Source: a bacterium | GTDB lineage: Bacteria; Oederibacteriota; CAKKQC01 | DNA length: 64,000 nucleotides | Direction of reading: 5' to 3' | Assembly (NCBI GenBank): GCA_919901855.1 | Contig: CAKKQC010000010.1 | Location: forward strand, 158,865-222,864 | In this document: piece after piece, positions 1-64,000 of the stretch | Numbering within the stretch: the stretch's first letter is position 1 | Layout of the letters: every line of letters begins with the position of its first letter | Program-made: the position numbers and the translations under genes | The notes under the pieces: generated by a model | Databases searched by the model: none | Told to the model about the DNA's origin: nothing | The model's input: the letters and a program-made list of their open reading frames with translations, nothing else

Positions 1-1782
1 GGGCCACGCGGCAAGGGAGGCTGGAAGCCGGTCACGTGGGATGAGGCCCATGCCACCCTGGCCGCGAGGCTCGGTGCCCTGCGCGGGCGTGGCCGGGCGG
101 CGGCGTTCGGCATGGTGGCCGCGCCGGTGCGGGATGTCCGGCACGAGTTGCAGCGCCGGTTCGCAGCCGCGTATGGCACGCCGAACTATTGGGAGGGGGA
201 GTGGCGGCCGGGCCAGCCGCCGTTCGACGCATTCCGGGACATTCACGGCGCCGGAACCTTGCCCGCCTACGACCTGGAGGAAACGAAGTTGCTGGTCGGA
301 TTCGGCTGGGATTGGCTCCAGCAGCTCCCCCGCCACGTGGACGCGCAGAGGCATTACGCGGTGCTGCGGCAACGCCAGCCCGGCGGGGGGAGAATCATCC
401 AGCTTGAGCCGCGCCGGTCGATCACCGCCGTCAAATCGGACTTGTGGTTTCCCATCATGCCCGGGACGGAGGGGGTCGCTGCCCTGTGCATAGCGCGCGC
501 GCTGCTGGCGGCCGGGCGGCACGACAGGGCGTTTTGCGATCGCCGCACCTCCGGGTTCGCCGAGTTTCGCGACCTTGTGCTGGCGGGGTATCCACCCGAG
601 CGGGCGGAGCGCGAGTGCGGGCTTTCACGAAAAGCCGTGGAGCGGGTGGCGATGGACATGGCGGAGATCCGGCCGTGCCTGGCGGTGACGAGCCGGGCGA
701 GCGCGTTCAACCAATCGGCGGTGCATGCGTTGAACCTGCTGACGGGGAGCGTGGGAATTCCCGGCGGGGTCCGCGAACCGGCGGGCTCGGGGCCGGCCCC
801 GCTGCTTCCCGGGCCGCTCGACGGGCCGCGCGGCCGCCGCCTGGCCGACCTGGACGGGCTGGCGCGCGCCCTACTGGGAGGCGCGAATTCCCCCCTTGAT
901 ACGCTGTGGATCGAGCAGGTGAATCCCGTGTTCCTGGGACCGGACCTCCGGACATGGCCGGCGGCGCTGGCGCGCGTTCCGTTCACGGTATGCGTTTCGC
1001 CGATCCTGGACGAGACCGCTTCGCTCGCCGATCTGGTGCTGCCTCCGCATGCGTCCCTTGAGACCTGGCAGGACGCAGCGGCTTCGGTGAACGAGGGATC
1101 GGAAGTTCGCAGCTTCGCCCCTCCGGTGGTGAAACCGCGGCTTCAGACCGGCGATCTGGGCGACCTCGTGCTGCGACTTGGCCGGTCGCTCTCGGGCGGG
1201 ATGGTCGCGGCGCTCCCCTGGCGCTCCGTCGAATCCGCGTTGCAGGCGGCGGCGGAGCAGGCGGGCGCCGGCCGGGCTTGGCGCGTCGGGGGCTGGCGCG
1301 AAAGGGAATCGTCGCGCCGCGCGAATGGTGGAGCCGGCGGCCTCCTCCGGTTTCCGCCGACGCGTCCTCCAGCTCCGGCCGACGCCCGGGCTTTCCCCTT
1401 GCGGCTCCATACGTACGTTCCGCTGGCGTTCTCCGGAGGATCCGGCGCGCACCTTCCGTATCTGCTGAGCATGGCGGGATCGGAGCTGAGCGAGCAATGG
1501 GAGACCTGGATGGAGATCCATCCGCAAACGGCGAAGGAGCTCGGAATCGGGCATGGGGCACGGGTCCGGGTGCAGTCCGCCGCCGGCATGGTCCGTGCCC
1601 GGGCCAGATTGTCCGAGGACGTTCTGCCTGGCGTGGCGACGCTCCCGATCGGGCTGGGCCACACGGCGATGGGGCGCTGGGCGGCGGGCGTGGGAGCCAA
1701 CCCCATCGAACTGATCGGTTCGGGAGAATCGTGGCCGCAGGGCGAGCCGGTCACGGTCCTCGCCGAGGGGAGGCGGGGATGA
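1..1782 (+). CDS. Molybdopterin oxidoreductase catalytic subunit (CISM family), 5'-truncated by the window edge
   Basis: Catalytic-type subunit of a complex iron-sulfur molybdoenzyme (Psr/Phs/Qrc-like). The frame is open from base 1; the first visible residues read GPRGKGGWKPVTWDEA, a typical stretch that follows the N-terminal Fe-S/cofactor region, so the real start lies upstream. Further in, PRRSITAVKSDLWFPIMPGT resembles the usual cofactor-binding stretch of the family, and the last ~110 residues look like the molydopterin dinucleotide-binding beta-barrel domain. About 593 residues are visible; the N-terminal Fe-S Cys motif and the Mo ligand position are outside the window, so I cannot tell an active enzyme from a Qrc-type, cofactor-poor one. 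It overlaps the FeS subunit gene by ATGA and is followed by an NrfD subunit. Substrate unknown. Confidence 0.85.
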   Translation, partial: GPRGKGGWKPVTWDEAHATLAARLGALRGRGRAAAFGMVAAPVRDVRHELQRRFAAAYGTPNYWEGEWRPGQPPFDAFRDIHGAGTLPAYDLEETKLLVGFGWDWLQQLPRHVDAQRHYAVLRQRQPGGGRIIQLEPRRSITAVKSDLWFPIMPGTEGVAALCIARALLAAGRHDRAFCDRRTSGFAEFRDLVLAGYPPERAERECGLSRKAVERVAMDMAEIRPCLAVTSRASAFNQSAVHALNLLTGSVGIPGGVREPAGSGPAPLLPGPLDGPRGRRLADLDGLARALLGGANSPLDTLWIEQVNPVFLGPDLRTWPAALARVPFTVCVSPILDETASLADLVLPPHASLETWQDAAASVNEGSEVRSFAPPVVKPRLQTGDLGDLVLRLGRSLSGGMVAALPWRSVESALQAAAEQAGAGRAWRVGGWRERESSRRANGGAGGLLRFPPTRPPAPADARAFPLRLHTYVPLAFSGGSGAHLPYLLSMAGSELSEQWETWMEIHPQTAKELGIGHGARVRVQSAAGMVRARARLSEDVLPGVATLPIGLGHTAMGRWAAGVGANPIELIGSGESWPQGEPVTVLAEGRRG

Positions 1783-2621
1783 GAAGTCCGGGGCCGTTGG
1801 TGGATACGCGGGCGGGCGACGGGACGCGGCGCGGATTCCTCAAGGCCGGTTTGGCCGCGCTGGCGGGGGGCTGGGCACTCCTCGTCCGGCCGGTGCGTGG
1901 CGCGGCCGCGTCAGAACCTGAGTCCCGAGCCGCAGAGGGTCTGCCGCGGTGGGGAATGGTCATCGACCTGGACCGTTGTACCGCGTGCCAGTCGTGCACG
2001 GCCGCCTGCGCGGTCGAGAACAACCAGAGCCTCGGCAGTGTTGCCGAGGCGGCCCGGGGACGGCTGAACCGGTGGATTCACATCGTGGCGGTCCCCGATG
2101 TCGGCGGAGAACGCGGCGGGGTCCGGCTGGTCCCGATTCCCTGCCAGCACTGCGAGAATCCTCCGTGCGTCAAGGTCTGTCCGACGTCCGCGACATACAT
2201 GAATCCCGAGGGGATCGTGGGGCAGGTCTATTCCCGGTGCATCGGATGCCGGTACTGCGTCAATGCGTGTCCATATACCTGCAAGTACTTCAACTGGAGC
2301 GAGCCCAAGTGGCCTGGAGACATGGCCGAATCCCATAATCCGGACGTGTCTCCGCGCGAGAAGGGCGTCGTGGAGAAGTGCCTGTTCTGCCACCACCGCC
2401 TCCAGCGGGCCCGGGACCGCGCCCGGGCCGAGGGCCGCAGGATCCGCGAGGCGGATTACGTCCCGGCTTGCGTGACCGCCTGCCCGACGGGCGCAATCGG
2501 GTTCGGCGATCTGAATGATCCGGAGAGCTCCGTGAGCCAGATGGCGGGCAGTCCGCGGGCCTTCCGTCTGCTGGAGGACCTGGGAACACGACCCAAGGTC
2601 GCATACCTGCGTGAGCGGTAA
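1779..2621 (+). CDS. Tat-exported 4Fe-4S subunit (PsrB/NrfC/DmsB-like) of the molybdopterin complex
   Basis: Electron-transfer subunit of 280 residues linking the molybdopterin subunit to the membrane NrfD subunit. The start ATG overlaps the upstream stop as ATGA. The N-terminus has a twin-arginine signal (TRRGFLKAG near residue 15, then a hydrophobic stretch). Ferredoxin-type Cys groups follow: CTACQSCTAAC, CQHCENPPCVKVCPTSA, CIGCRYCVNACPY, and CLFCHH paired with CVTACPTGA, enough for four cubane clusters as in PsrB/DmsB. Gene order Mo subunit - FeS - NrfD is the standard CISM order, and all three genes are tightly packed. The ORF is open far upstream in this frame, but that extension is a shadow of the neighbouring gene. 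Confidence 0.88.
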   Translation: MRSPGPLVDTRAGDGTRRGFLKAGLAALAGGWALLVRPVRGAAASEPESRAAEGLPRWGMVIDLDRCTACQSCTAACAVENNQSLGSVAEAARGRLNRWIHIVAVPDVGGERGGVRLVPIPCQHCENPPCVKVCPTSATYMNPEGIVGQVYSRCIGCRYCVNACPYTCKYFNWSEPKWPGDMAESHNPDVSPREKGVVEKCLFCHHRLQRARDRARAEGRRIREADYVPACVTACPTGAIGFGDLNDPESSVSQMAGSPRAFRLLEDLGTRPKVAYLRER

Positions 2622-2622
2622 G

Positions 2623-3945
2623 ATGACCGATCCCAGGGTCCTGGCCGCCGAGAAGGCCGCGATCGCGCCGCTCGAGTCGGCGCCCGGGCCTGGCGGGCTG
2701 GCTTTCGCGGGCGCGCTGGGCCTCCTGTTCGCCGGGGCGTTGGGGGCATGGGGCTGGCAGCTCCTGAACGGCCTCGAGGTGACCGGGCTCAACTCACCGG
2801 TGTTCTGGGGAGTTTACATCACCGACTTCGTGTTCTTTGTCGGGGTGAGCCACGCCGGGACCCTGATCTCGGCGATTCTCCGCATCACGGACGCACGATG
2901 GCGCACGCCCTACACGCGCATGGCGGAGATGATCACGATCGCCAGTCTGCCGTTCGCCGCCACGTGCGTGATCGTGGATCTCGGCAGGCCGGAACGCGCA
3001 TTGAACGTTATCCTGTACCCGCACCTCACCTCTCCGATTCTCTGGGATGTCGTGTGCATCTCGACGTACGTGACGTGCTCCTGCCTCTATTTCTACACCG
3101 CTCTGATCCCCGACCTGGCGTTCTGCCGGGACCGCTGGGCCACTCGGGCCGGCTGGCGGCACTGGCTGTACATGGTCGCCGCCCTGGAGTGGACCGATAC
3201 ACCCTTGCAGCGGCGGGTCCACAACCGGATCATGACCGGGATGTCCATCGCCCTGCTGGGGCTGGTAATCTCGGTGCACACCAACGTCGGGTTCATCTTC
3301 GGGATGACGATCAAGCCCGGCTGGCACACGGCGATCATCGGTCCCTATTTCGTGATCGGCGCCGCCCTGCAGGGCTTGGGTGGGCTGGGGCTGATCGGGG
3401 TCATCCTGCGGCGCGTCCTGCGTCTCGAGCCGTTCATCAACGAGCACCATCTCAATCAGCTCCGGCGGTTCACGATCGCCCTGATCTGTTTCTGGACCTA
3501 CTTCACCGTCGCGGAACTGCTCACGACCTATTACGGGGGCATTCCACCCGAAATGCTGGTGTTCTGGAGCAAGGTCACGGGGCCCTTCGCCTGGAGCTTC
3601 TGGGGCATGATCCTGGGCTGTGCCGTGATCCCGTTCATCCTCCTGGTGTTCCAGCCCGGCCGCCTCACGGCCATGCTCGCCTGGTCGGGTGCGTTGATCA
3701 ACATCGGCATGTGGCTGGAGCGCTACACCATCGTGGTGCCGACGGCGGCCAGTCCGTTCATTCACACCCTGGCTCGCAGCTACGTGCCGAGCTGGGTGGA
3801 GGTCATGATCAGCGTGGGGTGGCTGGCCGGGTTCGCCCTGCTCCTGGCGTCGTTCATGCGCGTGTTTCCGGTGCTCACCCTGTGGGAGTTGCGGGAGGAA
3901 GTCGAGGAAGAGCACGCCGCGGAGCACGGCGCACCGGAATCCTGA
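2623..3945 (+). CDS. nrfD: NrfD/PsrC-family membrane subunit (quinone-interacting)
   Basis: Polytopic integral membrane protein of about 440 residues with roughly ten hydrophobic segments. It belongs to the NrfD/PsrC family, which exchanges electrons between the FeS subunit and quinone. Family-like features include the stretch GVSHAGTLISAILRI early on and the WLERYTIVVPTA segment near the C-terminus. I chose ATG 2623, one base after the upstream stop; GTG 2611 is an in-frame alternative adding four residues and overlapping the FeS gene. The tail is acidic (EEVEEEH). It is the last gene of the three-gene run; the next gene is about 380 bp away. No haem ligands are expected, and the direction of electron flow cannot be read from sequence. 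Confidence 0.88.
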   Translation: MTDPRVLAAEKAAIAPLESAPGPGGLAFAGALGLLFAGALGAWGWQLLNGLEVTGLNSPVFWGVYITDFVFFVGVSHAGTLISAILRITDARWRTPYTRMAEMITIASLPFAATCVIVDLGRPERALNVILYPHLTSPILWDVVCISTYVTCSCLYFYTALIPDLAFCRDRWATRAGWRHWLYMVAALEWTDTPLQRRVHNRIMTGMSIALLGLVISVHTNVGFIFGMTIKPGWHTAIIGPYFVIGAALQGLGGLGLIGVILRRVLRLEPFINEHHLNQLRRFTIALICFWTYFTVAELLTTYYGGIPPEMLVFWSKVTGPFAWSFWGMILGCAVIPFILLVFQPGRLTAMLAWSGALINIGMWLERYTIVVPTAASPFIHTLARSYVPSWVEVMISVGWLAGFALLLASFMRVFPVLTLWELREEVEEEHAAEHGAPES

Positions 3946-4324
3946 TGGATTTCGACCGGATCTCCAACTGACCCACTAGGCACTGACCGGGCACACTCGC
4001 TGCCATCCGGGCGGGGGGCCGCTTCCTCCCTGCCGGACGCGGTAAGGTCGGAAGCGCCTTCGGAGGTGGCCACTGCCGCCCTTGGATTGGGTGACCGCCG
4101 TCAAGATGCGGTCCTGTCGGCCGGCCATGAGCCGCGTCAGGGCGAGGCCTGCGGGGCCGCATTGTGCGTTCAGCGCCCGTCTGGGAAACTCCCTCCATTG
4201 CGTTGCGTCATAGCCGGGGCCGATACGGCATCATGCATATGATTGACGGAGGTCAGGGCGCGATCAGGCCGCGGTCATCGTCCCGTCGATGGGCGCGAAG
4301 GATTCAACAGGGAGGCACACGAAC
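3946..4324. other. Intergenic region of 379 bp
   Basis: No convincing gene, tRNA or riboswitch is visible here. The only structured element I can support is the palindrome at 4243-4256 and a GGAGG ribosome binding site at 4311-4315 for the next gene. Confidence 0.5.
4243..4256. promoter_or_regulatory. Putative Crp/Fnr-family operator (TTGA-N6-TCAG)
   Basis: TTGACGGAGGTCAG is a near-perfect TTGAC-N4-GTCAA box, the classic Crp/Fnr-family half-site arrangement, about 70 bp before the start of the secreted protein gene that leads the MtrAB operon. The same NTGA-N6-TCAN form recurs upstream of several other operons in the window and of the two Crp/Fnr genes. Confidence 0.45.
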
Positions 4325-5980
4325 ATGAGAGCGAGTTCACTCATTTCCCGCGCGGTCGCGCTGGTCGGAGCCATGGTGATGCTGCCGGGGTGGGCCGGGG
4401 CTACGCTGACGGGCACGCTAACCGCGACGATCGCGGCGGGCCAACCGATCCAACTGTCGCTGCTTGTGACGAACTCGGGGCTGACGGATGTCACGAACGT
4501 GGCGGCGCAGGCGTGGACGGCCGGGGCGGCGGCGATCAGCGCGCCGACGGCGTCGTCGACGTCGTACCTGACGCTGTACGCGGGGCAGGACGTGACGTTC
4601 GCGTGGACGGCGACGCCGAGTGCGGCGGGGGCGATCACGTTCACGGCGAGCGCGACGGGAGACGGGCCGGACTCGACTACGCCGGACACGGCGGGGGGTA
4701 CGGTGGCGGCGGCGAACGCGGTGGGGCAGTTGACGTGGTCGCGGACGTACGCGAACGTGGGGCAGGGGACGCAGGTGATGCTGACGGTGTCGAGCACGGG
4801 GGGGGCGACGCTGACGAACGTGATACCGCAGATTTCTGTTTTGGGACCGGCGGCGGTGTCGGTGCCGGTGCCTTTGACGTCCGCGGCGGTCGTGGCCGGG
4901 CAGCAGAAGACGTTCGTGTGGACGATCACGGCGACGGGTGCGGGTACGATCGCGTACACGGCGAACGCGTCGGCGGACGGGCCGGTGGTGACGGTGCTGA
5001 ATAACGGGTCGTTGAGCGCCTCGGCGTCGCCGCTGGCGGCCAAGGCGTTCCTGGCGACGCCTGGGGCGCTGTGGGCCGGGCAGACTACGGTGTTGTCGAT
5101 GACGGTGTCGAACGTGGGAGGCGCGGCGGTGGGGAATCCGTCGGCGCGGGTGTGGGGGAACCTGAAGGCGACGGGTCTGCCGGGGGCGGGATTCTCGGCA
5201 TCGGCGAAGGCGGTGACGTCGCTGGGGGTCAACGCGACGGTGGTGTTCACGTGGACGATCACGCCGTCGGTTGCTGGTTTGCTGACGATCACGGGGACGC
5301 CGAGCGGGGACGGGGGGAGTTACGGTTCCGCGGTCAGCCTCACGGTGACCGTGTACGCGGCGACGGCGATGCGGGCGCGGCTGGGGTGCGAGAAGCCCGG
5401 GGTGGCCGGTGCGCCGGTGCAGTTCCTGATGTCGCTTACGAACACCGGGGCGATGACGATCGTTAATCTGACGGCGGCGCTGTGGTCGGACTCGGTTGCG
5501 GCGGTGGGGGCGTCGACGCCGGCGACGGTGGCAACGCTGGTACCGGGGGCGCAGACGAGTTTCGTATGGACGGTGACGGCGTCGGATGCGCGGGCGATGA
5601 ACTTCTACGCGGTGGCGAACGGGTTCACGACGAGCGCGACGGGGGCCGGGGTGGCGGCGGCGTCGAACGTGGCGGCGACGACGCTGGCGGGGATTCCGGC
5701 GCCGGGGGCGAAGGCCGCGTTCGTGTATCCGTCGCCGGCGCGTGACGCGGCGAACGTGGCGTACACGATGGCGGAAGCGGGGAAGGTCACGATTCGGGTG
5801 TACAGCGAGATCGGGGACCTGGTGGCGACGGTGGAGGAGGTCAAGACGGCGGGGGTGTGGTCGAGTCCGCTGACGACGTCCGGACTGGCGCCGGGGGTGT
5901 ACTACCTGCTGGTGGAGAAGAAGTACGACTCGGGGACGAGCGAGAAGGCCGGCATGAAGAAGTTCGTGGTGGTGCACTGA
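4325..5980 (+). CDS. Secreted protein with four Ig-like/CARDB-type repeats and a FlgD-like C-terminal domain
   Basis: A 551-residue exported protein. ATG 4325 follows GGAGG at 4311-4315 with good spacing and starts a clear signal peptide (MRASSLISRAVALVGAMV); the open frame upstream is not needed. Four repeats of about 100 residues follow, each with a pattern of 'N-S/T-G' strand, an 'AGQ..TF.WT' strand and a closing 'ASGDGP'-like strand, as in CARDB/DUF11 adhesin-like modules. The last ~90 residues (FVYPSPARDAANVAYTM to APGVYYLLVEKK) match the FlgD Ig-like / type A secretion-sorting style domain found on surface proteins of FCB bacteria. Codon use is extremely G-rich (GCG, ACG, GGG). It lies directly upstream of a PorV-like barrel and MtrAB, so a surface scaffold for the conduit is possible; function unproven. 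Confidence 0.7.
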   Translation: MRASSLISRAVALVGAMVMLPGWAGATLTGTLTATIAAGQPIQLSLLVTNSGLTDVTNVAAQAWTAGAAAISAPTASSTSYLTLYAGQDVTFAWTATPSAAGAITFTASATGDGPDSTTPDTAGGTVAAANAVGQLTWSRTYANVGQGTQVMLTVSSTGGATLTNVIPQISVLGPAAVSVPVPLTSAAVVAGQQKTFVWTITATGAGTIAYTANASADGPVVTVLNNGSLSASASPLAAKAFLATPGALWAGQTTVLSMTVSNVGGAAVGNPSARVWGNLKATGLPGAGFSASAKAVTSLGVNATVVFTWTITPSVAGLLTITGTPSGDGGSYGSAVSLTVTVYAATAMRARLGCEKPGVAGAPVQFLMSLTNTGAMTIVNLTAALWSDSVAAVGASTPATVATLVPGAQTSFVWTVTASDARAMNFYAVANGFTTSATGAGVAAASNVAATTLAGIPAPGAKAAFVYPSPARDAANVAYTMAEAGKVTIRVYSEIGDLVATVEEVKTAGVWSSPLTTSGLAPGVYYLLVEKKYDSGTSEKAGMKKFVVVH

Positions 5981-5991
5981 TGGAGGCCATG

Positions 5992-6972
5992 ATGAACACC
6001 AAGACGGCGATGGGGCGGGGGATGCTGGCTGCGGGCGTGCTGGTGGCGCTGTCGGGCAGGGCCCAGGCGACGGAGACGCTGGAGGCGGTGGGCAAGCTCG
6101 CGATGCCCGGGACGTCACAGGTGGGAACGGCGCGGGTCATGGGGATGGACGCGACGTGGGTGGGCGTGGCCGAGGGATCGGCGGCGCTGCAGGCGAATCC
6201 GGCGGGGCTGGGGGTGCTGGCGGGCGTGGAGACGGGCTGGCATCATGCGAGCCGGCTGGGGGGAGCGGTGGCGGAGACGATTCTCGCGGCGGTGCCGGTG
6301 GGCAAGCTGGGAGGGTTGGGTGTCTCGGTGGACTACGTGGATCACGGGAGCTTCGACAGCATGGATTCGTCGGGGAAGCTGACGGGGACGTACCGGGCGG
6401 GGTCGGTGGGCGGCAGCTTGGGGTGGGGATGTCCGGTGGTGGCGGACATGTCGGTGGGGGTGGCGGTCCGGGGCGTGCAGCAGACGCTGGCGGACAGCGC
6501 GTACACGTCGGTGGCCGGGGACGTCGGGGTGTTGTGGAAGGGGATGCCGAACCTGACGGTGGGTGCGGCGGTGGCGAATATGGGTACGAGCGGGTCGGCG
6601 AGTGCGCTCGCGATGGTTCTGCGGGCGGGAGCGTCGTACACGATGGACCTGGGGACGATCAGCCGTCTGCTGATGGCGGCGGCGACGGAGGCACAGGCGG
6701 GCGGGGTTGCGCGCGTGGACGTGGGAGTGGAGGACACGCTGTTCTCCCGGTTGGCGGTGCGGGCGGGGTACCGGCTGAACCTGGCGACAACGAAGGTGAC
6801 TGGGCTGACCGGGCTGACGGCGGGGTTGGGGGTCACGTTCGGGGCGCTGGCCTTGGACTACGCGTACCTGCCGATGGGTGAGCTGGGGAACTCGCAGCGG
6901 GTGAGTCTGACGTACCGGAAGGTTGGGGCCGCGAGCCATGAAGCTTCATCTGAGCCGGGAGGTGCGCAATGA
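5992..6972 (+). CDS. PorV/PorQ-like outer-membrane beta-barrel protein
   Basis: A 326-residue predicted outer-membrane barrel of the PorV/PorQ (UPF0164, FadL-related) kind. After a signal peptide ending near SGRAQA, the motif GTARVMGMDATWVGVAEGSA followed by LQANPAGL is the hallmark N-terminal 'small residue, many Asn-Pro-Ala' stretch of this family, and the rest is alternating short beta strands. The start is uncertain: ATG 5980 overlaps the upstream stop (TGATG), while GGAGG at 5982-5986 is best spaced for ATG 5992, which I chose. The stop overlaps the MtrA start (ATGA). In type IX secretion PorV carries FlgD-like/sorting-domain cargo to the surface, and the gene just upstream encodes such a cargo; that pairing is inference. 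Confidence 0.7.
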   Translation: MNTKTAMGRGMLAAGVLVALSGRAQATETLEAVGKLAMPGTSQVGTARVMGMDATWVGVAEGSAALQANPAGLGVLAGVETGWHHASRLGGAVAETILAAVPVGKLGGLGVSVDYVDHGSFDSMDSSGKLTGTYRAGSVGGSLGWGCPVVADMSVGVAVRGVQQTLADSAYTSVAGDVGVLWKGMPNLTVGAAVANMGTSGSASALAMVLRAGASYTMDLGTISRLLMAAATEAQAGGVARVDVGVEDTLFSRLAVRAGYRLNLATTKVTGLTGLTAGLGVTFGALALDYAYLPMGELGNSQRVSLTYRKVGAASHEASSEPGGAQ

Positions 6973-8078
6973 GTCGGGCATGGAGGACGAGGTGGATGAC
7001 GGCGGCGATGATCGCGGCCGTGGCGGGAATGCCGCGGTGGGCCGTTTCGGCCGAGGCTGGGGCCGAGCCGGACGCCCTTCCGGCGGCGGAAGAGCCGGCG
7101 ACACCCGTCGCCACGCCGGCCGTGGAGGCGCCGAAGCCCGCGGAAGTCGCGAAGCCGGCGGAGGCCCCGAAGCCCGCGGAAGTCGCGAAGCCGGCGGAGG
7201 CCCCGAAGCCCGCAGCGGACGCCAGGCACGGCGAGGGTGAGTCGAAGGCGGAACCCGTGGGGGCGTCGACCTGCCTCGGGTGCCATGCGGCGCGCGAGGA
7301 CTTCCGGGGGAACGTGCACGCGAAGGTGTGGCCCAAGGTGAAGGGCATCGATTTCGAGCATTCGTGCGAAGCATGCCACGGGAACGGTTCGGAGCACGCG
7401 GGGGCGGCGGGAGACAAGGCCAATCCCGGATACGCGACGGTCAAGCGGGCCAGCGAGGGTTCCGAGGCCTGCATGACCTGCCACAAAGGCCGGGGACGCA
7501 TGCACTGGGAGGGCAGCGTGCACGAGACCCGCGGGGTCGGGTGCACGGGCTGCCATTCCGTACACAGCGGACACGGGGCAAAGAACCTCAGGACCGCCGA
7601 TCCGAAGGACGTCTGCCTCGGGTGCCACCAGAACCTGAAGGGCGAGCTCCGGCGGCAGAGCCACCACCCGATTCTGGAGGGGCGGATCACCTGCGGGGAC
7701 TGCCACAACCCGCACGGGTCGGCGGGACGGAAGCTCCTGGTCGGGGACTCGCTCAACCAGACCTGCTTCAAGTGCCATGCGGACAAGCGCGGGCCGTTCC
7801 TGTGGGAACACCGGCCGGTGTCCGAGGACTGCACGGTCTGCCACCTGACCCACGGGTCGGTGCATGACAAGCTGCTCCGGCAGAAGTCTCCGATCCTGTG
7901 CCAGTCGTGCCACTCGGGGTCGCGGCATCCGGGTACACCCAACGCCGTGAATCCGAACACGCCGGGCGACAGCACGTACGAACGACTCCGGGTCCAGGTG
8001 TACTACCGCGGATGCCTGAACTGCCATCCGACCATCCACGGTAGCAACCATCCGGCCGGCAACTTCTACCTGCGCTAA
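6969..8078 (+). CDS. mtrA: Decahaem cytochrome c, MtrA/DmsE family
   Basis: Periplasmic electron carrier that sits inside the MtrB porin and passes electrons through the outer membrane. 369 residues with exactly ten CXXCH motifs (CLGCH, CEACH, CMTCH, CTGCH, CLGCH, CGDCH, CFKCH, CTVCH, CQSCH, CLNCH), the canonical MtrA/DmsE/PioA count. A signal peptide (residues ~1-27) is followed by a Pro/Ala/Lys-rich linker of ~60 residues encoded by a 36-bp tandem repeat, which ordinary MtrA lacks and which resembles a TonB-like or PioA-like N-terminal extension. The gene overlaps the PorV-like gene by ATGA and is followed after 14 bp by mtrB. No outer-surface MtrC-type cytochrome follows directly. Confidence 0.9.
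   Translation: MSRAWRTRWMTAAMIAAVAGMPRWAVSAEAGAEPDALPAAEEPATPVATPAVEAPKPAEVAKPAEAPKPAEVAKPAEAPKPAADARHGEGESKAEPVGASTCLGCHAAREDFRGNVHAKVWPKVKGIDFEHSCEACHGNGSEHAGAAGDKANPGYATVKRASEGSEACMTCHKGRGRMHWEGSVHETRGVGCTGCHSVHSGHGAKNLRTADPKDVCLGCHQNLKGELRRQSHHPILEGRITCGDCHNPHGSAGRKLLVGDSLNQTCFKCHADKRGPFLWEHRPVSEDCTVCHLTHGSVHDKLLRQKSPILCQSCHSGSRHPGTPNAVNPNTPGDSTYERLRVQVYYRGCLNCHPTIHGSNHPAGNFYLR
7131..7213 (+). repeat. 36-bp in-frame tandem repeat in the MtrA linker
   Basis: Two perfect 36-bp units (7131-7166 and 7167-7202) plus an 11-bp partial third unit encode repeats of PKPAEVAKPAEA. Copy number may vary between strains by slippage, changing the length of the N-terminal linker. Confidence 0.9.
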
Positions 8079-8092
8079 GGGAGGTGAGAAAC

Positions 8093-10345
8093 ATGCGACG
8101 ACTCATCGCGCTCCTGGTTCTTGGAATCATCGGGGGCACCCTGGCGCCCGCGTATGCGGCGGAAGGGCTCTCGGGCGACGTCAGCGTCGGCGGGGCCTAC
8201 TCGGGCCCGGCGCCGGATAACGCGAAATACCGCGAGTTCTGGACTGGCATGCACTCGGCGTTCGCGGTCATGCCGCAGGGCCGTGTGAGCTGGGAAACCA
8301 GGGTCGGGGACACTCCGCTCGAGGTCAACGGCGGGCTGAACGGCCGCTCGGGGCTCGAGGGGATCTCGCACGAGGGGGATGCGGGCCTCGACGTGGCGTC
8401 ACTGGGGCTCTTCCGGTTCACGGGCTCGTACAAGCGGATCGGGCACAGCTTCGCCGTGGACGCCAAGTCGCTGTACAGCGGGATCGGGACGGGGGTGCTG
8501 ACGTTCACTGACCCGACGCTCCAGCCGACGATGACGGCGGTGTCGGCGACGAACTACAAGACGTCGACGCTGCAGAAGTACGTGGACTCGGCGGACCTCG
8601 TGAACCTGGGGCTGCGGCGGGACATCGTGAACCTCGGGGTCGAGGTGTCGGCGGCCGAGCCCCTGACGCTGGGCGTGGCCTTCATGGGCGAGCAGCGGCG
8701 GGGTTCGAGGCCGTTCTGGGCCTGCTTCGGGATGGGGAACTCGGTCGAGATCGCGGAGCCCATCGACTACGACACGTTCGACGTGAGCACGAACGTCGGG
8801 TACGCGGAGACGGTTCCGTTGGCGGGCGGGATACCCGTTGTGGCGGAGGTGACGGCGGCGCACTCGGGGTTCCGGAACAACATCCCGAACCTCGTGTTCG
8901 GGAACCCGGGCGGGGCGGTGTCGATGTCGAACACGTACTCCGGCCTGCCGCTGGCGGGGAGCGTCTCGCTCGAGCCGAGCAACGCCGCGGACCGGGTGGG
9001 GGCGAGCGTATCGGCCATGCTGCCTCATCATGTCGGGGTGTCGGGGCACGCGAGCGTCGCGCGGATGACCCAGAACATGGTCCTGCCGGCGATGTCGATC
9101 AACCCGGACCGGCCGTTCGCGCCGCCGTCGCAGTTGACGGCGGGCATGAAGGTCTACCAGAGCTTCTACGACACGTCGGTCGCCTACTCGCCCGTGCGCC
9201 GGGTGCATGTCAAGCTGCGCGCGAGCTATCGGCAACACGACAACCGGTCGCCGTCGTTCGTGCGGCCGGCGCCGTGGATCAACTACGACAGCTCGGTGAG
9301 CACGGTATCGGCAACGAGCCACGCCGTCAGCTCGATCGAACGCACGTACGAGTTCGAGCAGGTCTTCGACGTGTCGCATCGCACGCGGATAACCTCGATC
9401 TTCGAGCACGAGCGCGCTTCGTTCATCAACGGATCCGCGGACGCGATGCGGACGAACGCGTTCAAGCTGGCGGTGGACACGCGGGTGGCCGACTGGGCGA
9501 TGGTCCGGGCGAGCGGGCTGCACGCGGTCAGGGACAGCGCGTACCCGGATTACAGGCTCGTGAACGCCGAGCTGCCGTGGGAGCGCAAGTACTACGCGGC
9601 GGACCGGGACCGGGACCAGCTGACGCTGATGGCGTCGGCGATGGCCTCGGAGGACCTCGACATCACGGTCGAGCACCGGGAAGGGCTGGACGACTACAAG
9701 CACTCGCTCTTCGGGATGTCCAGGGACCGGTCCCAGGCGTCGACCGTGGACGTGACTTGGGGCGCGGGCGACGGAGTATCGGTGAACACGTTCGTTTCGC
9801 AGGAGCAATACGTGACGAACCAGCGGAGCCGGCAGTGGAACCCGGACACCGCGACGGCACCGGGATCGGGGAACCCGTACAGCGCCTCGCCGACGCCCGA
9901 AGACCCCGGAAACTGGACGATCGAGTCCACGACCGTGGTGCGGACGATCGGAACGCGGACGGACCTGCAGCTCGTGCCGGAGACCCTGTCGATGCGGATC
10001 GAGGGCACGGCGTCGGTCGCGAACGGGAAGCTCGACTACGAGAGCCCGTTGTCGGCGACGTTGCCGCTGGACTCGAACATGTGGCTGCCGAACGACGTCA
10101 ACGCGTCGGATGAGACCAAGTCGATCAACGCCGGGGTGAGCGTCCGGTACCAGGTGACGAAGGCCATCTGGGCCTCGCTCGCGTACCGGTACGACCTCTG
10201 GCAGATCCGGGACGACAACCTGGACGGGTATTCGCCGGTGGCCGTGAACTGGGCCAACGCGTACAACGGGATGGTCAACATGGACGCGCTGTGGAAGAAC
10301 TACGAGGTCCACACGGTGCTTGCATCCGTGGGAATGAGTTTCTAA
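8093..10345 (+). CDS. mtrB: MtrB/PioB-family outer-membrane porin (decahaem-associated)
   Basis: Beta-barrel that sheathes the decahaem cytochrome in the outer membrane. 750 residues, close to MtrB/PioB size. ATG 8093 follows a near-perfect Shine-Dalgarno (AAGGGAGGTGA at 8077-8087); the upstream in-frame GTG 8084 lies inside that site. A signal peptide ends around PAYA-AEG; the body is alternating amphipathic strands with many Tyr/Trp/Arg, and the protein ends in VGMSF, the terminal-Phe signature for BAM-dependent insertion. The N-terminal Cys motif seen in some MtrB proteins is not evident. Being immediately after mtrA and followed by a strong hairpin, it closes the four-gene surface operon. 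Confidence 0.88.
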   Translation: MRRLIALLVLGIIGGTLAPAYAAEGLSGDVSVGGAYSGPAPDNAKYREFWTGMHSAFAVMPQGRVSWETRVGDTPLEVNGGLNGRSGLEGISHEGDAGLDVASLGLFRFTGSYKRIGHSFAVDAKSLYSGIGTGVLTFTDPTLQPTMTAVSATNYKTSTLQKYVDSADLVNLGLRRDIVNLGVEVSAAEPLTLGVAFMGEQRRGSRPFWACFGMGNSVEIAEPIDYDTFDVSTNVGYAETVPLAGGIPVVAEVTAAHSGFRNNIPNLVFGNPGGAVSMSNTYSGLPLAGSVSLEPSNAADRVGASVSAMLPHHVGVSGHASVARMTQNMVLPAMSINPDRPFAPPSQLTAGMKVYQSFYDTSVAYSPVRRVHVKLRASYRQHDNRSPSFVRPAPWINYDSSVSTVSATSHAVSSIERTYEFEQVFDVSHRTRITSIFEHERASFINGSADAMRTNAFKLAVDTRVADWAMVRASGLHAVRDSAYPDYRLVNAELPWERKYYAADRDRDQLTLMASAMASEDLDITVEHREGLDDYKHSLFGMSRDRSQASTVDVTWGAGDGVSVNTFVSQEQYVTNQRSRQWNPDTATAPGSGNPYSASPTPEDPGNWTIESTTVVRTIGTRTDLQLVPETLSMRIEGTASVANGKLDYESPLSATLPLDSNMWLPNDVNASDETKSINAGVSVRYQVTKAIWASLAYRYDLWQIRDDNLDGYSPVAVNWANAYNGMVNMDALWKNYEVHTVLASVGMSF

Positions 10346-10372
10346 CCGCCCGGGGATTACCTGGTTCGCGAC

Positions 10373-10414
10373 GCTCCCGCGGGCACGCCGAACGGTGTCC
10401 GCGGGAGCCGTCGT
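10373..10414 (+). terminator. Strong hairpin terminator after mtrB
   Basis: A 14-bp stem, GCTCCCGCGGGCAC (10373-10386) paired with GTGTCCGCGGGAGC (10395-10408) with one mismatch, followed by CGTCGTTTT. It lies 28 bp after the mtrB stop. Confidence 0.75.
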
Positions 10415-10459
10415 TTTCGGGAGGGGTTGGCGCGGGGTCGGGCACCGTCATGGGAACAT

Positions 10460-10473
10460 CTGATGAACGTCAT
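10460..10473. promoter_or_regulatory. Putative Crp/Fnr-family operator (CTGA-N6-TCAT)
   Basis: CTGATGAACGTCAT lies about 70-84 bp before the GTG start at 10544. Its centre (10466.5) is 29.5 bp before a CATCAT hexamer at 10496-10501, the spacing expected for a -41.5 class II activator site with that hexamer as the -10. Confidence 0.5.
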
Positions 10474-10543
10474 GGGGATCGGCAGGGGTATGCGCCATCA
10501 TGGGTGAGCCGCCCGGGTGGCGGAGGCTGACAAGGAGGTCATC

Positions 10544-12397
10544 GTGGACTGTGGCAGGCTGGGTGCGCTCATGTTCGCGGTCGCGGTCGCGGGGGCCGGG
10601 TCGGTGGCGACGGCGGCGGATGACGAGACCTGTGCCGCGTGCCACGGGCAGCGCGGCGGTGAGGCGCGGTTCGTCGATATGGAAGCATTCGGCGCGTCGA
10701 TCCACGGCAAGAACCGGTGCGTCTCGTGCCATGCCGACGCGGTCGAGGTCCCCCACCCGGCGAAGCTGGTGCCCGTGTCCTGCAGCCGGTGCCACCGGGT
10801 GGAGAGCCAGATCTACCTCCAGTCCGACCACGGGCGCGCGGTCGCCCGGGGCCAGTCCGAGGCCGCCGCCTGCAAGGACTGCCACGGCCACACCCACACC
10901 CTACAGAACTCCCGGAAAGCGGCCTCCCCCGTCAACCGGCGCAACATCGAGCGCACGTGCGCGCGGTGCCACGAGAACGGCGCCATGATGTCGAAGTTCC
11001 AGCTCTCCGAACAACACCCGGTCGTCTCCTACGACCTGACCGTCCACGGCACGGCCGCCCGGCAGGGGCGGCTCAACTCCGCCGTCTGCACCGATTGTCA
11101 CGGGTCGCACGATCTTCACGGGGCGTCGAACGGCGCCAGCCGCATCTTCTGGCGGAACACACCCGAGACTTGCGGCCGGTGCCACGCGAACGTCCTCTCC
11201 GTCTACAAGATGAGCATCCACGGGCAGGCCGCCGCGCAGGGCATCAAGGAGGCGCCCGTCTGCACCTCGTGCCACGGCGAGCACACGATCCGGCCGATGA
11301 CGGACAAGAGCTCCCTGGTCTACCGCGGCGCCGTGACCAAGACTTGCGCCGGATGCCATGCCCAGGAGCGCGTGGCGCTGAAGTTCGGGCTGCCCGCGGA
11401 CCGCCTGCCGTCGTACCTCGATACTTACCACGGATTGGCGGCCAAGCGCGGGGACCTCCGGGTCGCGAACTGTGCGTCCTGCCACGGGTTCCACGACATC
11501 CTGCCGTCTTCCGATCCGCGGTCCTCGATCAACCGCGTCAACCTGGCCGGCACCTGCGGCCGCTGCCACCCGGGGGCGAGCGAACGGCTGGCCAAGGGGT
11601 GGGTCCACGGTCCGCCGGGAAGCAAGCACTGGTCGCTCACGCTGGCCCGGTGGTTCTACCTGATCGTGATCCCCCTGACGATCGGGGGCATGGTCCTGCA
11701 TAACCTCCTCGATCTCGTCCGGAAGGCCCAGCGTCCGTCCCACGTTCCCGCAGGGACGCCCGAGGGCCTGCGGCTCACGATCGGGGAGCGGTGGCAGCAC
11801 GGGATCAACCTCGTCTGCTTCGTCGCGCTGGCCTATTCGGGGTTCGCGCTCAAGTACCCGGATTCGACGTGGCTCGCCCTGCTCGCCCCGCTGGGCGAGG
11901 CCGGGCGCCGGGGCCTGCACCGGTGGACCGCGCTCGCGTTCTGCCTGCTGGCCGTCTACCACCTCGGCTACCTGGCGCTGGCCGCGCGGGGGCGCAAGAT
12001 CCTGCGCGAACTGCTGCCTGGTCCCGGGGACGTCCGGGAGGTGTTCGCGCGCCTTCGGTACTATCTCGGCGCCGGCCCGGCGCCCGAGCACGGCCACGGC
12101 CACTTCCACTACGCGGAGAAGGTCGAGTACTGGTCGCTCGTCTGGGGCTCCTTCGTCATGATCGTGACGGGCGTGATTCTGATCTTCAACAACGTCGCGA
12201 TGCGGCACTTCGAGCCGTGGCTGCCGGACCTCGCGACGATCATCCACTTCTACGAGGCGATTCTGGCCTGCACCGCGATCGTAGTCTGGCATTTCTACCT
12301 CGTGATCTTCGATCCCGACATCTATCCGATGAACATGGCCTGGCTGACCGGCTACATCAGGCGGCGGACCCCGGGCGCGAAGGAGAAGGACCGATGA
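10544..12397 (+). CDS. Undecahaem cytochrome c fused to cytochrome b561-type membrane domain (CbcL-like quinol dehydrogenase)
   Basis: Inner-membrane quinone-linked cytochrome of 617 residues. GTG 10544 is chosen because AAGGAGGT (10532-10539) precedes it; GTG 10517 lies before that site. After a signal peptide come eleven CXXCH motifs (CAACH, CVSCH, CSRCH, CKDCH, CARCH, CTDCH, CGRCH, CTSCH, CAGCH, CASCH, CGRCH) in residues ~30-350. The C-terminal ~260 residues carry about five membrane segments with spaced His (RWQHG, LHRWTA, VYHLGY, IIHFYE, VWHFYL), matching the FdnI/HydC-type cytochrome b. The architecture resembles Geobacter CbcL, an inner-membrane quinol oxidase used at low redox potential, which has nine c haems. 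ATGA overlap joins it to the octahaem gene. Confidence 0.85.
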   Translation: MDCGRLGALMFAVAVAGAGSVATAADDETCAACHGQRGGEARFVDMEAFGASIHGKNRCVSCHADAVEVPHPAKLVPVSCSRCHRVESQIYLQSDHGRAVARGQSEAAACKDCHGHTHTLQNSRKAASPVNRRNIERTCARCHENGAMMSKFQLSEQHPVVSYDLTVHGTAARQGRLNSAVCTDCHGSHDLHGASNGASRIFWRNTPETCGRCHANVLSVYKMSIHGQAAAQGIKEAPVCTSCHGEHTIRPMTDKSSLVYRGAVTKTCAGCHAQERVALKFGLPADRLPSYLDTYHGLAAKRGDLRVANCASCHGFHDILPSSDPRSSINRVNLAGTCGRCHPGASERLAKGWVHGPPGSKHWSLTLARWFYLIVIPLTIGGMVLHNLLDLVRKAQRPSHVPAGTPEGLRLTIGERWQHGINLVCFVALAYSGFALKYPDSTWLALLAPLGEAGRRGLHRWTALAFCLLAVYHLGYLALAARGRKILRELLPGPGDVREVFARLRYYLGAGPAPEHGHGHFHYAEKVEYWSLVWGSFVMIVTGVILIFNNVAMRHFEPWLPDLATIIHFYEAILACTAIVVWHFYLVIFDPDIYPMNMAWLTGYIRRRTPGAKEKDR

Positions 12398-13290
12398 ACA
12401 TGCGGACCTGGCGGCTGGCGTCGGTGGTGGGTCTCATGCTCGGAGCTCCGGCTTCGGGGCTGGCGTTCGCGGGACCCGAGGCCTGCGCGGGGTGCCACAC
12501 GGCCGAACACGCGGCCTGGCGGCCGTCCCTGCACGCGCGCGCGTTCTCTCCGAAGTTCACGGACTCCTGGAAGGCACACGGGGGCAAGGGCGAGTGCCTC
12601 GCGTGCCACACGACCGGGCAGAAGCCGGGCACGCGCGAGTACGCGCACGCGGGCGTGACCTGCGAGGCCTGCCACGGTCCGATGGGGGAGGGGCATCCGG
12701 GGGCCGCGAAGATGCCCCTGCCGATTGCGTCCGAGATGTGCAAGCGCTGCCATGTGAAGACCTACCAGGAGTGGAAGGTCAGCCGGCACGGCACGAAGGG
12801 GATCCGGTGCTTCGACTGCCACACCGCGCACGGGCAGGGCCTCAGGACCGGCGGGGCGGAGTCCCTGTGCGGCTCCTGCCATCCGAAGCGCCTCAAGGAC
12901 TTCGCCCATGCGACTCACCACCAGGCCGGGCTGCGGTGCGTGACCTGCCACATGCCCGCGCCCAAGGGCGCCGCGGATGCCATCACGGGGACGGGGGCGG
13001 AGGCGCACGCGCTGTCGGTGGGCGCGGAGGTGTGCACCCGGTGCCACGAGGACACGGTCCACAAGAGCGCCCGGATCTCGGGGTTGCGGGAGGAAGTGGG
13101 TGCCCTAAAGCGCCAGATGGCCGCGGCGGGGGTGACCAACGTTTTCGAGCTCAAGGAGCACGCCCGCGACCTCGAATGGCAGCTCGCCCGGGTGCGCCAG
13201 GGCCTCTGGCTCGTGGCCGCGCTGGCCTTCGCCGTGGGCATCGCCCTCGGGTGGCTGGCGCACTGGTACGTGGGGCGCATCCGGCGGTGA
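12394..13290 (+). CDS. Membrane-anchored octahaem cytochrome c
   Basis: Periplasmic electron-transfer protein of 298 residues. Signal peptide at residues ~1-26, then eight CXXCH motifs (CAGCH, CLACH, CEACH, CKRCH, CFDCH, CGSCH, CVTCH, CTRCH). A predicted coiled coil (residues ~225-265, ISGLREEVGALKRQ) and a single C-terminal transmembrane helix (LWLVAALAFAVGIALGWLAH) follow, so the haem domain is tethered to the inner membrane by its C-terminus. It overlaps the upstream cytochrome (ATGA) and the downstream FeS gene (GTGA). In Geobacter the Cbc4 complex has the order multihaem CbcS - FeS CbcT - NrfD CbcU, and this gene occupies the CbcS position. The first two thirds resemble cytochrome c554/NrfA-type spacing, but I cannot name a family. 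Confidence 0.85.
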   Translation: MNMRTWRLASVVGLMLGAPASGLAFAGPEACAGCHTAEHAAWRPSLHARAFSPKFTDSWKAHGGKGECLACHTTGQKPGTREYAHAGVTCEACHGPMGEGHPGAAKMPLPIASEMCKRCHVKTYQEWKVSRHGTKGIRCFDCHTAHGQGLRTGGAESLCGSCHPKRLKDFAHATHHQAGLRCVTCHMPAPKGAADAITGTGAEAHALSVGAEVCTRCHEDTVHKSARISGLREEVGALKRQMAAAGVTNVFELKEHARDLEWQLARVRQGLWLVAALAFAVGIALGWLAHWYVGRIRR

Positions 13291-14177
13291 CACGGCGCCG
13301 GAAGGCCCTCTCCCGGCGCCAGTTCCTGGCCGCCGCCGGCGGGACGGCCGCGGCGCTGACGGTGCCCGGCCGGGGCCGCGCGTCCGCCCCGGCCCTGCGC
13401 GAGAACGCCTTCTCCATGCTCGTGGACACGACCCGGTGCATCGGATGCCGTTCCTGCGTTCGCGCGTGCGAGCGGGCGAACCGGTTGCCCGTCGACGAGG
13501 CCGTGTCCGACCGGCCGGGCCCCGGCCCCCGGCTCGAGACGGCGTGGAACCGGTGGACGACCGTGAACACGGAGGCGGAGCCGGGAGCGGGAGGGATGCC
13601 GCCCGTCTTCGTGAAGCGGCAGTGCATGCACTGCCTCGAGCCGGCCTGCGTTTCGGTCTGCCCGGTCGGGGCCATGTACCAGACCGAGCTGGGGCCCGTC
13701 ATCTACCGGGCCGAGCGGTGCTTCGGGTGCCGGTACTGCATGATCTCGTGCCCGTTCGACGTGCCGAAGTTCCAATGGGATTCGGGGCTCGTGCCCGTCA
13801 TCGGCAAGTGCCAGTTCTGCTTCCAGGACCGCCTCCTGTCCGGGCTGTCGCCGGCCTGCGCCGAGGCCTGTCCAACCGGGGCCCTCAAGTTCGGGACCCG
13901 GGAACAGACGCTCTTCGACGCCCACGCCCGGATCCGGGCGAGGCCCGACCGGTACCACGCGCGCGTGTTCGGCGAGGAGGAGGCCGGCGGCACCTGCTGG
14001 CTCTACCTGTCCGACCGGCCCTTCGACCGGCTGGGCTTCCGGAAGGATCTCGATCGCGGGTCCCTGCCGTCGCTGACCTGGATGGTGATCTCGCGCATCC
14101 CGACCGTGGCGGCGGCCCTGGCAATTCTCTTCGGCGTCGTGGCGGGCGGGCTGAAACGGGAGGAGCACGGGCCGTGA
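13287..14177 (+). CDS. Tat-exported 4Fe-4S ferredoxin subunit, HybA/CbcT-like
   Basis: Electron-relay subunit of 296 residues between the octahaem cytochrome and the NrfD subunit. GTG 13287 overlaps the upstream stop (GTGA) and places a twin-arginine signal at once (SRRQFLAAAGG). Cys groups CIGCRSCVRACERAN, CMHCLEPACVSVCPVGA, CFGCRYCMISCPF and CQFCF with CAEACPTGA give four cubane sites. A C-terminal hydrophobic helix (IPTVAAALAILFGVVAGGL) anchors it, as in HybA of Hyb-type hydrogenases. No hydrogenase genes are near, so this is the FeS subunit of a Cbc4/Hmc-like quinone oxidoreductase rather than a hydrogenase part. GTGA overlap couples it to the NrfD gene. Confidence 0.87.
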   Translation: MTRRRKALSRRQFLAAAGGTAAALTVPGRGRASAPALRENAFSMLVDTTRCIGCRSCVRACERANRLPVDEAVSDRPGPGPRLETAWNRWTTVNTEAEPGAGGMPPVFVKRQCMHCLEPACVSVCPVGAMYQTELGPVIYRAERCFGCRYCMISCPFDVPKFQWDSGLVPVIGKCQFCFQDRLLSGLSPACAEACPTGALKFGTREQTLFDAHARIRARPDRYHARVFGEEEAGGTCWLYLSDRPFDRLGFRKDLDRGSLPSLTWMVISRIPTVAAALAILFGVVAGGLKREEHGP

Positions 14178-15373
14178 CGATCGGCGGGGGGCTCATGCTC
14201 GTCCTCACGGGGGCGCTGGGCTGGGTCGCGGTGCAGACCGCGCGGGGCCGCCTGACGCCCCAGGTGTCGCTGACCGGCCGCGTCGCGGTCGGCGTGCTCT
14301 GGGCCGTGACGCTCGGCGTCGTGATCCGCCGGTTCATCTTCGGCCTCGGGTCCGTGAGCGGGATGAGCGACCGGTTCCCGTGGGGCATCTGGATCGGGCT
14401 GGACGTCATGAGCGGCGTCGCGCTCGCGGCCGGCGGGTACGTCATCGCGGCCACGGTCCACGTATTCCGGCTGGACCGCTACCAGCCGATCCTGCGGCCC
14501 ACGATCCTGACCGCCTTCCTCGGCTACAACCTCGTGGCCACCGCCCTGCTGCTGGACATCGGGCGTCCGTACCGGCTCTGGCATCCGCTCGTCATGTGGC
14601 AGCACCACTCCATCATGTTCGAGGTGGCCTGGTGCGTGACGCTCTACTCGACCGTGCTCATGGTCGAGTTCAGCCCCGTCGTGTTCGAGCGCCTCGGCCT
14701 CATGCGGGCGGTACGCGCCGTGCACATGATCGCGATCCCGCTCGTGATCATGGGTGTCATCCTCTCGACCATGCACCAGTCCTCCCTGGGCTCCCTGTTC
14801 CTGATAGTGCCGGGCAAGCTCTCGCCGCTCTGGTACACGCCCCTGCTCCCCGTCCTGTTCCTCATGTCGTCGACGGCCGTGGGACTGGCCATGACTATCG
14901 TGGAGTCCCACTTCTCGGCCCGGATCTACGGCGACCACCTCGACGAGGGTATCCTCGAGGAGCTCGGAAAAGCGATGGCCCTGGTGCTCGGCCTCTACCT
15001 GCTCGTCAAGCTCGCGGACTTGACCGCCCGGGGGGCCTGGGGATTCATGGGACCGCAGTGGCCCCAGGCGCTGATGCTCATCCTCGAGCTGGTAGCCGGC
15101 GGGGTGGTACCGCTTCTCCTCGTTCGGGGGACGGGAATTCCGGGGGCCGGGCGGGAACGGCTCTTCGGCGCGGCCTGCCTCGTCGTGGCGGGCGTCGTCG
15201 TGAACCGGCTTAACGTGAGCTGGTTCGGCATGCTACCCTATACGGGCTTTGTCTACCTGCCATCGTGGATGGAAGTGGCGGTCACGCTGTCGTTCGTCAC
15301 GGCCGGCATCGTGGCCTTCGGGCTCGCCGTCCGGTTCCTGCCGGTCTACCCGGCGCGGCACCGGGCCGGCTGA
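14174..15373 (+). CDS. NrfD-family membrane subunit, HybB/CbcU-like
   Basis: Ten-segment integral membrane protein of 399 residues that exchanges electrons or protons with quinone. GTG 14174 overlaps the FeS stop (GTGA); the longer open frame upstream is a shadow. Stretches such as RFPWGIWIGLDVMSGVALAA, LLDIGRPYRLWHP and STMHQSSLGSLFLI are diagnostic of the HybB/DmsC-like branch of NrfD, clearly different from the PsrC-like copy at 2623-3945. With the octahaem and FeS genes it forms a complete three-part quinone:cytochrome oxidoreductase of the Cbc4 type. The next cytochrome gene starts 31 bp after its stop. Confidence 0.88.
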   Translation: MTIGGGLMLVLTGALGWVAVQTARGRLTPQVSLTGRVAVGVLWAVTLGVVIRRFIFGLGSVSGMSDRFPWGIWIGLDVMSGVALAAGGYVIAATVHVFRLDRYQPILRPTILTAFLGYNLVATALLLDIGRPYRLWHPLVMWQHHSIMFEVAWCVTLYSTVLMVEFSPVVFERLGLMRAVRAVHMIAIPLVIMGVILSTMHQSSLGSLFLIVPGKLSPLWYTPLLPVLFLMSSTAVGLAMTIVESHFSARIYGDHLDEGILEELGKAMALVLGLYLLVKLADLTARGAWGFMGPQWPQALMLILELVAGGVVPLLLVRGTGIPGAGRERLFGAACLVVAGVVVNRLNVSWFGMLPYTGFVYLPSWMEVAVTLSFVTAGIVAFGLAVRFLPVYPARHRAG

Positions 15374-15404
15374 CGCCGCCCCCCGGCCCGGCCTGTTGGC
15401 GGTC

Positions 15405-18134
15405 ATGATCCCGGCCGAGGTCCGCATCCTGCTCCTTGCCACCGGGTGGTGCCTCGCGGGAGGCGTGGCGGGCGCCGTGACGAACGATGAGTGTCTCGCC
15501 TGCCACGGGGAGACCACGGCCGCGTCGAAGCTGCCGGCGTCGGCGCACGCCAAGCTCCAATGCGTCGACTGCCACGCGTCCCTGGCTTCGGCCGAGATGC
15601 CGCATCCCACCCCGGTGGCGCCGGTCGAGTGCGCGGGCTGCCACAAGGCGCAGCAGGGGGTGTTCGCCCAGAGCCTGCACGGGAAGGCGCTTGCTCGCGG
15701 GGACGTACTCGCGCCGCGATGCCAGTCCTGCCACGGCCGCCACGACATCGCGCCCGTCGCGTCGCCCGCGTCGCCCGTCGCGCCGACGAGGGTGCCGTTC
15801 GTGTGCGGCTCGTGCCACCGCGAGGGCGGGAAGGTCACGACCCAGCGGACGATTCACCAGGACCACATCCTCGAGAACTATTCCGAGAGCATCCACGGCC
15901 TGGGGCTGCTGAAGAAGGGGCTGTCCGTCGCCGCGAACTGCGCCTCGTGCCACACGGCGCACCTCATCCTCCCGCACACGGACCCGCGGTCGTCGATCAG
16001 CCGCGCCAACGTGCCCGGCACCTGCATGAAGTGCCACGCCATGATCGAGTCCGTGCATCGGAAGATCATCGCCGGCAGCCTCTGGGAGAGCGAGCCCGAC
16101 AAGGTTCCGGTCTGCGTGGACTGCCACCAGCCGCACAAGGCCCGCAAGGTCTTCTACGACCAGGGCGTCGCGGATCGGGACTGCCTTACGTGCCACGGCA
16201 AGCCGGACCTCAAGGCCGCGTCGGGCAAGCCGCTCGCGGTGAGGCGGTCGGAGTTGCAGGGGTCGGTCCATGTCCGCACCGGGTGCGCGCAATGCCATAC
16301 CGGCGTATCCCCGGCGCACGCGCGGCCCTGCGACACCGTGATCCTGAAGGTGGACTGCTCGATCTGCCACACGGCGCCGGTGGACGACTACCGCCGGGGA
16401 CGGCACGGCCAACTGGCCGCGGAGGGCGACCGCAACGCGCCGAAGTGTTCGGACTGCCACGGGACGCACGGCGTCCGCGGCCGCCGCGACATCGCGTCCC
16501 CGACGTACCCGACGAACGTGCCCCAGCTCTGCGCCAACTGCCACCGGGAGGGCCGTAAGGCGGCCGTCCGGTACACGGGCACCGAGCACCGGATCCCCGA
16601 ACACTACACCGAGAGCATCCACGGCAAGGGCCTGCTCAAGAGCGGGCTGCTCGTGACCGCGACGTGTTCGAGCTGCCACACGCCGCACCGCGCCCTGCCT
16701 GCCGCCGATCCCGCATCGTCGGTCAACCCGAGGAATGTGGCGTCGACGTGCGCCCAGTGCCACCACGGAGTCTACGAGGCCTTCAACCGGAGCGTGCATT
16801 CCCCGGCCGTGACGAAGACGACCAAGCCCCTGCCGGGATGCAACGACTGCCACTCGGCGCACACGATCAAGCGCGCGGACCTCGAGGGGTTCCGGATGGA
16901 CATCATGGGAAAGTGCGGGCGCTGCCATCTCGAGACCGCGAACACCTACTTCGAGACCTACCACGGCAAGGTCACGAGGCTCGGGTACGCGAAGACGGCG
17001 AAGTGCCACGACTGTCACGGGGCGCACGGCATCCTGCCGGCTTCCGATCCCCGGTCGACGCTGAACCGGCTCAACGTGACCGAGACCTGCCGGAAGTGCC
17101 ATCCCGGTGCGACGCGGCGGTTCGCCGGGTACTTCACCCACGCCACCCACCACAATCCGAAGAAATTCCCCCTGCTCTTCCTCTCGTTCTGGGGGATGAC
17201 GTTGCTGCTCGTCGGCACGTTCCTCATGGGGGGGATCCACACGCTCCTGTGGCTGCCGAGGTCGCTCGAACTGCGTCGTAAGCACCTCCCGGGCGGCGAC
17301 CCGGGGCCGGGCCGGCAGTACCGCCGGTTCGAGCCGCTCGAGAGCGTGTTGCACGTCCTCATGATCGTGAGCTTCCTGAGCCTTGCCCTGACCGGGATGA
17401 CGCTCAAGTTCTCGTATACGCCCTGGGCGGCCGCGCTCTCGGGGGCGCTCGGGGGGTTCCACGCCGCGGGCCTGATCCACCGGGCGGCCGCCCTCCTCAT
17501 GATCGGGGTCTTCGCTGTCCACTTGCGGTCGTTGTTCCGCCGGAAACGGGCCGCCGGGAGGACCTGGTGGGCCATGCTCACCGGTCCGGACACCCTGATG
17601 ATGACCCGGCAGGACCTCGACGAGATCGTGGGGACCTTGAAGTGGTTCCTGCGGAAGGGCGAGCGGCCGCGCTACGGGCACTGGACCTACTGGGAGAAGT
17701 TCGACTACTTCGCCGTGTTCTGGGGCATCGCGATCATCGGCTCGACCGGCCTCGTGCTCTGGTTCCCCGAGGTCCTGACCCGTGTCCTGCCCGGCTGGGC
17801 CATCAATGTGGCGACGATCGTCCACAGCGACGAGGCCCTGCTCGCGACCGGGTTCATCTTCACCGTCCACTTCTTCAACACCCACTTCCGGCCGGACCGG
17901 TTCCCGATGGACCTCGTGATCTTCACGGGCCGGATGCCCGTGGACGAGCTGGCCCACGACCGGCCGGCGGAATACGAAGCCCTGCACGAGGCGGGCACGC
18001 TCACGGCGGGGCTGGTCGACCCGCCCGACCCCCGGCTCGTCCGCGCGGCCCGGATCTTCGGGACGATCGCGCTCTCGATCGGCCTGGTGCTCACCGTCGC
18101 CATCATCTACGCGATGGTGTTCTCCTACCGCTGA
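15405..18134 (+). CDS. 19-haem cytochrome c fused to a cytochrome b membrane domain
   Basis: Very large quinone-linked cytochrome, 909 residues. I count 19 CXXCH motifs between residues ~28 and 570, followed by four or five membrane segments with His residues (LESVLHVLM, LIHRAAALL, FAVHLRS, IVHSDEALL, FTVHFFNTHF) typical of FdnI/HydC cytochrome b. The haem domain shows an internal duplication: the block from the CGSCHREGGK haem through the ESIHGLGLLKKGL stretch to CMKCH reappears around CANCHREGRK, ESIHGKGLLKSGL and CAQCH. The design is that of the 11-haem fusion at 10544 but with a roughly doubled haem array. ATG 15405 has no strong Shine-Dalgarno; TTG 15396 is an alternative. Likely role: quinol oxidation delivering electrons far into the periplasm. 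Confidence 0.85.
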   Translation: MIPAEVRILLLATGWCLAGGVAGAVTNDECLACHGETTAASKLPASAHAKLQCVDCHASLASAEMPHPTPVAPVECAGCHKAQQGVFAQSLHGKALARGDVLAPRCQSCHGRHDIAPVASPASPVAPTRVPFVCGSCHREGGKVTTQRTIHQDHILENYSESIHGLGLLKKGLSVAANCASCHTAHLILPHTDPRSSISRANVPGTCMKCHAMIESVHRKIIAGSLWESEPDKVPVCVDCHQPHKARKVFYDQGVADRDCLTCHGKPDLKAASGKPLAVRRSELQGSVHVRTGCAQCHTGVSPAHARPCDTVILKVDCSICHTAPVDDYRRGRHGQLAAEGDRNAPKCSDCHGTHGVRGRRDIASPTYPTNVPQLCANCHREGRKAAVRYTGTEHRIPEHYTESIHGKGLLKSGLLVTATCSSCHTPHRALPAADPASSVNPRNVASTCAQCHHGVYEAFNRSVHSPAVTKTTKPLPGCNDCHSAHTIKRADLEGFRMDIMGKCGRCHLETANTYFETYHGKVTRLGYAKTAKCHDCHGAHGILPASDPRSTLNRLNVTETCRKCHPGATRRFAGYFTHATHHNPKKFPLLFLSFWGMTLLLVGTFLMGGIHTLLWLPRSLELRRKHLPGGDPGPGRQYRRFEPLESVLHVLMIVSFLSLALTGMTLKFSYTPWAAALSGALGGFHAAGLIHRAAALLMIGVFAVHLRSLFRRKRAAGRTWWAMLTGPDTLMMTRQDLDEIVGTLKWFLRKGERPRYGHWTYWEKFDYFAVFWGIAIIGSTGLVLWFPEVLTRVLPGWAINVATIVHSDEALLATGFIFTVHFFNTHFRPDRFPMDLVIFTGRMPVDELAHDRPAEYEALHEAGTLTAGLVDPPDPRLVRAARIFGTIALSIGLVLTVAIIYAMVFSYR

Positions 18135-18149
18135 CGCGGGGCTGAGGCC

Positions 18150-18770
18150 GTGACGAAGGGGCGGTGGGGGACGGCGCTCGAGCTCCTGCTCGCGGGCAGT
18201 GCGCTCGCCCTCACGGGGTTCATGGTCATCCACGAGATCATGCAGGCGAGCGTCTGGTACGGCGCGCTCGCGATGGACCGGCTCGCGGATGAGCTGGACG
18301 CCACCGGCCTCGTCGGGGCGGGAGTGGTCGCCGTCGCCGTCCTCCTCGCCGTGCATGCGCTCGCGGCGATTCGCCGGCTGCCCCTCCGGGTCGGGGAGGT
18401 GCGCGCGTTCGCGCGAACGGCGGGGTCGCTCGCGCACTGGGACACGGTCACGTGGGTCCTCCAGGTGGGGAGTGCGGCCGTCATCGGTGTCCTCGGTGCC
18501 ATCCACCTGCTGGTGGCGGGGGAGGATCTCCCGGTCGAGGCCGTGAAATCGGCGCTCCGCGTACGCGACCTCGCGTCCACGGGATTCTACGACCTCCTCC
18601 TGACCGCGGTGTCGGTGCACACGGCCTTCGGCCTCGAGCGGATCGCGACCAAGTGGGGGTGCCCGGGGCGCACCGTCGCCCGGGCGCTCGCCTGGACGTG
18701 CTTCGCATTCCTCCTCGTCGTAGGGTTCTGGACCCTGATCATGTTTCATCGGATCGCGCGCGGGGGATGA
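18150..18770 (+). CDS. frdC: Fumarate reductase/succinate dehydrogenase cytochrome b subunit
   Basis: Membrane anchor of 206 residues with about five hydrophobic helices. His residues sit in helices (FMVIHEIM, LAVHALAAI, GAIHLLVAG, SVHTAFGLE, IMFHRIARGG), fitting the two haem b groups of the Wolinella-type diheme FrdC. GTG 18150 is preceded by GAGG. The stop overlaps the flavoprotein start (ATGA). Identification leans on the following FrdA and FrdB genes, since this subunit family diverges strongly. It begins 15 bp after the 19-haem gene, so the reductase appears to be co-transcribed with the cytochrome chain. Confidence 0.8.
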   Translation: MTKGRWGTALELLLAGSALALTGFMVIHEIMQASVWYGALAMDRLADELDATGLVGAGVVAVAVLLAVHALAAIRRLPLRVGEVRAFARTAGSLAHWDTVTWVLQVGSAAVIGVLGAIHLLVAGEDLPVEAVKSALRVRDLASTGFYDLLLTAVSVHTAFGLERIATKWGCPGRTVARALAWTCFAFLLVVGFWTLIMFHRIARGG

Positions 18771-20599
18771 CAGTGGACACCCGGGAGACGGACGTCCTCG
18801 TGATCGGCGGCGGGCTCGCGGGGGAGCGGTGCGCGGTCGAGGCGGCGTCCCGGGGCCGCCGCGTGCTCGTGGTATCGCTGGTGCCGCCCCGGCGGTCCCA
18901 CTCCTGCGGTGCCCAGGGCGGCATGCAGGCCGCGCTCGGGCAGGTCGCGAAGGGGTACGGGGACTCCCCCGACATCCATTTCGCGGACACCGTGCGCGGC
19001 GCGGACTGGGGGTGCGACCAGGACATAGTGCGGCGGTTCGTCGACCTCGCGCCGGTCGCCGTACGGCAGATGGCGGCGTGGGGCGTGCCGTGGAACCGGG
19101 TCGTGCCGGGGCGCCGGACACTTCCGTCGGGGGAGTCGGTGGAGGAGCGGCCCGAGTTCGCGGGGCTGATCGCGGCCCGGGACTTCGGCGGCACCGCCAA
19201 GTGGCGCGCGTGTCACACCGCCGACGGCACGGGCCACGCGCTCCTCTACGCGCTCGACGGGCAGGTCCTGCGCCTCGGCCTCGAGGTCCTCGATCGCACG
19301 GAGGCGGTCGCGCTCATCCACGACGGGGGCCGGTGCCACGGCGCCGTCGTCCGGGACCTCCGCACGGGCGCCCTGACCGCCTGCACGGCCCGGGCGACCG
19401 TGATCGCCACGGGAGGCTACGGGCGCCTTTACGGCGCGTCGACCAACGCGATGATCAACGACGGGACCGGAATGGTGATCGCCCTCGATACCGGCGTCGT
19501 GGCCCTGGGGAACATGGAGGCGGTCCAGTTCCACCCGACCGCGCTCGCCCCCCAGAACATCCTGATCACGGAAGGATGCCGGGGTGACGGCGGGCACCTG
19601 CTCGACCGCTCCCTGCACCGGTTCATGCCTGACTACGAGCCGGCGCGGGCCGAGCTGGCGTCGCGCGACGTCGTCGCGCGGCGCATGACCCAGCACCTGC
19701 GCGCCGGCCACGGCGTCGAGGCCCCGGGCGGCGCGCACCTGTGGCTGGACGTCCGGCATCTGGGCCGCGCTCATCTCGAGACCGCCCTGCGGGAGGTGAC
19801 CGGGATCTGCCGGACGATCGCGGGGCTGGACCCCGTGACGGCCCTGATCCCCGTGTGGCCCGCCCAGCACTACAGCATGGGCGGTGTTCGAACCGATCCC
19901 GACGGCCGCGTGCCCGGGCTGGCCGGCCTGTACGCCGCCGGGGAGGCCGCGTGCTGGGACCTGCACGGGTTCAACCGCCTCGGGGGGAACTCGCTGGCCG
20001 AGACCCTGGTCATGGGCGGCATCACCGGGTCCGCGGTGGCGGCCGACCTCGAGGCGCCGGCCGCGCCCCCCCCGGCCGAGCTCGCGGCTTCGTGCGTGGG
20101 CGTCCAGGAGGACCGGATCCGGCGATTCGCCTCCGGGACGGAGGGGAGCGAGTGCGTGCACGACCTTCGGCGGGCCATGGAGGGAATCCTGCTCGAGCAC
20201 GCCGGGGTCTTCCGGACCGGCGCGGGCCTCCGGGAGGCGGTGGACGCCCTCGCCGACCTGGCGGGCCGGGCGGCGCGGCTGGGCCCGCGCGGCGGCCGGA
20301 CGTCCGCCGCCGGAGGCGCCGATCCCGAGACCTCGGCCGCTCTGCGGCTGCCCGGCCAGCTCCGGCTCGCGGCCACGATCGCGGCGGGCGCGCTCGCCCG
20401 GGAGGAGAGCCGGGGAAGCCACTTCCGCGAGGACTTCCCCCGGCGCGACGACGCCCGGTGGCTCGTGCGCACGCTGGCGACCTGGGAGCCGGGGGCCCAG
20501 GGCCCTTCGCTCTCGTACGAGCCCGTCCGCGTCACGGAACTGCCGCCGGGCGACCGCGGGTACGGCGAGGGTTCGGCGGGGGGCGTCAAGCGTGGCTGA
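18767..20599 (+). CDS. frdA: Fumarate reductase/succinate dehydrogenase flavoprotein subunit
   Basis: FAD-containing catalytic subunit that interconverts fumarate and succinate at the cytoplasmic face. 610 residues. The N-terminal dinucleotide fold is VLVIGGGLAGERCAVEAASR. RRSHSCGAQGGMQAA follows, with the His that binds FAD covalently in this family. Substrate-site stretches are HPTALAPQNILITEGCRGDGG (key Arg in CRGDGG), ELASRDVV and QHYSMGGV. The TEGCRGDGG form is that of epsilonproteobacterial-type quinol:fumarate reductase rather than of mitochondrial-type SdhA. ATGA overlap with frdC upstream and an 8-bp overlap with frdB downstream. The direction in vivo cannot be read; an anaerobic respiratory setting favours fumarate reduction. 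Confidence 0.92.
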   Translation: MTVDTRETDVLVIGGGLAGERCAVEAASRGRRVLVVSLVPPRRSHSCGAQGGMQAALGQVAKGYGDSPDIHFADTVRGADWGCDQDIVRRFVDLAPVAVRQMAAWGVPWNRVVPGRRTLPSGESVEERPEFAGLIAARDFGGTAKWRACHTADGTGHALLYALDGQVLRLGLEVLDRTEAVALIHDGGRCHGAVVRDLRTGALTACTARATVIATGGYGRLYGASTNAMINDGTGMVIALDTGVVALGNMEAVQFHPTALAPQNILITEGCRGDGGHLLDRSLHRFMPDYEPARAELASRDVVARRMTQHLRAGHGVEAPGGAHLWLDVRHLGRAHLETALREVTGICRTIAGLDPVTALIPVWPAQHYSMGGVRTDPDGRVPGLAGLYAAGEAACWDLHGFNRLGGNSLAETLVMGGITGSAVAADLEAPAAPPPAELAASCVGVQEDRIRRFASGTEGSECVHDLRRAMEGILLEHAGVFRTGAGLREAVDALADLAGRAARLGPRGGRTSAAGGADPETSAALRLPGQLRLAATIAAGALAREESRGSHFREDFPRRDDARWLVRTLATWEPGAQGPSLSYEPVRVTELPPGDRGYGEGSAGGVKRG

Positions 20600-21335
20600 G
20601 GCGCGCGTGCTCACGATCAGGGCGTTCCGGCACGACCCGGCGGACCAGGGATCCGTGCCGAGGCTCCAGGACTATACCGTCACCGAGGAGCCGGGCATGA
20701 ACCTCTTCACCGCGCTCCACCGCATCCGGGACGAGCAGGACCCCTCCATCGCGTTCGACTTCTCGTGCCGGTCCGCGGTCTGCGGCTCCTGCGGCATGCT
20801 CGTGAACGGGAAGCCCCGGCTCGCGTGCCGGACGCTGACCCGGGACCTGCCGGCCCTCATCCAGCTCATGCCCATGCCCGTCTTCCGGCTCATCCGGGAC
20901 CTATCCGTGGACACGGGGGTCTGGTTCCGGGGCATGAACGGCCGGATCGAGAGCTGGCTGCACGAGGCGCGGCCGTTCGATCCGACGGCGCCGGAGGAGC
21001 GGATGGACCAGGCGACGGCGGAAAAGGTCTACGACGCGGACCGGTGCATCGAGTGCGGGCTCTGCGTCGCGGGGTGCGCGACCGCGGCGATGCGGCCGGG
21101 CTTCCTGGGGGCCGCGGGCCTCAACCGGATCGGGCGGTTCGTCCTGGACCCCCGGGACACGCGCTCGGCGGCGGACTTCTCCGTGCTCTCGACGGGCGAG
21201 GGTGTCTTCGGATGTCTCGGCCTGCTCGGCTGCCACGACTATTGTCCGAAGGACCTGCCGTTGCGGGAGCGGTTCGCCTATCTGCGCCGGTCGCTGGCGT
21301 GGAACCTCCTCGGGCTGGGCGGCCGAAAGCGGTAG
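20592..21335 (+). CDS. frdB: Fumarate reductase/succinate dehydrogenase iron-sulfur subunit
   Basis: Relay of 247 residues between the flavin and haem b. GTG 20592 overlaps the end of frdA by 8 bp. The plant-type 2Fe-2S motif CRSAVCGSCGMLVNG with a later CRT lies in the first half. The bacterial ferredoxin motifs CIECGLCVAGC and CLGLLGCHDYCPKDLP in the second half supply the 4Fe-4S and 3Fe-4S sites. Length is normal for FrdB. It closes the run that starts at 10544; the next gene has its own promoter. Confidence 0.92.
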   Translation: MAEARVLTIRAFRHDPADQGSVPRLQDYTVTEEPGMNLFTALHRIRDEQDPSIAFDFSCRSAVCGSCGMLVNGKPRLACRTLTRDLPALIQLMPMPVFRLIRDLSVDTGVWFRGMNGRIESWLHEARPFDPTAPEERMDQATAEKVYDADRCIECGLCVAGCATAAMRPGFLGAAGLNRIGRFVLDPRDTRSAADFSVLSTGEGVFGCLGLLGCHDYCPKDLPLRERFAYLRRSLAWNLLGLGGRKR

Positions 21336-21363
21336 CGAGGAACCGGGGCACGGGCGGGGTGGG

Positions 21364-21393
21364 TTGAACTTGGCGGGCGTGGCCACGTAGAAT
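21364..21393 (+). promoter_or_regulatory. Probable sigma70 promoter of the RuBisCO-like gene
   Basis: TTGAAC (21364-21369), an 18-bp spacer, then TAGAAT (21388-21393). It sits in the 92-bp gap between frdB and the RuBisCO-like gene, with a start codon 35 bp after the -10. Confidence 0.6.
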
Positions 21394-21427
21394 CTGACCG
21401 CCCCATTCTCGGAGGAGGCACGTGCAT

Positions 21428-22738
21428 ATGGCTGATCTGGACCCGTTGGCGTTTGCCGCGCTCGAAGGGATCGACCGCGACCGGTACGTGCTCGCGATCT
21501 ACACGCTCCAGGCCGAGACGAGCGACGCGCTCGCGATGGCGCAGGCGCTCGTGGTCGAGCAGACGACCGGGACCTGGACGGCGGTGCCGCAGGAAACCCG
21601 GGAGGTCAAGGAGCGGAGCCTGGGCAAGGTCCTCGGCGTCTACGAGATCCCGGACTGGGAACGCGAGCGGCCGAAGGACGGTGGCGAGCGGACGCTCGTG
21701 ATCTTCGTTGCCTACCCGGCGGCGAATATCGGAAACCAGATTCCCGAGCTCCTGACCACGCTCTACGGCAACATCTCCATGATCGGCAAGCTCAAGCTCA
21801 TGGACGTGTTCCTGCCCCCGAAGATGCTGGCCGCCTTCCCGGGTCCCCGGCTCGGGGTCGAAGGCGTCCGTAAGGTTCTCAACGTGCCCGACCGGCCGAT
21901 CCTGTGCGGGATGTTCAAGCCGTGCATCGGGGCCCTGCCGGCCACGCTCGGGACCATGGCATTCGACATGGCCGTGGGCGGCGTCGAGGTCCTCAAGGAC
22001 GACGAGCTGCTCGCCGACCCCGAGTTCTGCCCGGTGGAGGCCCGGATCGAGCACGTCGAGAAGGCCCTCGACCGCGCGAAGAAGGAGACCGGTCGCCGGT
22101 CGATCTACACCGTGAACGTCACCGACCGGCCGCAGGAGATGATGAAGAAGGCGCACGCGGCGGTCAAGAACGGGGCTTCTGCGCTCATGGTCAACGTCTA
22201 CACCGTCGGCTACGCGGCAGTGCAGGAGCTGACGAGCGATCCCGCCCTCACGGTGCCGGTGCTGGGCCATCCGGCGTTCGCGGGGACGTTCTTCGAGGCC
22301 CCGACTTACGGGCTGTCGTCCTCGCTCGTGCTGGGCAAGTTCGCCCGCCTCTCGGGCGTCGACATGATCATCTATCCGTCTCCGTACGGCAAGGTCCCGC
22401 TCCTGCGCGAGCGCGCGATCCGGGTGGCCCAGGAGCTGACGACCCCGCTCGGCCACCTCAAGCGCGTCTTCCCGGGGCCGGCGGCGGGCATGCACCCGGG
22501 CACCGTGGCCCAGTCGATGCGCGATTTCGGCCGGAACCTCGTCGTCGGGGCCGGCGGCGGCATCCACGGCCACCCGGATGGGTGCATCGCCGGCGGCCGC
22601 GCGTTCCACCAGGCTATCGAGGCCGCGATGAAGGGCCAGAGCGCGGCCGAGGCCGCCAAGACGCACCCCGAACTGGCCAAGGCGCTCGCGCTCTGGGGCG
22701 ACACCCAGGGCGGCTCGATCTACTCCCTGCTGAGGTGA
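21428..22738 (+). CDS. RuBisCO-like protein (form IV)
   Basis: 436-residue member of the RuBisCO superfamily. ATG 21428 is spaced 9 bp after GGAGGAGG (21411-21418); GTG 21422 is too close. The carbamylation/metal motif is intact (GGVEVLKDDELL: Lys, Asp, Glu), the FKPCIG stretch keeps the first Lys of the KPK motif but has Cys at the second, and the phosphate-binding GAGGGIHGHPDG is present. The catalytic Arg after the active-site His is replaced (GHPAFAG instead of HRA), and the SGG phosphate motif reads AGMHPG. Such substitutions mark form IV proteins, which do not fix CO2; known members act as enolases or isomerases on methylthio-sugar phosphates. No other methionine-salvage gene is near. 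Its stop overlaps the next gene (GTGA), so the partner is a BioB-family enzyme. Confidence 0.85.
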   Translation: MADLDPLAFAALEGIDRDRYVLAIYTLQAETSDALAMAQALVVEQTTGTWTAVPQETREVKERSLGKVLGVYEIPDWERERPKDGGERTLVIFVAYPAANIGNQIPELLTTLYGNISMIGKLKLMDVFLPPKMLAAFPGPRLGVEGVRKVLNVPDRPILCGMFKPCIGALPATLGTMAFDMAVGGVEVLKDDELLADPEFCPVEARIEHVEKALDRAKKETGRRSIYTVNVTDRPQEMMKKAHAAVKNGASALMVNVYTVGYAAVQELTSDPALTVPVLGHPAFAGTFFEAPTYGLSSSLVLGKFARLSGVDMIIYPSPYGKVPLLRERAIRVAQELTTPLGHLKRVFPGPAAGMHPGTVAQSMRDFGRNLVVGAGGGIHGHPDGCIAGGRAFHQAIEAAMKGQSAAEAAKTHPELAKALALWGDTQGGSIYSLLR

Positions 22739-23793
22739 CGGGCCTGACGAAGCGCCGTCAGGGTCGTCGCCCAGTCCGGGGGGCCGGGCCCGGCGCCATC
22801 GCGGACCGGGTGCTGGCCGGGAAGGCCGCCTCTCGCATCGAGCTGCTCGCGCTCGCCGCGATGAAGGACACCGCGGACATCCTCGCCCTCGGCGCCGCCG
22901 CGAACCGGGTCCGGGTCGCGGTCCAGGGATCGAAGCCGGCCCTGTGCTCGCTCATCAATATCAAGAGCGGCGCGTGCTCCGAGGACTGCGCCTACTGCGC
23001 CCAGTCCGGTCGCCACAAGTCCCCGGCGCCCGTCTACTCGATGATGACCCCGGACGCGATGGCGAAGCGGGCGAAGGAGCTGGAGCCCGCAGGGGCGACC
23101 CATATCTGCCTGGTCGCGAGCGGGCGGGGTCCCAACCCCAAAGAGCTCGACGCCGTCTGCCGGGCCGCCGAGAAGATCCGGAAGACGACGGGCTATGAGG
23201 TGTGCGGCTGTCTCGGCGAGGTGGGGAAGGACGAGGCGCGCCGGATGAAGGACGCCGGGATCACGCGGTACAACCACAACCTCGAGACGTCGCGGGCCCA
23301 CTACCCCTCGATCTGCACGACCCACACGTGGGATTCGCGGCGGGCGACCGCGCTGGCGGTTCAGGCGGCCGGGCTCGAGCTGTGCTGCGGCGGCATCATC
23401 GGGATGGGGGAGCCCGTGGGGGAGCGGATCTCATTCATCGAGTCCCTGCGCGAGATCGCGCCCGAGGTCGTGACCCTGAACTTCCTGAACCCGCGGCCGG
23501 GGACCCGGTTGGCCGGCGTAGCCCCGATGACCGCGCTCGAGGCGCTGAAGTGGGTCGGGATCTTCCGGCTGGCGCTGCCACAGAGCGCGGTCAAGCTCGC
23601 GGGCGGCCGGGAGTCGGGGTTGCGGGACTTCCAGGGCGCCGCCCTCCTCGGCGGCGCGAACGGCCTCATCATCGGCGGCTACCTCACCTATAGCGAACGC
23701 ACCCCGGCCGAAGATTGGCGGATGCTCCTGGATTGCGGCTTTGCCGTCAGACGTCCTGGGGGATCAGCTTGGCGAGGGCGGAGGATTCCTTGA
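22735..23793 (+). CDS. bioB: Biotin synthase family radical SAM enzyme
   Basis: Radical SAM sulfur-insertion enzyme of 352 residues by homology to BioB. GTG 22735 overlaps the RuBisCO-like stop. The SAM cluster motif is CSEDCAYCAQSG; further family signs are NHNLETSRAHYP, GIIGMGE, FLNPRPGTRLAG and the conserved Arg region KLAGGRES, matching the stretch that carries a 2Fe-2S ligand in BioB. The protein ends with a short Arg-rich tail that overlaps the convergent Crp/Fnr gene by 47 bp. Biotin synthesis is the default reading, but no other bio genes are present and the tight coupling to a RuBisCO-like protein makes a different substrate conceivable. Confidence 0.82.
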   Translation: MTGLTKRRQGRRPVRGAGPGAIADRVLAGKAASRIELLALAAMKDTADILALGAAANRVRVAVQGSKPALCSLINIKSGACSEDCAYCAQSGRHKSPAPVYSMMTPDAMAKRAKELEPAGATHICLVASGRGPNPKELDAVCRAAEKIRKTTGYEVCGCLGEVGKDEARRMKDAGITRYNHNLETSRAHYPSICTTHTWDSRRATALAVQAAGLELCCGGIIGMGEPVGERISFIESLREIAPEVVTLNFLNPRPGTRLAGVAPMTALEALKWVGIFRLALPQSAVKLAGGRESGLRDFQGAALLGGANGLIIGGYLTYSERTPAEDWRMLLDCGFAVRRPGGSAWRGRRIP

Positions 23794-24451
23794 CGAGGAC
23801 GCGGTGGCCGTCCAGCTCGATCCAGTCCTTCTGCCGGAACTCGCTCAGCGTCCGGATCAGTGATTCCGCCGTCGTGCCGATCATCTCGGCCATCTCCTCG
23901 CGGGTGAGGTCGATCGCGAGCCGGGTGCCCCGGGGCGCGGGCTCCCCGAAGTCCCGTTCGAGCTCCAGCAGGAGCGCGGCCGTCCGTTCCACCACGGGCA
24001 TCCGGACGAGGTCGTGCATCCGGCGCTCGGCCACGCGGAGATCCCGGCACACATATTCCATGATTCGCAGTGCGACGCCGGTGTTCCGGCGCAGGATGCT
24101 GTACGCCAGCGTCCGGTCGAGGAAACAGATCGTGGCGTCCTCTATCACCTCGGCCGTGGCCGCGTAGGGCTCCTCCCCGAACAGGGCCCGGTAGCCGAGG
24201 AGATCCCCGGGCTTGGCCAGCCGCGCGATCTGAGTGCGGCCGTTGGCGGCGTGGTTGTAAAGCTTCACCTTGCCCGACCAGATGCCGAAGAGACCCATCG
24301 GGGGATTACCCTCGTAGAAGATGACACTATGCTTCCGGTAGGTGTTCGCGACCCGCGCCCGCATGAGCTCCCCCAGTTCGTCCTTGGTCAGGTCGCAGAA
24401 GGCCCCGCGGGTCCGGACCGGGCAGATCTCGCAGTTCGTCTTGGGTGTCAC
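23747..24451 (-). CDS. Crp/Fnr-family transcription regulator (copy 1)
   Basis: 234-residue regulator with an N-terminal cyclic-nucleotide-binding fold (IFYEGNPPMGLFGIWSGKVKL, LAKPGDLLGYRALF) and a C-terminal winged helix (LTREEMAEMIGTTAESLIRTL as recognition region). I place the start at GTG 24451 because AGGAGG lies about 10 bp upstream and the N-terminus then aligns with its neighbour copy (NCEICPV vs NCDSCPV). Cys are arranged C-X2-C-X8-C near the N-terminus with another in DATICFLDR. That is close to the four-Cys set of oxygen-sensing FNR, but the N-terminal spacing differs (FNR has C-X2-C-X5-C), so cluster binding is possible, not shown. A matching operator lies about 80 bp upstream. 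Confidence 0.85.
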   Translation of the reverse strand: MTPKTNCEICPVRTRGAFCDLTKDELGELMRARVANTYRKHSVIFYEGNPPMGLFGIWSGKVKLYNHAANGRTQIARLAKPGDLLGYRALFGEEPYAATAEVIEDATICFLDRTLAYSILRRNTGVALRIMEYVCRDLRVAERRMHDLVRMPVVERTAALLLELERDFGEPAPRGTRLAIDLTREEMAEMIGTTAESLIRTLSEFRQKDWIELDGHRVLVKESSALAKLIPQDV

Positions 24452-24530
24452 CGGGTTCGGTCCTCCTGATTCGGTCCCAGTATGCCCCGGACGAGGGGGC
24501 CGAGGGCATGATGCGGTGAGGTGGGCTGGC

Positions 24531-24544
24531 GTGATGGCGGTCAC
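24531..24544. promoter_or_regulatory. Putative Crp/Fnr-family operator (GTGA-N6-TCAC)
   Basis: GTGATGGCGGTCAC, a perfect 4+4 palindrome, lies 80-93 bp upstream of the copy 1 regulator start. The distance is almost the same as for the site in front of copy 2, suggesting autoregulation or cross-regulation. Confidence 0.5.
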
Positions 24545-24576
24545 TACGCCCTGAGCGGGAGTCCCGCGGGTCTTGG

Positions 24577-25284
24577 CTAGCTCTCCAGCGGGATCAGGCG
24601 CTCGATTCCGGCCTGGGACTTGATGAACACGCAGTGGTCGCGAAGGTCCACGAGGCCCTTTTGCTTGAAGTCACTGAGGGTCCGGATCAGTGATTCCGCC
24701 GTCGTTCCGGCCATCTGCGCCATCTCCTCGCGCGTGAGGTCGATGTCGAGCCGCACGCCCGCCGGGGTGGGCCGGCCGAAGTCGCGCTGGAGCTCCAGGA
24801 GGAGGCCGGCGACCCGCTGGACGACCGGCTTCTGGATGAGGTCGAGGGCGCGCCGCTCGGCCACCCGGAGGTCCTGGCAGACCCGCTTCAGGATGCCGAG
24901 CGTCAGGTCGGCGTTCTGCCTGAGGATCTTGAAGGCCAGGGCCCGGTCGAGGAAGCAGATCGTGGCGTCCTCGATAACCTCGGCCGTCGCCGCGTACGGC
25001 TCGCCGGCCAGCAGCGCCCGGTAGCCCAGCAGGTCTCCGGGCTTGGCCAGCCGCGAGATCTGGAGGTGGCCGTCCGCTCCATGCTTGAAAATCTTCACCT
25101 TTCCCGAGAATACGCAGAAGAGCCCCATCGACGGATTGCCCTCGTAGAAGATCGTGCTGCGCTTCTTGTAGGTGTTGACCGTCCGGCCCCGGGCCATCTC
25201 GCGCATGTCCTCGCGGGTGACCGCGGCGAACGCGCCGTGGAGCTTGACCGGGCAGGAGTCACAGTTCGGCTTGGCTGGCGACAT
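24577..25284 (-). CDS. Crp/Fnr-family transcription regulator (copy 2)
   Basis: 235-residue paralogue of the gene just downstream, with the same domain order and long identical stretches (IFYEGNP.MGLF, AKPGDLLGYRAL, EPYAATAEVIEDATICFLDR, IDLTREEMA). ATG 25284 is preceded by AAAGGAGAG. It keeps CDSCPV and the central Cys in DATICFLDR but has Ala where copy 1 has the third N-terminal Cys (HGAFAAV vs RGAFCDL), so any metal cluster would lack one ligand. The two copies therefore may sense different signals, or only one senses oxygen/NO. The pair lies at the centre of the cytochrome region. Confidence 0.87.
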   Translation of the reverse strand: MSPAKPNCDSCPVKLHGAFAAVTREDMREMARGRTVNTYKKRSTIFYEGNPSMGLFCVFSGKVKIFKHGADGHLQISRLAKPGDLLGYRALLAGEPYAATAEVIEDATICFLDRALAFKILRQNADLTLGILKRVCQDLRVAERRALDLIQKPVVQRVAGLLLELQRDFGRPTPAGVRLDIDLTREEMAQMAGTTAESLIRTLSDFKQKGLVDLRDHCVFIKSQAGIERLIPLES

Positions 25285-25361
25285 TCGGCACTCTCCTTTT
25301 GCATCCCCAGTATGCTCGGGGCTGGCACAGGGGGGCGTATGACTCGTGGATTCCTTTGAGC

Positions 25362-25375
25362 CTGATTGCCGTCAG
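25362..25375. promoter_or_regulatory. Putative Crp/Fnr-family operator (CTGA-N6-TCAG)
   Basis: CTGATTGCCGTCAG, a perfect 4+4 palindrome, lies 78-91 bp upstream of the copy 2 regulator start and in the divergent region shared with the undecahaem cytochrome gene. A TATAGT hexamer at 25428-25433 facing the cytochrome gene would place this site near -71, a class I position. Confidence 0.5.
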
Positions 25376-25431
25376 TGGATGGAGCACCTTCCTCCGGTCA
25401 GCGAGCCGATGATCCGCATCACGGTGATATA

Positions 25432-25445
25432 GTGATTTACCTCAC
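25432..25445. promoter_or_regulatory. Putative second operator in the divergent region (GTGA-N6-TCAC)
   Basis: GTGATTTACCTCAC matches the CRP-type core GTGA-N6-TCAC exactly. It overlaps the TATAGT hexamer at 25428-25433, so if that is the -10 of the cytochrome gene, binding here would repress. Confidence 0.4.
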
Positions 25446-25521
25446 CCGGCTCTGCGGGGGTGAAACCCGGTGCGAGAGGCGAATGGCGAGGGGGACGATG
25501 GGATCGGAAGGAAGACGGAAC

Positions 25522-26523
25522 ATGAAAGGATGCCGCCACGGGCAGCTGGTGCGCCGGGGCGGTCGCGTGGCGGCCATCGGGCTGGCAGCGTGGCTCGGGG
25601 CGGCGGCGCCCGGCGAGGCGAAGCCGGCCAAGCCCAAGGAGCCGGTCGAGGAGGAGTTCTTTGTCCGGCACCGGCCGGAGGCGAACGACTTCTTCAAGAA
25701 AAAGGCCGTCCACCGTCCCGTCGCGGAGCACCGGTGCGCGGTCTGCCACGCCGCGATCGAGGAGCCGAAGAAACTTTCGAAGCCGGTAGAGGAGTTGTGC
25801 ATAACATGTCACGAATCGGTCGGGAAGGAGCTCAAGGGCAAGCACGTGCACGCGATCCTCGAGAGTGGGGACTGCCTGGGGTGCCACGATCCGCATGCGT
25901 CGGACTTTCCCTTCCGGCTCACGGACGAGATCAACGCCGTCTGCTCGACCTGTCACCAGATCGGGGACGACCCGATCCGGAAGTCGCACGGCGGAATCGT
26001 GGTCAAGCGCGTGCGCTGCACGGACTGCCACTCGCCGCACGGGTCGGACCAGGAGAAGATGATCCGCAACGGCCGGCTGCATCCGCCGTTCGAGTCCAAG
26101 GACTGCACGACGTGCCACGCCGCCCCGGACGCCGAGGGCGGGGTGCAGTTGGTCGGGGATGGGACCAAGTTCTGCGTGACCTGCCATCCCGGGATCGAGG
26201 AGGAGCTGGGGAAGAAGGTCCCGCATCCGCCCGCCAAATCAGGGACCTGCTGGGCGTGCCACAATCCCCACACGGGCGGCAGTCTCGACCGGGCGTTCCT
26301 CAAGGACCGTCCCGAGACCGTCTGCCGGACGTGTCATTCGACGGTCTTCGACCTGAACCACCCCGTGGCGCGGCATCCGTCGTGGAAGCCGGCGACGCGC
26401 GACCCGCGGGACCCGACGAAGCCATTCGACTGCGCCTCGTGCCACGCGGCGCACGGGTCGGAGTTCAAGCGGCTTCGGCGCTGGGACCTCGCCGAGTTCT
26501 GCTTCACGTGCCACCCGCAATGA
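25522..26523 (+). CDS. Undecahaem cytochrome c
   Basis: Exported 333-residue cytochrome with eleven CXXCH motifs (CAVCH, CITCH, CLGCH, CSTCH, CTDCH, CTTCH, CVTCH, CWACH, CRTCH, CASCH, CFTCH), the last three residues before the stop being HPQ. ATG 25522 follows GGAAGGAAG with good spacing and begins a signal peptide (GRVAAIGLAAWLGAAAPGEA); ATG 25498 and 25483 are upstream alternatives. A Lys/Glu-rich stretch precedes the first haem. Many motifs are of the paired CXXCH...H form (CHSPHGS, CHNPHTG, CHDPHAS) seen in outer-membrane and periplasmic multihaem cytochromes of metal reducers. It overlaps the NHL propeller gene by ATGA, a pairing repeated at 30548-33645. Confidence 0.87.
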   Translation: MKGCRHGQLVRRGGRVAAIGLAAWLGAAAPGEAKPAKPKEPVEEEFFVRHRPEANDFFKKKAVHRPVAEHRCAVCHAAIEEPKKLSKPVEELCITCHESVGKELKGKHVHAILESGDCLGCHDPHASDFPFRLTDEINAVCSTCHQIGDDPIRKSHGGIVVKRVRCTDCHSPHGSDQEKMIRNGRLHPPFESKDCTTCHAAPDAEGGVQLVGDGTKFCVTCHPGIEEELGKKVPHPPAKSGTCWACHNPHTGGSLDRAFLKDRPETVCRTCHSTVFDLNHPVARHPSWKPATRDPRDPTKPFDCASCHAAHGSEFKRLRRWDLAEFCFTCHPQ

Positions 26524-27611
26524 ACGCGCGCCGTGCGTTCCCGTGCCTGGCCATGCTGGCCCTTCTGGCGGGCTGGATGGCGATCCCGGTGGCACCGGCG
26601 TCCGCCGGGACCGCGATGGCCGCTCCTGCGGCCGCGTCCGCGACCGAGATCGTCTTCCCGCCTCCGCCGGACGAGCCGCGGATCCGCTATCTCTTCAGCC
26701 TCAGTTCGGTCCATGACCTCAAGCCGCCGAAACGCGGGTTCTTCCGGAAGGTCCGCGACTTCCTGCTCGGGCGCGGCGAGGAGGCGGTGCCCACCCTCCT
26801 CCGGCCCTACGGCGTGGCGGCGTCCGGGAACCGCGTCTACGCCGCCGACGCGGACGGCCAGTCGGTCTTCGTCTTCGACCTCAAGGCGCTGGAGGTGACG
26901 CGGTTGGGCGGCACCCTCGAAGGCCGGCTTGTGAGCCCGATCGGGGTGGCCGTCACCCCCGGCGGGACCGTGTTCGTGGCCGACTCGATGCAGCATGTCG
27001 TCAAGGCGTTCGGCCCCGATGGGAAATTCCTGCGCCAGCTCAACAAGATCGGGGACCTCAAGCGGCCGTCGGGCGTGGCGTGGGACGCCAGGCGCAAGCG
27101 CGTCCTGGTCGCGGACACGGGGAACGGCCGCGTGGCGATCTTCTCCCCCGAGGGCGGGATGACGGGCCAGATCGGGAAGCCCGGCACCGGGGACGGCGAG
27201 ATGTCGATGCCGGCGAACGTGGCCGTGGACCGGGACGGCCGGATATACGTGAGCGACCCGATCATGTGCCGGGCCCAGGTCTTTACGGCCGATGGCAAGT
27301 ACCTGTCCCAGTTCGGCTCGCAGGGGGACGTGCCCGGCTACATGGGCCGGCCGCGCGGGATCGGCGTGGATTCCGACGGCAACATCTACGTGGCGGACGC
27401 GGTCTTCCACGCCGTCCAGATCTTCGACCGGTCGGGCCGGCTCCTGCTCTTCTTCGGGGCGGGGGGAAACGTGCCCGGCGCTTTCGACCTGCCGGCCGGC
27501 GTGTGCGTGGACGACCGGGACCGGGTCTTCGTGGCCGACTCCCTGAACCGCCGGATACAGGTATTTCAGTATCTGAAGCCCAAGACCACGCATGAGGCTC
27601 CGCGGCCCTGA
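26520..27611 (+). CDS. Secreted NHL-repeat beta-propeller protein
   Basis: 363-residue exported protein. ATG 26520 overlaps the cytochrome stop. After a signal peptide (residues ~1-30) comes a short conserved block (FPPPPDEPRIRYLFSLSS) and then about six NHL blades, recognisable by repeats such as 'PSGVAWDARRKRVLVADTGN' and 'VFVADSLNRRIQVFQYLK'. It is a paralogue of the protein at 30548-31576, including the ending IQVFQYLK. NHL propellers are commonly encoded next to multihaem cytochromes in metal-reducing bacteria and may act as docking or assembly scaffolds; no catalytic role can be read. Confidence 0.82.
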   Translation: MNARRAFPCLAMLALLAGWMAIPVAPASAGTAMAAPAAASATEIVFPPPPDEPRIRYLFSLSSVHDLKPPKRGFFRKVRDFLLGRGEEAVPTLLRPYGVAASGNRVYAADADGQSVFVFDLKALEVTRLGGTLEGRLVSPIGVAVTPGGTVFVADSMQHVVKAFGPDGKFLRQLNKIGDLKRPSGVAWDARRKRVLVADTGNGRVAIFSPEGGMTGQIGKPGTGDGEMSMPANVAVDRDGRIYVSDPIMCRAQVFTADGKYLSQFGSQGDVPGYMGRPRGIGVDSDGNIYVADAVFHAVQIFDRSGRLLLFFGAGGNVPGAFDLPAGVCVDDRDRVFVADSLNRRIQVFQYLKPKTTHEAPRP

Positions 27612-27630
27612 ACATGACGGGCGTCATGTT
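27611..27630. promoter_or_regulatory. 20-bp perfect palindrome, putative Crp/Fnr-family operator or attenuating hairpin
   Basis: AACATGACGGGCGTCATGTT is perfectly symmetrical with only two central bases outside its 9-bp arms, and contains ATGA-N6-TCAT. Its centre is about 68 bp before the predicted start of transcription from the promoter at 27654, a class I activator position. It begins in the stop codon of the NHL gene and is followed by TT, so it may also act as a weak terminator. Confidence 0.55.
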
Positions 27631-27653
27631 TTGGAATTGCCCCCCGCCATCAC

Positions 27654-27682
27654 TTGACCTGAGCCAAGAGAGTCAATATCAT
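27654..27682 (+). promoter_or_regulatory. Strong sigma70-type promoter of the tetrahaem cytochrome gene
   Basis: TTGACC (27654-27659), exactly 17 bp, then TATCAT (27677-27682). GTCAA stands directly before the -10, making a TTGAC...GTCAA dyad across the spacer. The leader to ATG 27780 is about 90 nt. Confidence 0.65.
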
Positions 27683-27779
27683 GGCGAGGGTTGGGGGGCT
27701 TTGCTGAGGCTTGTTGGGGGCGATAGCTGAAGACTTTTGGCAGGCTTGAACGGGTCGACAATACTCAAGGAGGTCGAGG

Positions 27780-28451
27780 ATGAAGACGGCAGTGAAGATG
27801 ATCCTGGGCGCGGCGGTGCTCGCCGCGCTGGCGGCGCCGGCAAGCGCGGCCATTCTGACTTCGAAGCACGATTTCCGCGAGACGGGCGGCGGCAGCCCCG
27901 TGACGGGCGTGACGGATGCCTGTTCGACGTGCCATGTCCCGCACCGTCCGCTGATGAACGTGCCGCTCTGGGCGCACGCATTCAGCACGTACGACTACTA
28001 CCTCTACAACAGCAACGCCTCGTACATCGGCCCGAACACGGGCAAGTACGATGCCGCGTTCGGTGTCCGGAACGCGTTCACGAACAGCATGTCCAAGACC
28101 TGCCTCGGGTGTCATGACGGGTCGGTGGCCTACGCCGGCGGCCTCTACATCACCCGGGCGGCGAACCCCGAGTGGATCATGTGGGACCGCGAGACCAACG
28201 CGGCCAGCGGGGAAGTCGGCGACGGCCTCTGGTCGTCGGTCTACGGGCTCAAGGGCTCGCACCCGGTGGGCGTGACCTACGCGGGCATGCTGCCGGTCGC
28301 CGAGTACAACGCGGTGCCGGGCGGCTCGGTTGTCCTCGAGAACGGCAAGGTCCAGTGCGTGAGCTGTCACAACGCGCACAACCGGTTCCCGAAGATGCTG
28401 GTGGAGACGAACGCCAACAGCGCCCTGTGCCTCGAGTGCCACGTGAAGTAA
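27780..28451 (+). CDS. Small secreted tetrahaem cytochrome c (OmcE-like in size and layout)
   Basis: 223-residue exported cytochrome with four CXXCH motifs (CSTCH, CLGCH, CVSCH, CLECH). ATG 27780 follows AAGGAGG at 27765-27771. A signal peptide ends near SAA-ILTSKHDF; the opening block SKHDF...CSTCHVPHRP...PLW is shared with the N-terminus of the undecahaem protein at 31576. Size, haem number and the extended, Tyr/Asn-rich loops recall the tetrahaem filament cytochromes (OmcE group), but I cannot establish that from sequence alone. The gene is monocistronic, with its own strong promoter and a strong hairpin after it, as expected for an abundant extracellular product. Confidence 0.78.
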   Translation: MKTAVKMILGAAVLAALAAPASAAILTSKHDFRETGGGSPVTGVTDACSTCHVPHRPLMNVPLWAHAFSTYDYYLYNSNASYIGPNTGKYDAAFGVRNAFTNSMSKTCLGCHDGSVAYAGGLYITRAANPEWIMWDRETNAASGEVGDGLWSSVYGLKGSHPVGVTYAGMLPVAEYNAVPGGSVVLENGKVQCVSCHNAHNRFPKMLVETNANSALCLECHVK

Positions 28452-28509
28452 CCGTCTGAATCCGGTCGGCCCGGGACCGGGCCTGCAGTGCCTGCAGTAG
28501 ATGGACCGC

Positions 28510-28535
28510 GGGGGCGTCGGGTGACCGACGCCCCC
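28510..28535 (+). terminator. Hairpin terminator after the tetrahaem cytochrome gene
   Basis: An 11-bp perfect stem, GGGGGCGTCGG (28510-28520), loop GTGA, CCGACGCCCCC (28525-28535). No T-tract follows. Confidence 0.6.
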
Positions 28536-28589
28536 GTTCGGTATTCGGAGGGGACCCGGAGCGCCGGGGGGAATGGGGGAGCGGATCGC

Positions 28590-30551
28590 ATGAGCCGGCC
28601 GGTTGGACGATCCTTGGGAGCGGTTGAGCGGGGCGGCCTCCTGTTCGCGGGACTCGCCTTCGCGGTCCCGCTATGGGCGTTCCCCGGCGCGGACGAGCCG
28701 TTCACGCTCGCTAAGACCCACCTCCTCCTGTTCGTTGTCGCGGCGGCGGGCCTGGCCGCGCTGTGGCGCGGGGGTGCGGCCGCGCGCGCCGACCGCGGCC
28801 TGCTGGTGCCGCTGGCGGCCCTGGCCGGCGTCATCTGCCTCTCCTCGCTCGCGGCGCCGTTCCGTGAGGCGAGATGGGTCGGCGTGCGCGCCGACCTCGC
28901 GCTCGGGGCGACGTGGATCGCGGCGGTCCTGGCCGTGCGCACCGCGGCCGGGCTGCGGCTGGCGATGGCGGGGTCCGCGGCCGCCACGGGCGCGGCGGCC
29001 GCCGTCCTGCTCGTCGCCGGCGACCGCTCCGGCGGCACCTTCGGCAACCCGGCGTTCGCCGCTTCGTGGCTGGCCATGGCCGTTCCCGTGGCGGTGGCGG
29101 TGGCCGTCACGGAAACGTCCCGGCGGGGCGCCGTCCTCGCGGGACTGGCCGCGATCCTCGGGTCGGTAGCCCTCCTGCTGGCCGCGAGCCGCGCAGGCTG
29201 GGCGGCGGGATTCGCGGGGCTCGCGGTCTGGGCGGTGCTCTCACGCGGGTGGATCCTGCCGGCCGGGCGTGCATGGATGGCCGGCTCCCGGCCATCCATG
29301 CTCGCGCTCTGCGCTTTCGCCGTGCTCGCCGTTTCCGCGATCGCGATCGGCGGGCATCCGGGCACGGCGGGCCGGCTCCGGGCGCGCGCGGCCGAGATGG
29401 CCCGTCCGGGCAGCGCCGCCCTCGGGAACCGGCTGCTCATGTGGCGGACGGCACTGAACCAGCTCGCGGACCGGCCGATCCTCGGACATGGATCGGGCGG
29501 GTACCGGCGGCTCCAGATCGAGTATCAGGCGGCGTTCCTCGCCCGGCCGGCCCACGCCGGGTGGGAGGCGAACTGGACCTACTCGCACATGGCGCACCAC
29601 GACGCCGTGCAGGCGCTGGCGGAGTGGGGCGTCGTGGGCACGGGCATTCTCCTCTGGCTGGCCGCCGCGTTCGTGGCGCGGTTCGGAGCGGCGTGGCGGG
29701 GAGCCGGATCCGGTGACCGCCTCCTGCTCGCCGGAATGGCCGGGGCCGCCGCCGCGTGCGCGGTCGACGGGCTGGCCTCGTTCCCCCTGCACCTGCCCGC
29801 GTGCGCGGTCCTGTTGGGCGTCGCCTTCGCGGCGCCGGAGGCGGTCCGGCCCGCTCCAACGCCGGCGCGACGCCCGCTCGAGCTGCCGGCGAGCGCGGGG
29901 CGGCGGACGCTCATGGTAGTGGCGGCGCTAGTCCTCGTCCGGCTGGGCTGGGAGGCCGTCCGCGCCCAGGCCGCGGACTCGCTCCTTGGATTCGGCATGC
30001 GCCGGGCGCAGGCCCAGGACCTCGCCGGCGCGCGCGAGGCGTTCGGCCGGGCGGCGGACCTCGATCCGTGGAACGGGAAGGCGTGGCTCGATGCGGGCAC
30101 CGCTGCGTTGCTCGCCGGAGACCTCGAGAATGCCGTCGTCGCGCTGGGGCGGGCGGAGACGCTGAGCGGCGACCCGAGCATTCCCTATAACCTCGGGCTG
30201 GCCTGGGGCGCGATGGAGCGGCCGGACCGCGCGCGCGCGAGCCTCGCGCGGGCCGTGTCCCTGCGGCCGGCGTTTCCCGAGGCGCTGACCTCGCTGGCCG
30301 ATCTCGCGTGGCGGGAGCGGCGGTACGGCGAGGCCGAGGCCCTGCTCAAGTCGGCCCTCCGGGCCGCCCCCGACAGCCTGCCGGCCCGGCGGCTCCTGGG
30401 CTTCGTGTACTACCATCAGGGGATGAAGCGTGAGGCCCTCGACCAGTTCATCGCCTACTCCCTGCACGAGCCGGGCGATCCCAAGGTCGAGGCCATGCTC
30501 CAGCGGATCCGGAAGGAAGGGATCCGGGGCAAGGCGGAGAAGAAACGATGA
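28590..30551 (+). CDS. O-antigen ligase-like (Wzy_C) membrane protein with C-terminal TPR repeats
   Basis: 653-residue protein with about ten to twelve hydrophobic segments in the first ~440 residues. The Wzy_C/PglL signature loop is NRLLMWRTALNQLADRPILG, then HGSGGYRR and HMAHHDAVQALAEWGVVGTG. Residues ~470-650 are TPR-like helical repeats (ALGRAETLSGDPSIPYNLGL, FPEALTSLADLAWRERRYGE). Proteins of this class move a lipid-linked glycan onto lipid A or proteins. Here it leads a run of overlapping genes for cytochrome and propeller proteins, so O-glycosylation of an extracellular cytochrome or matrix is a reasonable guess, not shown. I chose ATG 28590; an upstream in-frame GTG/ATG region lies inside the previous gene's terminator. 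Confidence 0.75.
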   Translation: MSRPVGRSLGAVERGGLLFAGLAFAVPLWAFPGADEPFTLAKTHLLLFVVAAAGLAALWRGGAAARADRGLLVPLAALAGVICLSSLAAPFREARWVGVRADLALGATWIAAVLAVRTAAGLRLAMAGSAAATGAAAAVLLVAGDRSGGTFGNPAFAASWLAMAVPVAVAVAVTETSRRGAVLAGLAAILGSVALLLAASRAGWAAGFAGLAVWAVLSRGWILPAGRAWMAGSRPSMLALCAFAVLAVSAIAIGGHPGTAGRLRARAAEMARPGSAALGNRLLMWRTALNQLADRPILGHGSGGYRRLQIEYQAAFLARPAHAGWEANWTYSHMAHHDAVQALAEWGVVGTGILLWLAAAFVARFGAAWRGAGSGDRLLLAGMAGAAAACAVDGLASFPLHLPACAVLLGVAFAAPEAVRPAPTPARRPLELPASAGRRTLMVVAALVLVRLGWEAVRAQAADSLLGFGMRRAQAQDLAGAREAFGRAADLDPWNGKAWLDAGTAALLAGDLENAVVALGRAETLSGDPSIPYNLGLAWGAMERPDRARASLARAVSLRPAFPEALTSLADLAWRERRYGEAEALLKSALRAAPDSLPARRLLGFVYYHQGMKREALDQFIAYSLHEPGDPKVEAMLQRIRKEGIRGKAEKKR

Positions 30552-31576
30552 CGAGATATTGGGCAGGCGCGTGCCTCGGGCTGCTCGGCGCGGGCGCCGC
30601 CTTGGCCGCGGACGCGCCGGGCCCGGTCTGGCCGCAGCTGCCGGACCCGGCCCGCATCCGGTACGTCATGGCTCTGCCCGGGGACATGGCACCGCCCGTC
30701 CGGAAGCCCTCGGTGTTCATGAAGGTGATCCGGTTCGCCGTGGGGCTGGGGGAGGCCACGGAGGCGGCCGAGCGCACGCTCTACCGGCCGACGGGGCTCT
30801 GCGTCCGGGGGGACCTCGTGTATGTCGCCGACCTGGGGCTACGGTGCGTGGTCCGGTTCGACCTCGCGGCGCGGAAGGTGGACCGGCTGGGCTCGTTCCG
30901 GGACGCGTTCACGAGCCCCGTGGGGGTGGCCGCCGCCGCCGACGGCCGGCTCTGGGTGAGCGACAGCACCCCGGGCCGGGTCGTCGCCCTGACCCCCAAG
31001 GGGAAGCTCGCGGGAGTGCTGGATCCCCCCCCGGGCGGGTGGGGCCGGCCGACCGGGCTGGCGCTGGACGAGTCGCGGGGGCGTCTCTGGGTCGCGGACA
31101 CGGGAATGCACCGCGTTCATGCGTACAACCTCGCCGGGCGACACCAGTTCGCGTCAGGCGCGCGCGGCGACGGGCCGGGGGAGTTCAACTTCCCCACGTA
31201 CCTGGCGGTGAACGAGCTCGACGGGTCCCTCATCGTCTGCGACTCCGCGAACTTCCGGGTTCAGGTCCTCGATGCGGACGGGAAGCCGCTCCGGCGGATG
31301 GGGGAGGCCGGCAACCGGCCGGGGTTCCTCTCGCGGCCGCGCGGGGTCGCGGTCGACGGCGAGGGCCACGTCTACGTCGTCGACGCCGCGTTCGAGACGG
31401 TCCAGATTCTGGATGCGAAGGGGCGACTGCTCCTCTTCTTCGGCCAGTCCGGCGAGGCGCCGGGGTCGTTCGCGATGCCGGGCGGGATCTTCATCGACGC
31501 CCGGGACCGCGTCTTTGTCGCGGACACGTACAATGGGCGAGTCCAGATTTTCCAATACCTGAAGGGGGGAGCCTGA
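30548..31576 (+). CDS. Secreted NHL-repeat beta-propeller protein (paralogue)
   Basis: 342-residue exported propeller, homologous to the product of 26520-27611. Shared features are the PARIRYVMALPGD entry block, blades such as 'PTGLALDESRGRLWVADTGM' and the ending VQIFQYLKGGA. A short signal peptide (residues ~1-20) is present. ATG 30548 overlaps the TPR gene stop (ATGA) and its own stop overlaps the next cytochrome start (TGATG). So each of the two undecahaem cytochromes in this part of the window is encoded next to one propeller. Confidence 0.82.
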   Translation: MTRYWAGACLGLLGAGAALAADAPGPVWPQLPDPARIRYVMALPGDMAPPVRKPSVFMKVIRFAVGLGEATEAAERTLYRPTGLCVRGDLVYVADLGLRCVVRFDLAARKVDRLGSFRDAFTSPVGVAAAADGRLWVSDSTPGRVVALTPKGKLAGVLDPPPGGWGRPTGLALDESRGRLWVADTGMHRVHAYNLAGRHQFASGARGDGPGEFNFPTYLAVNELDGSLIVCDSANFRVQVLDADGKPLRRMGEAGNRPGFLSRPRGVAVDGEGHVYVVDAAFETVQILDAKGRLLLFFGQSGEAPGSFAMPGGIFIDARDRVFVADTYNGRVQIFQYLKGGA

Positions 31577-33645
31577 TGCGTACGTCCGGCATCGTCCTGC
31601 TGCTTCTGCTATCGCCTTCCCCCGGAGTGACGCTAACGATCGTGAACTCGAAGCACGACCTGGGGTTCAACTCGACGACGACCGGGCCCAAGGCCACGGC
31701 GGCGGGGAACACGGAGAAGTGCGTGTTCTGCCACACGCCGCACCGGCCGGGGCGGAACGTGCCGTTGTGGAACCACACACTCACGACCCAGACCTTCACG
31801 TTCTACGGGTCGAACTACCTCCAGAACTATCTCGCGATCACGAAGCCCGCGGACGCGGCCCTGACGGCCGGGAACCGCTCGAGGCTGTGTCTTTCGTGCC
31901 ATGACGGGGTGACCGCGGTCGGGGGAGTGTACAACCTCGGAGGCGCGGCGACGACGATCAATCTTTCGGGTGGAGTCGGGGCGGGGGCTTTTCCGGGTAC
32001 CTCGGCGGCGAACCTCGATCCCGTATCCGGGGGGACCGTGAATCTCGCCGACGACCACCCGGTCAGGTACCCGGTGCGGCCGGGGGCGGGGGTCTACACG
32101 CGGGGATTGAACCAGGACCCCGAGATCGTACTGCCGCCGAACAACGACCCGGTCAAGCTGTACGATCCGGCGACGGGGAATCCCAAGTCGACGCCGGCGG
32201 CCGGGGACCTGGTCGAGTGCACGTCGTGCCACGACCCGCACGACAGCGTGAACGGTTACTTCCTCGTGAAGTCCAATGCGAGCGCCGCGATCTGCACGAC
32301 CTGCCATGTGAAGCTCGGGTGGGCGGGGGCGGCCGTCCACGCGACGTCGGCGAAGGGGCTGACCGCGACGTGGTATTCGGGGCCGGCCTCGGCGACCGTC
32401 GGGGCCTTCGCGTGCCGGAGCTGCCACCGGATGCACGGGGCGAGCGTGGCGAACGGGCAGGCGTACCTGCTGCGGGGGCCGGAGGAGGACACGTGCCTGG
32501 CCTGCCACCGGGCCGGGGGCGTGGCGACGCGGGATCTGAACAGCCTCGTGAACGACCCCGCGGGGCATCCGTACCGGCACCCGACGGTCCCGGTTAGCGG
32601 GCGGCACGTCGATCCCGAGACGAACAACTACATGCCGGAGTCAAAGACCAACCTCACGAATAACCGGCACGCCGAGTGCCAGGACTGTCACGACCCGCAC
32701 ATGGCGCAGTCGGGTAACAGGATCGCCAAGGCCACGCCGAACAACCTCATCACGCCGGTCCTGCTAGGGAGCTGGGGGGTGCGGGTCACGGCGGCGTGGC
32801 CGGCCGCGCCCGGCGTCGCCGGGTCGAACAACCTTGTGCCGATGCCGGCCGCCAGCTACTCGTTCGAGCAGTTGACGAACACGGCGAGCCACATGGAGTA
32901 CCAGCTCTGTTTCAAGTGCCATTCGAGCTGGAACCTCGGGGTCGGCGCGCCGCCGTACGCGGGCGCCGCGTCCTACACGACCGAGCAGTCGCGGGAGTTC
33001 AATCCGAACAACGCCTCGTTCCATCCCGTGGTATCGGCGAACAACAACATCTGGTGCAATTCGGAGACGATGGTTGCTCCGTGGAACGGCGGCGGCCACT
33101 ACACCATGTTCTGTTCCGACTGCCACGGGTCGGCGAATGCGGCGGATGCCGAGGGGCCGCACGGCTCGTCGCAGGACACGGGAGGGGCGCACGGGTTGCT
33201 CCAGCAGAGCCTCGTGGCCGTGCCGACGGGGTCGAAGAACAACTACGCGACGCCCCTGTGCGTCCGGTGCCACGCGCCGCTCATCTACGTGGAAGCCAAC
33301 GCCAAAGGCAACTCGGGGTTTCCGGAGCACCCCGGGGACCAGGGGGCCCACTCGGTCGGTCCGAATACCACGGGGGCGGGCCCCTACGGCGGATGTCTGG
33401 TCTGTCACGGCAATCTGACCCCCGCGACGCCCACCTACGGGAGTTTCCACGGGAGCAACTGGTACTGGACGGCGGCGCACCCGGGGTCGAACTTCGTGAC
33501 CAACACGACCAACCTCGCGGACTGGTGGGTCACGACGGTCGGGACGGTCAACACCGCCTCGCTGACGAAGGGCCAGGCGTCGAACGCGGGGAACTGCACC
33601 CCGACGGCCGCCGGGTGCGCGAGCCACGGCTCGAAGTCGTACTGA
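31576..33645 (+). CDS. Large secreted undecahaem cytochrome c
   Basis: 689-residue exported cytochrome with eleven CXXCH motifs (CVFCH, CLSCH, CTSCH, CTTCH, CRSCH, CLACH, CQDCH, CFKCH, CSDCH, CVRCH, CLVCH). The low haem density and long Asn/Thr/Gly/Pro-rich loops are typical of extracellular cytochromes. Its N-terminus (VNSKHDLG...CVFCHTPHRP...PLWNHT) is homologous to that of the tetrahaem protein at 27780. The C-terminal tail has two further Cys (CTPTAAGCASHG) that do not form CXXCH and could form a disulfide. ATG 31576 overlaps the propeller stop. Likely the terminal or matrix cytochrome of this operon, matured by the ResB/CcsA pair encoded right after it. Confidence 0.85.
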   Translation: MRTSGIVLLLLLSPSPGVTLTIVNSKHDLGFNSTTTGPKATAAGNTEKCVFCHTPHRPGRNVPLWNHTLTTQTFTFYGSNYLQNYLAITKPADAALTAGNRSRLCLSCHDGVTAVGGVYNLGGAATTINLSGGVGAGAFPGTSAANLDPVSGGTVNLADDHPVRYPVRPGAGVYTRGLNQDPEIVLPPNNDPVKLYDPATGNPKSTPAAGDLVECTSCHDPHDSVNGYFLVKSNASAAICTTCHVKLGWAGAAVHATSAKGLTATWYSGPASATVGAFACRSCHRMHGASVANGQAYLLRGPEEDTCLACHRAGGVATRDLNSLVNDPAGHPYRHPTVPVSGRHVDPETNNYMPESKTNLTNNRHAECQDCHDPHMAQSGNRIAKATPNNLITPVLLGSWGVRVTAAWPAAPGVAGSNNLVPMPAASYSFEQLTNTASHMEYQLCFKCHSSWNLGVGAPPYAGAASYTTEQSREFNPNNASFHPVVSANNNIWCNSETMVAPWNGGGHYTMFCSDCHGSANAADAEGPHGSSQDTGGAHGLLQQSLVAVPTGSKNNYATPLCVRCHAPLIYVEANAKGNSGFPEHPGDQGAHSVGPNTTGAGPYGGCLVCHGNLTPATPTYGSFHGSNWYWTAAHPGSNFVTNTTNLADWWVTTVGTVNTASLTKGQASNAGNCTPTAAGCASHGSKSY

Positions 33646-33646
33646 G

Positions 33647-34579
33647 ATGACCGGGTGCCTCCGCATTCTGACCGCACCCGGTTTTGTCGCCGGGCTGATC
33701 GGGGCTCTGCTCGGGTTCGCCGCGTTGGGGGCGTGGATGCCCGGGGACGCCGGGTCCGCTGTTTTCGGGACCTGGGCTTTCCGGGTCACGGCCGTCCTGT
33801 TGTGCGTGAGCATCGTCGCGAACCTGTGGGAGCGGCTGGGCGGGGTGACCGAGATGAAGGTGCTGGGCTCATGGCTACTGCACTTCGGGATCGTCCTGCT
33901 CGCCGTCGCCGGGACGTGGCACGCGTCGAAGTCGACCGAACGCCAGGTCGAGTTGGTCGAAGGCCAGACGGCGACCCTCGGGGACACCGGAGTATCGGTC
34001 CTGCTCGACCGGGTCGATCCGGACCGGCGGGAGGGCCGGTGGCGCAAGGGGGACGCGGCCGAGGTCACGGTGATCGAGCGGGGCATGCGGCCCCGTCGCG
34101 AAGTGGTCGCCGTGAACCGGCCTCTGAACATCGGCGACCACTGGCTCTTTCTTGGCCTCCACGGGTTCGCCCCGATCGTCGGCTCCGGCGCGGCGCCGGG
34201 GTCCGCCGCGGCGGTCGTCAAGCTCGAGACCACGCTCCTCCCGCGGCCGTACTACTGGGGGGAGTTCCAGGTGCCCGGGAGCGGGGCGCGGGCGCTCGGG
34301 GTCTTCCGGCCCGCCACCTCCGGGCACCTCGTGCGGGATCCGTCGCTCGAGGTCGTGCTCCGGGGGGTGGACGGGCGCCGGCTCGGGGCGGGAGTCGCCC
34401 GGCCGGGAAGGCCGGCCCGGGTCGGCGGGGTCGAGGTCGCGCTCGCGGGGGTGAGGTACTGGGCGGCCTTCAGGCTCACGCACGAGCCCGGCCTGCGAAT
34501 GGTATTCGCGAGCTTCTGGATCGCGATCGCCGGCGCGGCGCTCACGCTGCTCCCGCGGGTGCTCCGTGGCGGCGTCTGA
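33647..34579 (+). CDS. resB: Cytochrome c biogenesis protein ResB/Ccs1
   Basis: System II haem-attachment component of 310 residues. Membrane helices lie near residues 10-30, 45-65 and 75-92, then a large periplasmic domain (residues ~95-275) and a last helix (VFASFWIAIAGAALTLLPRV), the normal ResB layout, though short for the family. It follows the large undecahaem gene by 1 bp and overlaps ccsA by 14 bp. ResB and CcsA form the cytochrome c synthase that exports haem and attaches it to CXXCH. A dedicated copy inside a cytochrome operon suggests specialised maturation of the multihaem substrate. Confidence 0.8.
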   Translation: MTGCLRILTAPGFVAGLIGALLGFAALGAWMPGDAGSAVFGTWAFRVTAVLLCVSIVANLWERLGGVTEMKVLGSWLLHFGIVLLAVAGTWHASKSTERQVELVEGQTATLGDTGVSVLLDRVDPDRREGRWRKGDAAEVTVIERGMRPRREVVAVNRPLNIGDHWLFLGLHGFAPIVGSGAAPGSAAAVVKLETTLLPRPYYWGEFQVPGSGARALGVFRPATSGHLVRDPSLEVVLRGVDGRRLGAGVARPGRPARVGGVEVALAGVRYWAAFRLTHEPGLRMVFASFWIAIAGAALTLLPRVLRGGV

Positions 34580-35384
34580 ACTCGCGGCCTTCTGGGCGGC
34601 CGTCGCCGCGTATGCGGCCGCGTTCCTCGCGGTCGTGTTCGGGCTCGTGCTCCGGAGGCGCGGCGCGGTCCGCGCCGGGCTCGGGATCGGCGCGGCCGGG
34701 CTGGCCGCGCAGGGCATCGCGCTGACCTGCCGCGGGATCGGCCAGGTCGCCCCCCCGTTCGTGACCTACTACGAGTCGGTCGTGTTCGGAACCATGCTGG
34801 CGACCGGGGTCGCGCTCTGGCTCGCACGTTCCCGCGAGTGGTTCCGGCCGGCCCTGGCTGTCGTGCTCGGCGTCTCGCTCCTGCTGATGGGGTCGGCCGT
34901 CTTCACGGCCCGCGAGTTCCGTCCGCTGGGGCCCGCGCTCCAGTCGTGGTGGCTCGTCGTCCACGTGGTCTTCGCCCTGTTCGCCTTCGGGGGAATGCTC
35001 GTGGCCGCGGGGGCGGGCGTCGTCGCGATCCGCCGCCGGGCCGCACCCGCGGTGCGCGGGCGGATCGACGAGGTCATGTACCGCGCCTTCGCGCTCTCGT
35101 TCATCTTCCAGCTCGTGATGACGGCCTCGGGCGCGATCTGGGCGCACCAGGCGTGGGGCCGGTACTGGGGATGGGATCCGATCGAGACCGCATCGCTCCT
35201 GACCCTGATCGTGTACGCCCTGGCCCTACACCTCCGGGCAACGCACGACTGGCGCGGAGTGCGGCTGGGCTGGCTTGCCATCGCGGGATTCCTGCTGACC
35301 GCCTATGGGATCTGGGGAGTACCCTTCGTCTCGCCGAGCGTGCACCTCTACACGAGCCCCGCATACCGGGCGGAGGCGAAGTAG
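34566..35384 (+). CDS. ccsA: Cytochrome c biogenesis protein CcsA/ResC
   Basis: 272-residue haem-handling membrane protein with about eight helices. The haem-binding WWD motif is intact (WAHQAWGRYWGWDPIETASL), and His residues flank it in helices (SWWLVVHVVFAL, LALHLRATHDW). GTG 34566 lies inside the end of resB. Together with ResB it makes a complete System II synthase. The stop is followed within 3 bp by a small membrane protein gene. Confidence 0.92.
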   Translation: MAASELAAFWAAVAAYAAAFLAVVFGLVLRRRGAVRAGLGIGAAGLAAQGIALTCRGIGQVAPPFVTYYESVVFGTMLATGVALWLARSREWFRPALAVVLGVSLLLMGSAVFTAREFRPLGPALQSWWLVVHVVFALFAFGGMLVAAGAGVVAIRRRAAPAVRGRIDEVMYRAFALSFIFQLVMTASGAIWAHQAWGRYWGWDPIETASLLTLIVYALALHLRATHDWRGVRLGWLAIAGFLLTAYGIWGVPFVSPSVHLYTSPAYRAEAK

Positions 35385-35386
35385 CC

Positions 35387-35731
35387 GTGGGGGTCGCGAT
35401 CATGCTCAACAACCTCTTCCACGACTTTGCCGTGGCCCTGCTCGCCGCATCCTTGCTCGCGGTCTGGATCGCGGGGCGACCGTCGTCCAGGGTCCCGCCG
35501 AAGCCGCTCCGGGCGCTCGAACGCGTCTTCGCGCGGGTGATGGCCGGGTGCTGGGCAGTGATCCTGCTCGGCGGCGCGGTCCGGACGTGGGCCTACCGCG
35601 AATACGAGTGGGCGCCCGCCGCGGGCCGGGGGCAGGTGGTCGCGCTCGTGGTCAAGCACGTGGTGCTCGTCGCCGTCGTCGTCGCCGGGGCCCGGAACTG
35701 GTGGCGGCTCCGGCGGAGGCTGCGGTCATGA
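35387..35731 (+). CDS. Small membrane protein of unknown function
   Basis: 114 residues with three hydrophobic helices (FHDFAVALLAASLLAVWI, AGCWAVILLGGAVRTWA, VVALVVKHVVLVAVVVAGA) and an Arg-rich C-terminus. GTG 35387 is 10 bp after GGAGG at 35372-35376; ATG 35402 is an alternative. His in the first and third helices could bind haem b, but this is speculation. Position between ccsA and the radical SAM gene, with ATGA overlap into the latter, suggests a part in cytochrome maturation or membrane redox chemistry. I do not recognise the family. Confidence 0.7.
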   Translation: MGVAIMLNNLFHDFAVALLAASLLAVWIAGRPSSRVPPKPLRALERVFARVMAGCWAVILLGGAVRTWAYREYEWAPAAGRGQVVALVVKHVVLVAVVVAGARNWWRLRRRLRS

Positions 35732-37176
35732 AGGTCCTCCTCGTCACGCCGCCGTACCACAGCGGGGTCGTCGAGTCCGCCGGCCGGTGGATGCCGCTGG
35801 GACTCGCGTACCTCGCCGGGGCCGTGCGCCGGGCCGGGCACGAGGTCGAGATCTACGATGCGATGACCAAGTTCCACGGGATGGACGAGGTCCGGGCCCG
35901 GCTCGCGGCATCCCGCCCCGATGTTATCGGGATCACGGCGATCACGGCCTCGTACCCGGCCGCCCTGCGCGTCCTTGCCGCCGCGAAGGAGATCCTTCCC
36001 GGCGTCGTCACCGTGGTCGGCGGCGTGCACACGCACTTCCTGTGGCGCGAGGCCCTTGAGGGCAACCCCGGCACCGTGGACTATGTCGTCCGCGGGGAGG
36101 GGGAGCAAGCCCTGCCCGGCCTGCTCGCGTGCCTCGCCGCCGGGGGCGATCCGCGCCGGGTGGCGGGGGTCGCGTGCCGGGACGGGGCGACTGCCGTCGC
36201 GGCGCCGCTCCGGCCGCTCCTTTCCGGTCTCGAGGACACCGCGCCCGCGTGGGACCTCGTCGAGTGGCCGGATTACACGTACTTTCCTTTCCCGGGCTCC
36301 CGGCTCGCGGCCGTGAGCACGTCGCGCGGGTGCTCGCAGGGGTGCAGTTTCTGCTCCCAGCAGAAGTTCTGGACCCGCGCGTGGCGCGGCCGGGCTCCCG
36401 AGGCCGTGATCGCGGAGCTCGAACACCTGCGGGACGCCCACGGGGTCACCGTGGCGCTGTTCGCCGACGAGTGCCCGACGACGGATGCCGGCCGGTGGGA
36501 AGCCCTCCTGCGGCTCGCGGTGAAGCGCCGGCTGGGACTCAGGCTTCTGATCGAGTCCCGGGTCGAGGATGTGGTCCGGGACGCCCCCCTGATCGACCTG
36601 TACCGCGAAGCCGGGATCATCCACGTCTACGTCGGGGTCGAGGCCACGACCCAGGCGGCGCTGGACCGGTTCAACAAGAACCTCCGGGTCGACCTCTCGG
36701 CGCAGGCCCTCCGGCTGATCGCGGGCGCGGGCATGATCTCCGAGACCTCGTTCGTGCTCGGGATGCCCGAGGAGACGCCGGATACCGTCGCGGCGACGCT
36801 GAAGCTGGCCCGCGAGTACGACCCGGATTTCGCGCATTTCCTCATGATCACGCCGTGGCCGTACGCCGAGATCGCGGCCGAGCTGGAACCGTACATCGAG
36901 AGCCGGGACTTCTCCGACTACAACCTCGTGACGCCGGTGGCCCGATCCGCGGCCATGACCCGTTCCGAGCTCGAGGCGGCCATGGTCGAGTGCTACCGGA
37001 AGTTCTACATGGGCAAGCTTCCGCGCTGGGCGTCCAGCCCCGCGGGGTTCCGCAAGGACTACATCCTGACCTCGATGCGCCTGATCATGAAGAGCTCGTT
37101 CCTCCGGCGGTATATGGGCGGCCTCGGTACCATGCCGGCCGAGATCGAGCGGTTCTTCCGGGCGCCGGTGCCATGA
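35728..37176 (+). CDS. B12-binding radical SAM protein (BchE/HpnJ-like)
   Basis: 482-residue class B radical SAM enzyme. The N-terminal ~150 residues form a cobalamin-binding Rossmann domain (LLVTPPYHSG, RPDVIGITAITASYPAAL, VVGGVHTHFLW), though the DXHXXG motif is not evident. The SAM cluster motif CSQGCSFCSQ is near residue 205, followed by a TIM-barrel part with GVEATTQAALDRFNK and SFVLGMPEETPDT. The family modifies tetrapyrroles, hopanoids and natural products. Lodged between cytochrome maturation genes and an outer-membrane barrel, modification of a haem, lipid or quinone-like molecule is plausible; the substrate is unknown. ATGA overlaps occur on both sides. Confidence 0.82.
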   Translation: MKVLLVTPPYHSGVVESAGRWMPLGLAYLAGAVRRAGHEVEIYDAMTKFHGMDEVRARLAASRPDVIGITAITASYPAALRVLAAAKEILPGVVTVVGGVHTHFLWREALEGNPGTVDYVVRGEGEQALPGLLACLAAGGDPRRVAGVACRDGATAVAAPLRPLLSGLEDTAPAWDLVEWPDYTYFPFPGSRLAAVSTSRGCSQGCSFCSQQKFWTRAWRGRAPEAVIAELEHLRDAHGVTVALFADECPTTDAGRWEALLRLAVKRRLGLRLLIESRVEDVVRDAPLIDLYREAGIIHVYVGVEATTQAALDRFNKNLRVDLSAQALRLIAGAGMISETSFVLGMPEETPDTVAATLKLAREYDPDFAHFLMITPWPYAEIAAELEPYIESRDFSDYNLVTPVARSAAMTRSELEAAMVECYRKFYMGKLPRWASSPAGFRKDYILTSMRLIMKSSFLRRYMGGLGTMPAEIERFFRAPVP

Positions 37177-38891
37177 GGGCGCCGGCGTCCGCCTTGCGTC
37201 CGGCCGCGATCCTCGGGCTCTGGGTCCTGTCCGCCGCGTCCGCGGTCGCCCAGGGGAACGGCAACGGGAACGGCCGTCATCTCTCCGTCGGGGGCCAGAT
37301 GCGGGCCGCGTTCGAGGACTACCAGATCGAGCTGCCGACGGGCACCACGCACTACTCCAGGCTGTCGCAGACATACCTCGGCAACATGAACGCTCCTCTC
37401 CTGCTTCCCGGGCTCGGGACGATGAGCGGGGCGGTGAACTACACGACCGGGGACAATCTCTCGCGCCTCAACGCGGGCCAGCCGTCGGGAGAGACGACGC
37501 TGGGTACGACGCTGTCGGCGAACGTGATCCCCGATCAGCTCAGCGGGCTGGTCTTCATCGCGCCGTTCATCAGCCGGCAGGAGCACAAGCTGGGGGGCCG
37601 GGCCACCCCCGAGTCGGAGGTGGACACCATGATGGGCGGTTCCGTGGGTTTCCGGTTTCCGGCGCTCCCGAGTGTCAGCATGGATGTCCGGAAGACCGGC
37701 CGGGAGGAGCTGGGCCGGCTCTTTCCGAACAACACGGACTCGCTGGAGACCCACTTGCGCGTCGGGTATGTGCGCGGTCCGGTCCGGCTCGATGTGGATC
37801 GTCAGGCGTCGGCGAGGACGGAGGCGAAGACCGGGCTGCGCCAGTACGACCAGGACATCCTAATGTCGAACGCGAGTATCGACCTGCCCGAGGTGAAGCG
37901 GTTCGGGATTCAGGGGGTTTCGGCGCAAGCCGCGTACTCGGGGGGAACGGTCCGGTTGCCCGCGGCGAACTCGACGCGTACGGTCTCGGCCGGCACGCGC
38001 GCGACCTCCCAGAGCGTCACGGTCGGTGGCGTGACCAACTCCGTCACCTACGGGCCGACCTACATCGGCGATCTCGTGACCGGACGGTACGCGTTTGGGC
38101 ACGACGCGTCGCTTCTCAGCCACGCTTCCCGTGCGCTCTGGAACGTGTCGAACCAGCTCCAGGTGACGAACGCGCCGGGGCGGATGACCCAGCACAACAC
38201 CTTTGCCGAGCGGTTGTCCGCGGATACGCTGACGGCGAACAGGAAGTGGGGCTACCGGATGCAGGGAAGCGAGACCTACCGGTGGGGCGGACTGGCGCCC
38301 TCGGTGATGTCCGACTCCCTGTCCCACCGGGTGTCGTGGTACCCGGTCCCCAGGATGGACGCCTACACGGACCAGTCGTACAGCGGGGCGCGGCAAAACG
38401 GGGTTGGGACGACGTCGCGGGGGTTCGGGGCGGGGGCGGGGGTCAACTGGCGTCCCTTCCCGCGTTTCGAGGTGGGCCCCGCGGTCGACCGGACCTGGAT
38501 GCGGGACTTCGCGTTCGGGCGCGACAGCATCCGGGACACGATCGTGCTCTCGGCCCGGTCGTCGCCCGTCGACCGGCTCAACGTGGGAGTGGGCGGACGG
38601 CTCGAGTTGTCGGACACCGGCGGCGGGCCCGGGGCCGGCGAGCGGTACGGGAGCGTGACCGTGGATGCGTCCTACAACGCCTTCTCGAATCTCGACCTGG
38701 CCGGGCGGGTCACCCGCTACGAACGGCGGACGGGAGGACCGACGGCCATCCAGGCCGGCGCGTTCGAAACCTCGGGCACGGTCAGTTACCATATCGGCCG
38801 GACGTCGGCTTCGGTCGGCTGGGAGACCCGGAAGCTTTCGATGCCGAACGCCTACCGTCACTTCTCGGCTTCTCTGACCCGTTCATTTTGA
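37173..38891 (+). CDS. Predicted outer-membrane beta-barrel protein, possible porin of a second cytochrome conduit
   Basis: 572 residues, not confidently assigned to a family. A signal peptide ends near SAVA-QGN; the rest is dense alternating amphipathic strands with many Arg/Tyr/Ser, and the last residues are SLTRSF, the Phe-ending signature of outer-membrane barrels. It is shorter than the MtrB protein at 8093 and I see no clear homology, but length and position after an extracellular-type cytochrome suit a porin-cytochrome partner, analogous to OmbB/ExtD-type barrels of Geobacter. ATG 37173 overlaps the radical SAM stop. It is the last gene of the run starting at 28590. Confidence 0.7.
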   Translation: MRAPASALRPAAILGLWVLSAASAVAQGNGNGNGRHLSVGGQMRAAFEDYQIELPTGTTHYSRLSQTYLGNMNAPLLLPGLGTMSGAVNYTTGDNLSRLNAGQPSGETTLGTTLSANVIPDQLSGLVFIAPFISRQEHKLGGRATPESEVDTMMGGSVGFRFPALPSVSMDVRKTGREELGRLFPNNTDSLETHLRVGYVRGPVRLDVDRQASARTEAKTGLRQYDQDILMSNASIDLPEVKRFGIQGVSAQAAYSGGTVRLPAANSTRTVSAGTRATSQSVTVGGVTNSVTYGPTYIGDLVTGRYAFGHDASLLSHASRALWNVSNQLQVTNAPGRMTQHNTFAERLSADTLTANRKWGYRMQGSETYRWGGLAPSVMSDSLSHRVSWYPVPRMDAYTDQSYSGARQNGVGTTSRGFGAGAGVNWRPFPRFEVGPAVDRTWMRDFAFGRDSIRDTIVLSARSSPVDRLNVGVGGRLELSDTGGGPGAGERYGSVTVDASYNAFSNLDLAGRVTRYERRTGGPTAIQAGAFETSGTVSYHIGRTSASVGWETRKLSMPNAYRHFSASLTRSF

Positions 38892-38897
38892 CGGGTA

Positions 38898-38914
38898 TCC
38901 CGGGCTTTCCGGGA
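38898..38914 (+). terminator. Weak hairpin after the barrel gene
   Basis: TCCCGG, a 5-base loop, then CCGGGA, directly after the barrel stop codon, with no T-tract. Confidence 0.3.
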
Positions 38915-38928
38915 CGTTCCGCGGAAGC

Positions 38929-38942
38929 CTGATCCAGGTCAT
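38929..38942. promoter_or_regulatory. Putative Crp/Fnr-family operator before complex I (CTGA-N6-TCAT)
   Basis: CTGATCCAGGTCAT lies about 100 bp before the nuoBCD start. A GATCAT hexamer at 38960-38965 could be a -10. Confidence 0.4.
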
Positions 38943-39041
38943 ATCCGGCTGCCCGCGCCGATCATGGTGCCGAGTGATTCCCCATGGGACACTCCCTGCT
39001 ATTCGTTTGGGGCTCGGTTGGGTCCATCTCAAGGAGGCAGG

Positions 39042-41339
39042 TTGAACGCACCGGCGGCTGGCGGGACGGTGGTCGACGAGGAGGTGCTCCGGCACGTCCA
39101 CCTCACCACCTGGTTCGATCTCGTGGGGGAGATGGAGAAGGCGACCAGTTGGGGCCGCCGTTCCTCGCTCTGGCCCTTCGGGTTCGGGCTCGCCTGCTGC
39201 GCGATCGAGACGATGGCCGTCGGGGCGGCCCGGTACGACCTGGCCCGGTTCGGCGCCGAGGTGGCCCGCGCGACCCCGCGGCAGGCGGACCTCATGATGG
39301 TCTCGGGCACCGTGACCAAGAAGATGGCGCCCGTGATCGTCCGCCTCTTCAACCAGATGGCCGAGCCCAAGTACGTGATTTCGATGGGCGCCTGCTCGAA
39401 CGGCGGGGGGCCGTTCAAGGAAGGGTACAACGTCCTGTCGGGGGTCGAGGAGTTCCTCCCCGTCGACGTCTACATCCGCGGCTGCCCTCCCACGCCCCAG
39501 GCCTTCCTGCACGGGCTGATGGAGCTTCAGAAGAAGATCGATGGCGAGTCCTACATCCGGAACTGGAAGCTCAAGCGCCGCCCCGAGATCCCGGTGCCGA
39601 TCCTGGGCCCGGACCTCGTGGACGTCCGGCGGGCGGGTGAGATCCGGGACAAGAGCGCGGCGGCCGCGGCTCGGCCCGCGAAGCCAGCTCCGGCGGGCCG
39701 CCCCGCGCCGACGACCGGGGACGCCATGGTCGTGGATGCGGCGGCTTGGGGTTCCACGGCCAGGTCGTTGCGCGACGAGCAGGGGTACGACTACCTCTCG
39801 AACCTGACGTGCACGGACTTCACCGACGCCTTCGAGGTGGTCTACCACCTGCACCGGACCGGCCCGGGGGGACCGCGGCTGGCGGTCAAGGTCCGGGCGG
39901 ATCGTGCGCGTCCCGAGATTCCGTCGGCTTGTCCGGTGTGGGCGGGCGCGGAGCTCCAGGAGCGCGAGGTGTTCGACCTGATGGGCGTGACGTTCACGGG
40001 TCATCCGAATCTCAAGCGCATCTTCATGTGGGACGGGTTCGTGGGGCATCCGCTGCGCAAGGACTGGACGGAAGCCTACTACGAGGAAGAGCACAAGTCG
40101 TTCGCCAGCCGGTGGCGGGAGGGCGCGTACTCGAGCGCCGAGTCGCGGAGCGCGTGGGGCCGGAATGTCGCGTACCCCGCGGGCTTCGACGCGACGGAAC
40201 TCGCGGCGCCCGAGCCGGTCGAGACCCCCGGGAATGTCGACAAGCGCCAGATGCTGGTGTCGGTCGGCCCGCAGCACCCGTCGACCCACGGGGTTTTCCA
40301 GATGCGGCTGCTGCTCGACGGCGAGCGCGTGCTCGCGCTGGAGCCCGTGCTCGGGTACCTGCACCGCAACCACGAGAAGATCGGCGAGCGGAACACGTAC
40401 CTGATGAACATGCCGTACACGGACCGGCTGGACTACCTGACCTCGATGGCGAACAACCTCGCGTATGCGGTGGCGGTCGAGCGGTTGTGCGGCATGAAGG
40501 TGCCCGAGCGGGCGGAGTACATCCGGGTGATCATGGCGGAGCTGACCAGGGTCATGAGCCACCTGATGGCGATCGGGTTCCTCCTCAACGAGATGGGGGC
40601 GATGTGGACGCCGGCCATGTACGCGCTGGAGGAGCGGGAGCTCATCCTGGACCTTTTCGAAATGGCCTCGGGGTCGCGGATGATGTGCAACTACATGCGC
40701 TTCTCCGGCGTCGTGGCCGACCTCCCCGGGGAGTTCATGCCTCTGGCCACCCGGCTCATCAACGAGCGGCTCCCGCGGACCGCGGACCAGGTGGACCGGT
40801 TCCTCACGGGCAGCGAGATCGTGCGCGCCCGGTGCCAGGGCGTGGGGGTCCTGTCCCGCGAGCGCGCGATCAATGCCAGCGCCTCGGGGCCCGTCCTGCG
40901 CGCCTCGGGGGTCTCCTATGACGTCCGCCGGGCGGCGCCGTATTCCATCTACGACCGGTTCCAGTTCGACGTCCCGACCTTCCCGGGCGGGGACGTCTAC
41001 GACCGGTACCGCCAGCGGCTGGCCGAGATCCGCGAGTCGCTGCGGATCCTCCAGCAGGCGGTCAAGGGCCTGCCGGCCGCGGGGCCGGTCATCGACAAGA
41101 AGCAGTACCTGGTCCGGCCGCCGGAGGGCGAGATCTACAGCGCCTGCGAGAATCCCAAGGGCGAGCTCGGCTTCTACCTGGTCTCGGACGGGGGCATGTC
41201 CCCGTACCGGTACCACGTGCGCTCCCCCAGCTACATCAACCTGACCGCGCTCGAGTCCATGTGCCGCGGCCACCTGATCGCGGACGCCGTTCTCATCCTC
41301 GGCTCCATCGACATCGTGATGGGGGAGGTGGACCGGTGA
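39042..41339 (+). CDS. nuoBCD: Complex I subunit B-C-D triple fusion
   Basis: One 765-residue polypeptide joining three complex I subunits of the membrane-facing connecting module. TTG 39042 is preceded by a perfect AAGGAGG at 39031-39037 and gives a normal NuoB N-terminus; ATG 38964 lies upstream without such a site. Residues ~1-185 are NuoB with its N2-cluster Cys ([25 protein letters not shown]). A Lys/Ala/Pro linker (~residues 200-230) leads to NuoC ([20 protein letters not shown], residues ~235-350), and ~370-765 is NuoD, the quinone-site subunit ([20 protein letters not shown], ending [11 protein letters not shown]). NuoCD fusions are common; the triple fusion is rarer. GTGA overlap leads to nuoI. 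Confidence 0.93.
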
Positions 41340-41956
41340 AGTTCCTGGGCTACCACGTCGCCAAGGGGATGCTGGTCACGATCTCGCGCTTCGCCAACAC
41401 CTACGTCCAGGGTGTCCGGCGGACGCTCCGTATGGCGCCCGGAAGCGGCGGCCCGGGGTCGCAGGGCATATTCACGGTCCAGTACCCGGAGCAGCGGCTG
41501 CCGGTGCCGGAGCGGTTCCGGGTCCTGCCCGTCCTGATCCGCGAGGAGGCCACCGGCAAGATCCGCTGCACGGCCTGCGGGATCTGCACCAAGGTCTGCC
41601 CGACGCAGTGCATCTGGATCGTGCAGGCGAAGGGCGAGGACGGCAAGACGAAGAACGCCCCCGAGTCCTTTTGCATCGAGCCGAACGTTTGCATGAACTG
41701 CGGCCTCTGCGCCGAGTACTGCCCGTTCAACGCCATCAAGATGGACGTCAAGTTCGAGCTCGCCGAGTACCGGCGCCAGGAGGTCCTGCGGCTCGAAGAC
41801 CTCCTCGTGTCCAGCGAGTACTACGACCGGACGCACCCCCAGGCGACGGCCGAGGCGGCGGCCGCGGCCGCGGCGAAGGCGGCGGCGAAGGCGGCGGCCG
41901 CGGCGGCGCCGACGCCGGCAACGCCGGCGCCCGGAGGTACCCATGCTGCCGGCTGA
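41336..41956 (+). CDS. nuoI: Complex I subunit I (ferredoxin-like)
   Basis: 206-residue peripheral subunit carrying two 4Fe-4S clusters (N6a, N6b) that pass electrons to NuoB. Motifs [15 protein letters not shown] and [15 protein letters not shown] are intact. GTG 41336 overlaps the nuoBCD stop, with GGGGGAGG just upstream. The C-terminal ~40 residues are an unusual Ala/Lys/Pro-rich tail, probably disordered, which overlaps the start of nuoA by 14 bp. It is placed here before the membrane subunits, not after nuoH. Confidence 0.93.
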
Positions 41957-42305
41957 TCCGCGCGCCGTCATCGCGATCGCGGCCGTGCTGGCGGTGCTGG
42001 CCATGGCCGTGCCCCTGGTGTTCGCGAAGCTCGTGTCCCCGCGCAACCCGGGCCGGGAGAAGCAGCGGCCGTACGAGTGCGGCGTGGTCGAGGCGGGGGA
42101 TTCGTGGAAGCAGGTCCGGATCCAGTACTACATGTACGCCCTGGTCTTCCTCGTGTTCGACGTGGAAGTCCTGTTCCTGTATCCCTGGGCGGTGGCGTTC
42201 AAGGAGGCGGGGCTCATCGGGCTCGCCGAGATGTTCGTGTTCATCGGGCTGCTCGTGGTGGCCTGGGCCTACGCGCTCAAGCACCGCGCCCTGGAATGGG
42301 AGTAG
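41943..42305 (+). CDS. nuoA: Complex I subunit A
   Basis: 120-residue membrane subunit with three helices. The family hallmark RPYECGVVEAGD, with the Cys-containing loop beside the quinone tunnel, and FLVFDVEVLFLYPWAV with conserved acidic residues are both present. Begins inside the nuoI tail. Confidence 0.93.
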   Translation: MLPADPRAVIAIAAVLAVLAMAVPLVFAKLVSPRNPGREKQRPYECGVVEAGDSWKQVRIQYYMYALVFLVFDVEVLFLYPWAVAFKEAGLIGLAEMFVFIGLLVVAWAYALKHRALEWE

Positions 42306-42311
42306 GCGGCC

Positions 42312-43466
42312 ATGGGTGAGACCCTGTTCCTCGACCTCAAGGACTTCGCCCTCGCGGTGGCGGCGGCGCTCCTGCCCGGCGGGCTCCTCGCCTCGGTGTC
42401 CGCCCTGATCTCGGCGGGCGCGGTCCTCGTGGTCGCGCCGGTCACGATGATGTTCCTGACCTGGGTCGAACGGAAGGGCGTGGGACGGTTCCAGGACCGG
42501 TACGGCCCCAACCGCGTCGGCCCGTTCGGGGTCCTCCAGCCGATCGCCGACGGGATCAAGATGATCCTCAAGGAGGACATCATCCCGGACGGGAGCGACC
42601 GGCTCCTGCACAACATCATGCCCGTCCTCGCCGCGGCGCCCGTGTTCCTGCTCTTCCTGGTCCTCCCGTTCGGGCGCGGCATGGTGGCCGCCGACCTGAA
42701 CGTCGGGGTCCTGTTCTTCCTCTGCATCTCCTCGATGCAGTCGCCCATGATCATCTCGGCGGGTCTGGGGGCGCGGAGCAAGTACTCGGTCCTGGGCAGC
42801 ATGCGCGCGGTCGTGCAGGTGCTTTCCTACGAGATCCCGATGGTGATCGTCATCGTGGCCGTCGTCATGACGGCGGGCTCCATGTCCACCTCCGAAATCG
42901 TGGCCGCGCAGGTCCGGGACGGCTGGTTCGTGCTGACGCCGTGGGGGGCCTTCGGGTTCATCGTCTTCCTGATCGCGGCGACGGCGGAGGCGAACCGCTC
43001 GCCGTTCGACATGTCCGAAGCCGAGTCCGAGCTGGTCGCCGGCTTCCACACCGAGTACTCGGGGTTCAAGTTCGCGCTCTTCCAGATGGCCGAGTTCCTC
43101 AGCGCCTTCGCGTCGGCCGGCCTGGCGGCCACCCTCTTCCTCGGCGGCTGGCAGGGCCCCGGCTTCCTGCCGTCCTGGGCCTGGTTCGGGGCCAAGGCCC
43201 TGGGCGTGTACTTCGTCCTGGTCTGGTTCCGGGCCACGCTGCCCCGGTTCCGCATCGACCAGCTCCTGGCGCTGGCGTGGAAGTTCCTGTTCCCCCTGAG
43301 CCTGCTCGTGGTCGTGGCGGCCGCCGCGTGGTACTTCATGCCGCTCCTCCCCGCGCTCGTGACCAACCTCGTCCTGCTCGTGGGTGGCTACGGGTTGTTG
43401 TCCTCCTGGATTCTTTCGGAGTTCATCCGCATGAACGCGCCGAGGGCGGTTCCCGATGCCCGCTGA
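42312..43466 (+). CDS. nuoH: Complex I subunit H
   Basis: 384-residue membrane subunit forming the quinone cavity and first half-channel. Signature stretches TWVERKGVGRFQDRYGPNRVGPFGVLQPIADGIKM and EANRSPFDMSEAESELVAGFHTEYSG are intact, including the acidic residues of the E-channel. Starts 6 bp after nuoA and ends 11 bp inside nuoJ. It is somewhat longer than the E. coli protein (325 residues). Confidence 0.95.
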   Translation: MGETLFLDLKDFALAVAAALLPGGLLASVSALISAGAVLVVAPVTMMFLTWVERKGVGRFQDRYGPNRVGPFGVLQPIADGIKMILKEDIIPDGSDRLLHNIMPVLAAAPVFLLFLVLPFGRGMVAADLNVGVLFFLCISSMQSPMIISAGLGARSKYSVLGSMRAVVQVLSYEIPMVIVIVAVVMTAGSMSTSEIVAAQVRDGWFVLTPWGAFGFIVFLIAATAEANRSPFDMSEAESELVAGFHTEYSGFKFALFQMAEFLSAFASAGLAATLFLGGWQGPGFLPSWAWFGAKALGVYFVLVWFRATLPRFRIDQLLALAWKFLFPLSLLVVVAAAAWYFMPLLPALVTNLVLLVGGYGLLSSWILSEFIRMNAPRAVPDAR

Positions 43467-43947
43467 CATCGCGTTCGCCATGCTGGGCGTCATGACAATC
43501 GGCGGCGCGCTCGTCGCCGTGGGGGCGGGCAACCTCTACCGGGCCGTGCTGGGGCTCATGCTCTGCCTGGTCGGAATGGCGGGCCTGTTCCTCCTCCAGC
43601 GCGCGGACTTCCTCGCGGTGGCGCAGGTCCTGATCTACGTCGGCGGCGTGGCCGTCCTGATCGTGTTCGCCGTCATCCTGACCGAGCGCGAGGGCGAGCC
43701 GCTCGCGGCCGCGGTCAATCCCCGCATGGTGCCCGCGGCCCTGATCCTGGGCGCCGGACTTACCGCCGTCCTCGTCTCCGTCCTGTGGCGGTCCACCCCG
43801 GCGGAATCCCCGGTGGCGGACGTCACCGCGCGGACATTGGCGGAGGCGCTCCTCAACCGCTACCTGGTCCCCTTCGAGGCCGTGTCCCTGCTGCTCCTCG
43901 CGGCGCTGGTGGGCGCGCTTCTGATCGCGAAGGAGAAGGAGTCATGA
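43456..43947 (+). CDS. nuoJ: Complex I subunit J
   Basis: 163-residue membrane subunit with five helices. The third helix region FLAVAQVLIYVGGVAVLIVFAVILT is diagnostic (the conserved Tyr/Gly kink). ATG 43456 lies inside the end of nuoH and the stop overlaps nuoK (ATGA). Confidence 0.93.
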   Translation: MPADIAFAMLGVMTIGGALVAVGAGNLYRAVLGLMLCLVGMAGLFLLQRADFLAVAQVLIYVGGVAVLIVFAVILTEREGEPLAAAVNPRMVPAALILGAGLTAVLVSVLWRSTPAESPVADVTARTLAEALLNRYLVPFEAVSLLLLAALVGALLIAKEKES

Positions 43948-44255
43948 TGGACGTCCGGTCGTTCGCCGTCATCGCTACGGTCGTGTTCGGCATCGGCGTC
44001 TACGGCGCGCTGGCGCGGCGGCACGCGATCGCGGTCATCATCGCGATCGAGCTCATGCTGAACGCGGCCGTGCTCAACTTCGTAAGTTTCTCGCGGCTCG
44101 CCGCCCCCGGGTCGGCCGTGTCGGGCCAGGTCTTCGCCGTCTTCATCATCACCGTCGCCGCGGCCGAGGCCATCGTCGCGCTCGCGCTCGTGCTCGCGCT
44201 CCACCGGGCGCTGAAGACCGCCCGGCTCGACCGGTTCAACATGCTCAAATGGTAG
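43944..44255 (+). CDS. nuoK: Complex I subunit K
   Basis: 103-residue three-helix membrane subunit. Conserved Glu residues are in place (AIIAIELMLNAAVLNFV, ITVAAAEAIVALALVLAL), which form part of the proton path. ATG 43944 overlaps the nuoJ stop after AAGGAG. The stop overlaps the nuoL start. Confidence 0.93.
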   Translation: MMDVRSFAVIATVVFGIGVYGALARRHAIAVIIAIELMLNAAVLNFVSFSRLAAPGSAVSGQVFAVFIITVAAAEAIVALALVLALHRALKTARLDRFNMLKW

Positions 44256-46123
44256 CCCCCGAGACCGCTCCCGCCTCCATGTTCCCGGGCATCCTGGCCC
44301 TGGTCCCGGCGCTGCCGTTCCTCGCGTTCGTCGTGATCGGGCTGGTGACGCGCCCCTGGCGGTGGCTGTCCGCGGGCGTCGCGATCGCGGCCATCTCCGT
44401 CGCCTTCCTCCTCTCCCTCGGCGCGCTGTCCTTCCTCCTCACGGCCGGGGCCGAGACGCCCCGGGTCGTGGAGTTGACGTGGCTGACGACCTCGACGCTC
44501 AACGCGCACATCGGCCTCAGGCTGGACGCGCTCTCAGGCATCATGCTCGTGGTCGTTACCACCGTGGCCCTGATGGTCCAGATCTACTCGCTCGGGTACA
44601 TGTCCGAAGAGCCGAGCCTGTCGCGGTACTACGCCTACCTGTCGCTCTTCTGCGCCTCCATGCTGGGCCTCGTCCTGGCCACGAACTTCCTCCAGTTGTA
44701 CGTCTGCTGGGAGCTGGTCGGCGTGTGCTCCTACCTCCTGATCGGGTTCTGGTACGACCGGCACGCGCCGGCGTTCGCGGCCAAGAAGGCCTTCGTGACG
44801 ACCCGGTTCGGCGACCTCGGCTTCCTGATCGGCCTCATCATGATCTGCACCGCCGCGGGCTCCTTCGACTTCGTCGAGATCCAGGCCAAGGTGGCGGCGG
44901 GCACGTGGACCGCGGGATGGCTGGGGACGGTCGCCGTGCTCCTGTTCTGCGGCGCGGCCGGGAAGAGCGCGCAGGTGCCCCTGCACGTGTGGCTGCCGGA
45001 CGCGATGGAGGGCCCCACCCCCGTCTCGGCGCTGATCCACGCCGCGACCATGGTCGCGGCCGGGGTCTACATGGTGGCGCGGCTGTTCTTCCTCTTCTCC
45101 GCCTCGCCGGACGCGATGCAGGTCGTCGCCGTGATCGGGGGCGTGACCGCGATCTTCGCGGCCCTGATCGCGCTCGTGCAGGACGACATCAAGCGGGTCC
45201 TCGCCTACTCGACCATCAGCCAGCTTGGCTACATGATGCTCGCGCTGGGCGTCGGGGGAATGGCGGCGGGCATGTTCCACCTGTTCACGCACGCCTTCTT
45301 CAAGGCCCTCCTGTTCCTCGGGGCGGGGTCCGTGATCCACGCCACGCACACGAACAACATGTGGGAGATGGGCGGGCTGCGGAAGAAGATGCCGTGGACG
45401 TTCTGGACCTTCGTCGCCGGATCGCTGGCGCTGGCCGGCGTGGCGCCGTTCGCCGGGTTCTTCAGCAAGGACGCGATCCTGCACCTCGTGATGGGGAAGA
45501 ACCTGTTCCTGTTCGCCCTGGCGGTGCTGGGCTCGCTCTGCACGGCGTTCTACATGACCCGGGTCATCTGCGTCACGTTCCTGGGCGAGGCCCGCGCCGC
45601 CTCCGGTCACGCGCACGAGTCCCCGTGGGTGATGCGGGTCCCGCTCGTGATCCTCGCGGTCCTGTCCGTCGTGGCCGGGTTCTGGCACGCCGGCTTCGAG
45701 AGACTCGTCCAGGGCGGCGAGGCGGAGGCCGAGGGGCTGAATCTCGGGTTCGCGGCCGTGACCCAGATGGTGCCGCTGGCCGGCATCCTGGCGGGGGTCA
45801 TGCTCTACGTGCTGAAGAGTCCCGATCCCGACGCGCTCGCCGTGCGGTTCGCGCCCCTGTACACGCTCCTCAAGCGGCGCTTCTACGTGGATGAGCTCTA
45901 CGACTGGATCATTGACCGCATCGTGCTCCGGTGCTCGGCCGGCCTGGCCTGGTTCGACCGGCACGTCGTGGACGGGGCGGTCAACGGGGTCGCCTGGCTG
46001 ACGCAGCAGACGGGGACCCAGCTCCGGTACGTTCAGACCGGCCGGGTCCAGCACTACGCCCTGGCCGTGTTCGGCGGCGCCGCGATCCTGCTCGCGATCG
46101 CGCACGTCGCGGGGGCGTTCTGA
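44249..46123 (+). CDS. nuoL: Complex I subunit L (antiporter-like)
   Basis: 624-residue proton-pumping subunit with about 15-16 helices and the long lateral C-terminal helix region. Family stretches include YVCWELVGVCSYLLIGFWY (pumping Glu), GKSAQVPLHVWLPDAMEGPT, HAATMVAAGVYMVARL and STISQLGYMMLALG. ATG 44249 overlaps the nuoK stop; ATG 44279 is a possible alternative. Confidence 0.95.
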   Translation: MVAPETAPASMFPGILALVPALPFLAFVVIGLVTRPWRWLSAGVAIAAISVAFLLSLGALSFLLTAGAETPRVVELTWLTTSTLNAHIGLRLDALSGIMLVVVTTVALMVQIYSLGYMSEEPSLSRYYAYLSLFCASMLGLVLATNFLQLYVCWELVGVCSYLLIGFWYDRHAPAFAAKKAFVTTRFGDLGFLIGLIMICTAAGSFDFVEIQAKVAAGTWTAGWLGTVAVLLFCGAAGKSAQVPLHVWLPDAMEGPTPVSALIHAATMVAAGVYMVARLFFLFSASPDAMQVVAVIGGVTAIFAALIALVQDDIKRVLAYSTISQLGYMMLALGVGGMAAGMFHLFTHAFFKALLFLGAGSVIHATHTNNMWEMGGLRKKMPWTFWTFVAGSLALAGVAPFAGFFSKDAILHLVMGKNLFLFALAVLGSLCTAFYMTRVICVTFLGEARAASGHAHESPWVMRVPLVILAVLSVVAGFWHAGFERLVQGGEAEAEGLNLGFAAVTQMVPLAGILAGVMLYVLKSPDPDALAVRFAPLYTLLKRRFYVDELYDWIIDRIVLRCSAGLAWFDRHVVDGAVNGVAWLTQQTGTQLRYVQTGRVQHYALAVFGGAAILLAIAHVAGAF

Positions 46124-46125
46124 CC

Positions 46126-47682
46126 GTGGCCGCCGTGTCGTTCACCGTGATCGGGCTCGTGCTGGCGGCGCTGGCCGGCTTCTTCGGCTACCAGGCGGCC
46201 ACCGCGACCCCGTTCTGGCTCACCGACGTCATGGTGCTGCCGCTGGCGGGCGGACTGATCATCATGGCGCTTCAGGACAAATACGCGCGGATGACGAAGT
46301 GGATCGCGGCCGCGTTCTCGCTGCCCGCGATGCTCATGTGCATCGGGCTGGCCCTGGCCTTCCGCATCGACGGAGCCGGGGGCTACCAGTTCGCCGAGCA
46401 CGCGAGCTGGACGCCCGCCCTCGGCATCAGCTACTCGCTGGCCGTCGACGGGATCGGCACGGCCATGTTCCTGCTCACGGGGGTGATCATCTTCGCCGGG
46501 TGCCTGGCGTCCTGGAGCGTCGAGCACCGGGTGCGCGAGTTCTACGCGCTCCTGCTCCTCCTGACTTCCGGCGTCTTCGGCGTGTTCGCCGCGCGCGACC
46601 TGTTCCTCTTCTTCCTGTTCTACGAGGTCGCCGTGCTGCCCATGTACCTCCTGATCGGGATCTGGGGGACCGGGCCCAAGGAGTACTCGGCCATGAAGCT
46701 CACGCTCTACCTGCTCCTGGGGAGCGCCTTCATGCTGGTCGGGTTCCTCGCCCTCTACTTCGCCTCGGGCGTCACCCCGCTCACGTTCGACATGGACACG
46801 ATGCTCAAGACGGCCTACTCGCCCGGGTTCCAGAAGCTCTTCTTCCCGTTCCTCTTCCTCGGGTTCGGGATCCTGGCCGGGTTCTGGCCCCTGCACACGT
46901 GGTCGCCGGACGGCCACGCCTCCGCCCCGACCGCGGTGTCCATGCTCCACGCGGGCGTGCTCATGAAGCTGGGCGCCTTCGGGATCATCCGGGTGGCCGT
47001 CGAGCTGCTGCCCATCGGGGCGCACGCGTGGCTGCCCTACTTCGCCGTCTTCACGATCGTGAACATCACCTACGGCGCCCTGGTCGCGATGTCGCAGACG
47101 GACCTCAAGTACGTGATCGCCTACTCGTCGGTGTCGCACATGGGGATCGTCGTGCTGGGCATCTGCACCCTCACGGACGCCGGGCTGAACGGGGCCGTGT
47201 TCCAGATGTTCTCGCACGGCATCATGACGGGGCTGTTCTTCGCGCTCGTCGGATTCACGTACGGCCGGACGCACACGCGGATCATCGCCGACTTCGGGGG
47301 GCTGGGGAAGCGCATGCCGGTGCTGGCGACCTTCTTCACCATCGGCGGGCTCGCGTCGCTCGGGCTGCCCGGGCTCTCGGGGTTCGTCGCCGAGTTCATG
47401 GTGTTCCTGGGCGCCTGGCGGTTCAACCCCGTTCTCGCGGTCATCGCCGCGGCCGGCATCGTGTTCACGGCCGCGTACGTCCTCCGGGTCCTCCAGCGCT
47501 GCTTCTGGGGCCCGCTCAACCCGCACTTCGCGGACATCACGGACGCGAACCGCGTCGAGATTCTCTGCCTGACCATCCTCGCGGCGTGCCTGATCCTGTT
47601 CGGCATGTACCCGCGGCCGCTCGTGAGCCTGATCAACTCGGGCGTCGTCGGCGTCCTCGCCCGCGTGGGCGGGGGGGGATGA
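46126..47682 (+). CDS. nuoM: Complex I subunit M (antiporter-like)
   Basis: 518-residue proton-pumping subunit with about 14 helices. Motifs: FLFYEVAVLPMYLLIGIWG (pumping Glu), WPLHTWSPDGHASAPTAVSM, HAGVLMKLGAFGIIRV, YSSVSHMGIVVLGI. GTG 46126 comes 2 bp after the nuoL stop; the longer frame upstream is a shadow of nuoL. Confidence 0.95.
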   Translation: MAAVSFTVIGLVLAALAGFFGYQAATATPFWLTDVMVLPLAGGLIIMALQDKYARMTKWIAAAFSLPAMLMCIGLALAFRIDGAGGYQFAEHASWTPALGISYSLAVDGIGTAMFLLTGVIIFAGCLASWSVEHRVREFYALLLLLTSGVFGVFAARDLFLFFLFYEVAVLPMYLLIGIWGTGPKEYSAMKLTLYLLLGSAFMLVGFLALYFASGVTPLTFDMDTMLKTAYSPGFQKLFFPFLFLGFGILAGFWPLHTWSPDGHASAPTAVSMLHAGVLMKLGAFGIIRVAVELLPIGAHAWLPYFAVFTIVNITYGALVAMSQTDLKYVIAYSSVSHMGIVVLGICTLTDAGLNGAVFQMFSHGIMTGLFFALVGFTYGRTHTRIIADFGGLGKRMPVLATFFTIGGLASLGLPGLSGFVAEFMVFLGAWRFNPVLAVIAAAGIVFTAAYVLRVLQRCFWGPLNPHFADITDANRVEILCLTILAACLILFGMYPRPLVSLINSGVVGVLARVGGGG

Positions 47683-47689
47683 GGCCCCG

Positions 47690-49141
47690 ATGAACGGATT
47701 CATGCAGGCCGTCGATTGGAGCGTCTTCCGGGACGAGGGGATCCTCCTCGCCGCGCTGGGCGTCATGCTGGCGGTCGATCTCGTCCGGCCGCGCGGCCGC
47801 CCGTCGCCCTCCGGCTGGATCCTGCTGGCGGGGTCGGTTCTCGCCCTGCTCGCCGGGGTGCTGCGGCCCGTCCCCGACGCCTCCCTGTGGGACGGCGCGT
47901 ATGTCGTGGACGCCCTCGCCCGGTACTTCAAGGCGCTCTTCCTGCTGGCGCTGGCCCTGGCGACCCTGGCGTCGTTCCGGTACATGCAGGCCAAGGCCTG
48001 GCGGGGGGAGTTCAACCTCATGCTTGGCGTCTCCACGGTGGGCATGATGCTCCTGGTCGGGGCCGGGGACCTGGTCTCGCTCTTCGTGTCGCTGGAGCTG
48101 GTCTCGATCTCCCTGTACGTGGCCGCGTCCCTCGCGCGGGACGAGGTGACGTCCCAGGAGGCGGGGCTCAAGTATCTCCTGGTGGGGGCCTTCTCCACCG
48201 CGCTCTTCATCTTCGGGATGTCCTTCGTGTACGCGGGCTGCGGGTCGACGTCGCTCGCAGCCATCCGGGCCGCGATCGGTACCGGACCGGGTCACCCCCT
48301 TGCCGTCGCCGGCGTCGTGCTCATGCTCGCCGGGCTCGGGTTCAAGATCGCGGCGGTCCCGTTCCACATGTGGGCCCCCGACGTCTACCAGGGCGGCCCG
48401 ACCCCGATGGTCGCGTTCGCCTCGGTGGCTTCCAAAGCCGCCGGGTTCGCGATCATGATCCGCCTGCTGGTTGGGACCATGGCCGGCCTCTCGGGCGTGT
48501 GGATCCCGCTGCTGTGCGTCATGGCCGTGGCGACGATGACGGTCGGGAGCTTCGCGGCGATCCCCCAGACGAACATCAGGCGCCTGCTGGCGTACTCGTC
48601 GATCGCCCAGGCCGGGTACGTCCTGATCGGGATCGTGGCGGGGACGCCGCGGGGCGTGTCCGCGGTCCTGTTCTATCTCCTCGTCTACCTGTTCACCAAC
48701 CTCGCCGCCTTCATCTCGGTCCTGATCGTGTCGCGCCACGCCGGCAACGACGAGATCGCCAGCTACGCGGGGCTGGCGCAGCGCTCGCCCCTGCTGGCGC
48801 TGGCGTTCATGCTGGCCCTGTTGTCGCTGGCGGGGATTCCTCCGCTGGGGGGATTCGTGGGCAAGCTCTACCTGTTCGCCTCGGCCATGGAAGTATCCAC
48901 ACGCCTCCTCTGGCTGGTGGTCGTGGGCGCAACTCTGTCGATCGTCTCGCTGTTCTACTACCTGATGGTCATCCGGCAGATGTATATCGAGGCGCCCCGG
49001 GAGCCGGGGGCCATTCCGGTGGGGCCCGCGGCCACGATCGCCCTCCTGTGCTGCATCGCGGGCATGGTCGTGACCGGGATCTGGCCCAACGGCGTGCTGG
49101 ACCTGACCATCGCCGTCGCCGGCCCGCTGGTCGGTCACTGA
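47690..49141 (+). CDS. nuoN: Complex I subunit N (antiporter-like)
   Basis: 483-residue proton-pumping subunit. Motifs: FVSLELVSISLYVAASLAR, KIAAVPFHMWAPDVYQGGPT, FASVASKAAGFAIMIRL, LLAYSSIAQAGYVLIG. It is the last complex I gene; no nuoE, nuoF or nuoG follows, and molybdopterin genes begin after about 50 bp. Confidence 0.95.
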   Translation: MNGFMQAVDWSVFRDEGILLAALGVMLAVDLVRPRGRPSPSGWILLAGSVLALLAGVLRPVPDASLWDGAYVVDALARYFKALFLLALALATLASFRYMQAKAWRGEFNLMLGVSTVGMMLLVGAGDLVSLFVSLELVSISLYVAASLARDEVTSQEAGLKYLLVGAFSTALFIFGMSFVYAGCGSTSLAAIRAAIGTGPGHPLAVAGVVLMLAGLGFKIAAVPFHMWAPDVYQGGPTPMVAFASVASKAAGFAIMIRLLVGTMAGLSGVWIPLLCVMAVATMTVGSFAAIPQTNIRRLLAYSSIAQAGYVLIGIVAGTPRGVSAVLFYLLVYLFTNLAAFISVLIVSRHAGNDEIASYAGLAQRSPLLALAFMLALLSLAGIPPLGGFVGKLYLFASAMEVSTRLLWLVVVGATLSIVSLFYYLMVIRQMYIEAPREPGAIPVGPAATIALLCCIAGMVVTGIWPNGVLDLTIAVAGPLVGH

Positions 49142-49193
49142 GGAGGCCGGCTTGTCACTCTCGCTGCTCCTGGAAGATACTGGGAACAGGCTG

Positions 49194-49433
49194 ATGAAGG
49201 TGAACATCGTCGTATTCGGCCGGCTCAAGGACCGGTTCGGGGGGCGCTCGAGCCTCGAGATCACGATGGTGGATCCCGCCAAACTGCGCCAGGCGATCCG
49301 CGCCGTCGAGGCCGGGGGCGAGCCCCTCGGCGCCGACGTGGCGGTGGCCGTGAACGGCAGGATCGTGCGCGGCGACGCGGACCTCCAGGACGGGGACGAG
49401 GTGCTCCTGCTCCCGCCCGTCAGCGGCGGGTGA
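49194..49433 (+). CDS. moaD: Molybdopterin synthase small subunit
   Basis: 79-residue ubiquitin-like sulfur carrier that ends in the required Gly-Gly (PPVSGG). It donates sulfur to precursor Z with MoaE. ATG 49194 gives the usual MKVNIVVFGRLKD start. A TTG at 49152 with a well-spaced AGGAGG (49141-49146) is a real alternative and would add 14 residues; TTG starts with strong ribosome sites are used elsewhere here (nuoBCD). One base separates its stop from the moaE start. Confidence 0.88.
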   Translation: MKVNIVVFGRLKDRFGGRSSLEITMVDPAKLRQAIRAVEAGGEPLGADVAVAVNGRIVRGDADLQDGDEVLLLPPVSGG

Positions 49434-49434
49434 G

Positions 49435-49854
49435 ATGGTCGCCCTGTCGGACGCCCCGATCGATGTCGCCGCCGTGCTGGGTTCCGTCCGGGACGACGCC
49501 TGCGGGGCGATCGCGAGCTTCACCGGGGTCGTGCGGGGCGACGAGGAGGCCGGCGACCGGGTCGCGGCCCTCGAGTACGAGGCCCATCCGGGGATGGCGG
49601 TGGCCGCCATGCGCAAGATCGGGGAAGAGGTGGCCGGCCCGGAGTCCATGCGCTGCGCGATTCACCACCGGACCGGCCGGGTGGCCGTGGGCGAGGTGTC
49701 CGTGGTGGTCGCCGTCGCGGCACCCCACCGGGCCGAGGCGCTCGAGGCGTGCCGGATCGCGGTCGACCGGCTGAAAGCGACGGTCCCGATCTGGAAGAAG
49801 GTGCTCTTCACGTCCGGGCGGACGGCCTGGGCGGAAGGGACTCCGCTGGCATGA
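49435..49854 (+). CDS. moaE: Molybdopterin synthase large subunit
   Basis: 139-residue catalytic partner of MoaD. Family stretches are ASFTGVVRGD, LEYEAHPGMA, IHHRTGRVAVGEVSVVVAV and the active-site VPIWKKVLFTSGRTAWAEG with its Lys pair. Supplies molybdopterin to enzymes such as the one at 1-1782. Directly coupled to moaD. Confidence 0.93.
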   Translation: MVALSDAPIDVAAVLGSVRDDACGAIASFTGVVRGDEEAGDRVAALEYEAHPGMAVAAMRKIGEEVAGPESMRCAIHHRTGRVAVGEVSVVVAVAAPHRAEALEACRIAVDRLKATVPIWKKVLFTSGRTAWAEGTPLA

Positions 49855-49915
49855 GCGCGACGCGATCCATCACGGCAGCCCCGTTCGGGGCGCGGCTGTA
49901 CAATAATCCGGAATC

Positions 49916-51580
49916 ATGATGAACGACACAACGGCCAGACCAACCCTCCGGGATCTGCTGAAGAGCGGTGAGTTTCTCTACGGCGCCGAGCTCGTAACGA
50001 CGCGGGGGGCGGTGCCGCCCGGGTCCAAGGACAAGCTCGTCGCGCTCGGCGAGGGGTTCGCCTCGAACCCCCGGATCTCGTGGATCTCGGTCACGGACAA
50101 TCCGGGGGGCAGTCCCATGACGCCCGCGGACGTCGTGGGCCGGTACTTCCAGGACCGCAAGGAAGTCGTCATCCACCTCACGTGCAAGGACATGAACCGC
50201 AACGGCGTCGAATCCGCGGCCTGGCGGTGCGCGTCGTCGGGGTTCACGAACTTCCTCGCGCTCTCGGGCGACTTCCCGTCCGGGGGCTACCGCGGGGCGG
50301 CGGCCGGCACGTTCGACCTGGACTCGGTCACGCTCATCTCCCTCCTGCGCGGGATGGGCGAGGGGCTCAAGGTGCCGGGGCGCAAGGGCGACATCGAGAC
50401 CCTGCCGCCCACCGGGTTCTTCACCGGATGCGCCGTGTCCCCGTTCAAGGCGCTGGAGTCCGAGCTGGTTCCCCAGTACCTGAAACTGCTGAGAAAGATC
50501 GCGGCGGGCGCGGAGTACGTGATTCCCCAGCTCGGCTACGACATGCGCAAGTTCCAGGAGATCATGCTCTTCCTCGCGATGAACAACGTGAAAGTGCCCG
50601 TGATCGGGAACGTGTACGTGCTGAACAAGACCGTGGCCGGCATGTTCAACCGGAACCTGTTCCCGGGATGCGTCGTCAGCGACGAGCTGCTGGCGCTGGC
50701 CGTCAAGTACGCGGCCGGCCCGGACAAGGGCAAGGCCTTCTTCACCGAGCTCGCCGCCAAGCAGATCGCGGTCTTCAAGGGGCTCGGGTTCGCCGGCGGG
50801 TACATCGCCGGGCTCGCGAAGCCGGAGCCGTTCGCCGAGATCGTGGCGCTCGCCGAGAGCTACGGGGCCGACGACTGGAAGGCGTTCGCCAAGGAGATCC
50901 AGTTCCCGAAGAAGAACGAGTTCTACCTGTTCGAGAAGGACCCGGCCACCGGGCTGGGTATCCCCGGCCGGCTGGACGCCGGGTACCTGGAACGGACGAA
51001 GCGGCGGGCCAGCGGTCCGAACGTGACCCTCGGGTACCGGGGCTCCAGGCTGACCCACAGCGTCCTGTTCACGCGGGAGAAGGGCCTGTTCGGGCCGATG
51101 CGGAGCCTGTTCGGGTTCCTCGACAAGCGGAAGGGGCTCATGAAGGGCGTGCACGGGATCGAGCATCTCGGCAAGTTCGTCATGTTCGGCTGCCAGGACT
51201 GCGGGGACTGCAGCCTGCCCGACATCGCCTACCTGTGCCCGATGTCCGCGTGCTCCAAGAACGAGCGCAACGGGCCGTGCGGCGGGTCGCACGACGGGAC
51301 CTGCGAGGTGGGGGAGAAGCAGTGCATCTGGGTGCGCGGGTACGAGCGGCTGCGCCGGTTCGGCGAGGTGGACCAGGTCCTGCGGGCCCCCATCGTCTTC
51401 TACAACCCCGCGCTGCTGGGGACGTCGTCGTGGGCCAACACGTATCTCGGCCGCGATCATTCGGCGCCTCCGGCTCCGCCAGCAGCCGAGACGGCGCCGA
51501 AGCCTGCATCGGGCTCAACGGCGGGACCGGTGGCGCCGATGCCACATCCCCCGATCGCGCCGGGGAGTGCCCCGAAGTGA
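49916..51580 (+). CDS. metF: Methylenetetrahydrofolate reductase fused to a MetV-type C-terminal Cys domain
   Basis: 554-residue protein reducing methylene-THF to methyl-THF. Residues ~1-310 are the MetF TIM barrel (EFLYGAELVTTRG, SVTDNPGGSP, HLTCKDMNRNG, LALSGDFP, PTGFFTGCAVSP). Residues ~400-490 are the MTHFR C-terminal (MetV) domain with many Cys: CQDCGDCSLPDIAYLCPMSAC and NGPCGGSHDGTCEVGEKQCIWV. In acetogens MetF and MetV are separate subunits of one complex; here they form one chain. The tail (~50 residues) is Pro/Ala-rich. ATG 49916 or 49919 are equivalent. Formate-THF ligase follows, so both belong to the folate C1 pathway, possibly the methyl branch of Wood-Ljungdahl. Confidence 0.88.
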   Translation: MMNDTTARPTLRDLLKSGEFLYGAELVTTRGAVPPGSKDKLVALGEGFASNPRISWISVTDNPGGSPMTPADVVGRYFQDRKEVVIHLTCKDMNRNGVESAAWRCASSGFTNFLALSGDFPSGGYRGAAAGTFDLDSVTLISLLRGMGEGLKVPGRKGDIETLPPTGFFTGCAVSPFKALESELVPQYLKLLRKIAAGAEYVIPQLGYDMRKFQEIMLFLAMNNVKVPVIGNVYVLNKTVAGMFNRNLFPGCVVSDELLALAVKYAAGPDKGKAFFTELAAKQIAVFKGLGFAGGYIAGLAKPEPFAEIVALAESYGADDWKAFAKEIQFPKKNEFYLFEKDPATGLGIPGRLDAGYLERTKRRASGPNVTLGYRGSRLTHSVLFTREKGLFGPMRSLFGFLDKRKGLMKGVHGIEHLGKFVMFGCQDCGDCSLPDIAYLCPMSACSKNERNGPCGGSHDGTCEVGEKQCIWVRGYERLRRFGEVDQVLRAPIVFYNPALLGTSSWANTYLGRDHSAPPAPPAAETAPKPASGSTAGPVAPMPHPPIAPGSAPK

Positions 51581-51631
51581 CGGACGTAATCATGGTTTCG
51601 AGCGGTTCGAACCGGTAACGAGGAGGATTTC

Positions 51632-53362
51632 ATGAGCAAGTACGCGACAGCGGGGAAGAAGATTCCGTCGGACATCGAGATCGCCCAGGCGGCGAAGCTG
51701 AAGCCGATCACGGAGATCGCGAGGAATCTCGGCGTCACGGAGGACGAGCTCGAACCGTACGGGAAGTACATGGCCAAGATCGACCTCTCGATCCTCGACC
51801 GGCTCAAGTCCCGTCCGAACGGCAAGTTCATCACCGTGACGGCCATCTCGCCGACCCCGCTCGGGGAGGGCAAGACGGTCTCCTCCTTCGGGATCGGCCA
51901 GGGCCTGGCCAAGATCGGGAAGAAGGTCGTGAACGCGACGCGGGAGCCGTCCAAGGGCCCTACGTTCGGGATCAAGGGCGGGGCCTGCGGCGGCGGCTAC
52001 TCCCAGATGCTCCCCATGGAGCAGATCAACCTCAACTTCACCGGGGACATCCATGCGGTCGAGACCGCGCACAACCTGTTCAACGCGGCCATGGACGCGA
52101 GCATCTGCCACGGGAACCCCCACCGCCTCGATCCGGTGAACATCAACCTGCGCCGGTGCATGGACCTCAACGACCGGGCCCTCCGGAACGTCGTGGTCGC
52201 GCTCGGCGGGAAGCTCAACGGGTACCCGCGCGAGACCGGTTTCGACATCACCGTGGCCTCCGAGACGTCGGCCGTCCTCGCGCTGGCCAACGACCTGCAG
52301 GATCTCAGAAAGCGGCTGGGGCGCATGATCTGCGGGTTCACGTACGACAGCAAGCCCGTCACGGCCGAGGACCTCAAGGTGGCCGGCGCGATGGCGGTCC
52401 TGCTCAAGGACGCGATCAAGCCCAACCTGATCCAGTCCACGGAGAACCACCCCGTGATCTGCCACGGGTTCCCGTTCGCGAACGTCGCGCACGGCAACAA
52501 CTCCGTGCTGGCCGACCGGATCGCGCTCAAGCTCGCGGACTACGTCGTGACCGAGAGCGGGTTCGGGGCGGACTGCGGGGCCGAGAAACTCTTCGACATC
52601 GTGTGCCGGCAGAGCGGGCTCGTCGTGGACTGCGCCGTGATCACGCTTTCCATCCGGGCGCTCAAGATGCACGGCGGGGCCTACGTGTTCCGGCCGGGCC
52701 AGAAGTACGACAAGGCGAACGCCGAGAAGATGAACCTGCCGGCGCTCGAGAAGGGGTGCGAGAACCTGCGCGTGCACATCGAGAACGTGCGCCAGTTCGG
52801 CATCCCCGTGGTCGTCACGATCAACCTCTTCAGCGCCGACCACGACGAGGAGATCGACTTCGTCCGCAAGTACGCGCTCGACCACGGGGCCGCGTTCGCG
52901 GTGCCCCTCGAGGCCTGGGCGCGGGGCGGGGACGGCTGCACGGAGGCCGCGGAGGCCATCGTCAAGGCCTGTGCGATGCCGAACACGTTCCACACGCTCT
53001 ATCCCGACGACATGACGATCAAGCAGAAGATCGAGACCATCGCCGCCAAGATCTACCGGGCGGAGGGCGTGGACTATTCGCCCCTCGCGGAGAAGAAGAT
53101 CAAGCTCTTCGAGGAGCTGGGGATGGGGAAGCTGTGCATCAACGTGGCCAAGACCCAGTACTCGCTCACGCACGACCCGAGCCTGCTCGGGGCGCCCCCG
53201 GCGCACTACCGCATTCCCGTGCGCGACGTCCGGTGCTCGGCCGGCGCGGGCTTCCTCTATCCCCTCCTGGGGGAGATGAACACGATGCCCGGGCTGCCCG
53301 CCAAGGCGGCCTACATGGACGTGGACATCGACGCGAACGGGAAGACCGTCGGGCTGTTCTAG
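51632..53362 (+). CDS. fhs: Formate-tetrahydrofolate ligase
   Basis: 576-residue ATP-dependent enzyme making 10-formyl-THF. ATG 51632 follows GAGGA. The P-loop is TPLGEGKTVSSFG; other family stretches are TREPSKGPTFGIKGGACGGG, NLNFTGDIHA, CHGFPFANVAHGNNS and TESGFGADCGAEKLFDIVCR. Length is slightly above the usual ~557. The last 76 bp are present a second time 1301 bp downstream, beyond an inserted ATPase gene, and the natural terminator stands after that second copy. Confidence 0.95.
   Translation: MSKYATAGKKIPSDIEIAQAAKLKPITEIARNLGVTEDELEPYGKYMAKIDLSILDRLKSRPNGKFITVTAISPTPLGEGKTVSSFGIGQGLAKIGKKVVNATREPSKGPTFGIKGGACGGGYSQMLPMEQINLNFTGDIHAVETAHNLFNAAMDASICHGNPHRLDPVNINLRRCMDLNDRALRNVVVALGGKLNGYPRETGFDITVASETSAVLALANDLQDLRKRLGRMICGFTYDSKPVTAEDLKVAGAMAVLLKDAIKPNLIQSTENHPVICHGFPFANVAHGNNSVLADRIALKLADYVVTESGFGADCGAEKLFDIVCRQSGLVVDCAVITLSIRALKMHGGAYVFRPGQKYDKANAEKMNLPALEKGCENLRVHIENVRQFGIPVVVTINLFSADHDEEIDFVRKYALDHGAAFAVPLEAWARGGDGCTEAAEAIVKACAMPNTFHTLYPDDMTIKQKIETIAAKIYRAEGVDYSPLAEKKIKLFEELGMGKLCINVAKTQYSLTHDPSLLGAPPAHYRIPVRDVRCSAGAGFLYPLLGEMNTMPGLPAKAAYMDVDIDANGKTVGLF
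53287..53362 (+). repeat. Direct repeat, left copy (3' end of formate-THF ligase)
   Basis: The last 76 bp of the ligase gene including its TAG stop. From base 53294 to the stop it is identical to 54595-54663 (69 of 69), with one mismatch in the seven bases before. This copy completes the functional gene. Confidence 0.95.
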
Positions 53363-53364
53363 CA

Positions 53365-53380
53365 GGGGACGTACGTCCCC
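53365..53380. repeat. Perfect 16-bp palindrome at the left junction
   Basis: GGGGACGTACGTCCCC starts 3 bp after the fhs stop and ends 3 bp before the ATPase gene's end. Its GGGGAC end is shared with the REP-like hairpin at 55321-55382. It may also terminate transcription from either side. Confidence 0.6.
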
Positions 53381-53382
53381 GC

Positions 53383-54519
53383 TCACCCCATGAGGGAGGG
53401 GACCGCGGAGGCCGGCAGCACGGCGATCGTGTTCGTTCCGAATCGCACCTTCGTCGGCCGGCGGACATCCTGGGCGACAACCGCCAGAACGGATCCCGGG
53501 TAGGCGCGGGCGAAGGACAGCATGCCGCCGGGGTTGAACTCGTGAGCCGACCATTTGCATTCGATGGCGATGGGCGGCCTGCCGTGACGCGGAACCACGA
53601 AATCGACTTCGTTTCCGTGCTTGTCGCGCCAATACGATACTTGGCGACTCTGGATGACGGCATGGATTTCGTTCAGCACCATGTGTTCCCACAGGATGCC
53701 CCGGTTCGCCGGCGTCACATGGCTCCATCCGTTGAAGTAGCTGACGAAGCCGGTGTCGAAGGAATACACCCTGGGGGCGGCGACGATTTCGATGGCCCGG
53801 CGCGAGTTGAACGGCCGCAGGACGTGCGCAACGTGCATGCCTTCGAGGATGGCGAGGTAATTCGTAATGGTCATGCGGTTCACCTCGCAGGGCCGTGAGA
53901 ACGTGGTCGCCTCGAAGATGGAGCCGCTCTGGTGCATGAGGAGCTCGACGAACTTCGCGAAGGGGCTCTTCTGCTGTATGCGGAACAGCTCTTCGACATC
54001 CCTCGCCCAGTAATCGTCCATCCACTCCCTGAAGAAGTCCTCGCGCAGCCTTGTTTGCAGGAAGAGCGGAGGAAGTCCTCCGAAGATCAGGCGATGCGAC
54101 AAAGTCCGGTGTCCGAAATCTCGCATATCCCGAAGGGTGATGGGGGTAAGCCGGATCGAGATCTTCCGTCCGGTGAGGGTGTCGCGGAACTTCCGGGAGG
54201 CTCCCAGTGTCGAGGAGCCTGTCGCAAGGATCTTGATCGCGGGATAGTGGTCTGCCGCGATCTTCAGCAGTTGAGACGGATTAGCGAGCTTCTGGATCTC
54301 GTCCAGCACGATGCGTGCCCGGCCGATGCCCGCGAGGAACCGCGTTGGGTCTTCCAGTCTCGACCGGATCTCCGGTAGCTCGCAGTCGTAGTAGCGGATG
54401 CCGGGGACGCTTCTCGACAGGTACGTCTTGCCGGCCCGACGGACTCCCGAGAGCCAGATCACCGTCCTGTCGCGCCACGCGGCCTCGATGAGGCTCAGCC
54501 AGTACCTGCGGATCGCCAT
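53383..54519 (-). CDS. AAA ATPase with C-terminal DUF4143 domain
   Basis: 378-residue protein of the AAA_14/DUF4143 class. The Walker A is GVRRAGKT (residues ~25-32) and the Walker B RIVLDEIQKL (~residues 86-95). The N-terminal ATPase half is followed by a winged-helix part (ITNYLAILEGMHVAHVLRPF) and a C-terminal nuclease-like fold (GNEVDFVVPRHGRPPIAIECKW, with Asp and Glu-X-Lys in PD-(D/E)XK order). The track-length start is TTG 54546; I chose ATG 54519, which lies about 7 bp after a TACAAT -10, so the mRNA may be leaderless. Codon use is less GC-rich than its neighbours. Such genes are widespread, patchily distributed and of unclear function. Confidence 0.85.
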   Translation of the reverse strand: MAIRRYWLSLIEAAWRDRTVIWLSGVRRAGKTYLSRSVPGIRYYDCELPEIRSRLEDPTRFLAGIGRARIVLDEIQKLANPSQLLKIAADHYPAIKILATGSSTLGASRKFRDTLTGRKISIRLTPITLRDMRDFGHRTLSHRLIFGGLPPLFLQTRLREDFFREWMDDYWARDVEELFRIQQKSPFAKFVELLMHQSGSIFEATTFSRPCEVNRMTITNYLAILEGMHVAHVLRPFNSRRAIEIVAAPRVYSFDTGFVSYFNGWSHVTPANRGILWEHMVLNEIHAVIQSRQVSYWRDKHGNEVDFVVPRHGRPPIAIECKWSAHEFNPGGMLSFARAYPGSVLAVVAQDVRRPTKVRFGTNTIAVLPASAVPSLMG

Positions 54520-54525
54520 GGACGT

Positions 54526-54571
54526 ATTGTAGCAGAGATGTACCAAACGCTAAAGTGTTAGCGTTTCGTAC
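54526..54571 (-). promoter_or_regulatory. Palindromic promoter/operator of the ATPase gene
   Basis: An inverted repeat with 14-bp arms (54540-54553 and 54558-54571, one mismatch, core AAACGCTAA/TTAGCGTTT) sits just upstream of a minus-strand TACAAT at 54526-54531. The arm would cover the -35 region, fitting autoregulation. Confidence 0.5.
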
Positions 54572-54587
54572 ACCCATGGCGCACCGC

Positions 54588-54663
54588 GCCCGGCCTGCCC
54601 GCCAAGGCGGCCTACATGGACGTGGACATCGACGCGAACGGGAAGACCGTCGGGCTGTTCTAG
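54588..54663 (+). repeat. Direct repeat, right copy (displaced fhs 3' end)
   Basis: Second copy of the final 76 bp of fhs, offset 1301 bp, still reading PGLPAKAAYMDVDIDANGKT to the same stop. It is followed by the hairpin terminator expected after fhs, so this is the original chromosomal end or a descendant of it. Confidence 0.95.
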
Positions 54664-54686
54664 AACAACAAGGTCCGCAGCGAAAC

Positions 54687-54722
54687 GGGGGGAGCGGCCA
54701 TCCGCTCCCCCCGTCGTTTTAT
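54687..54722 (+). terminator. Rho-independent terminator, originally of fhs
   Basis: Perfect 11-bp stem GGGGGGAGCGG (54687-54697), loop CCAT, CCGCTCCCCCC (54702-54712), then GTCGTTTTAT. It now lies 1.3 kb after the functional fhs stop. Confidence 0.85.
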
Positions 54723-54747
54723 AGGTATATCCCTTCTGGTAATACCC

Positions 54748-54776
54748 TTGACCACACTTGCCGAGGTCAATACTCT
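54748..54776 (+). promoter_or_regulatory. Predicted promoter of the DUF488 gene
   Basis: TTGACC (54748-54753), 17 bp, TACTCT (54771-54776), with GGTCAA directly before the -10, so TTGACC and GGTCAA form a perfect 6-bp dyad. The start codon follows after 6 bp, so the leader is very short or absent. Confidence 0.5.
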
Positions 54777-54782
54777 GGTTGT

Positions 54783-55298
54783 ATGACTCGGTTGAAGTCT
54801 TCTGGCTCTCGATGCGCAGGACGCGGAAACGGGCACGCAGCGCCTTCGGAAGGTAATGCTACCGTCGTCTACACCATCGGATACGAGGGTCGCGGCATCC
54901 GCGATTTCATCGAACAGTTGAAGGCCAAAGACGTCGAAGTACTTCTCGACGTCCGCGACAATCCGAATAGCCGGAACCGGGATTTCTGCAAGTCCCGGCT
55001 GGAACGGACCCTTGGCCGGCAGGGGATACGGTATGAGCATAAGAAGGGCCTGGGGAATCCGAAGCCGATCAGGGACGCCTACAAACTCACAGGCAACAAG
55101 GAGAGGTTCGTCCGTGCCTTCAGCGCGTTCCTGAGCACGCGTAAAGACGATCTCAACGATCTCCATGTGGATGTCATCACTTCAGTGTGCTGCGTCATGT
55201 GCGTGGAGCGGGATCCGGAGACGTGCCACAGGTCGCTGGTGGGCGAGCGCCTGCGGAGTCTTAACGGCCATGCCGTCGCCGTGGTTCATATAGAGTAA
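54783..55298 (+). CDS. DUF488 family protein
   Basis: 171-residue protein. The core is YTIGYEGRGIRDFIEQLKAK, LLDVRDNPNSR and the C-terminal Cys motif CCVMCVERDPETCHRSLV, the hallmark of DUF488. The first ~30 residues (rich in Ser, Arg, Gly) are not conserved-looking; the true start may be nearer to the VVYTIGYEG block. DUF488 proteins are often found near restriction-modification and DNA-repair genes, as here, but their activity is not settled. Confidence 0.82.
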   Translation: MTRLKSSGSRCAGRGNGHAAPSEGNATVVYTIGYEGRGIRDFIEQLKAKDVEVLLDVRDNPNSRNRDFCKSRLERTLGRQGIRYEHKKGLGNPKPIRDAYKLTGNKERFVRAFSAFLSTRKDDLNDLHVDVITSVCCVMCVERDPETCHRSLVGERLRSLNGHAVAVVHIE

Positions 55299-55320
55299 CT
55301 GCGGTGCAGTTGAGGACGCC

Positions 55321-55382
55321 GGGGACGGTCTTTGCATCATCATTGGATCCTCCTCGAATTCAATGATCCAAAGACTGTCCCC
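55321..55382. repeat. REP-like imperfect hairpin A
   Basis: Imperfect inverted repeat with ~24-bp arms: GGGGACGGTCTTTG on the left pairs with CAAAGACTGTCCCC on the right, apart from a G.T and a mismatch. Related to hairpin B at 63097-63161: both contain GGGACAnTCTnTnGATCAT when read on the minus strand of the right arm. Such forms are typical of REP elements mobilised by REP-associated tyrosine transposases; none is in the window. Confidence 0.7.
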
Positions 55383-55526
55383 GCTCCCTGGCCCGATAAC
55401 GATCCGCTGTACGTTCGGCCGAATAGAACAGCGCAGAAAGGGTTCGGCAACAGAGACCAGGGGGTATCATGTAGAGACAATCGGCACCCAGTGCCGGAGC
55501 CACTCGAAAGGGGTGTCCTCGCAGAG

Positions 55527-57830
55527 ATGGACCAAGCCACGCAGAACCGCATCGTTTCGTTTGTATGGGGCATCGCTGATGATGTCCTGCGGGACCTCTT
55601 CAAGCGCGGCAAGTACCCCGACGTCATCCTGCCAATGTGCGTGTTGCGGCGCTTCGACGCGGTCCTGGAGCGGACCAAGGACGCCGTCCTCAAGGCCAAG
55701 GCCATGCTGGACAAGGCGAAGATCACGGAGCAACACGCGGCCCTTTGCGATGCCGCCAAGCAGTCTTTCTACAACACGTCGAAGTTCACCTTGCGGGACC
55801 TCAGGTCTCGCGGAAGCCAACAGCAACTCCGGGCGGACTTCGAGGATTACCTGAACGGCTTCTCGCCCAACGTCCAGGACATCCTGGAGAACTTCAAGTT
55901 CAGGAATCAGCTTCAGACGCTCTCCAAGGCCGATGCCCTCGGCACCCTGATCAACAAGTTCATGGACCCTGAGATTGACCTGAGTCCGACGGCCATCGAC
56001 AACCACGCGATGGGCACAATCTTCGAGGAACTGGTCAGGCGCTTCAACGAGGAGAATAACGAGGAAGCCGGCGAGCACTGGACGCCCCGCGACGCCGTGC
56101 GCCTGATGGCGAACCTGGTCTTCATGCCCGTTGCCGGCCAGTTCAAGTCCGGTTCCTACCTGCTCTACGACTGCGCATGCGGAACGGGCGGCATGCTCAC
56201 AGTCGCTGAGGAGACTCTCCAGGAGATCGCCACCAAGCGGAAGCTCAAGATCAGGACCCATCTCTACGGGCAGGAGATCAACCCCGAAACATACGCCGTC
56301 TGCAAGGCGGACATGTTGCTCAAGGGGGAGGGCGACAACGCGAACCATATCGTCGGGGGAGCCGAATGGTCCACGCTCTCGCACGACGCGTATCCGGCCC
56401 GGGAGTTCGACTTCATGCTGTCGAATCCCCCCTACGGTAAGAGCTGGAAGAAGGACCTGGAGACCATGGGCGGGAAGGATGACATGCGCGACCCTCGCTT
56501 CACGGTCATGCACAAGGACAAGGAACTGTCGCTGGTAACCCGCACCAGCGACGGACAGATGCTCTTCCTCGCCAACATGGCCGCGAAGATGAACAGCAAA
56601 TCGGCGCTGGGCAGCCGAATCGCCGAGGTTCACAATGGTTCATCGCTCTTCACCGGTGATGCCGGCCAGGGTGAGAGCAACATTCGACGGTGGCTGATCG
56701 AGAACGACTGGCTCGAGGCCATCGTTGCACTGCCGCTCAACCTCTTCTACAACACCGGCATCGCCACCTACGTCTGGGTGCTGTCCAACAGGAAGCCCGC
56801 GCACCGCAAGGGCCGTGTTCAGCTCATCGACGCGAGCCAGTGGTTCAAGCCACTGCGCAAGAACCTCGGCAAAAAGAACTGCGAGCTCTCGCCTGAGGAC
56901 ATTGAGCGCATCAGCCGCACCTTCCTCGAGTTCAAGGAGACCCCGGAGTCCAAGATTTTCCCCAACGCCGCCTTTGGCTACTGGAAGGTCGCGGTCGAGC
57001 GACCGCTCCGTCTGCACAGCCAGCTTACGCTCAAGGTCATCGAGACGCTACGCTTCAACTCGGGCGACGAGGACATTCGCGCCTCGCTCTACGAGGAGTT
57101 TGGCGACAACCTCCTCACCAAGTTCGCCAAGATATCATCCAAGCTGGAGAAGCTTCTGGCTGTCTGGGGCAATGACGAGGACGAAGGTGACGACGAGGAA
57201 GGCGGTGGTACGAAGAAGGGCCTGTCCGAAAAGAAGCGCAAGAAGCTCCTGGATCCCAAGACCTGGGAGCGGGACGGGCGCCTGGTTGAAGTGGCCACGA
57301 AGCTGCGGGCGGCGCTGGGCGACACGCTCTTCGAGGACCACAACCTCTTCCGCGACCGCGTGGACGGCGCGCTCGAGAAGGCCGACATCAGGCTCGCGGC
57401 CGCCGACTTGAAGCAGATCCTCAGGGCCGTGAGCTGGCGCGTCGAGACCGCTGCGCCAGTCATCGCCACGGTGTACAAGCCCGGCAAGGCGAAAGCCGAC
57501 CCGCTTCGCGGCCTCTTCGAGGCGACCGTGGACGGCAAGCCCGCGGTCGTCGAGTACGAGCCCGACTCCGACCTGCGCGACACAGAGCAGGTGCCCCTCC
57601 TCGAGGACGGGGGCATCGAGGCCTTCATCCGCCGCGAGGTGCTGCCCTACACGCCCGATGCGTGGATCAAGGAAGACGCTACCAGGATCGGCTACGAGGT
57701 GAGCTTCACGCGGCACTTCTACAAGCCTCAGCCGCTGCGCACGCTGGAGGAGATCAGCGCCGACATCCTCGTCATCGAGAAGGAAGCCGAGGGTCTGCTG
57801 GATGGCCTGCTGAAGGCTGGTGGCAAGTGA
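55527..57830 (+). CDS. hsdM: Type I restriction-modification system, DNA methyltransferase subunit
   Basis: 767-residue N6-adenine methyltransferase. ATG 55527 gives the usual N-terminal HsdM helical domain (NRIVSFVWGIADDVLRDLF, YPDVILPMCVLRRFD). The SAM motif is DCACGTGGML near residue 214 and the catalytic motif SNPPYGKSW near residue 298. A C-terminal extension of about 200 residues, including an acidic stretch (NDEDEGDDEEGGG), makes it longer than the ~530-residue classical HsdM and is common in one HsdM subclass. The open frame upstream to 55332 runs through hairpin A and is not coding. Confidence 0.93.
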   Translation: MDQATQNRIVSFVWGIADDVLRDLFKRGKYPDVILPMCVLRRFDAVLERTKDAVLKAKAMLDKAKITEQHAALCDAAKQSFYNTSKFTLRDLRSRGSQQQLRADFEDYLNGFSPNVQDILENFKFRNQLQTLSKADALGTLINKFMDPEIDLSPTAIDNHAMGTIFEELVRRFNEENNEEAGEHWTPRDAVRLMANLVFMPVAGQFKSGSYLLYDCACGTGGMLTVAEETLQEIATKRKLKIRTHLYGQEINPETYAVCKADMLLKGEGDNANHIVGGAEWSTLSHDAYPAREFDFMLSNPPYGKSWKKDLETMGGKDDMRDPRFTVMHKDKELSLVTRTSDGQMLFLANMAAKMNSKSALGSRIAEVHNGSSLFTGDAGQGESNIRRWLIENDWLEAIVALPLNLFYNTGIATYVWVLSNRKPAHRKGRVQLIDASQWFKPLRKNLGKKNCELSPEDIERISRTFLEFKETPESKIFPNAAFGYWKVAVERPLRLHSQLTLKVIETLRFNSGDEDIRASLYEEFGDNLLTKFAKISSKLEKLLAVWGNDEDEGDDEEGGGTKKGLSEKKRKKLLDPKTWERDGRLVEVATKLRAALGDTLFEDHNLFRDRVDGALEKADIRLAAADLKQILRAVSWRVETAAPVIATVYKPGKAKADPLRGLFEATVDGKPAVVEYEPDSDLRDTEQVPLLEDGGIEAFIRREVLPYTPDAWIKEDATRIGYEVSFTRHFYKPQPLRTLEEISADILVIEKEAEGLLDGLLKAGGK

Positions 57831-57919
57831 AAGCCACCGAAGCCAAACTGCTGAGTTTCCTCCAGTACGCTAATCCTACGAGCGCGACATGGGCGACGGA
57901 GGTGAGGCGTGATCGCTGA
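57827..57919 (+). pseudogene. Remnant of a DUF262 (GmrSD-like) gene start
   Basis: A 30-codon frame overlapping the hsdM stop reads MKATEAKLLSFLQ from a GTG start. That is the characteristic beginning of DUF262-domain proteins, which normally continues with a QFVIPIYQR-type block. Here it runs into unrelated residues and stops inside hsdS. It looks like the scar of a lost gene between hsdM and hsdS, where such genes often sit in type I systems. Assignment rests on one short match. Confidence 0.5.
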
Positions 57920-59327
57920 CCTCAAGCCGTACGCAGAATACATGGAGTCGGGGCTGCCGTGGCTCGGACAAGTGCCGGAGCATTGGGAGATGCGACCCGC
58001 GTTTGGTGCCTATGTGCCGAACCACGAGCGCAACCAAGGCATGAAAGAGAAGACCGTTCTTTCGCTCAGCTTCGGGCGCATTGTCATCAAGTCGGCGGAT
58101 AAGCTGCATGGCCTTGTCCCCGAGTCATTCGAGACCTACCAAGTCGTCAATCCGGGCGACATTGTCCTTCGGACTACGGATCTCCAGAACGATCACAGGA
58201 GCTTGCGTGTGGGGATGGTGCGAGACCGCGGAATCATCACCTCTGCCTACCTAGCTTTGCGAGCGAATGCAGGAGTTGGACCGGACTTCGGATTCCAGTT
58301 CCTCAATGTCTGGGACACCAGCAAGGCCATTTATGGCTACGGGTCCGGCCTACGCCAGAACCTGGACTTCTCGCACTTCAAGAGAATGCCTGTCGCAGTC
58401 CCCCCGCCTGCTGAGCAGGCGGCGATTGTGCGGTTTCTGGACTGGGCAAACGGGCGGCTGGAGCGTGCAATCCAGGCGAAACGGAAGGTGATCGCGCTTC
58501 TCAACGAGCAGAAGCAGGCTATCATCCACCGGGCCGTCACCCGCGGCCTCGACCCTTCCGTTCCCCTCAAACCCTTCGGCATCCCCTGGCTTGGGGAGGT
58601 CCCAGCGCGTTGGGAGGTGCGGCCCTTGAAGGCCGTGTGTGAGATACAGTCGGGCATCACTCTCGGAAAGGACTACTCCGGACAACCTACTCAAGAGTAT
58701 CCATATCTCCGGGTCGCAAACGTTCAGGCTGGTCACGCCCATCTCGCAGTTGTCAAGACCATTCGCGTCACGAAGGCGGAGGCCCTACGCTGCACGCTGC
58801 ATGCCGGCGATGTCCTAATGACCGAAGGCGGCGATCCTGATAAGCTTGGGCGTGGCTGCGTATGGAATGCCCAAGTCGCTCCTTGCTTACATCAAAATCA
58901 CGTCTTTGCCGTTCGCCCCGATCAGTCGAAGCTTCTTCCGGATTACCTCTCCGCACTTATGGGGACGCGATACGCCAGGGCCTATTTCGAATCTACGGCC
59001 AAGCAGACCACTAATCTCGCGGCAACCAACAGGACGAAGATCGGACAGTTCCAGGTGCTGCTGCCGACGGTCGATGAGCAACAGAGAATACTTTCAGCCC
59101 TCAGTTACGAGACCGGCCCCGTGATTGCCGCCATCTCCCGCCTCGAACGCGAGATCGAACTCCTTCGCGAATACCGAATCCGTCTCGTCGCCGATGTCGT
59201 GACCGGCAAGCTCGATGTGAGAGAGGCGGCGTCGCGGTTGCCCGTCGAGGCGCCGCCTGACTCGGTCGAGGACGACACTGCCCAGAACGACGATCTTGAG
59301 GACGCTGGCGAGGAGGCCGCCGCATGA
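57909..59327 (+). CDS. hsdS: Type I restriction-modification system, specificity subunit
   Basis: 472-residue DNA-recognition subunit with two target-recognition domains. Each begins with a PWLG.VP..WE block (SGLPWLGQVPEHWEMRP at residue ~15 and PFGIPWLGEVPARWEVRP at ~residue 220) and ends with a helical spacer (EQAAIVRFLDWANGRLE and EQQRILSALSYETGPV). GTG 57909 follows GGAGGTGAGG. The acidic tail (EDDTAQNDDLEDAGEE) is odd but harmless. It overlaps hsdR (ATGA). Confidence 0.92.
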   Translation: MIADLKPYAEYMESGLPWLGQVPEHWEMRPAFGAYVPNHERNQGMKEKTVLSLSFGRIVIKSADKLHGLVPESFETYQVVNPGDIVLRTTDLQNDHRSLRVGMVRDRGIITSAYLALRANAGVGPDFGFQFLNVWDTSKAIYGYGSGLRQNLDFSHFKRMPVAVPPPAEQAAIVRFLDWANGRLERAIQAKRKVIALLNEQKQAIIHRAVTRGLDPSVPLKPFGIPWLGEVPARWEVRPLKAVCEIQSGITLGKDYSGQPTQEYPYLRVANVQAGHAHLAVVKTIRVTKAEALRCTLHAGDVLMTEGGDPDKLGRGCVWNAQVAPCLHQNHVFAVRPDQSKLLPDYLSALMGTRYARAYFESTAKQTTNLAATNRTKIGQFQVLLPTVDEQQRILSALSYETGPVIAAISRLEREIELLREYRIRLVADVVTGKLDVREAASRLPVEAPPDSVEDDTAQNDDLEDAGEEAAA

Positions 59328-62300
59328 CCACTGACACCAGCGAGAAGGGCCTCGAGACGCTGATCATGCGCCAGATGACTGGTGAAGATGGTCTCGCAGT
59401 GTCGTCGGGATTCACGGTAGCCGAGCCCTCGCCTCCCTACGGTGGCACCGGCTATCGGGCCGGCTCTGCGAAGGACTACGACCGGGCTCAGGCTGTGGAC
59501 GTGGCGCAGTTGTTCGCATTCCTCAGGTCCAGCCAGCCCGACGCGTTCAAGAAGCTCGCCATGGCCAACGAGCAAGATCCCCAGGACATCAATCGCCTCA
59601 AGTACCTCTCCCGCCTGTCGAGTGAGATCGGGAAACGCGGGGTCATCGACGTGTTGCGGAAGGGGGTGGAGCACGGCCCGGTGCACTTCGAGCTCTTCTA
59701 TGGCACTCCTTCCCCCGGAAACGCCAAGTCCATGGAGTTGTTCGCCAAGAATCGTTTCTCGGTCACCCGGCAACTGGCTTTCAGTCTGGATGAAACTCGG
59801 CGGGCCCTGGACCTCTGCCTCTTCATCAACGGTCTGCCCATTGCGACCTTCGAGTTGAAGAACAGCCTGACCAAACAGACGGTTGAGGATGCCGTCGAGC
59901 AATACCGGCGCGACCGTGATCCACGCGAGCGGCTCTTCGGCTTCGGCCGTTGCGTTGTGCATTTGGCCGTCGACGATGTCGAGGTCCGGATGTGCACGGA
60001 ACTCAAGGGCAAGCCATCCTGGTTCCTACCCTTCAACAAGGGCTGGAACGACGGGGCCGGGAACCCGCCCAACCCCAACGGCCTCAAGACCGATTACCTC
60101 TGGAAGGTGCTCCTCACTCCCGCAGGGCTGACGGACATCCTGGAGAAGTACGCCCAGATCGTCGAGATCGAAGACCAGAAGACGGGCAGGAAGAAGCGCG
60201 TCCAGGTATTCCCGCGCTATCACCAGCTATCCGTCGTGCGACAGGCTCTCGCCCATGTGGCGGAGCACGGAGTGGGGAAGAGGTACCTGATCCAGCATTC
60301 GGCCGGGAGCGGCAAGTCCAACTCCATCGCCTGGCTGGCTCACCAGCTCATCGGCATGAAGCGCGCGGGGAAGGAGATCTTTGACTCGGTGGTCGTGGTC
60401 ACCGACCGCCGCATTCTGGACGCCCAGATTCAGAAGACCATCAAGCAGTACATGCAGGTCAGCGCCACCGTCGGCCATGCGGAGCATTCGGGCGATCTCC
60501 GCAGTTTCATCGAGGAAGGCAAGAAGATCATCATCTCCACGGTCCAGAAGTTCCCGTTCATCCTCGACGAGATCCACAGGGACGGCCAGGATCGGACCTT
60601 CGCCATCATCATCGATGAGGCCCACTCCAGCCAGGGCGGGAAGACTTCCTCGGCCGTGAGCGCGGCCCTGGCCGATGAGGGCGATCCCGAGGACAAGGTC
60701 AACGATGAACTCGAGAAACGCATCGCCGCCCGGAAGATGCTCACCAACGCCAGCTACTTTGCGTTCACGGCGACGCCCAAGCACAAGACTCTCGAGATGT
60801 TCGGCGAGCCCCTGCCGCCAGACGCCGAAGGCAAGGTGAAACACAAGCCGTTTCACAGCTACACCATGAAGCAAGCCATCAAGGAGGGCTTCATCCTCGA
60901 CGTGCTCGAGAGCTATACCCCGGTGGAGAGCTACTACAAGCTCGTGAAGACGATCGAGGGGGATCCCGAGTATGACACCAGGAAGGCGCAGAAGAAGCTG
61001 CGCCGATACGTCGAGAGCCATGACTACGCCATCCGGCTCAAGGCCGAGATCATGGTGGACCACTTCCACGAGCAGGTCATGGCCCTGAACAAGATCGGCG
61101 GACAAGCGAGGGCCATGATCGTCTGTTCCGGGATCGAGCGGGCCGTCCAGTACTTCCATGCCTTCAAGGAGTACCTGGCGGAACGAAAGAGTCCGTACAG
61201 GGCCATCGTCGCGTTCTCCGACGAGCATGAGTACAAGGGGATGAAGGTCAGCGAGTCCTCCTTGAACGGCTTCTCGAGCGGGGACATCGCGGACAAGATC
61301 CAGCAGGATCCCTATCGGTTCCTGATTTGCGCGGACAAGTTCCAGACCGGCTACGACGAGCCGCTACTCCACACGATGTACGTGGACAAGATCCTCTCCG
61401 GCGTGAAGGCCGTCCAGACCCTCTCGCGCCTGAACCGCGCGCATCCGCAGAAGCACGACGTATTCGTCCTGGATTTCATGAACAGGGCGGACACCATCAT
61501 CGAGGCGTTTGCCGACTACTACCGCACGACCGTCCTGAGCGAAGAGACGGACCCCAACAAACTGCACGACCTGAAGGCCGCCCTGGACGGTGCGCAGGTC
61601 TACACAGCCGAACAAGTGGAAGCCCTCGTATCCCTCTACCTGACCGGCGCGGATCGCGACAAGCTCGATCCGATCCTGGATGCCTGCGTCGCGATCTACA
61701 GGGAGAAACTCGACGAGACCGGGCAGGTCGAGTTCAAGGGCAAGGCCAAGGCGTTCACCCGCACCTACAACTTCCTCGCCTCGGTCCTGCCGTACGCGAA
61801 TCGGGACTGGGAGAAGCTTTCCATCTTCCTGACCTTCCTGGTCCCGAAGCTCCCTGCACCCAAGGAAGAGGACCTCGCCAGGGGCATCCTCGAAGCCATC
61901 GACATGGACAGCTACCGGGCCGAGAAGAAGGCCACGCTGAAGATCAGCTTGCCGGATGCCGACGCCGAGATTGACCCCGTGCCGACCAGCGGTCTGACCC
62001 GAAAGATAGAACCCGAGCTGGACCGGCTCAGCAACATCCTGAAGACCTTCAACGACCAGTTCGGGACGCTGTTCACCGACTCCGACCGGGTGGCCAAGCG
62101 CATCAAGGACGAGATCGCTCCGATGGTGGCCGCCGACCAGGGCTACCAGAACGCCCGCGCCAACACGCCCAACGCGGCCCGGATCGAGCTCGACCGTGCC
62201 CTGGGCCGCGTGATGCTCGGCCTGCTCAAGGACGACACCGAGGTCTACAAGCAGTTCTCCGAGAACGAGTCCTTCAAGCGCTTCGTCACGGACATGGTCT

Positions 62301-62347
62301 ACGATCTGACCTCGGAGGCCGGCCCAGCTACTCCAGCGCCCCAGTAG
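59324..62347 (+). CDS. hsdR: Type I restriction-modification system, restriction/translocation subunit
   Basis: 1007-residue motor nuclease. The N-terminal nuclease region carries the PD-(D/E)XK core FELKNSLTK (residue ~173). The helicase part has Walker A HSAGSGKSNS (~residue 325), Walker B IIIDEAHSSQGG (~429), the SAT-like FAFTATPKHKT and motif VI region QTLSRLNRAHP. Length is normal. ATG 59324 overlaps the hsdS stop. All three subunits look intact, so the system is probably active. Confidence 0.95.
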   Translation: MTTDTSEKGLETLIMRQMTGEDGLAVSSGFTVAEPSPPYGGTGYRAGSAKDYDRAQAVDVAQLFAFLRSSQPDAFKKLAMANEQDPQDINRLKYLSRLSSEIGKRGVIDVLRKGVEHGPVHFELFYGTPSPGNAKSMELFAKNRFSVTRQLAFSLDETRRALDLCLFINGLPIATFELKNSLTKQTVEDAVEQYRRDRDPRERLFGFGRCVVHLAVDDVEVRMCTELKGKPSWFLPFNKGWNDGAGNPPNPNGLKTDYLWKVLLTPAGLTDILEKYAQIVEIEDQKTGRKKRVQVFPRYHQLSVVRQALAHVAEHGVGKRYLIQHSAGSGKSNSIAWLAHQLIGMKRAGKEIFDSVVVVTDRRILDAQIQKTIKQYMQVSATVGHAEHSGDLRSFIEEGKKIIISTVQKFPFILDEIHRDGQDRTFAIIIDEAHSSQGGKTSSAVSAALADEGDPEDKVNDELEKRIAARKMLTNASYFAFTATPKHKTLEMFGEPLPPDAEGKVKHKPFHSYTMKQAIKEGFILDVLESYTPVESYYKLVKTIEGDPEYDTRKAQKKLRRYVESHDYAIRLKAEIMVDHFHEQVMALNKIGGQARAMIVCSGIERAVQYFHAFKEYLAERKSPYRAIVAFSDEHEYKGMKVSESSLNGFSSGDIADKIQQDPYRFLICADKFQTGYDEPLLHTMYVDKILSGVKAVQTLSRLNRAHPQKHDVFVLDFMNRADTIIEAFADYYRTTVLSEETDPNKLHDLKAALDGAQVYTAEQVEALVSLYLTGADRDKLDPILDACVAIYREKLDETGQVEFKGKAKAFTRTYNFLASVLPYANRDWEKLSIFLTFLVPKLPAPKEEDLARGILEAIDMDSYRAEKKATLKISLPDADAEIDPVPTSGLTRKIEPELDRLSNILKTFNDQFGTLFTDSDRVAKRIKDEIAPMVAADQGYQNARANTPNAARIELDRALGRVMLGLLKDDTEVYKQFSENESFKRFVTDMVYDLTSEAGPATPAPQ

Positions 62348-62573
62348 CTTCCGACATGTCTTCAAGGGTGGGGGACCGGTAGGGCTTGTGGCGGCCCCTG
62401 CCGCCTATCTTGGCCCTCATGCTCGCCGACGGGCTTGCGGGCTTTCGTCGTGCCCACACCATGGCAAAGTGATCGTAGGCGGTCCTCGCATCGCGTGAGT
62501 TCGTGCTAGATTGGACTGCGGATCAATGGAATCGTCAAGGCAGATGGGCGCGGTCGCCTAAGGAGACGTTCCG

Positions 62574-62768
62574 GTGGCAACCCTTGAGTTCACGCTTTTC
62601 AGAGTGCAGGTCTTCCCGAGCAGCCAGACGAAGCTGTGGCCGGGCGATATTGGGCCTAGAGACGTGCTCAAGATGAAGCTCGCGGCCCTTCCCACTATAG
62701 AGTCCTCTAACGGGGCTACACGGCCCCCGGGGCGAAAGACTGAGTTCGGACTCGAGACCAATCACTGA
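62574..62768 (+). CDS. Small protein of unknown function
   Basis: 64 residues from GTG 62574, which follows AAGGAGA at a good distance. Not recognised. The first half looks like beta strands (LEFTLFRVQVF), the C-terminal third is polar (SSNGATRPPGRKTEFG) and probably disordered. It stops 13 bp before the next small gene, whose ribosome site overlaps the end region, so the two may be translated together with the downstream SIR2-like gene. Confidence 0.45.
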   Translation: MATLEFTLFRVQVFPSSQTKLWPGDIGPRDVLKMKLAALPTIESSNGATRPPGRKTEFGLETNH

Positions 62769-62781
62769 GGGGGAGGGCTGA

Positions 62782-63045
62782 ATGACTGGGATCGATTTCG
62801 AGAAGTACGACAAGCTGGATGACAGAGCCATTCTTCAGGAAGCCGACCGCTATCGCGGCTTCTCGGATTCAGAAGTGCACGGGGCGCTGCGCGAGATCCT
62901 CATCGCGTACCTGAACGCCCGGTCCACGGAGCGCCTGGTGCGTCTGACGGTGTGGATTCGGAACCTGACCTTGGCCATTGTCGGGCTTACGGTTGTCAGC
63001 GTTGTTCTGTTCTGTGTTCAGTGGGCATGCACACGGGGCAAGTAG
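62782..63045 (+). CDS. Small membrane protein of unknown function
   Basis: 87 residues. ATG 62782 follows GGGGGAGGG. The N-terminal ~55 residues are hydrophilic and helical (FEKYDKLDDRAILQEADRYR), then one transmembrane helix (LTLAIVGLTVVSVVLFCVQW) and a short basic tail. Single-pass proteins like this occur near defence genes as possible effectors, but I have no family match. Confidence 0.55.
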   Translation: MTGIDFEKYDKLDDRAILQEADRYRGFSDSEVHGALREILIAYLNARSTERLVRLTVWIRNLTLAIVGLTVVSVVLFCVQWACTRGK

Positions 63046-63096
63046 CGGAGGAGGGGGCGTAGTGACATTGGCGCAATGCCCAGAACTAGGAAGAAC

Positions 63097-63161
63097 GACA
63101 CTCTTTCATCCATGCGCTTCACCATTGCCTGCCCGGAGAATTGCATGATCGAGAGAGTGTC
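63097..63161. repeat. REP-like imperfect hairpin B
   Basis: Arms 63097-63115 (GACACTCTTTCATCCATGC) and 63143-63161 pair with a few mismatches and one bulge. Read on the minus strand from the outer end of the right arm, 18 of 23 bases match the corresponding arm of hairpin A, so the two belong to one repeat family. Confidence 0.6.
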
Positions 63162-63237
63162 CCGCCCTCTGGGGTTGAACTGCAGGGGGTGCTTGGCTGA
63201 GGCGGCGCGGCGTTTTCACTAGGAGGAGGTTTCGCAC

Positions 63238-63954
63238 ATGGCGAGGTTGATGAGCATTGAAAAGGACCGTGCAACCTTGGTGGAGGGGCTCCGTAGGGCA
63301 GTGCAGTCAGCGCACCTAAACTGCGTCATCGGCTCCGGTTGTTCCCGCCCTGCCTTGGAGCCTTTGGGGAACATTGAGGCTGCGGTGCGTTCCCTGCGGT
63401 CGTCTGGTGAACACGAGAAGGCGCAGCGCCAGTTATTCTCATTCATCGAGCCATTTCTCGACGTGACCGTGCGCATGCTCGCTGGCAAGGACAAGTCGAT
63501 CGACACGACCTTGGCTTCCTACAAGGCGTTCTTGACCGTTCTCTCGGGCATCATGTTTGAGAGGAAGAGCAGCATTCTCCCCAAGCAAGCCTCCATCTTC
63601 TCTACCAACTACGACTTGTTTGTGGAGCGGGCGTCCGAAGAGGTCAATACCATCGCAAGGCTCAATGATGGCTTCATGAGGCTTCCGAGGTTGTCAGGGG
63701 GATTCGAGTTCAGCACGTCGGAGTTCTTCAATGCGGCAGAGAACGATGGGAATATCTACAACTACAAGGTGCGTATCCCCTCGTTGAACCTGATCAAGCT
63801 CCACGGTTCTCTCAGCTGGGAGGTGAGCGGCGAGAAGATCATCTTCAGCACGGGCAGGTTCCCCGCGTTGCTCGAAGATTGGAGAGCGGTCCATGCACGG
63901 GGAGATCCGAAGGAGATTGCCGACTTCTCGGAACGCTTGGCGATCGTGTGGTGA
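63238..63954 (+). CDS. SIR2-like protein, probably truncated
   Basis: 238 residues. ATG 63238 follows AGGAGGAGG. SIR2-family NAD-site blocks are NCVIGSGCSRPAL (residues ~28-40), IFSTNYDLFVERA (~120-132) and LNLIKLHGSLSW (~182-193). Defence-type SIR2 proteins, such as those paired with HerA, are usually near 400 residues and continue after the FSERLAIV block with a conserved part; here the frame stops at once (AIVW). No continuation appears in the other forward frames up to the window end. So it is either a broken gene or a short variant. A partner such as HerA, if any, would lie beyond the window. Confidence 0.7.
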   Translation: MARLMSIEKDRATLVEGLRRAVQSAHLNCVIGSGCSRPALEPLGNIEAAVRSLRSSGEHEKAQRQLFSFIEPFLDVTVRMLAGKDKSIDTTLASYKAFLTVLSGIMFERKSSILPKQASIFSTNYDLFVERASEEVNTIARLNDGFMRLPRLSGGFEFSTSEFFNAAENDGNIYNYKVRIPSLNLIKLHGSLSWEVSGEKIIFSTGRFPALLEDWRAVHARGDPKEIADFSERLAIVW

Positions 63955-64000
63955 TCACGAAATCATTTCCGGTCTGAGGGCCTGAAGGACCTCTCCGCCT

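Follow-up and report, generated by a model that had tools for sequence, protein, structure and literature searches.

The locus lies on a 223 kb contig of a 4.68-Mb bacterial genome assembled in 91 contigs. A window of 64,000 nucleotides (the whole stretch of DNA that was analysed, to which all coordinates below refer) contains an intact gene for formate-tetrahydrofolate ligase, fhs, whose 3' end occurs a second time downstream, on the far side of a single gene of the DUF4143 ATPase family. The following features were delineated:

51632..53362, plus strand: fhs, formate-tetrahydrofolate ligase, 576 aa, intact; the host (target) gene; full-length match to PF01268 (FTHFS), E 3.5e-239
53287..53362, plus strand: gene-end copy 1, the final 76 bp of complete fhs, including the TAG stop codon
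53365..53380, no strand: perfect 16-bp palindrome GGGGACGTACGTCCCC, without a T run, between the convergent stops of fhs and the ATPase gene
53383..54519, minus strand: AAA_14-DUF4143 ATPase / PD-(D/E)XK-type nuclease gene, 378 aa; PADLOC candidate defence PDC-S01
54539..54572, no strand: palindromic, operator-like promoter element upstream of the ATPase start, with a 14/15-bp inverted repeat TGTACCAAACGCTAA...TTAGCGTTTCGTACA
54588..54663, plus strand: gene-end copy 2, the displaced fhs end, stop codon included; 75/76 identical to copy 1
54685..54714, plus strand: strong terminator-like hairpin of 13 pairs, followed by a T tail CGTTTTATAG, 3' of gene-end copy 2

A preliminary description of the locus had reported that the last 76 bp of fhs occur twice, 1301 bp apart, with 69 bp identical, that a minus-strand DUF4143 ATPase gene and two palindromes lie between the copies, and that a terminator follows the second copy. 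Upon re-measurement the duplication held, with a start-to-start spacing of 1301 bp, and the gene, both palindromes and the terminator were all found as described. The differences placed at the inner edge of the repeat came down to a single mismatch (53293 G versus 54594 C), the remaining 69 bp through the stop codon being identical; the chance expectation for an exact 69-mer pair is about 3e-29. In agreement with the earlier statement that no mobility gene is visible, neither a transposase nor an integrase was found between the end copies, and the ATPase gene is the single gene there. The GC content of the insert is 62%, compared to 68% for the whole window. No other occurrence of the palindrome GGGGACGTACGTCCCC was found across 0.8 Mb of the source genome, and this element may form a hairpin shared by fhs and the ATPase gene. 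The hairpin at 54685-54714 is probably the original fhs terminator. Twenty more distant fhs loci, with no close relative among them, each had a single gene end within the flanks examined.

The DUF4143 ATPase and its promoter element

The window ATPase matched PF13173 (67.3 bits) and PF13635 (105.6 bits), both above cut-off and covering most of the protein, and was also matched by the PADLOC PDC-S01 models (E 1e-53). In 12 aligned relatives, several of which come from other gene-end loci, the Walker A motif GxRRxGKT (G30-K31-T32), the Walker B residues DE (D73-E74), and the PD-(D/E)XK residues E304, D306, E320, and K322 (EVD...ECK) were invariant. This conservation of nuclease and ATPase residues agrees with the description of PDC-S01, in the available part of PMC12988326, as an ATPase fused to a member of the PD-(D/E)XK group; the same text ranks PDC-S01 as the fourth commonest defence across prokaryotes and reports multiple inter-domain transfers. 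A sequence search of the PDB with the window ATPase returned no match. Judged by its sequence, the ATPase-nuclease gene is a candidate single-gene defence or selfish gene.

The AAACGCTAA palindrome overlaps the promoter of the ATPase gene, and relatives from other phyla have a comparable element about as far upstream of their own ATPase gene. The fact that the upstream palindrome is common to relatives of the window ATPase suggests that the gene may regulate itself through this element. A link between this palindrome and duplicated gene ends, which the preliminary description had wished to see checked, was not borne out: the element is shared by relatives in other phyla, and is not tied to duplication.

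Duplicated gene ends at other loci

The source genome contains about 18 DUF4143 genes, and the flanks of each were compared. Two further genes were found to be bracketed by duplicated gene ends. At one of these loci (L054, contig C60), a URO-D-like gene ending in ...APSAEPITIPLTPDLEARYRAYLDSGLRWGST and a stop codon is followed by the ATPase gene and then by a second end, ...APSAEPITIPLTPDLEARYRTYLDAGLRWGR, also closed by a stop; the two ends share an identical 48-bp core, and the differences flanking it are mostly synonymous, at third codon positions. At the other (L059, contig C6), the duplicated ends, ...CDAQYALTDGVCSTCGDIPLVRFEDSAPLIA and ...CDSQYALTDGVCSTCGDIPLVRFSDGGTEGGPQPV, each with its stop, belong to a zinc-ribbon gene. 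A weaker case of gene-end duplication is present at L058 (contig C38). A scan of 0.94 Mb of the source genome for short repeat pairs with at least 84% identity, located 0.5-4.5 kb apart, revealed, tandem-paralogue arrays aside, one other pair (L091), which was rejected as a gene end, being made of REP-like hairpins. An integron array was also considered and set aside: the DUF4143 clusters on contigs C70 and C71 look array-like, but their repeats are not tied to gene ends.

Relatives were surveyed in 45 genomes of the phylum, in other phyla, on plasmids, and on viral contigs. DUF4143 genes were observed between the duplicated ends of an adenylate cyclase-like gene (L113; 255 bp, 98% identity, ending exactly at the stop codon), an EmrE-like gene (L122), a DUF1016 gene (L103), a TPR gene on a Melainabacteria contig (L131), uvrC (L144; a short repeat), ygiQ (L148), a Fic gene (L169), and, on the complete plasmid pBSY17_2, a tyrosine recombinase gene (L307). 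This last was the one gene-end repeat among 12 plasmid DUF4143 loci, the other 11 having none at E 1e-3. On a viral contig (L285), a 32-bp repeat only was found around the DUF4143 gene, and is perhaps a gene-end duplication.

When strict criteria were applied (a repeat no longer than 300 bp, identity of 80% or more, close to the gene), flanking short repeats were detected at 17 of 82 DUF4143 genes and at 11 of 486 other ORFs (Fisher p = 6e-9); the 11 control positives include two DUF4143 genes missed by the filter and six cases from tandem-paralogue arrays. The earlier proposal that a duplicated gene end is the mark of an insertion is sustained by this enrichment. Only part of these 17 cases are gene ends, since among their repeats some are non-coding and a few (L172, L181) consist of REP-like palindromes; about 80% of DUF4143 genes have no flanking repeat. 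A search for hidden tRNA-end targets at loci with non-coding repeats revealed no tRNA in 15 loci. The units do not bear the signature of a transposon or insertion sequence, since terminal inverted repeats were not found and the direct repeats, at 30-255 bp, are variable rather than a short fixed duplication. Nor do they resemble an integrase-type element: no tyrosine or serine recombinase was found inside the units, and the target genes are unrelated. Homing to one gene was rejected, as relatives that share 50-61% identity with the window ATPase lie at places other than fhs and the host gene is different each time.

The same architecture was observed at PIN/VapC control loci, namely at nuoN (L204; 193 bp, 91%) and at L195, and VapBC modules are bracketed by duplicated ends at L204, L195, and L253. 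The end of a cyclase gene in family f7 was found in three states across three genomes. The site is empty in G028, where a DedA-like gene comes directly after the cyclase gene. In G020, the cyclase gene is followed by an acyltransferase gene together with a decayed copy of the cyclase end, and G032 has two cassettes in a row, one with DUF4143 and one with Phd/PIN, and three cyclase ends in all. That the cyclase gene end occurs unoccupied, occupied once, and occupied twice indicates that one gene end can accept several unrelated cassettes.

Differences between strains were found on the megaplasmids of Thermus thermophilus, where a 1.3-kb DUF4143 cassette, 96% identical, is present at two different loci in different strains. 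In SNM3-3, JL-18, and SG0.5JP17-16 it follows pxpA, while in HB27 it is located beside an aldehyde ferredoxin oxidoreductase fragment; HB8 and HC11 have no DUF4143 cassette at pxpA. Next to the pxpA copy there is a CRISPR repeat, a remnant of which is retained with the HB27 cassette. No gene-end duplication was found at either locus. Comparison of the strains shows that this single gene has moved within a naturally competent species, taking flanking sequence along and encoding no transposase.

Origin of the second gene end

The preliminary description had suggested that a copy of the gene end arrives as part of the element. Over 11 end pairs, two of which bracket VapBC (L204, L195), differences at codon positions 1, 2, and 3 numbered 58, 27, and 94, respectively, and a uniform expectation was rejected (p = 7e-9), although third-position bias is partly expected also if selection acted on the complete gene alone. 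Reading frames and stops were kept in the diverged end pairs. Taken together, the third-position bias and the kept frames and stops suggest that both ends evolved as working gene ends, and that one of them was imported with the cassette. At the diverged loci, these patterns argue, though not conclusively, that the cassette came with a gene end from another lineage.

The EmrE-like gene of G003 was compared with that of its congener, G026. At the DNA level, the two are 86% identical upstream and 71% identical at the gene end. In amino acids, the displaced fragment of G003 is nearer G026 (37/43 versus 32/43 for the complete gene end), while in DNA both G003 ends are 71% identical to G026. This comparison supports, in part, replacement of the gene end. 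With nuoN (G008 versus G021) the direction is opposite to that in G003: the complete gene, rather than the fragment, is nearer the relative. For a native-end test at the URO-D-like and zinc-ribbon genes, no close orthologue was found. The suggestion of an imported end is backed by several loci with allele-like, diverged ends. The fhs ends are too alike to tell: with 75 of 76 positions identical, a foreign allele is not visible, and plain duplication fits equally.

Proposed routes of insertion and relation to known elements

We propose that recombination anchored in conserved gene ends imports a defence or selfish gene and leaves the target whole; we give this reading a slightly better than even chance. 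At fhs, positions 53363-54587 would be an inserted single-gene cassette (1.3-kb) with the DUF4143 (PDC-S01) ATPase-nuclease as its passenger. The incoming DNA, carrying a short copy of the host gene end, would be either a small circle or a linear piece that had a copy on either side before it arrived. Crossing-over within the identical core on both sides of the cassette, at the fhs 3' end, would yield, in this order, the complete gene with its last codons beside the cassette, the passenger, and the displaced resident end with its own terminator. Joining would presumably be carried out by host homologous recombination, the displaced copy would be the native end, and the passenger may be kept since it defends or addicts the cell. 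Because the target gene is left intact, such inserts would survive. Neither a free circle nor an intermediate of recombination was observed.

The target may instead have been duplicated in place, by a widely staggered break or by strand-switching repair at the gene end. Here, 40-250 bp of the host's own gene end would be copied during insertion, and the copies would start identical and drift later, which is what near-identical pairs such as those at fhs (75/76) and L113 (98% over 255 bp) look like. The same general picture was drawn by genome comparison for insertions of restriction-modification (R-M) genes in H. pylori, according to the available text of PMC1643837 and PMC3874152. However, diverged pairs that keep frame and stop, change mainly at synonymous positions, and, in L054, have an identical core are unexpected for an unused, drifting fragment, and we regard duplication in place as the main alternative, possible but less likely. 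We consider it improbable that the DUF4143 protein drives its own insertion, with the PD-(D/E)XK nuclease cutting conserved gene ends and the ATPase handling the ends, in a kind of homing similar to that of endonuclease genes. The invariance of D306, E320, K322, and the Walker motifs in the 12 aligned proteins, as well as the strong enrichment of flanking repeats around DUF4143 genes, would be in line with such an activity; on the other hand, VapBC (L204, L195, L253) and the acyltransferase gene occur in the same architecture, the target gene is different each time, relatives with 50-61% identity are not at fhs, and most DUF4143 genes lack the duplication. Because the target genes differ and VapBC is found in the same architecture, the units are not a dedicated, self-encoded gene-end transposon, and the mobile cassette of the preliminary description, read as a dedicated one with a fixed target, is not supported, on the same grounds.

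The fhs end could also have been duplicated first, by an unrelated event, with the ATPase gene inserted later, or could be the remnant of a tandem paralogue. REP-like and tandem repeats are indeed present in the source genome, but the same coincidence would be needed at about a dozen unrelated host genes and such repeats are rare in the controls, which leaves this sequence of events very improbable. In this draft of 91 contigs, nothing was found that speaks for an assembly artefact, and one is very unlikely given so short a repeat, a contig of 223 kb, and the recurrence of the architecture at many independent loci. With 69 identical bases, a single mismatch, and parallels in other assemblies that include a complete plasmid, artefact and chance repeat together have next to no probability.

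Returning to import through conserved gene ends, the proposed insertions share properties with several known systems. Integrative elements whose targets are the 3' ends of genes such as tRNA genes or guaA encode a site-specific integrase, and one family keeps one target. As with these elements, the target end is regenerated and the resident end displaced; unlike them, the units described here have no integrase and their targets vary. Minimal mobile elements of Neisseria are alternative cassettes located between conserved genes and exchanged by transformation and homologous recombination; they have no mobility genes, and R-M genes are frequent cargo. The lack of mobility genes is common to both, as is, in our proposal, exchange mediated by conserved flanking genes. 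The cyclase locus, with different cassettes in G032 and G020 and none in G028, may be a case of such exchange. However, the two flanks of a minimal mobile element are different genes, whereas here one gene end is duplicated on both sides.

The closest likeness is to the insertion with long target duplication reported for R-M genes (PMC1643837 and PMC3874152, citing Nobusato 2000; the comparison is made with the available text of these citing papers). In both cases a small unit without a transposase is flanked by long, variable direct target repeats, of the order of 100 bp, was detected by genome comparison, and is linked to selfish or defence genes. Unlike in the R-M cases, only one gene, for a DUF4143 ATPase-nuclease, is carried here, some pairs consist of diverged alleles and not of fresh copies, and different cassettes stack at one end; the frequent use of a protein-coding gene's 3' end, stop codon included, as the duplicated target may be a further difference. 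The novelty claimed earlier is thus reduced, in that the process itself had already been described for R-M genes, and stands for the passenger and the link to gene 3' ends. The portions of the literature found gave no account of how solitary DUF4143/PDC-S01 genes move. Besides the passenger and its link to gene 3' ends, the divergence between paired ends, the stacking of cassettes, and the breadth across bacteria are also new.

The gene-end signature is a sequence mark for such insertions that can be searched for genome-wide, and an old, little-tested idea about R-M genes becomes searchable on the same scale. Our results suggest a route by which one of the commonest candidate defence genes may enter genomes without a transposase. 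If homing driven by the DUF4143 protein were true, the gene would be mobile by means of its own nuclease, would need no transposase, and would restore the end of whichever gene it enters. If the imported-end model is true, the last codons of housekeeping genes would be swapped for foreign ones as a side effect.

Cargo at a cyclase gene end and a cassette's earlier site

Two loci with a cyclase host gene (L253 and L254, in genomes G032 and G020, respectively) and one Thermus thermophilus locus (L312) contained the following features.

L253 (G032), 3651-4387: Phd-like/PIN toxin-antitoxin pair
L254 (G020), reverse complement, 1959-3254: acyltransferase-like gene
L312 (HB27 pTT27), 4280-4330: interrupted CRISPR repeat, GGTCCATCCCCA-ACCTTC-ACGTGCGTGGG

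One cyclase gene end carries both a DUF4143 cassette and, stacked immediately behind it, the toxin-antitoxin pair; a third, more diverged, cyclase end follows the pair. The acyltransferase-like gene separates the cyclase gene from a remnant of the cyclase end that contains a frameshift. This gene is non-defence cargo in the gene-end duplication architecture of DUF4143 cassettes. The interrupted repeat, located at the end of a DUF4143 cassette copy, is a trace of the HB27 cassette's earlier site beside a CRISPR array.

DUF4143 gene clusters and repeats of the source genome

Two DUF4143 gene clusters and several hairpins were recorded.

L050, contig C70, 1-13506: six DUF4143 genes in ca. 10 kb
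L051, contig C71, 1-11003: three DUF4143 genes in ca. 4 kb
Window, 55318-55382: REP-like hairpin
L091, 14809-14886 and 16028-16105: REP-like hairpins

Intergenic repeats recur in the clusters (for example, TGCCCCGAGAATCTTAAAATCT in C71). The hairpins, which have GGGGAC...GTCCCC ends, are recurrent in the source genome, and some are located after gene ends.

Presumed ATPase promoter and surroundings of the fhs locus

Window, 54539-54572: palindrome, ACYAAAYGC...GCRTTTRGT
Window, 55332-62347: type I restriction-modification system (HsdM-like, HsdS-like, and HsdR-like genes; identified by eye in ORF translations)

A palindrome of this form is also present in the upstream regions of the ATPase genes at L103, L104, L131, and L134. 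Since it overlaps the presumed promoter of ATPase relatives across phyla, the sequence suggests that the DUF4143 ATPase represses its own gene. The restriction-modification system starts ca. 0.7 kb downstream of the second (duplicated) end of fhs, the formate-tetrahydrofolate ligase gene; defence genes may thus use the fhs locus as a landing zone.
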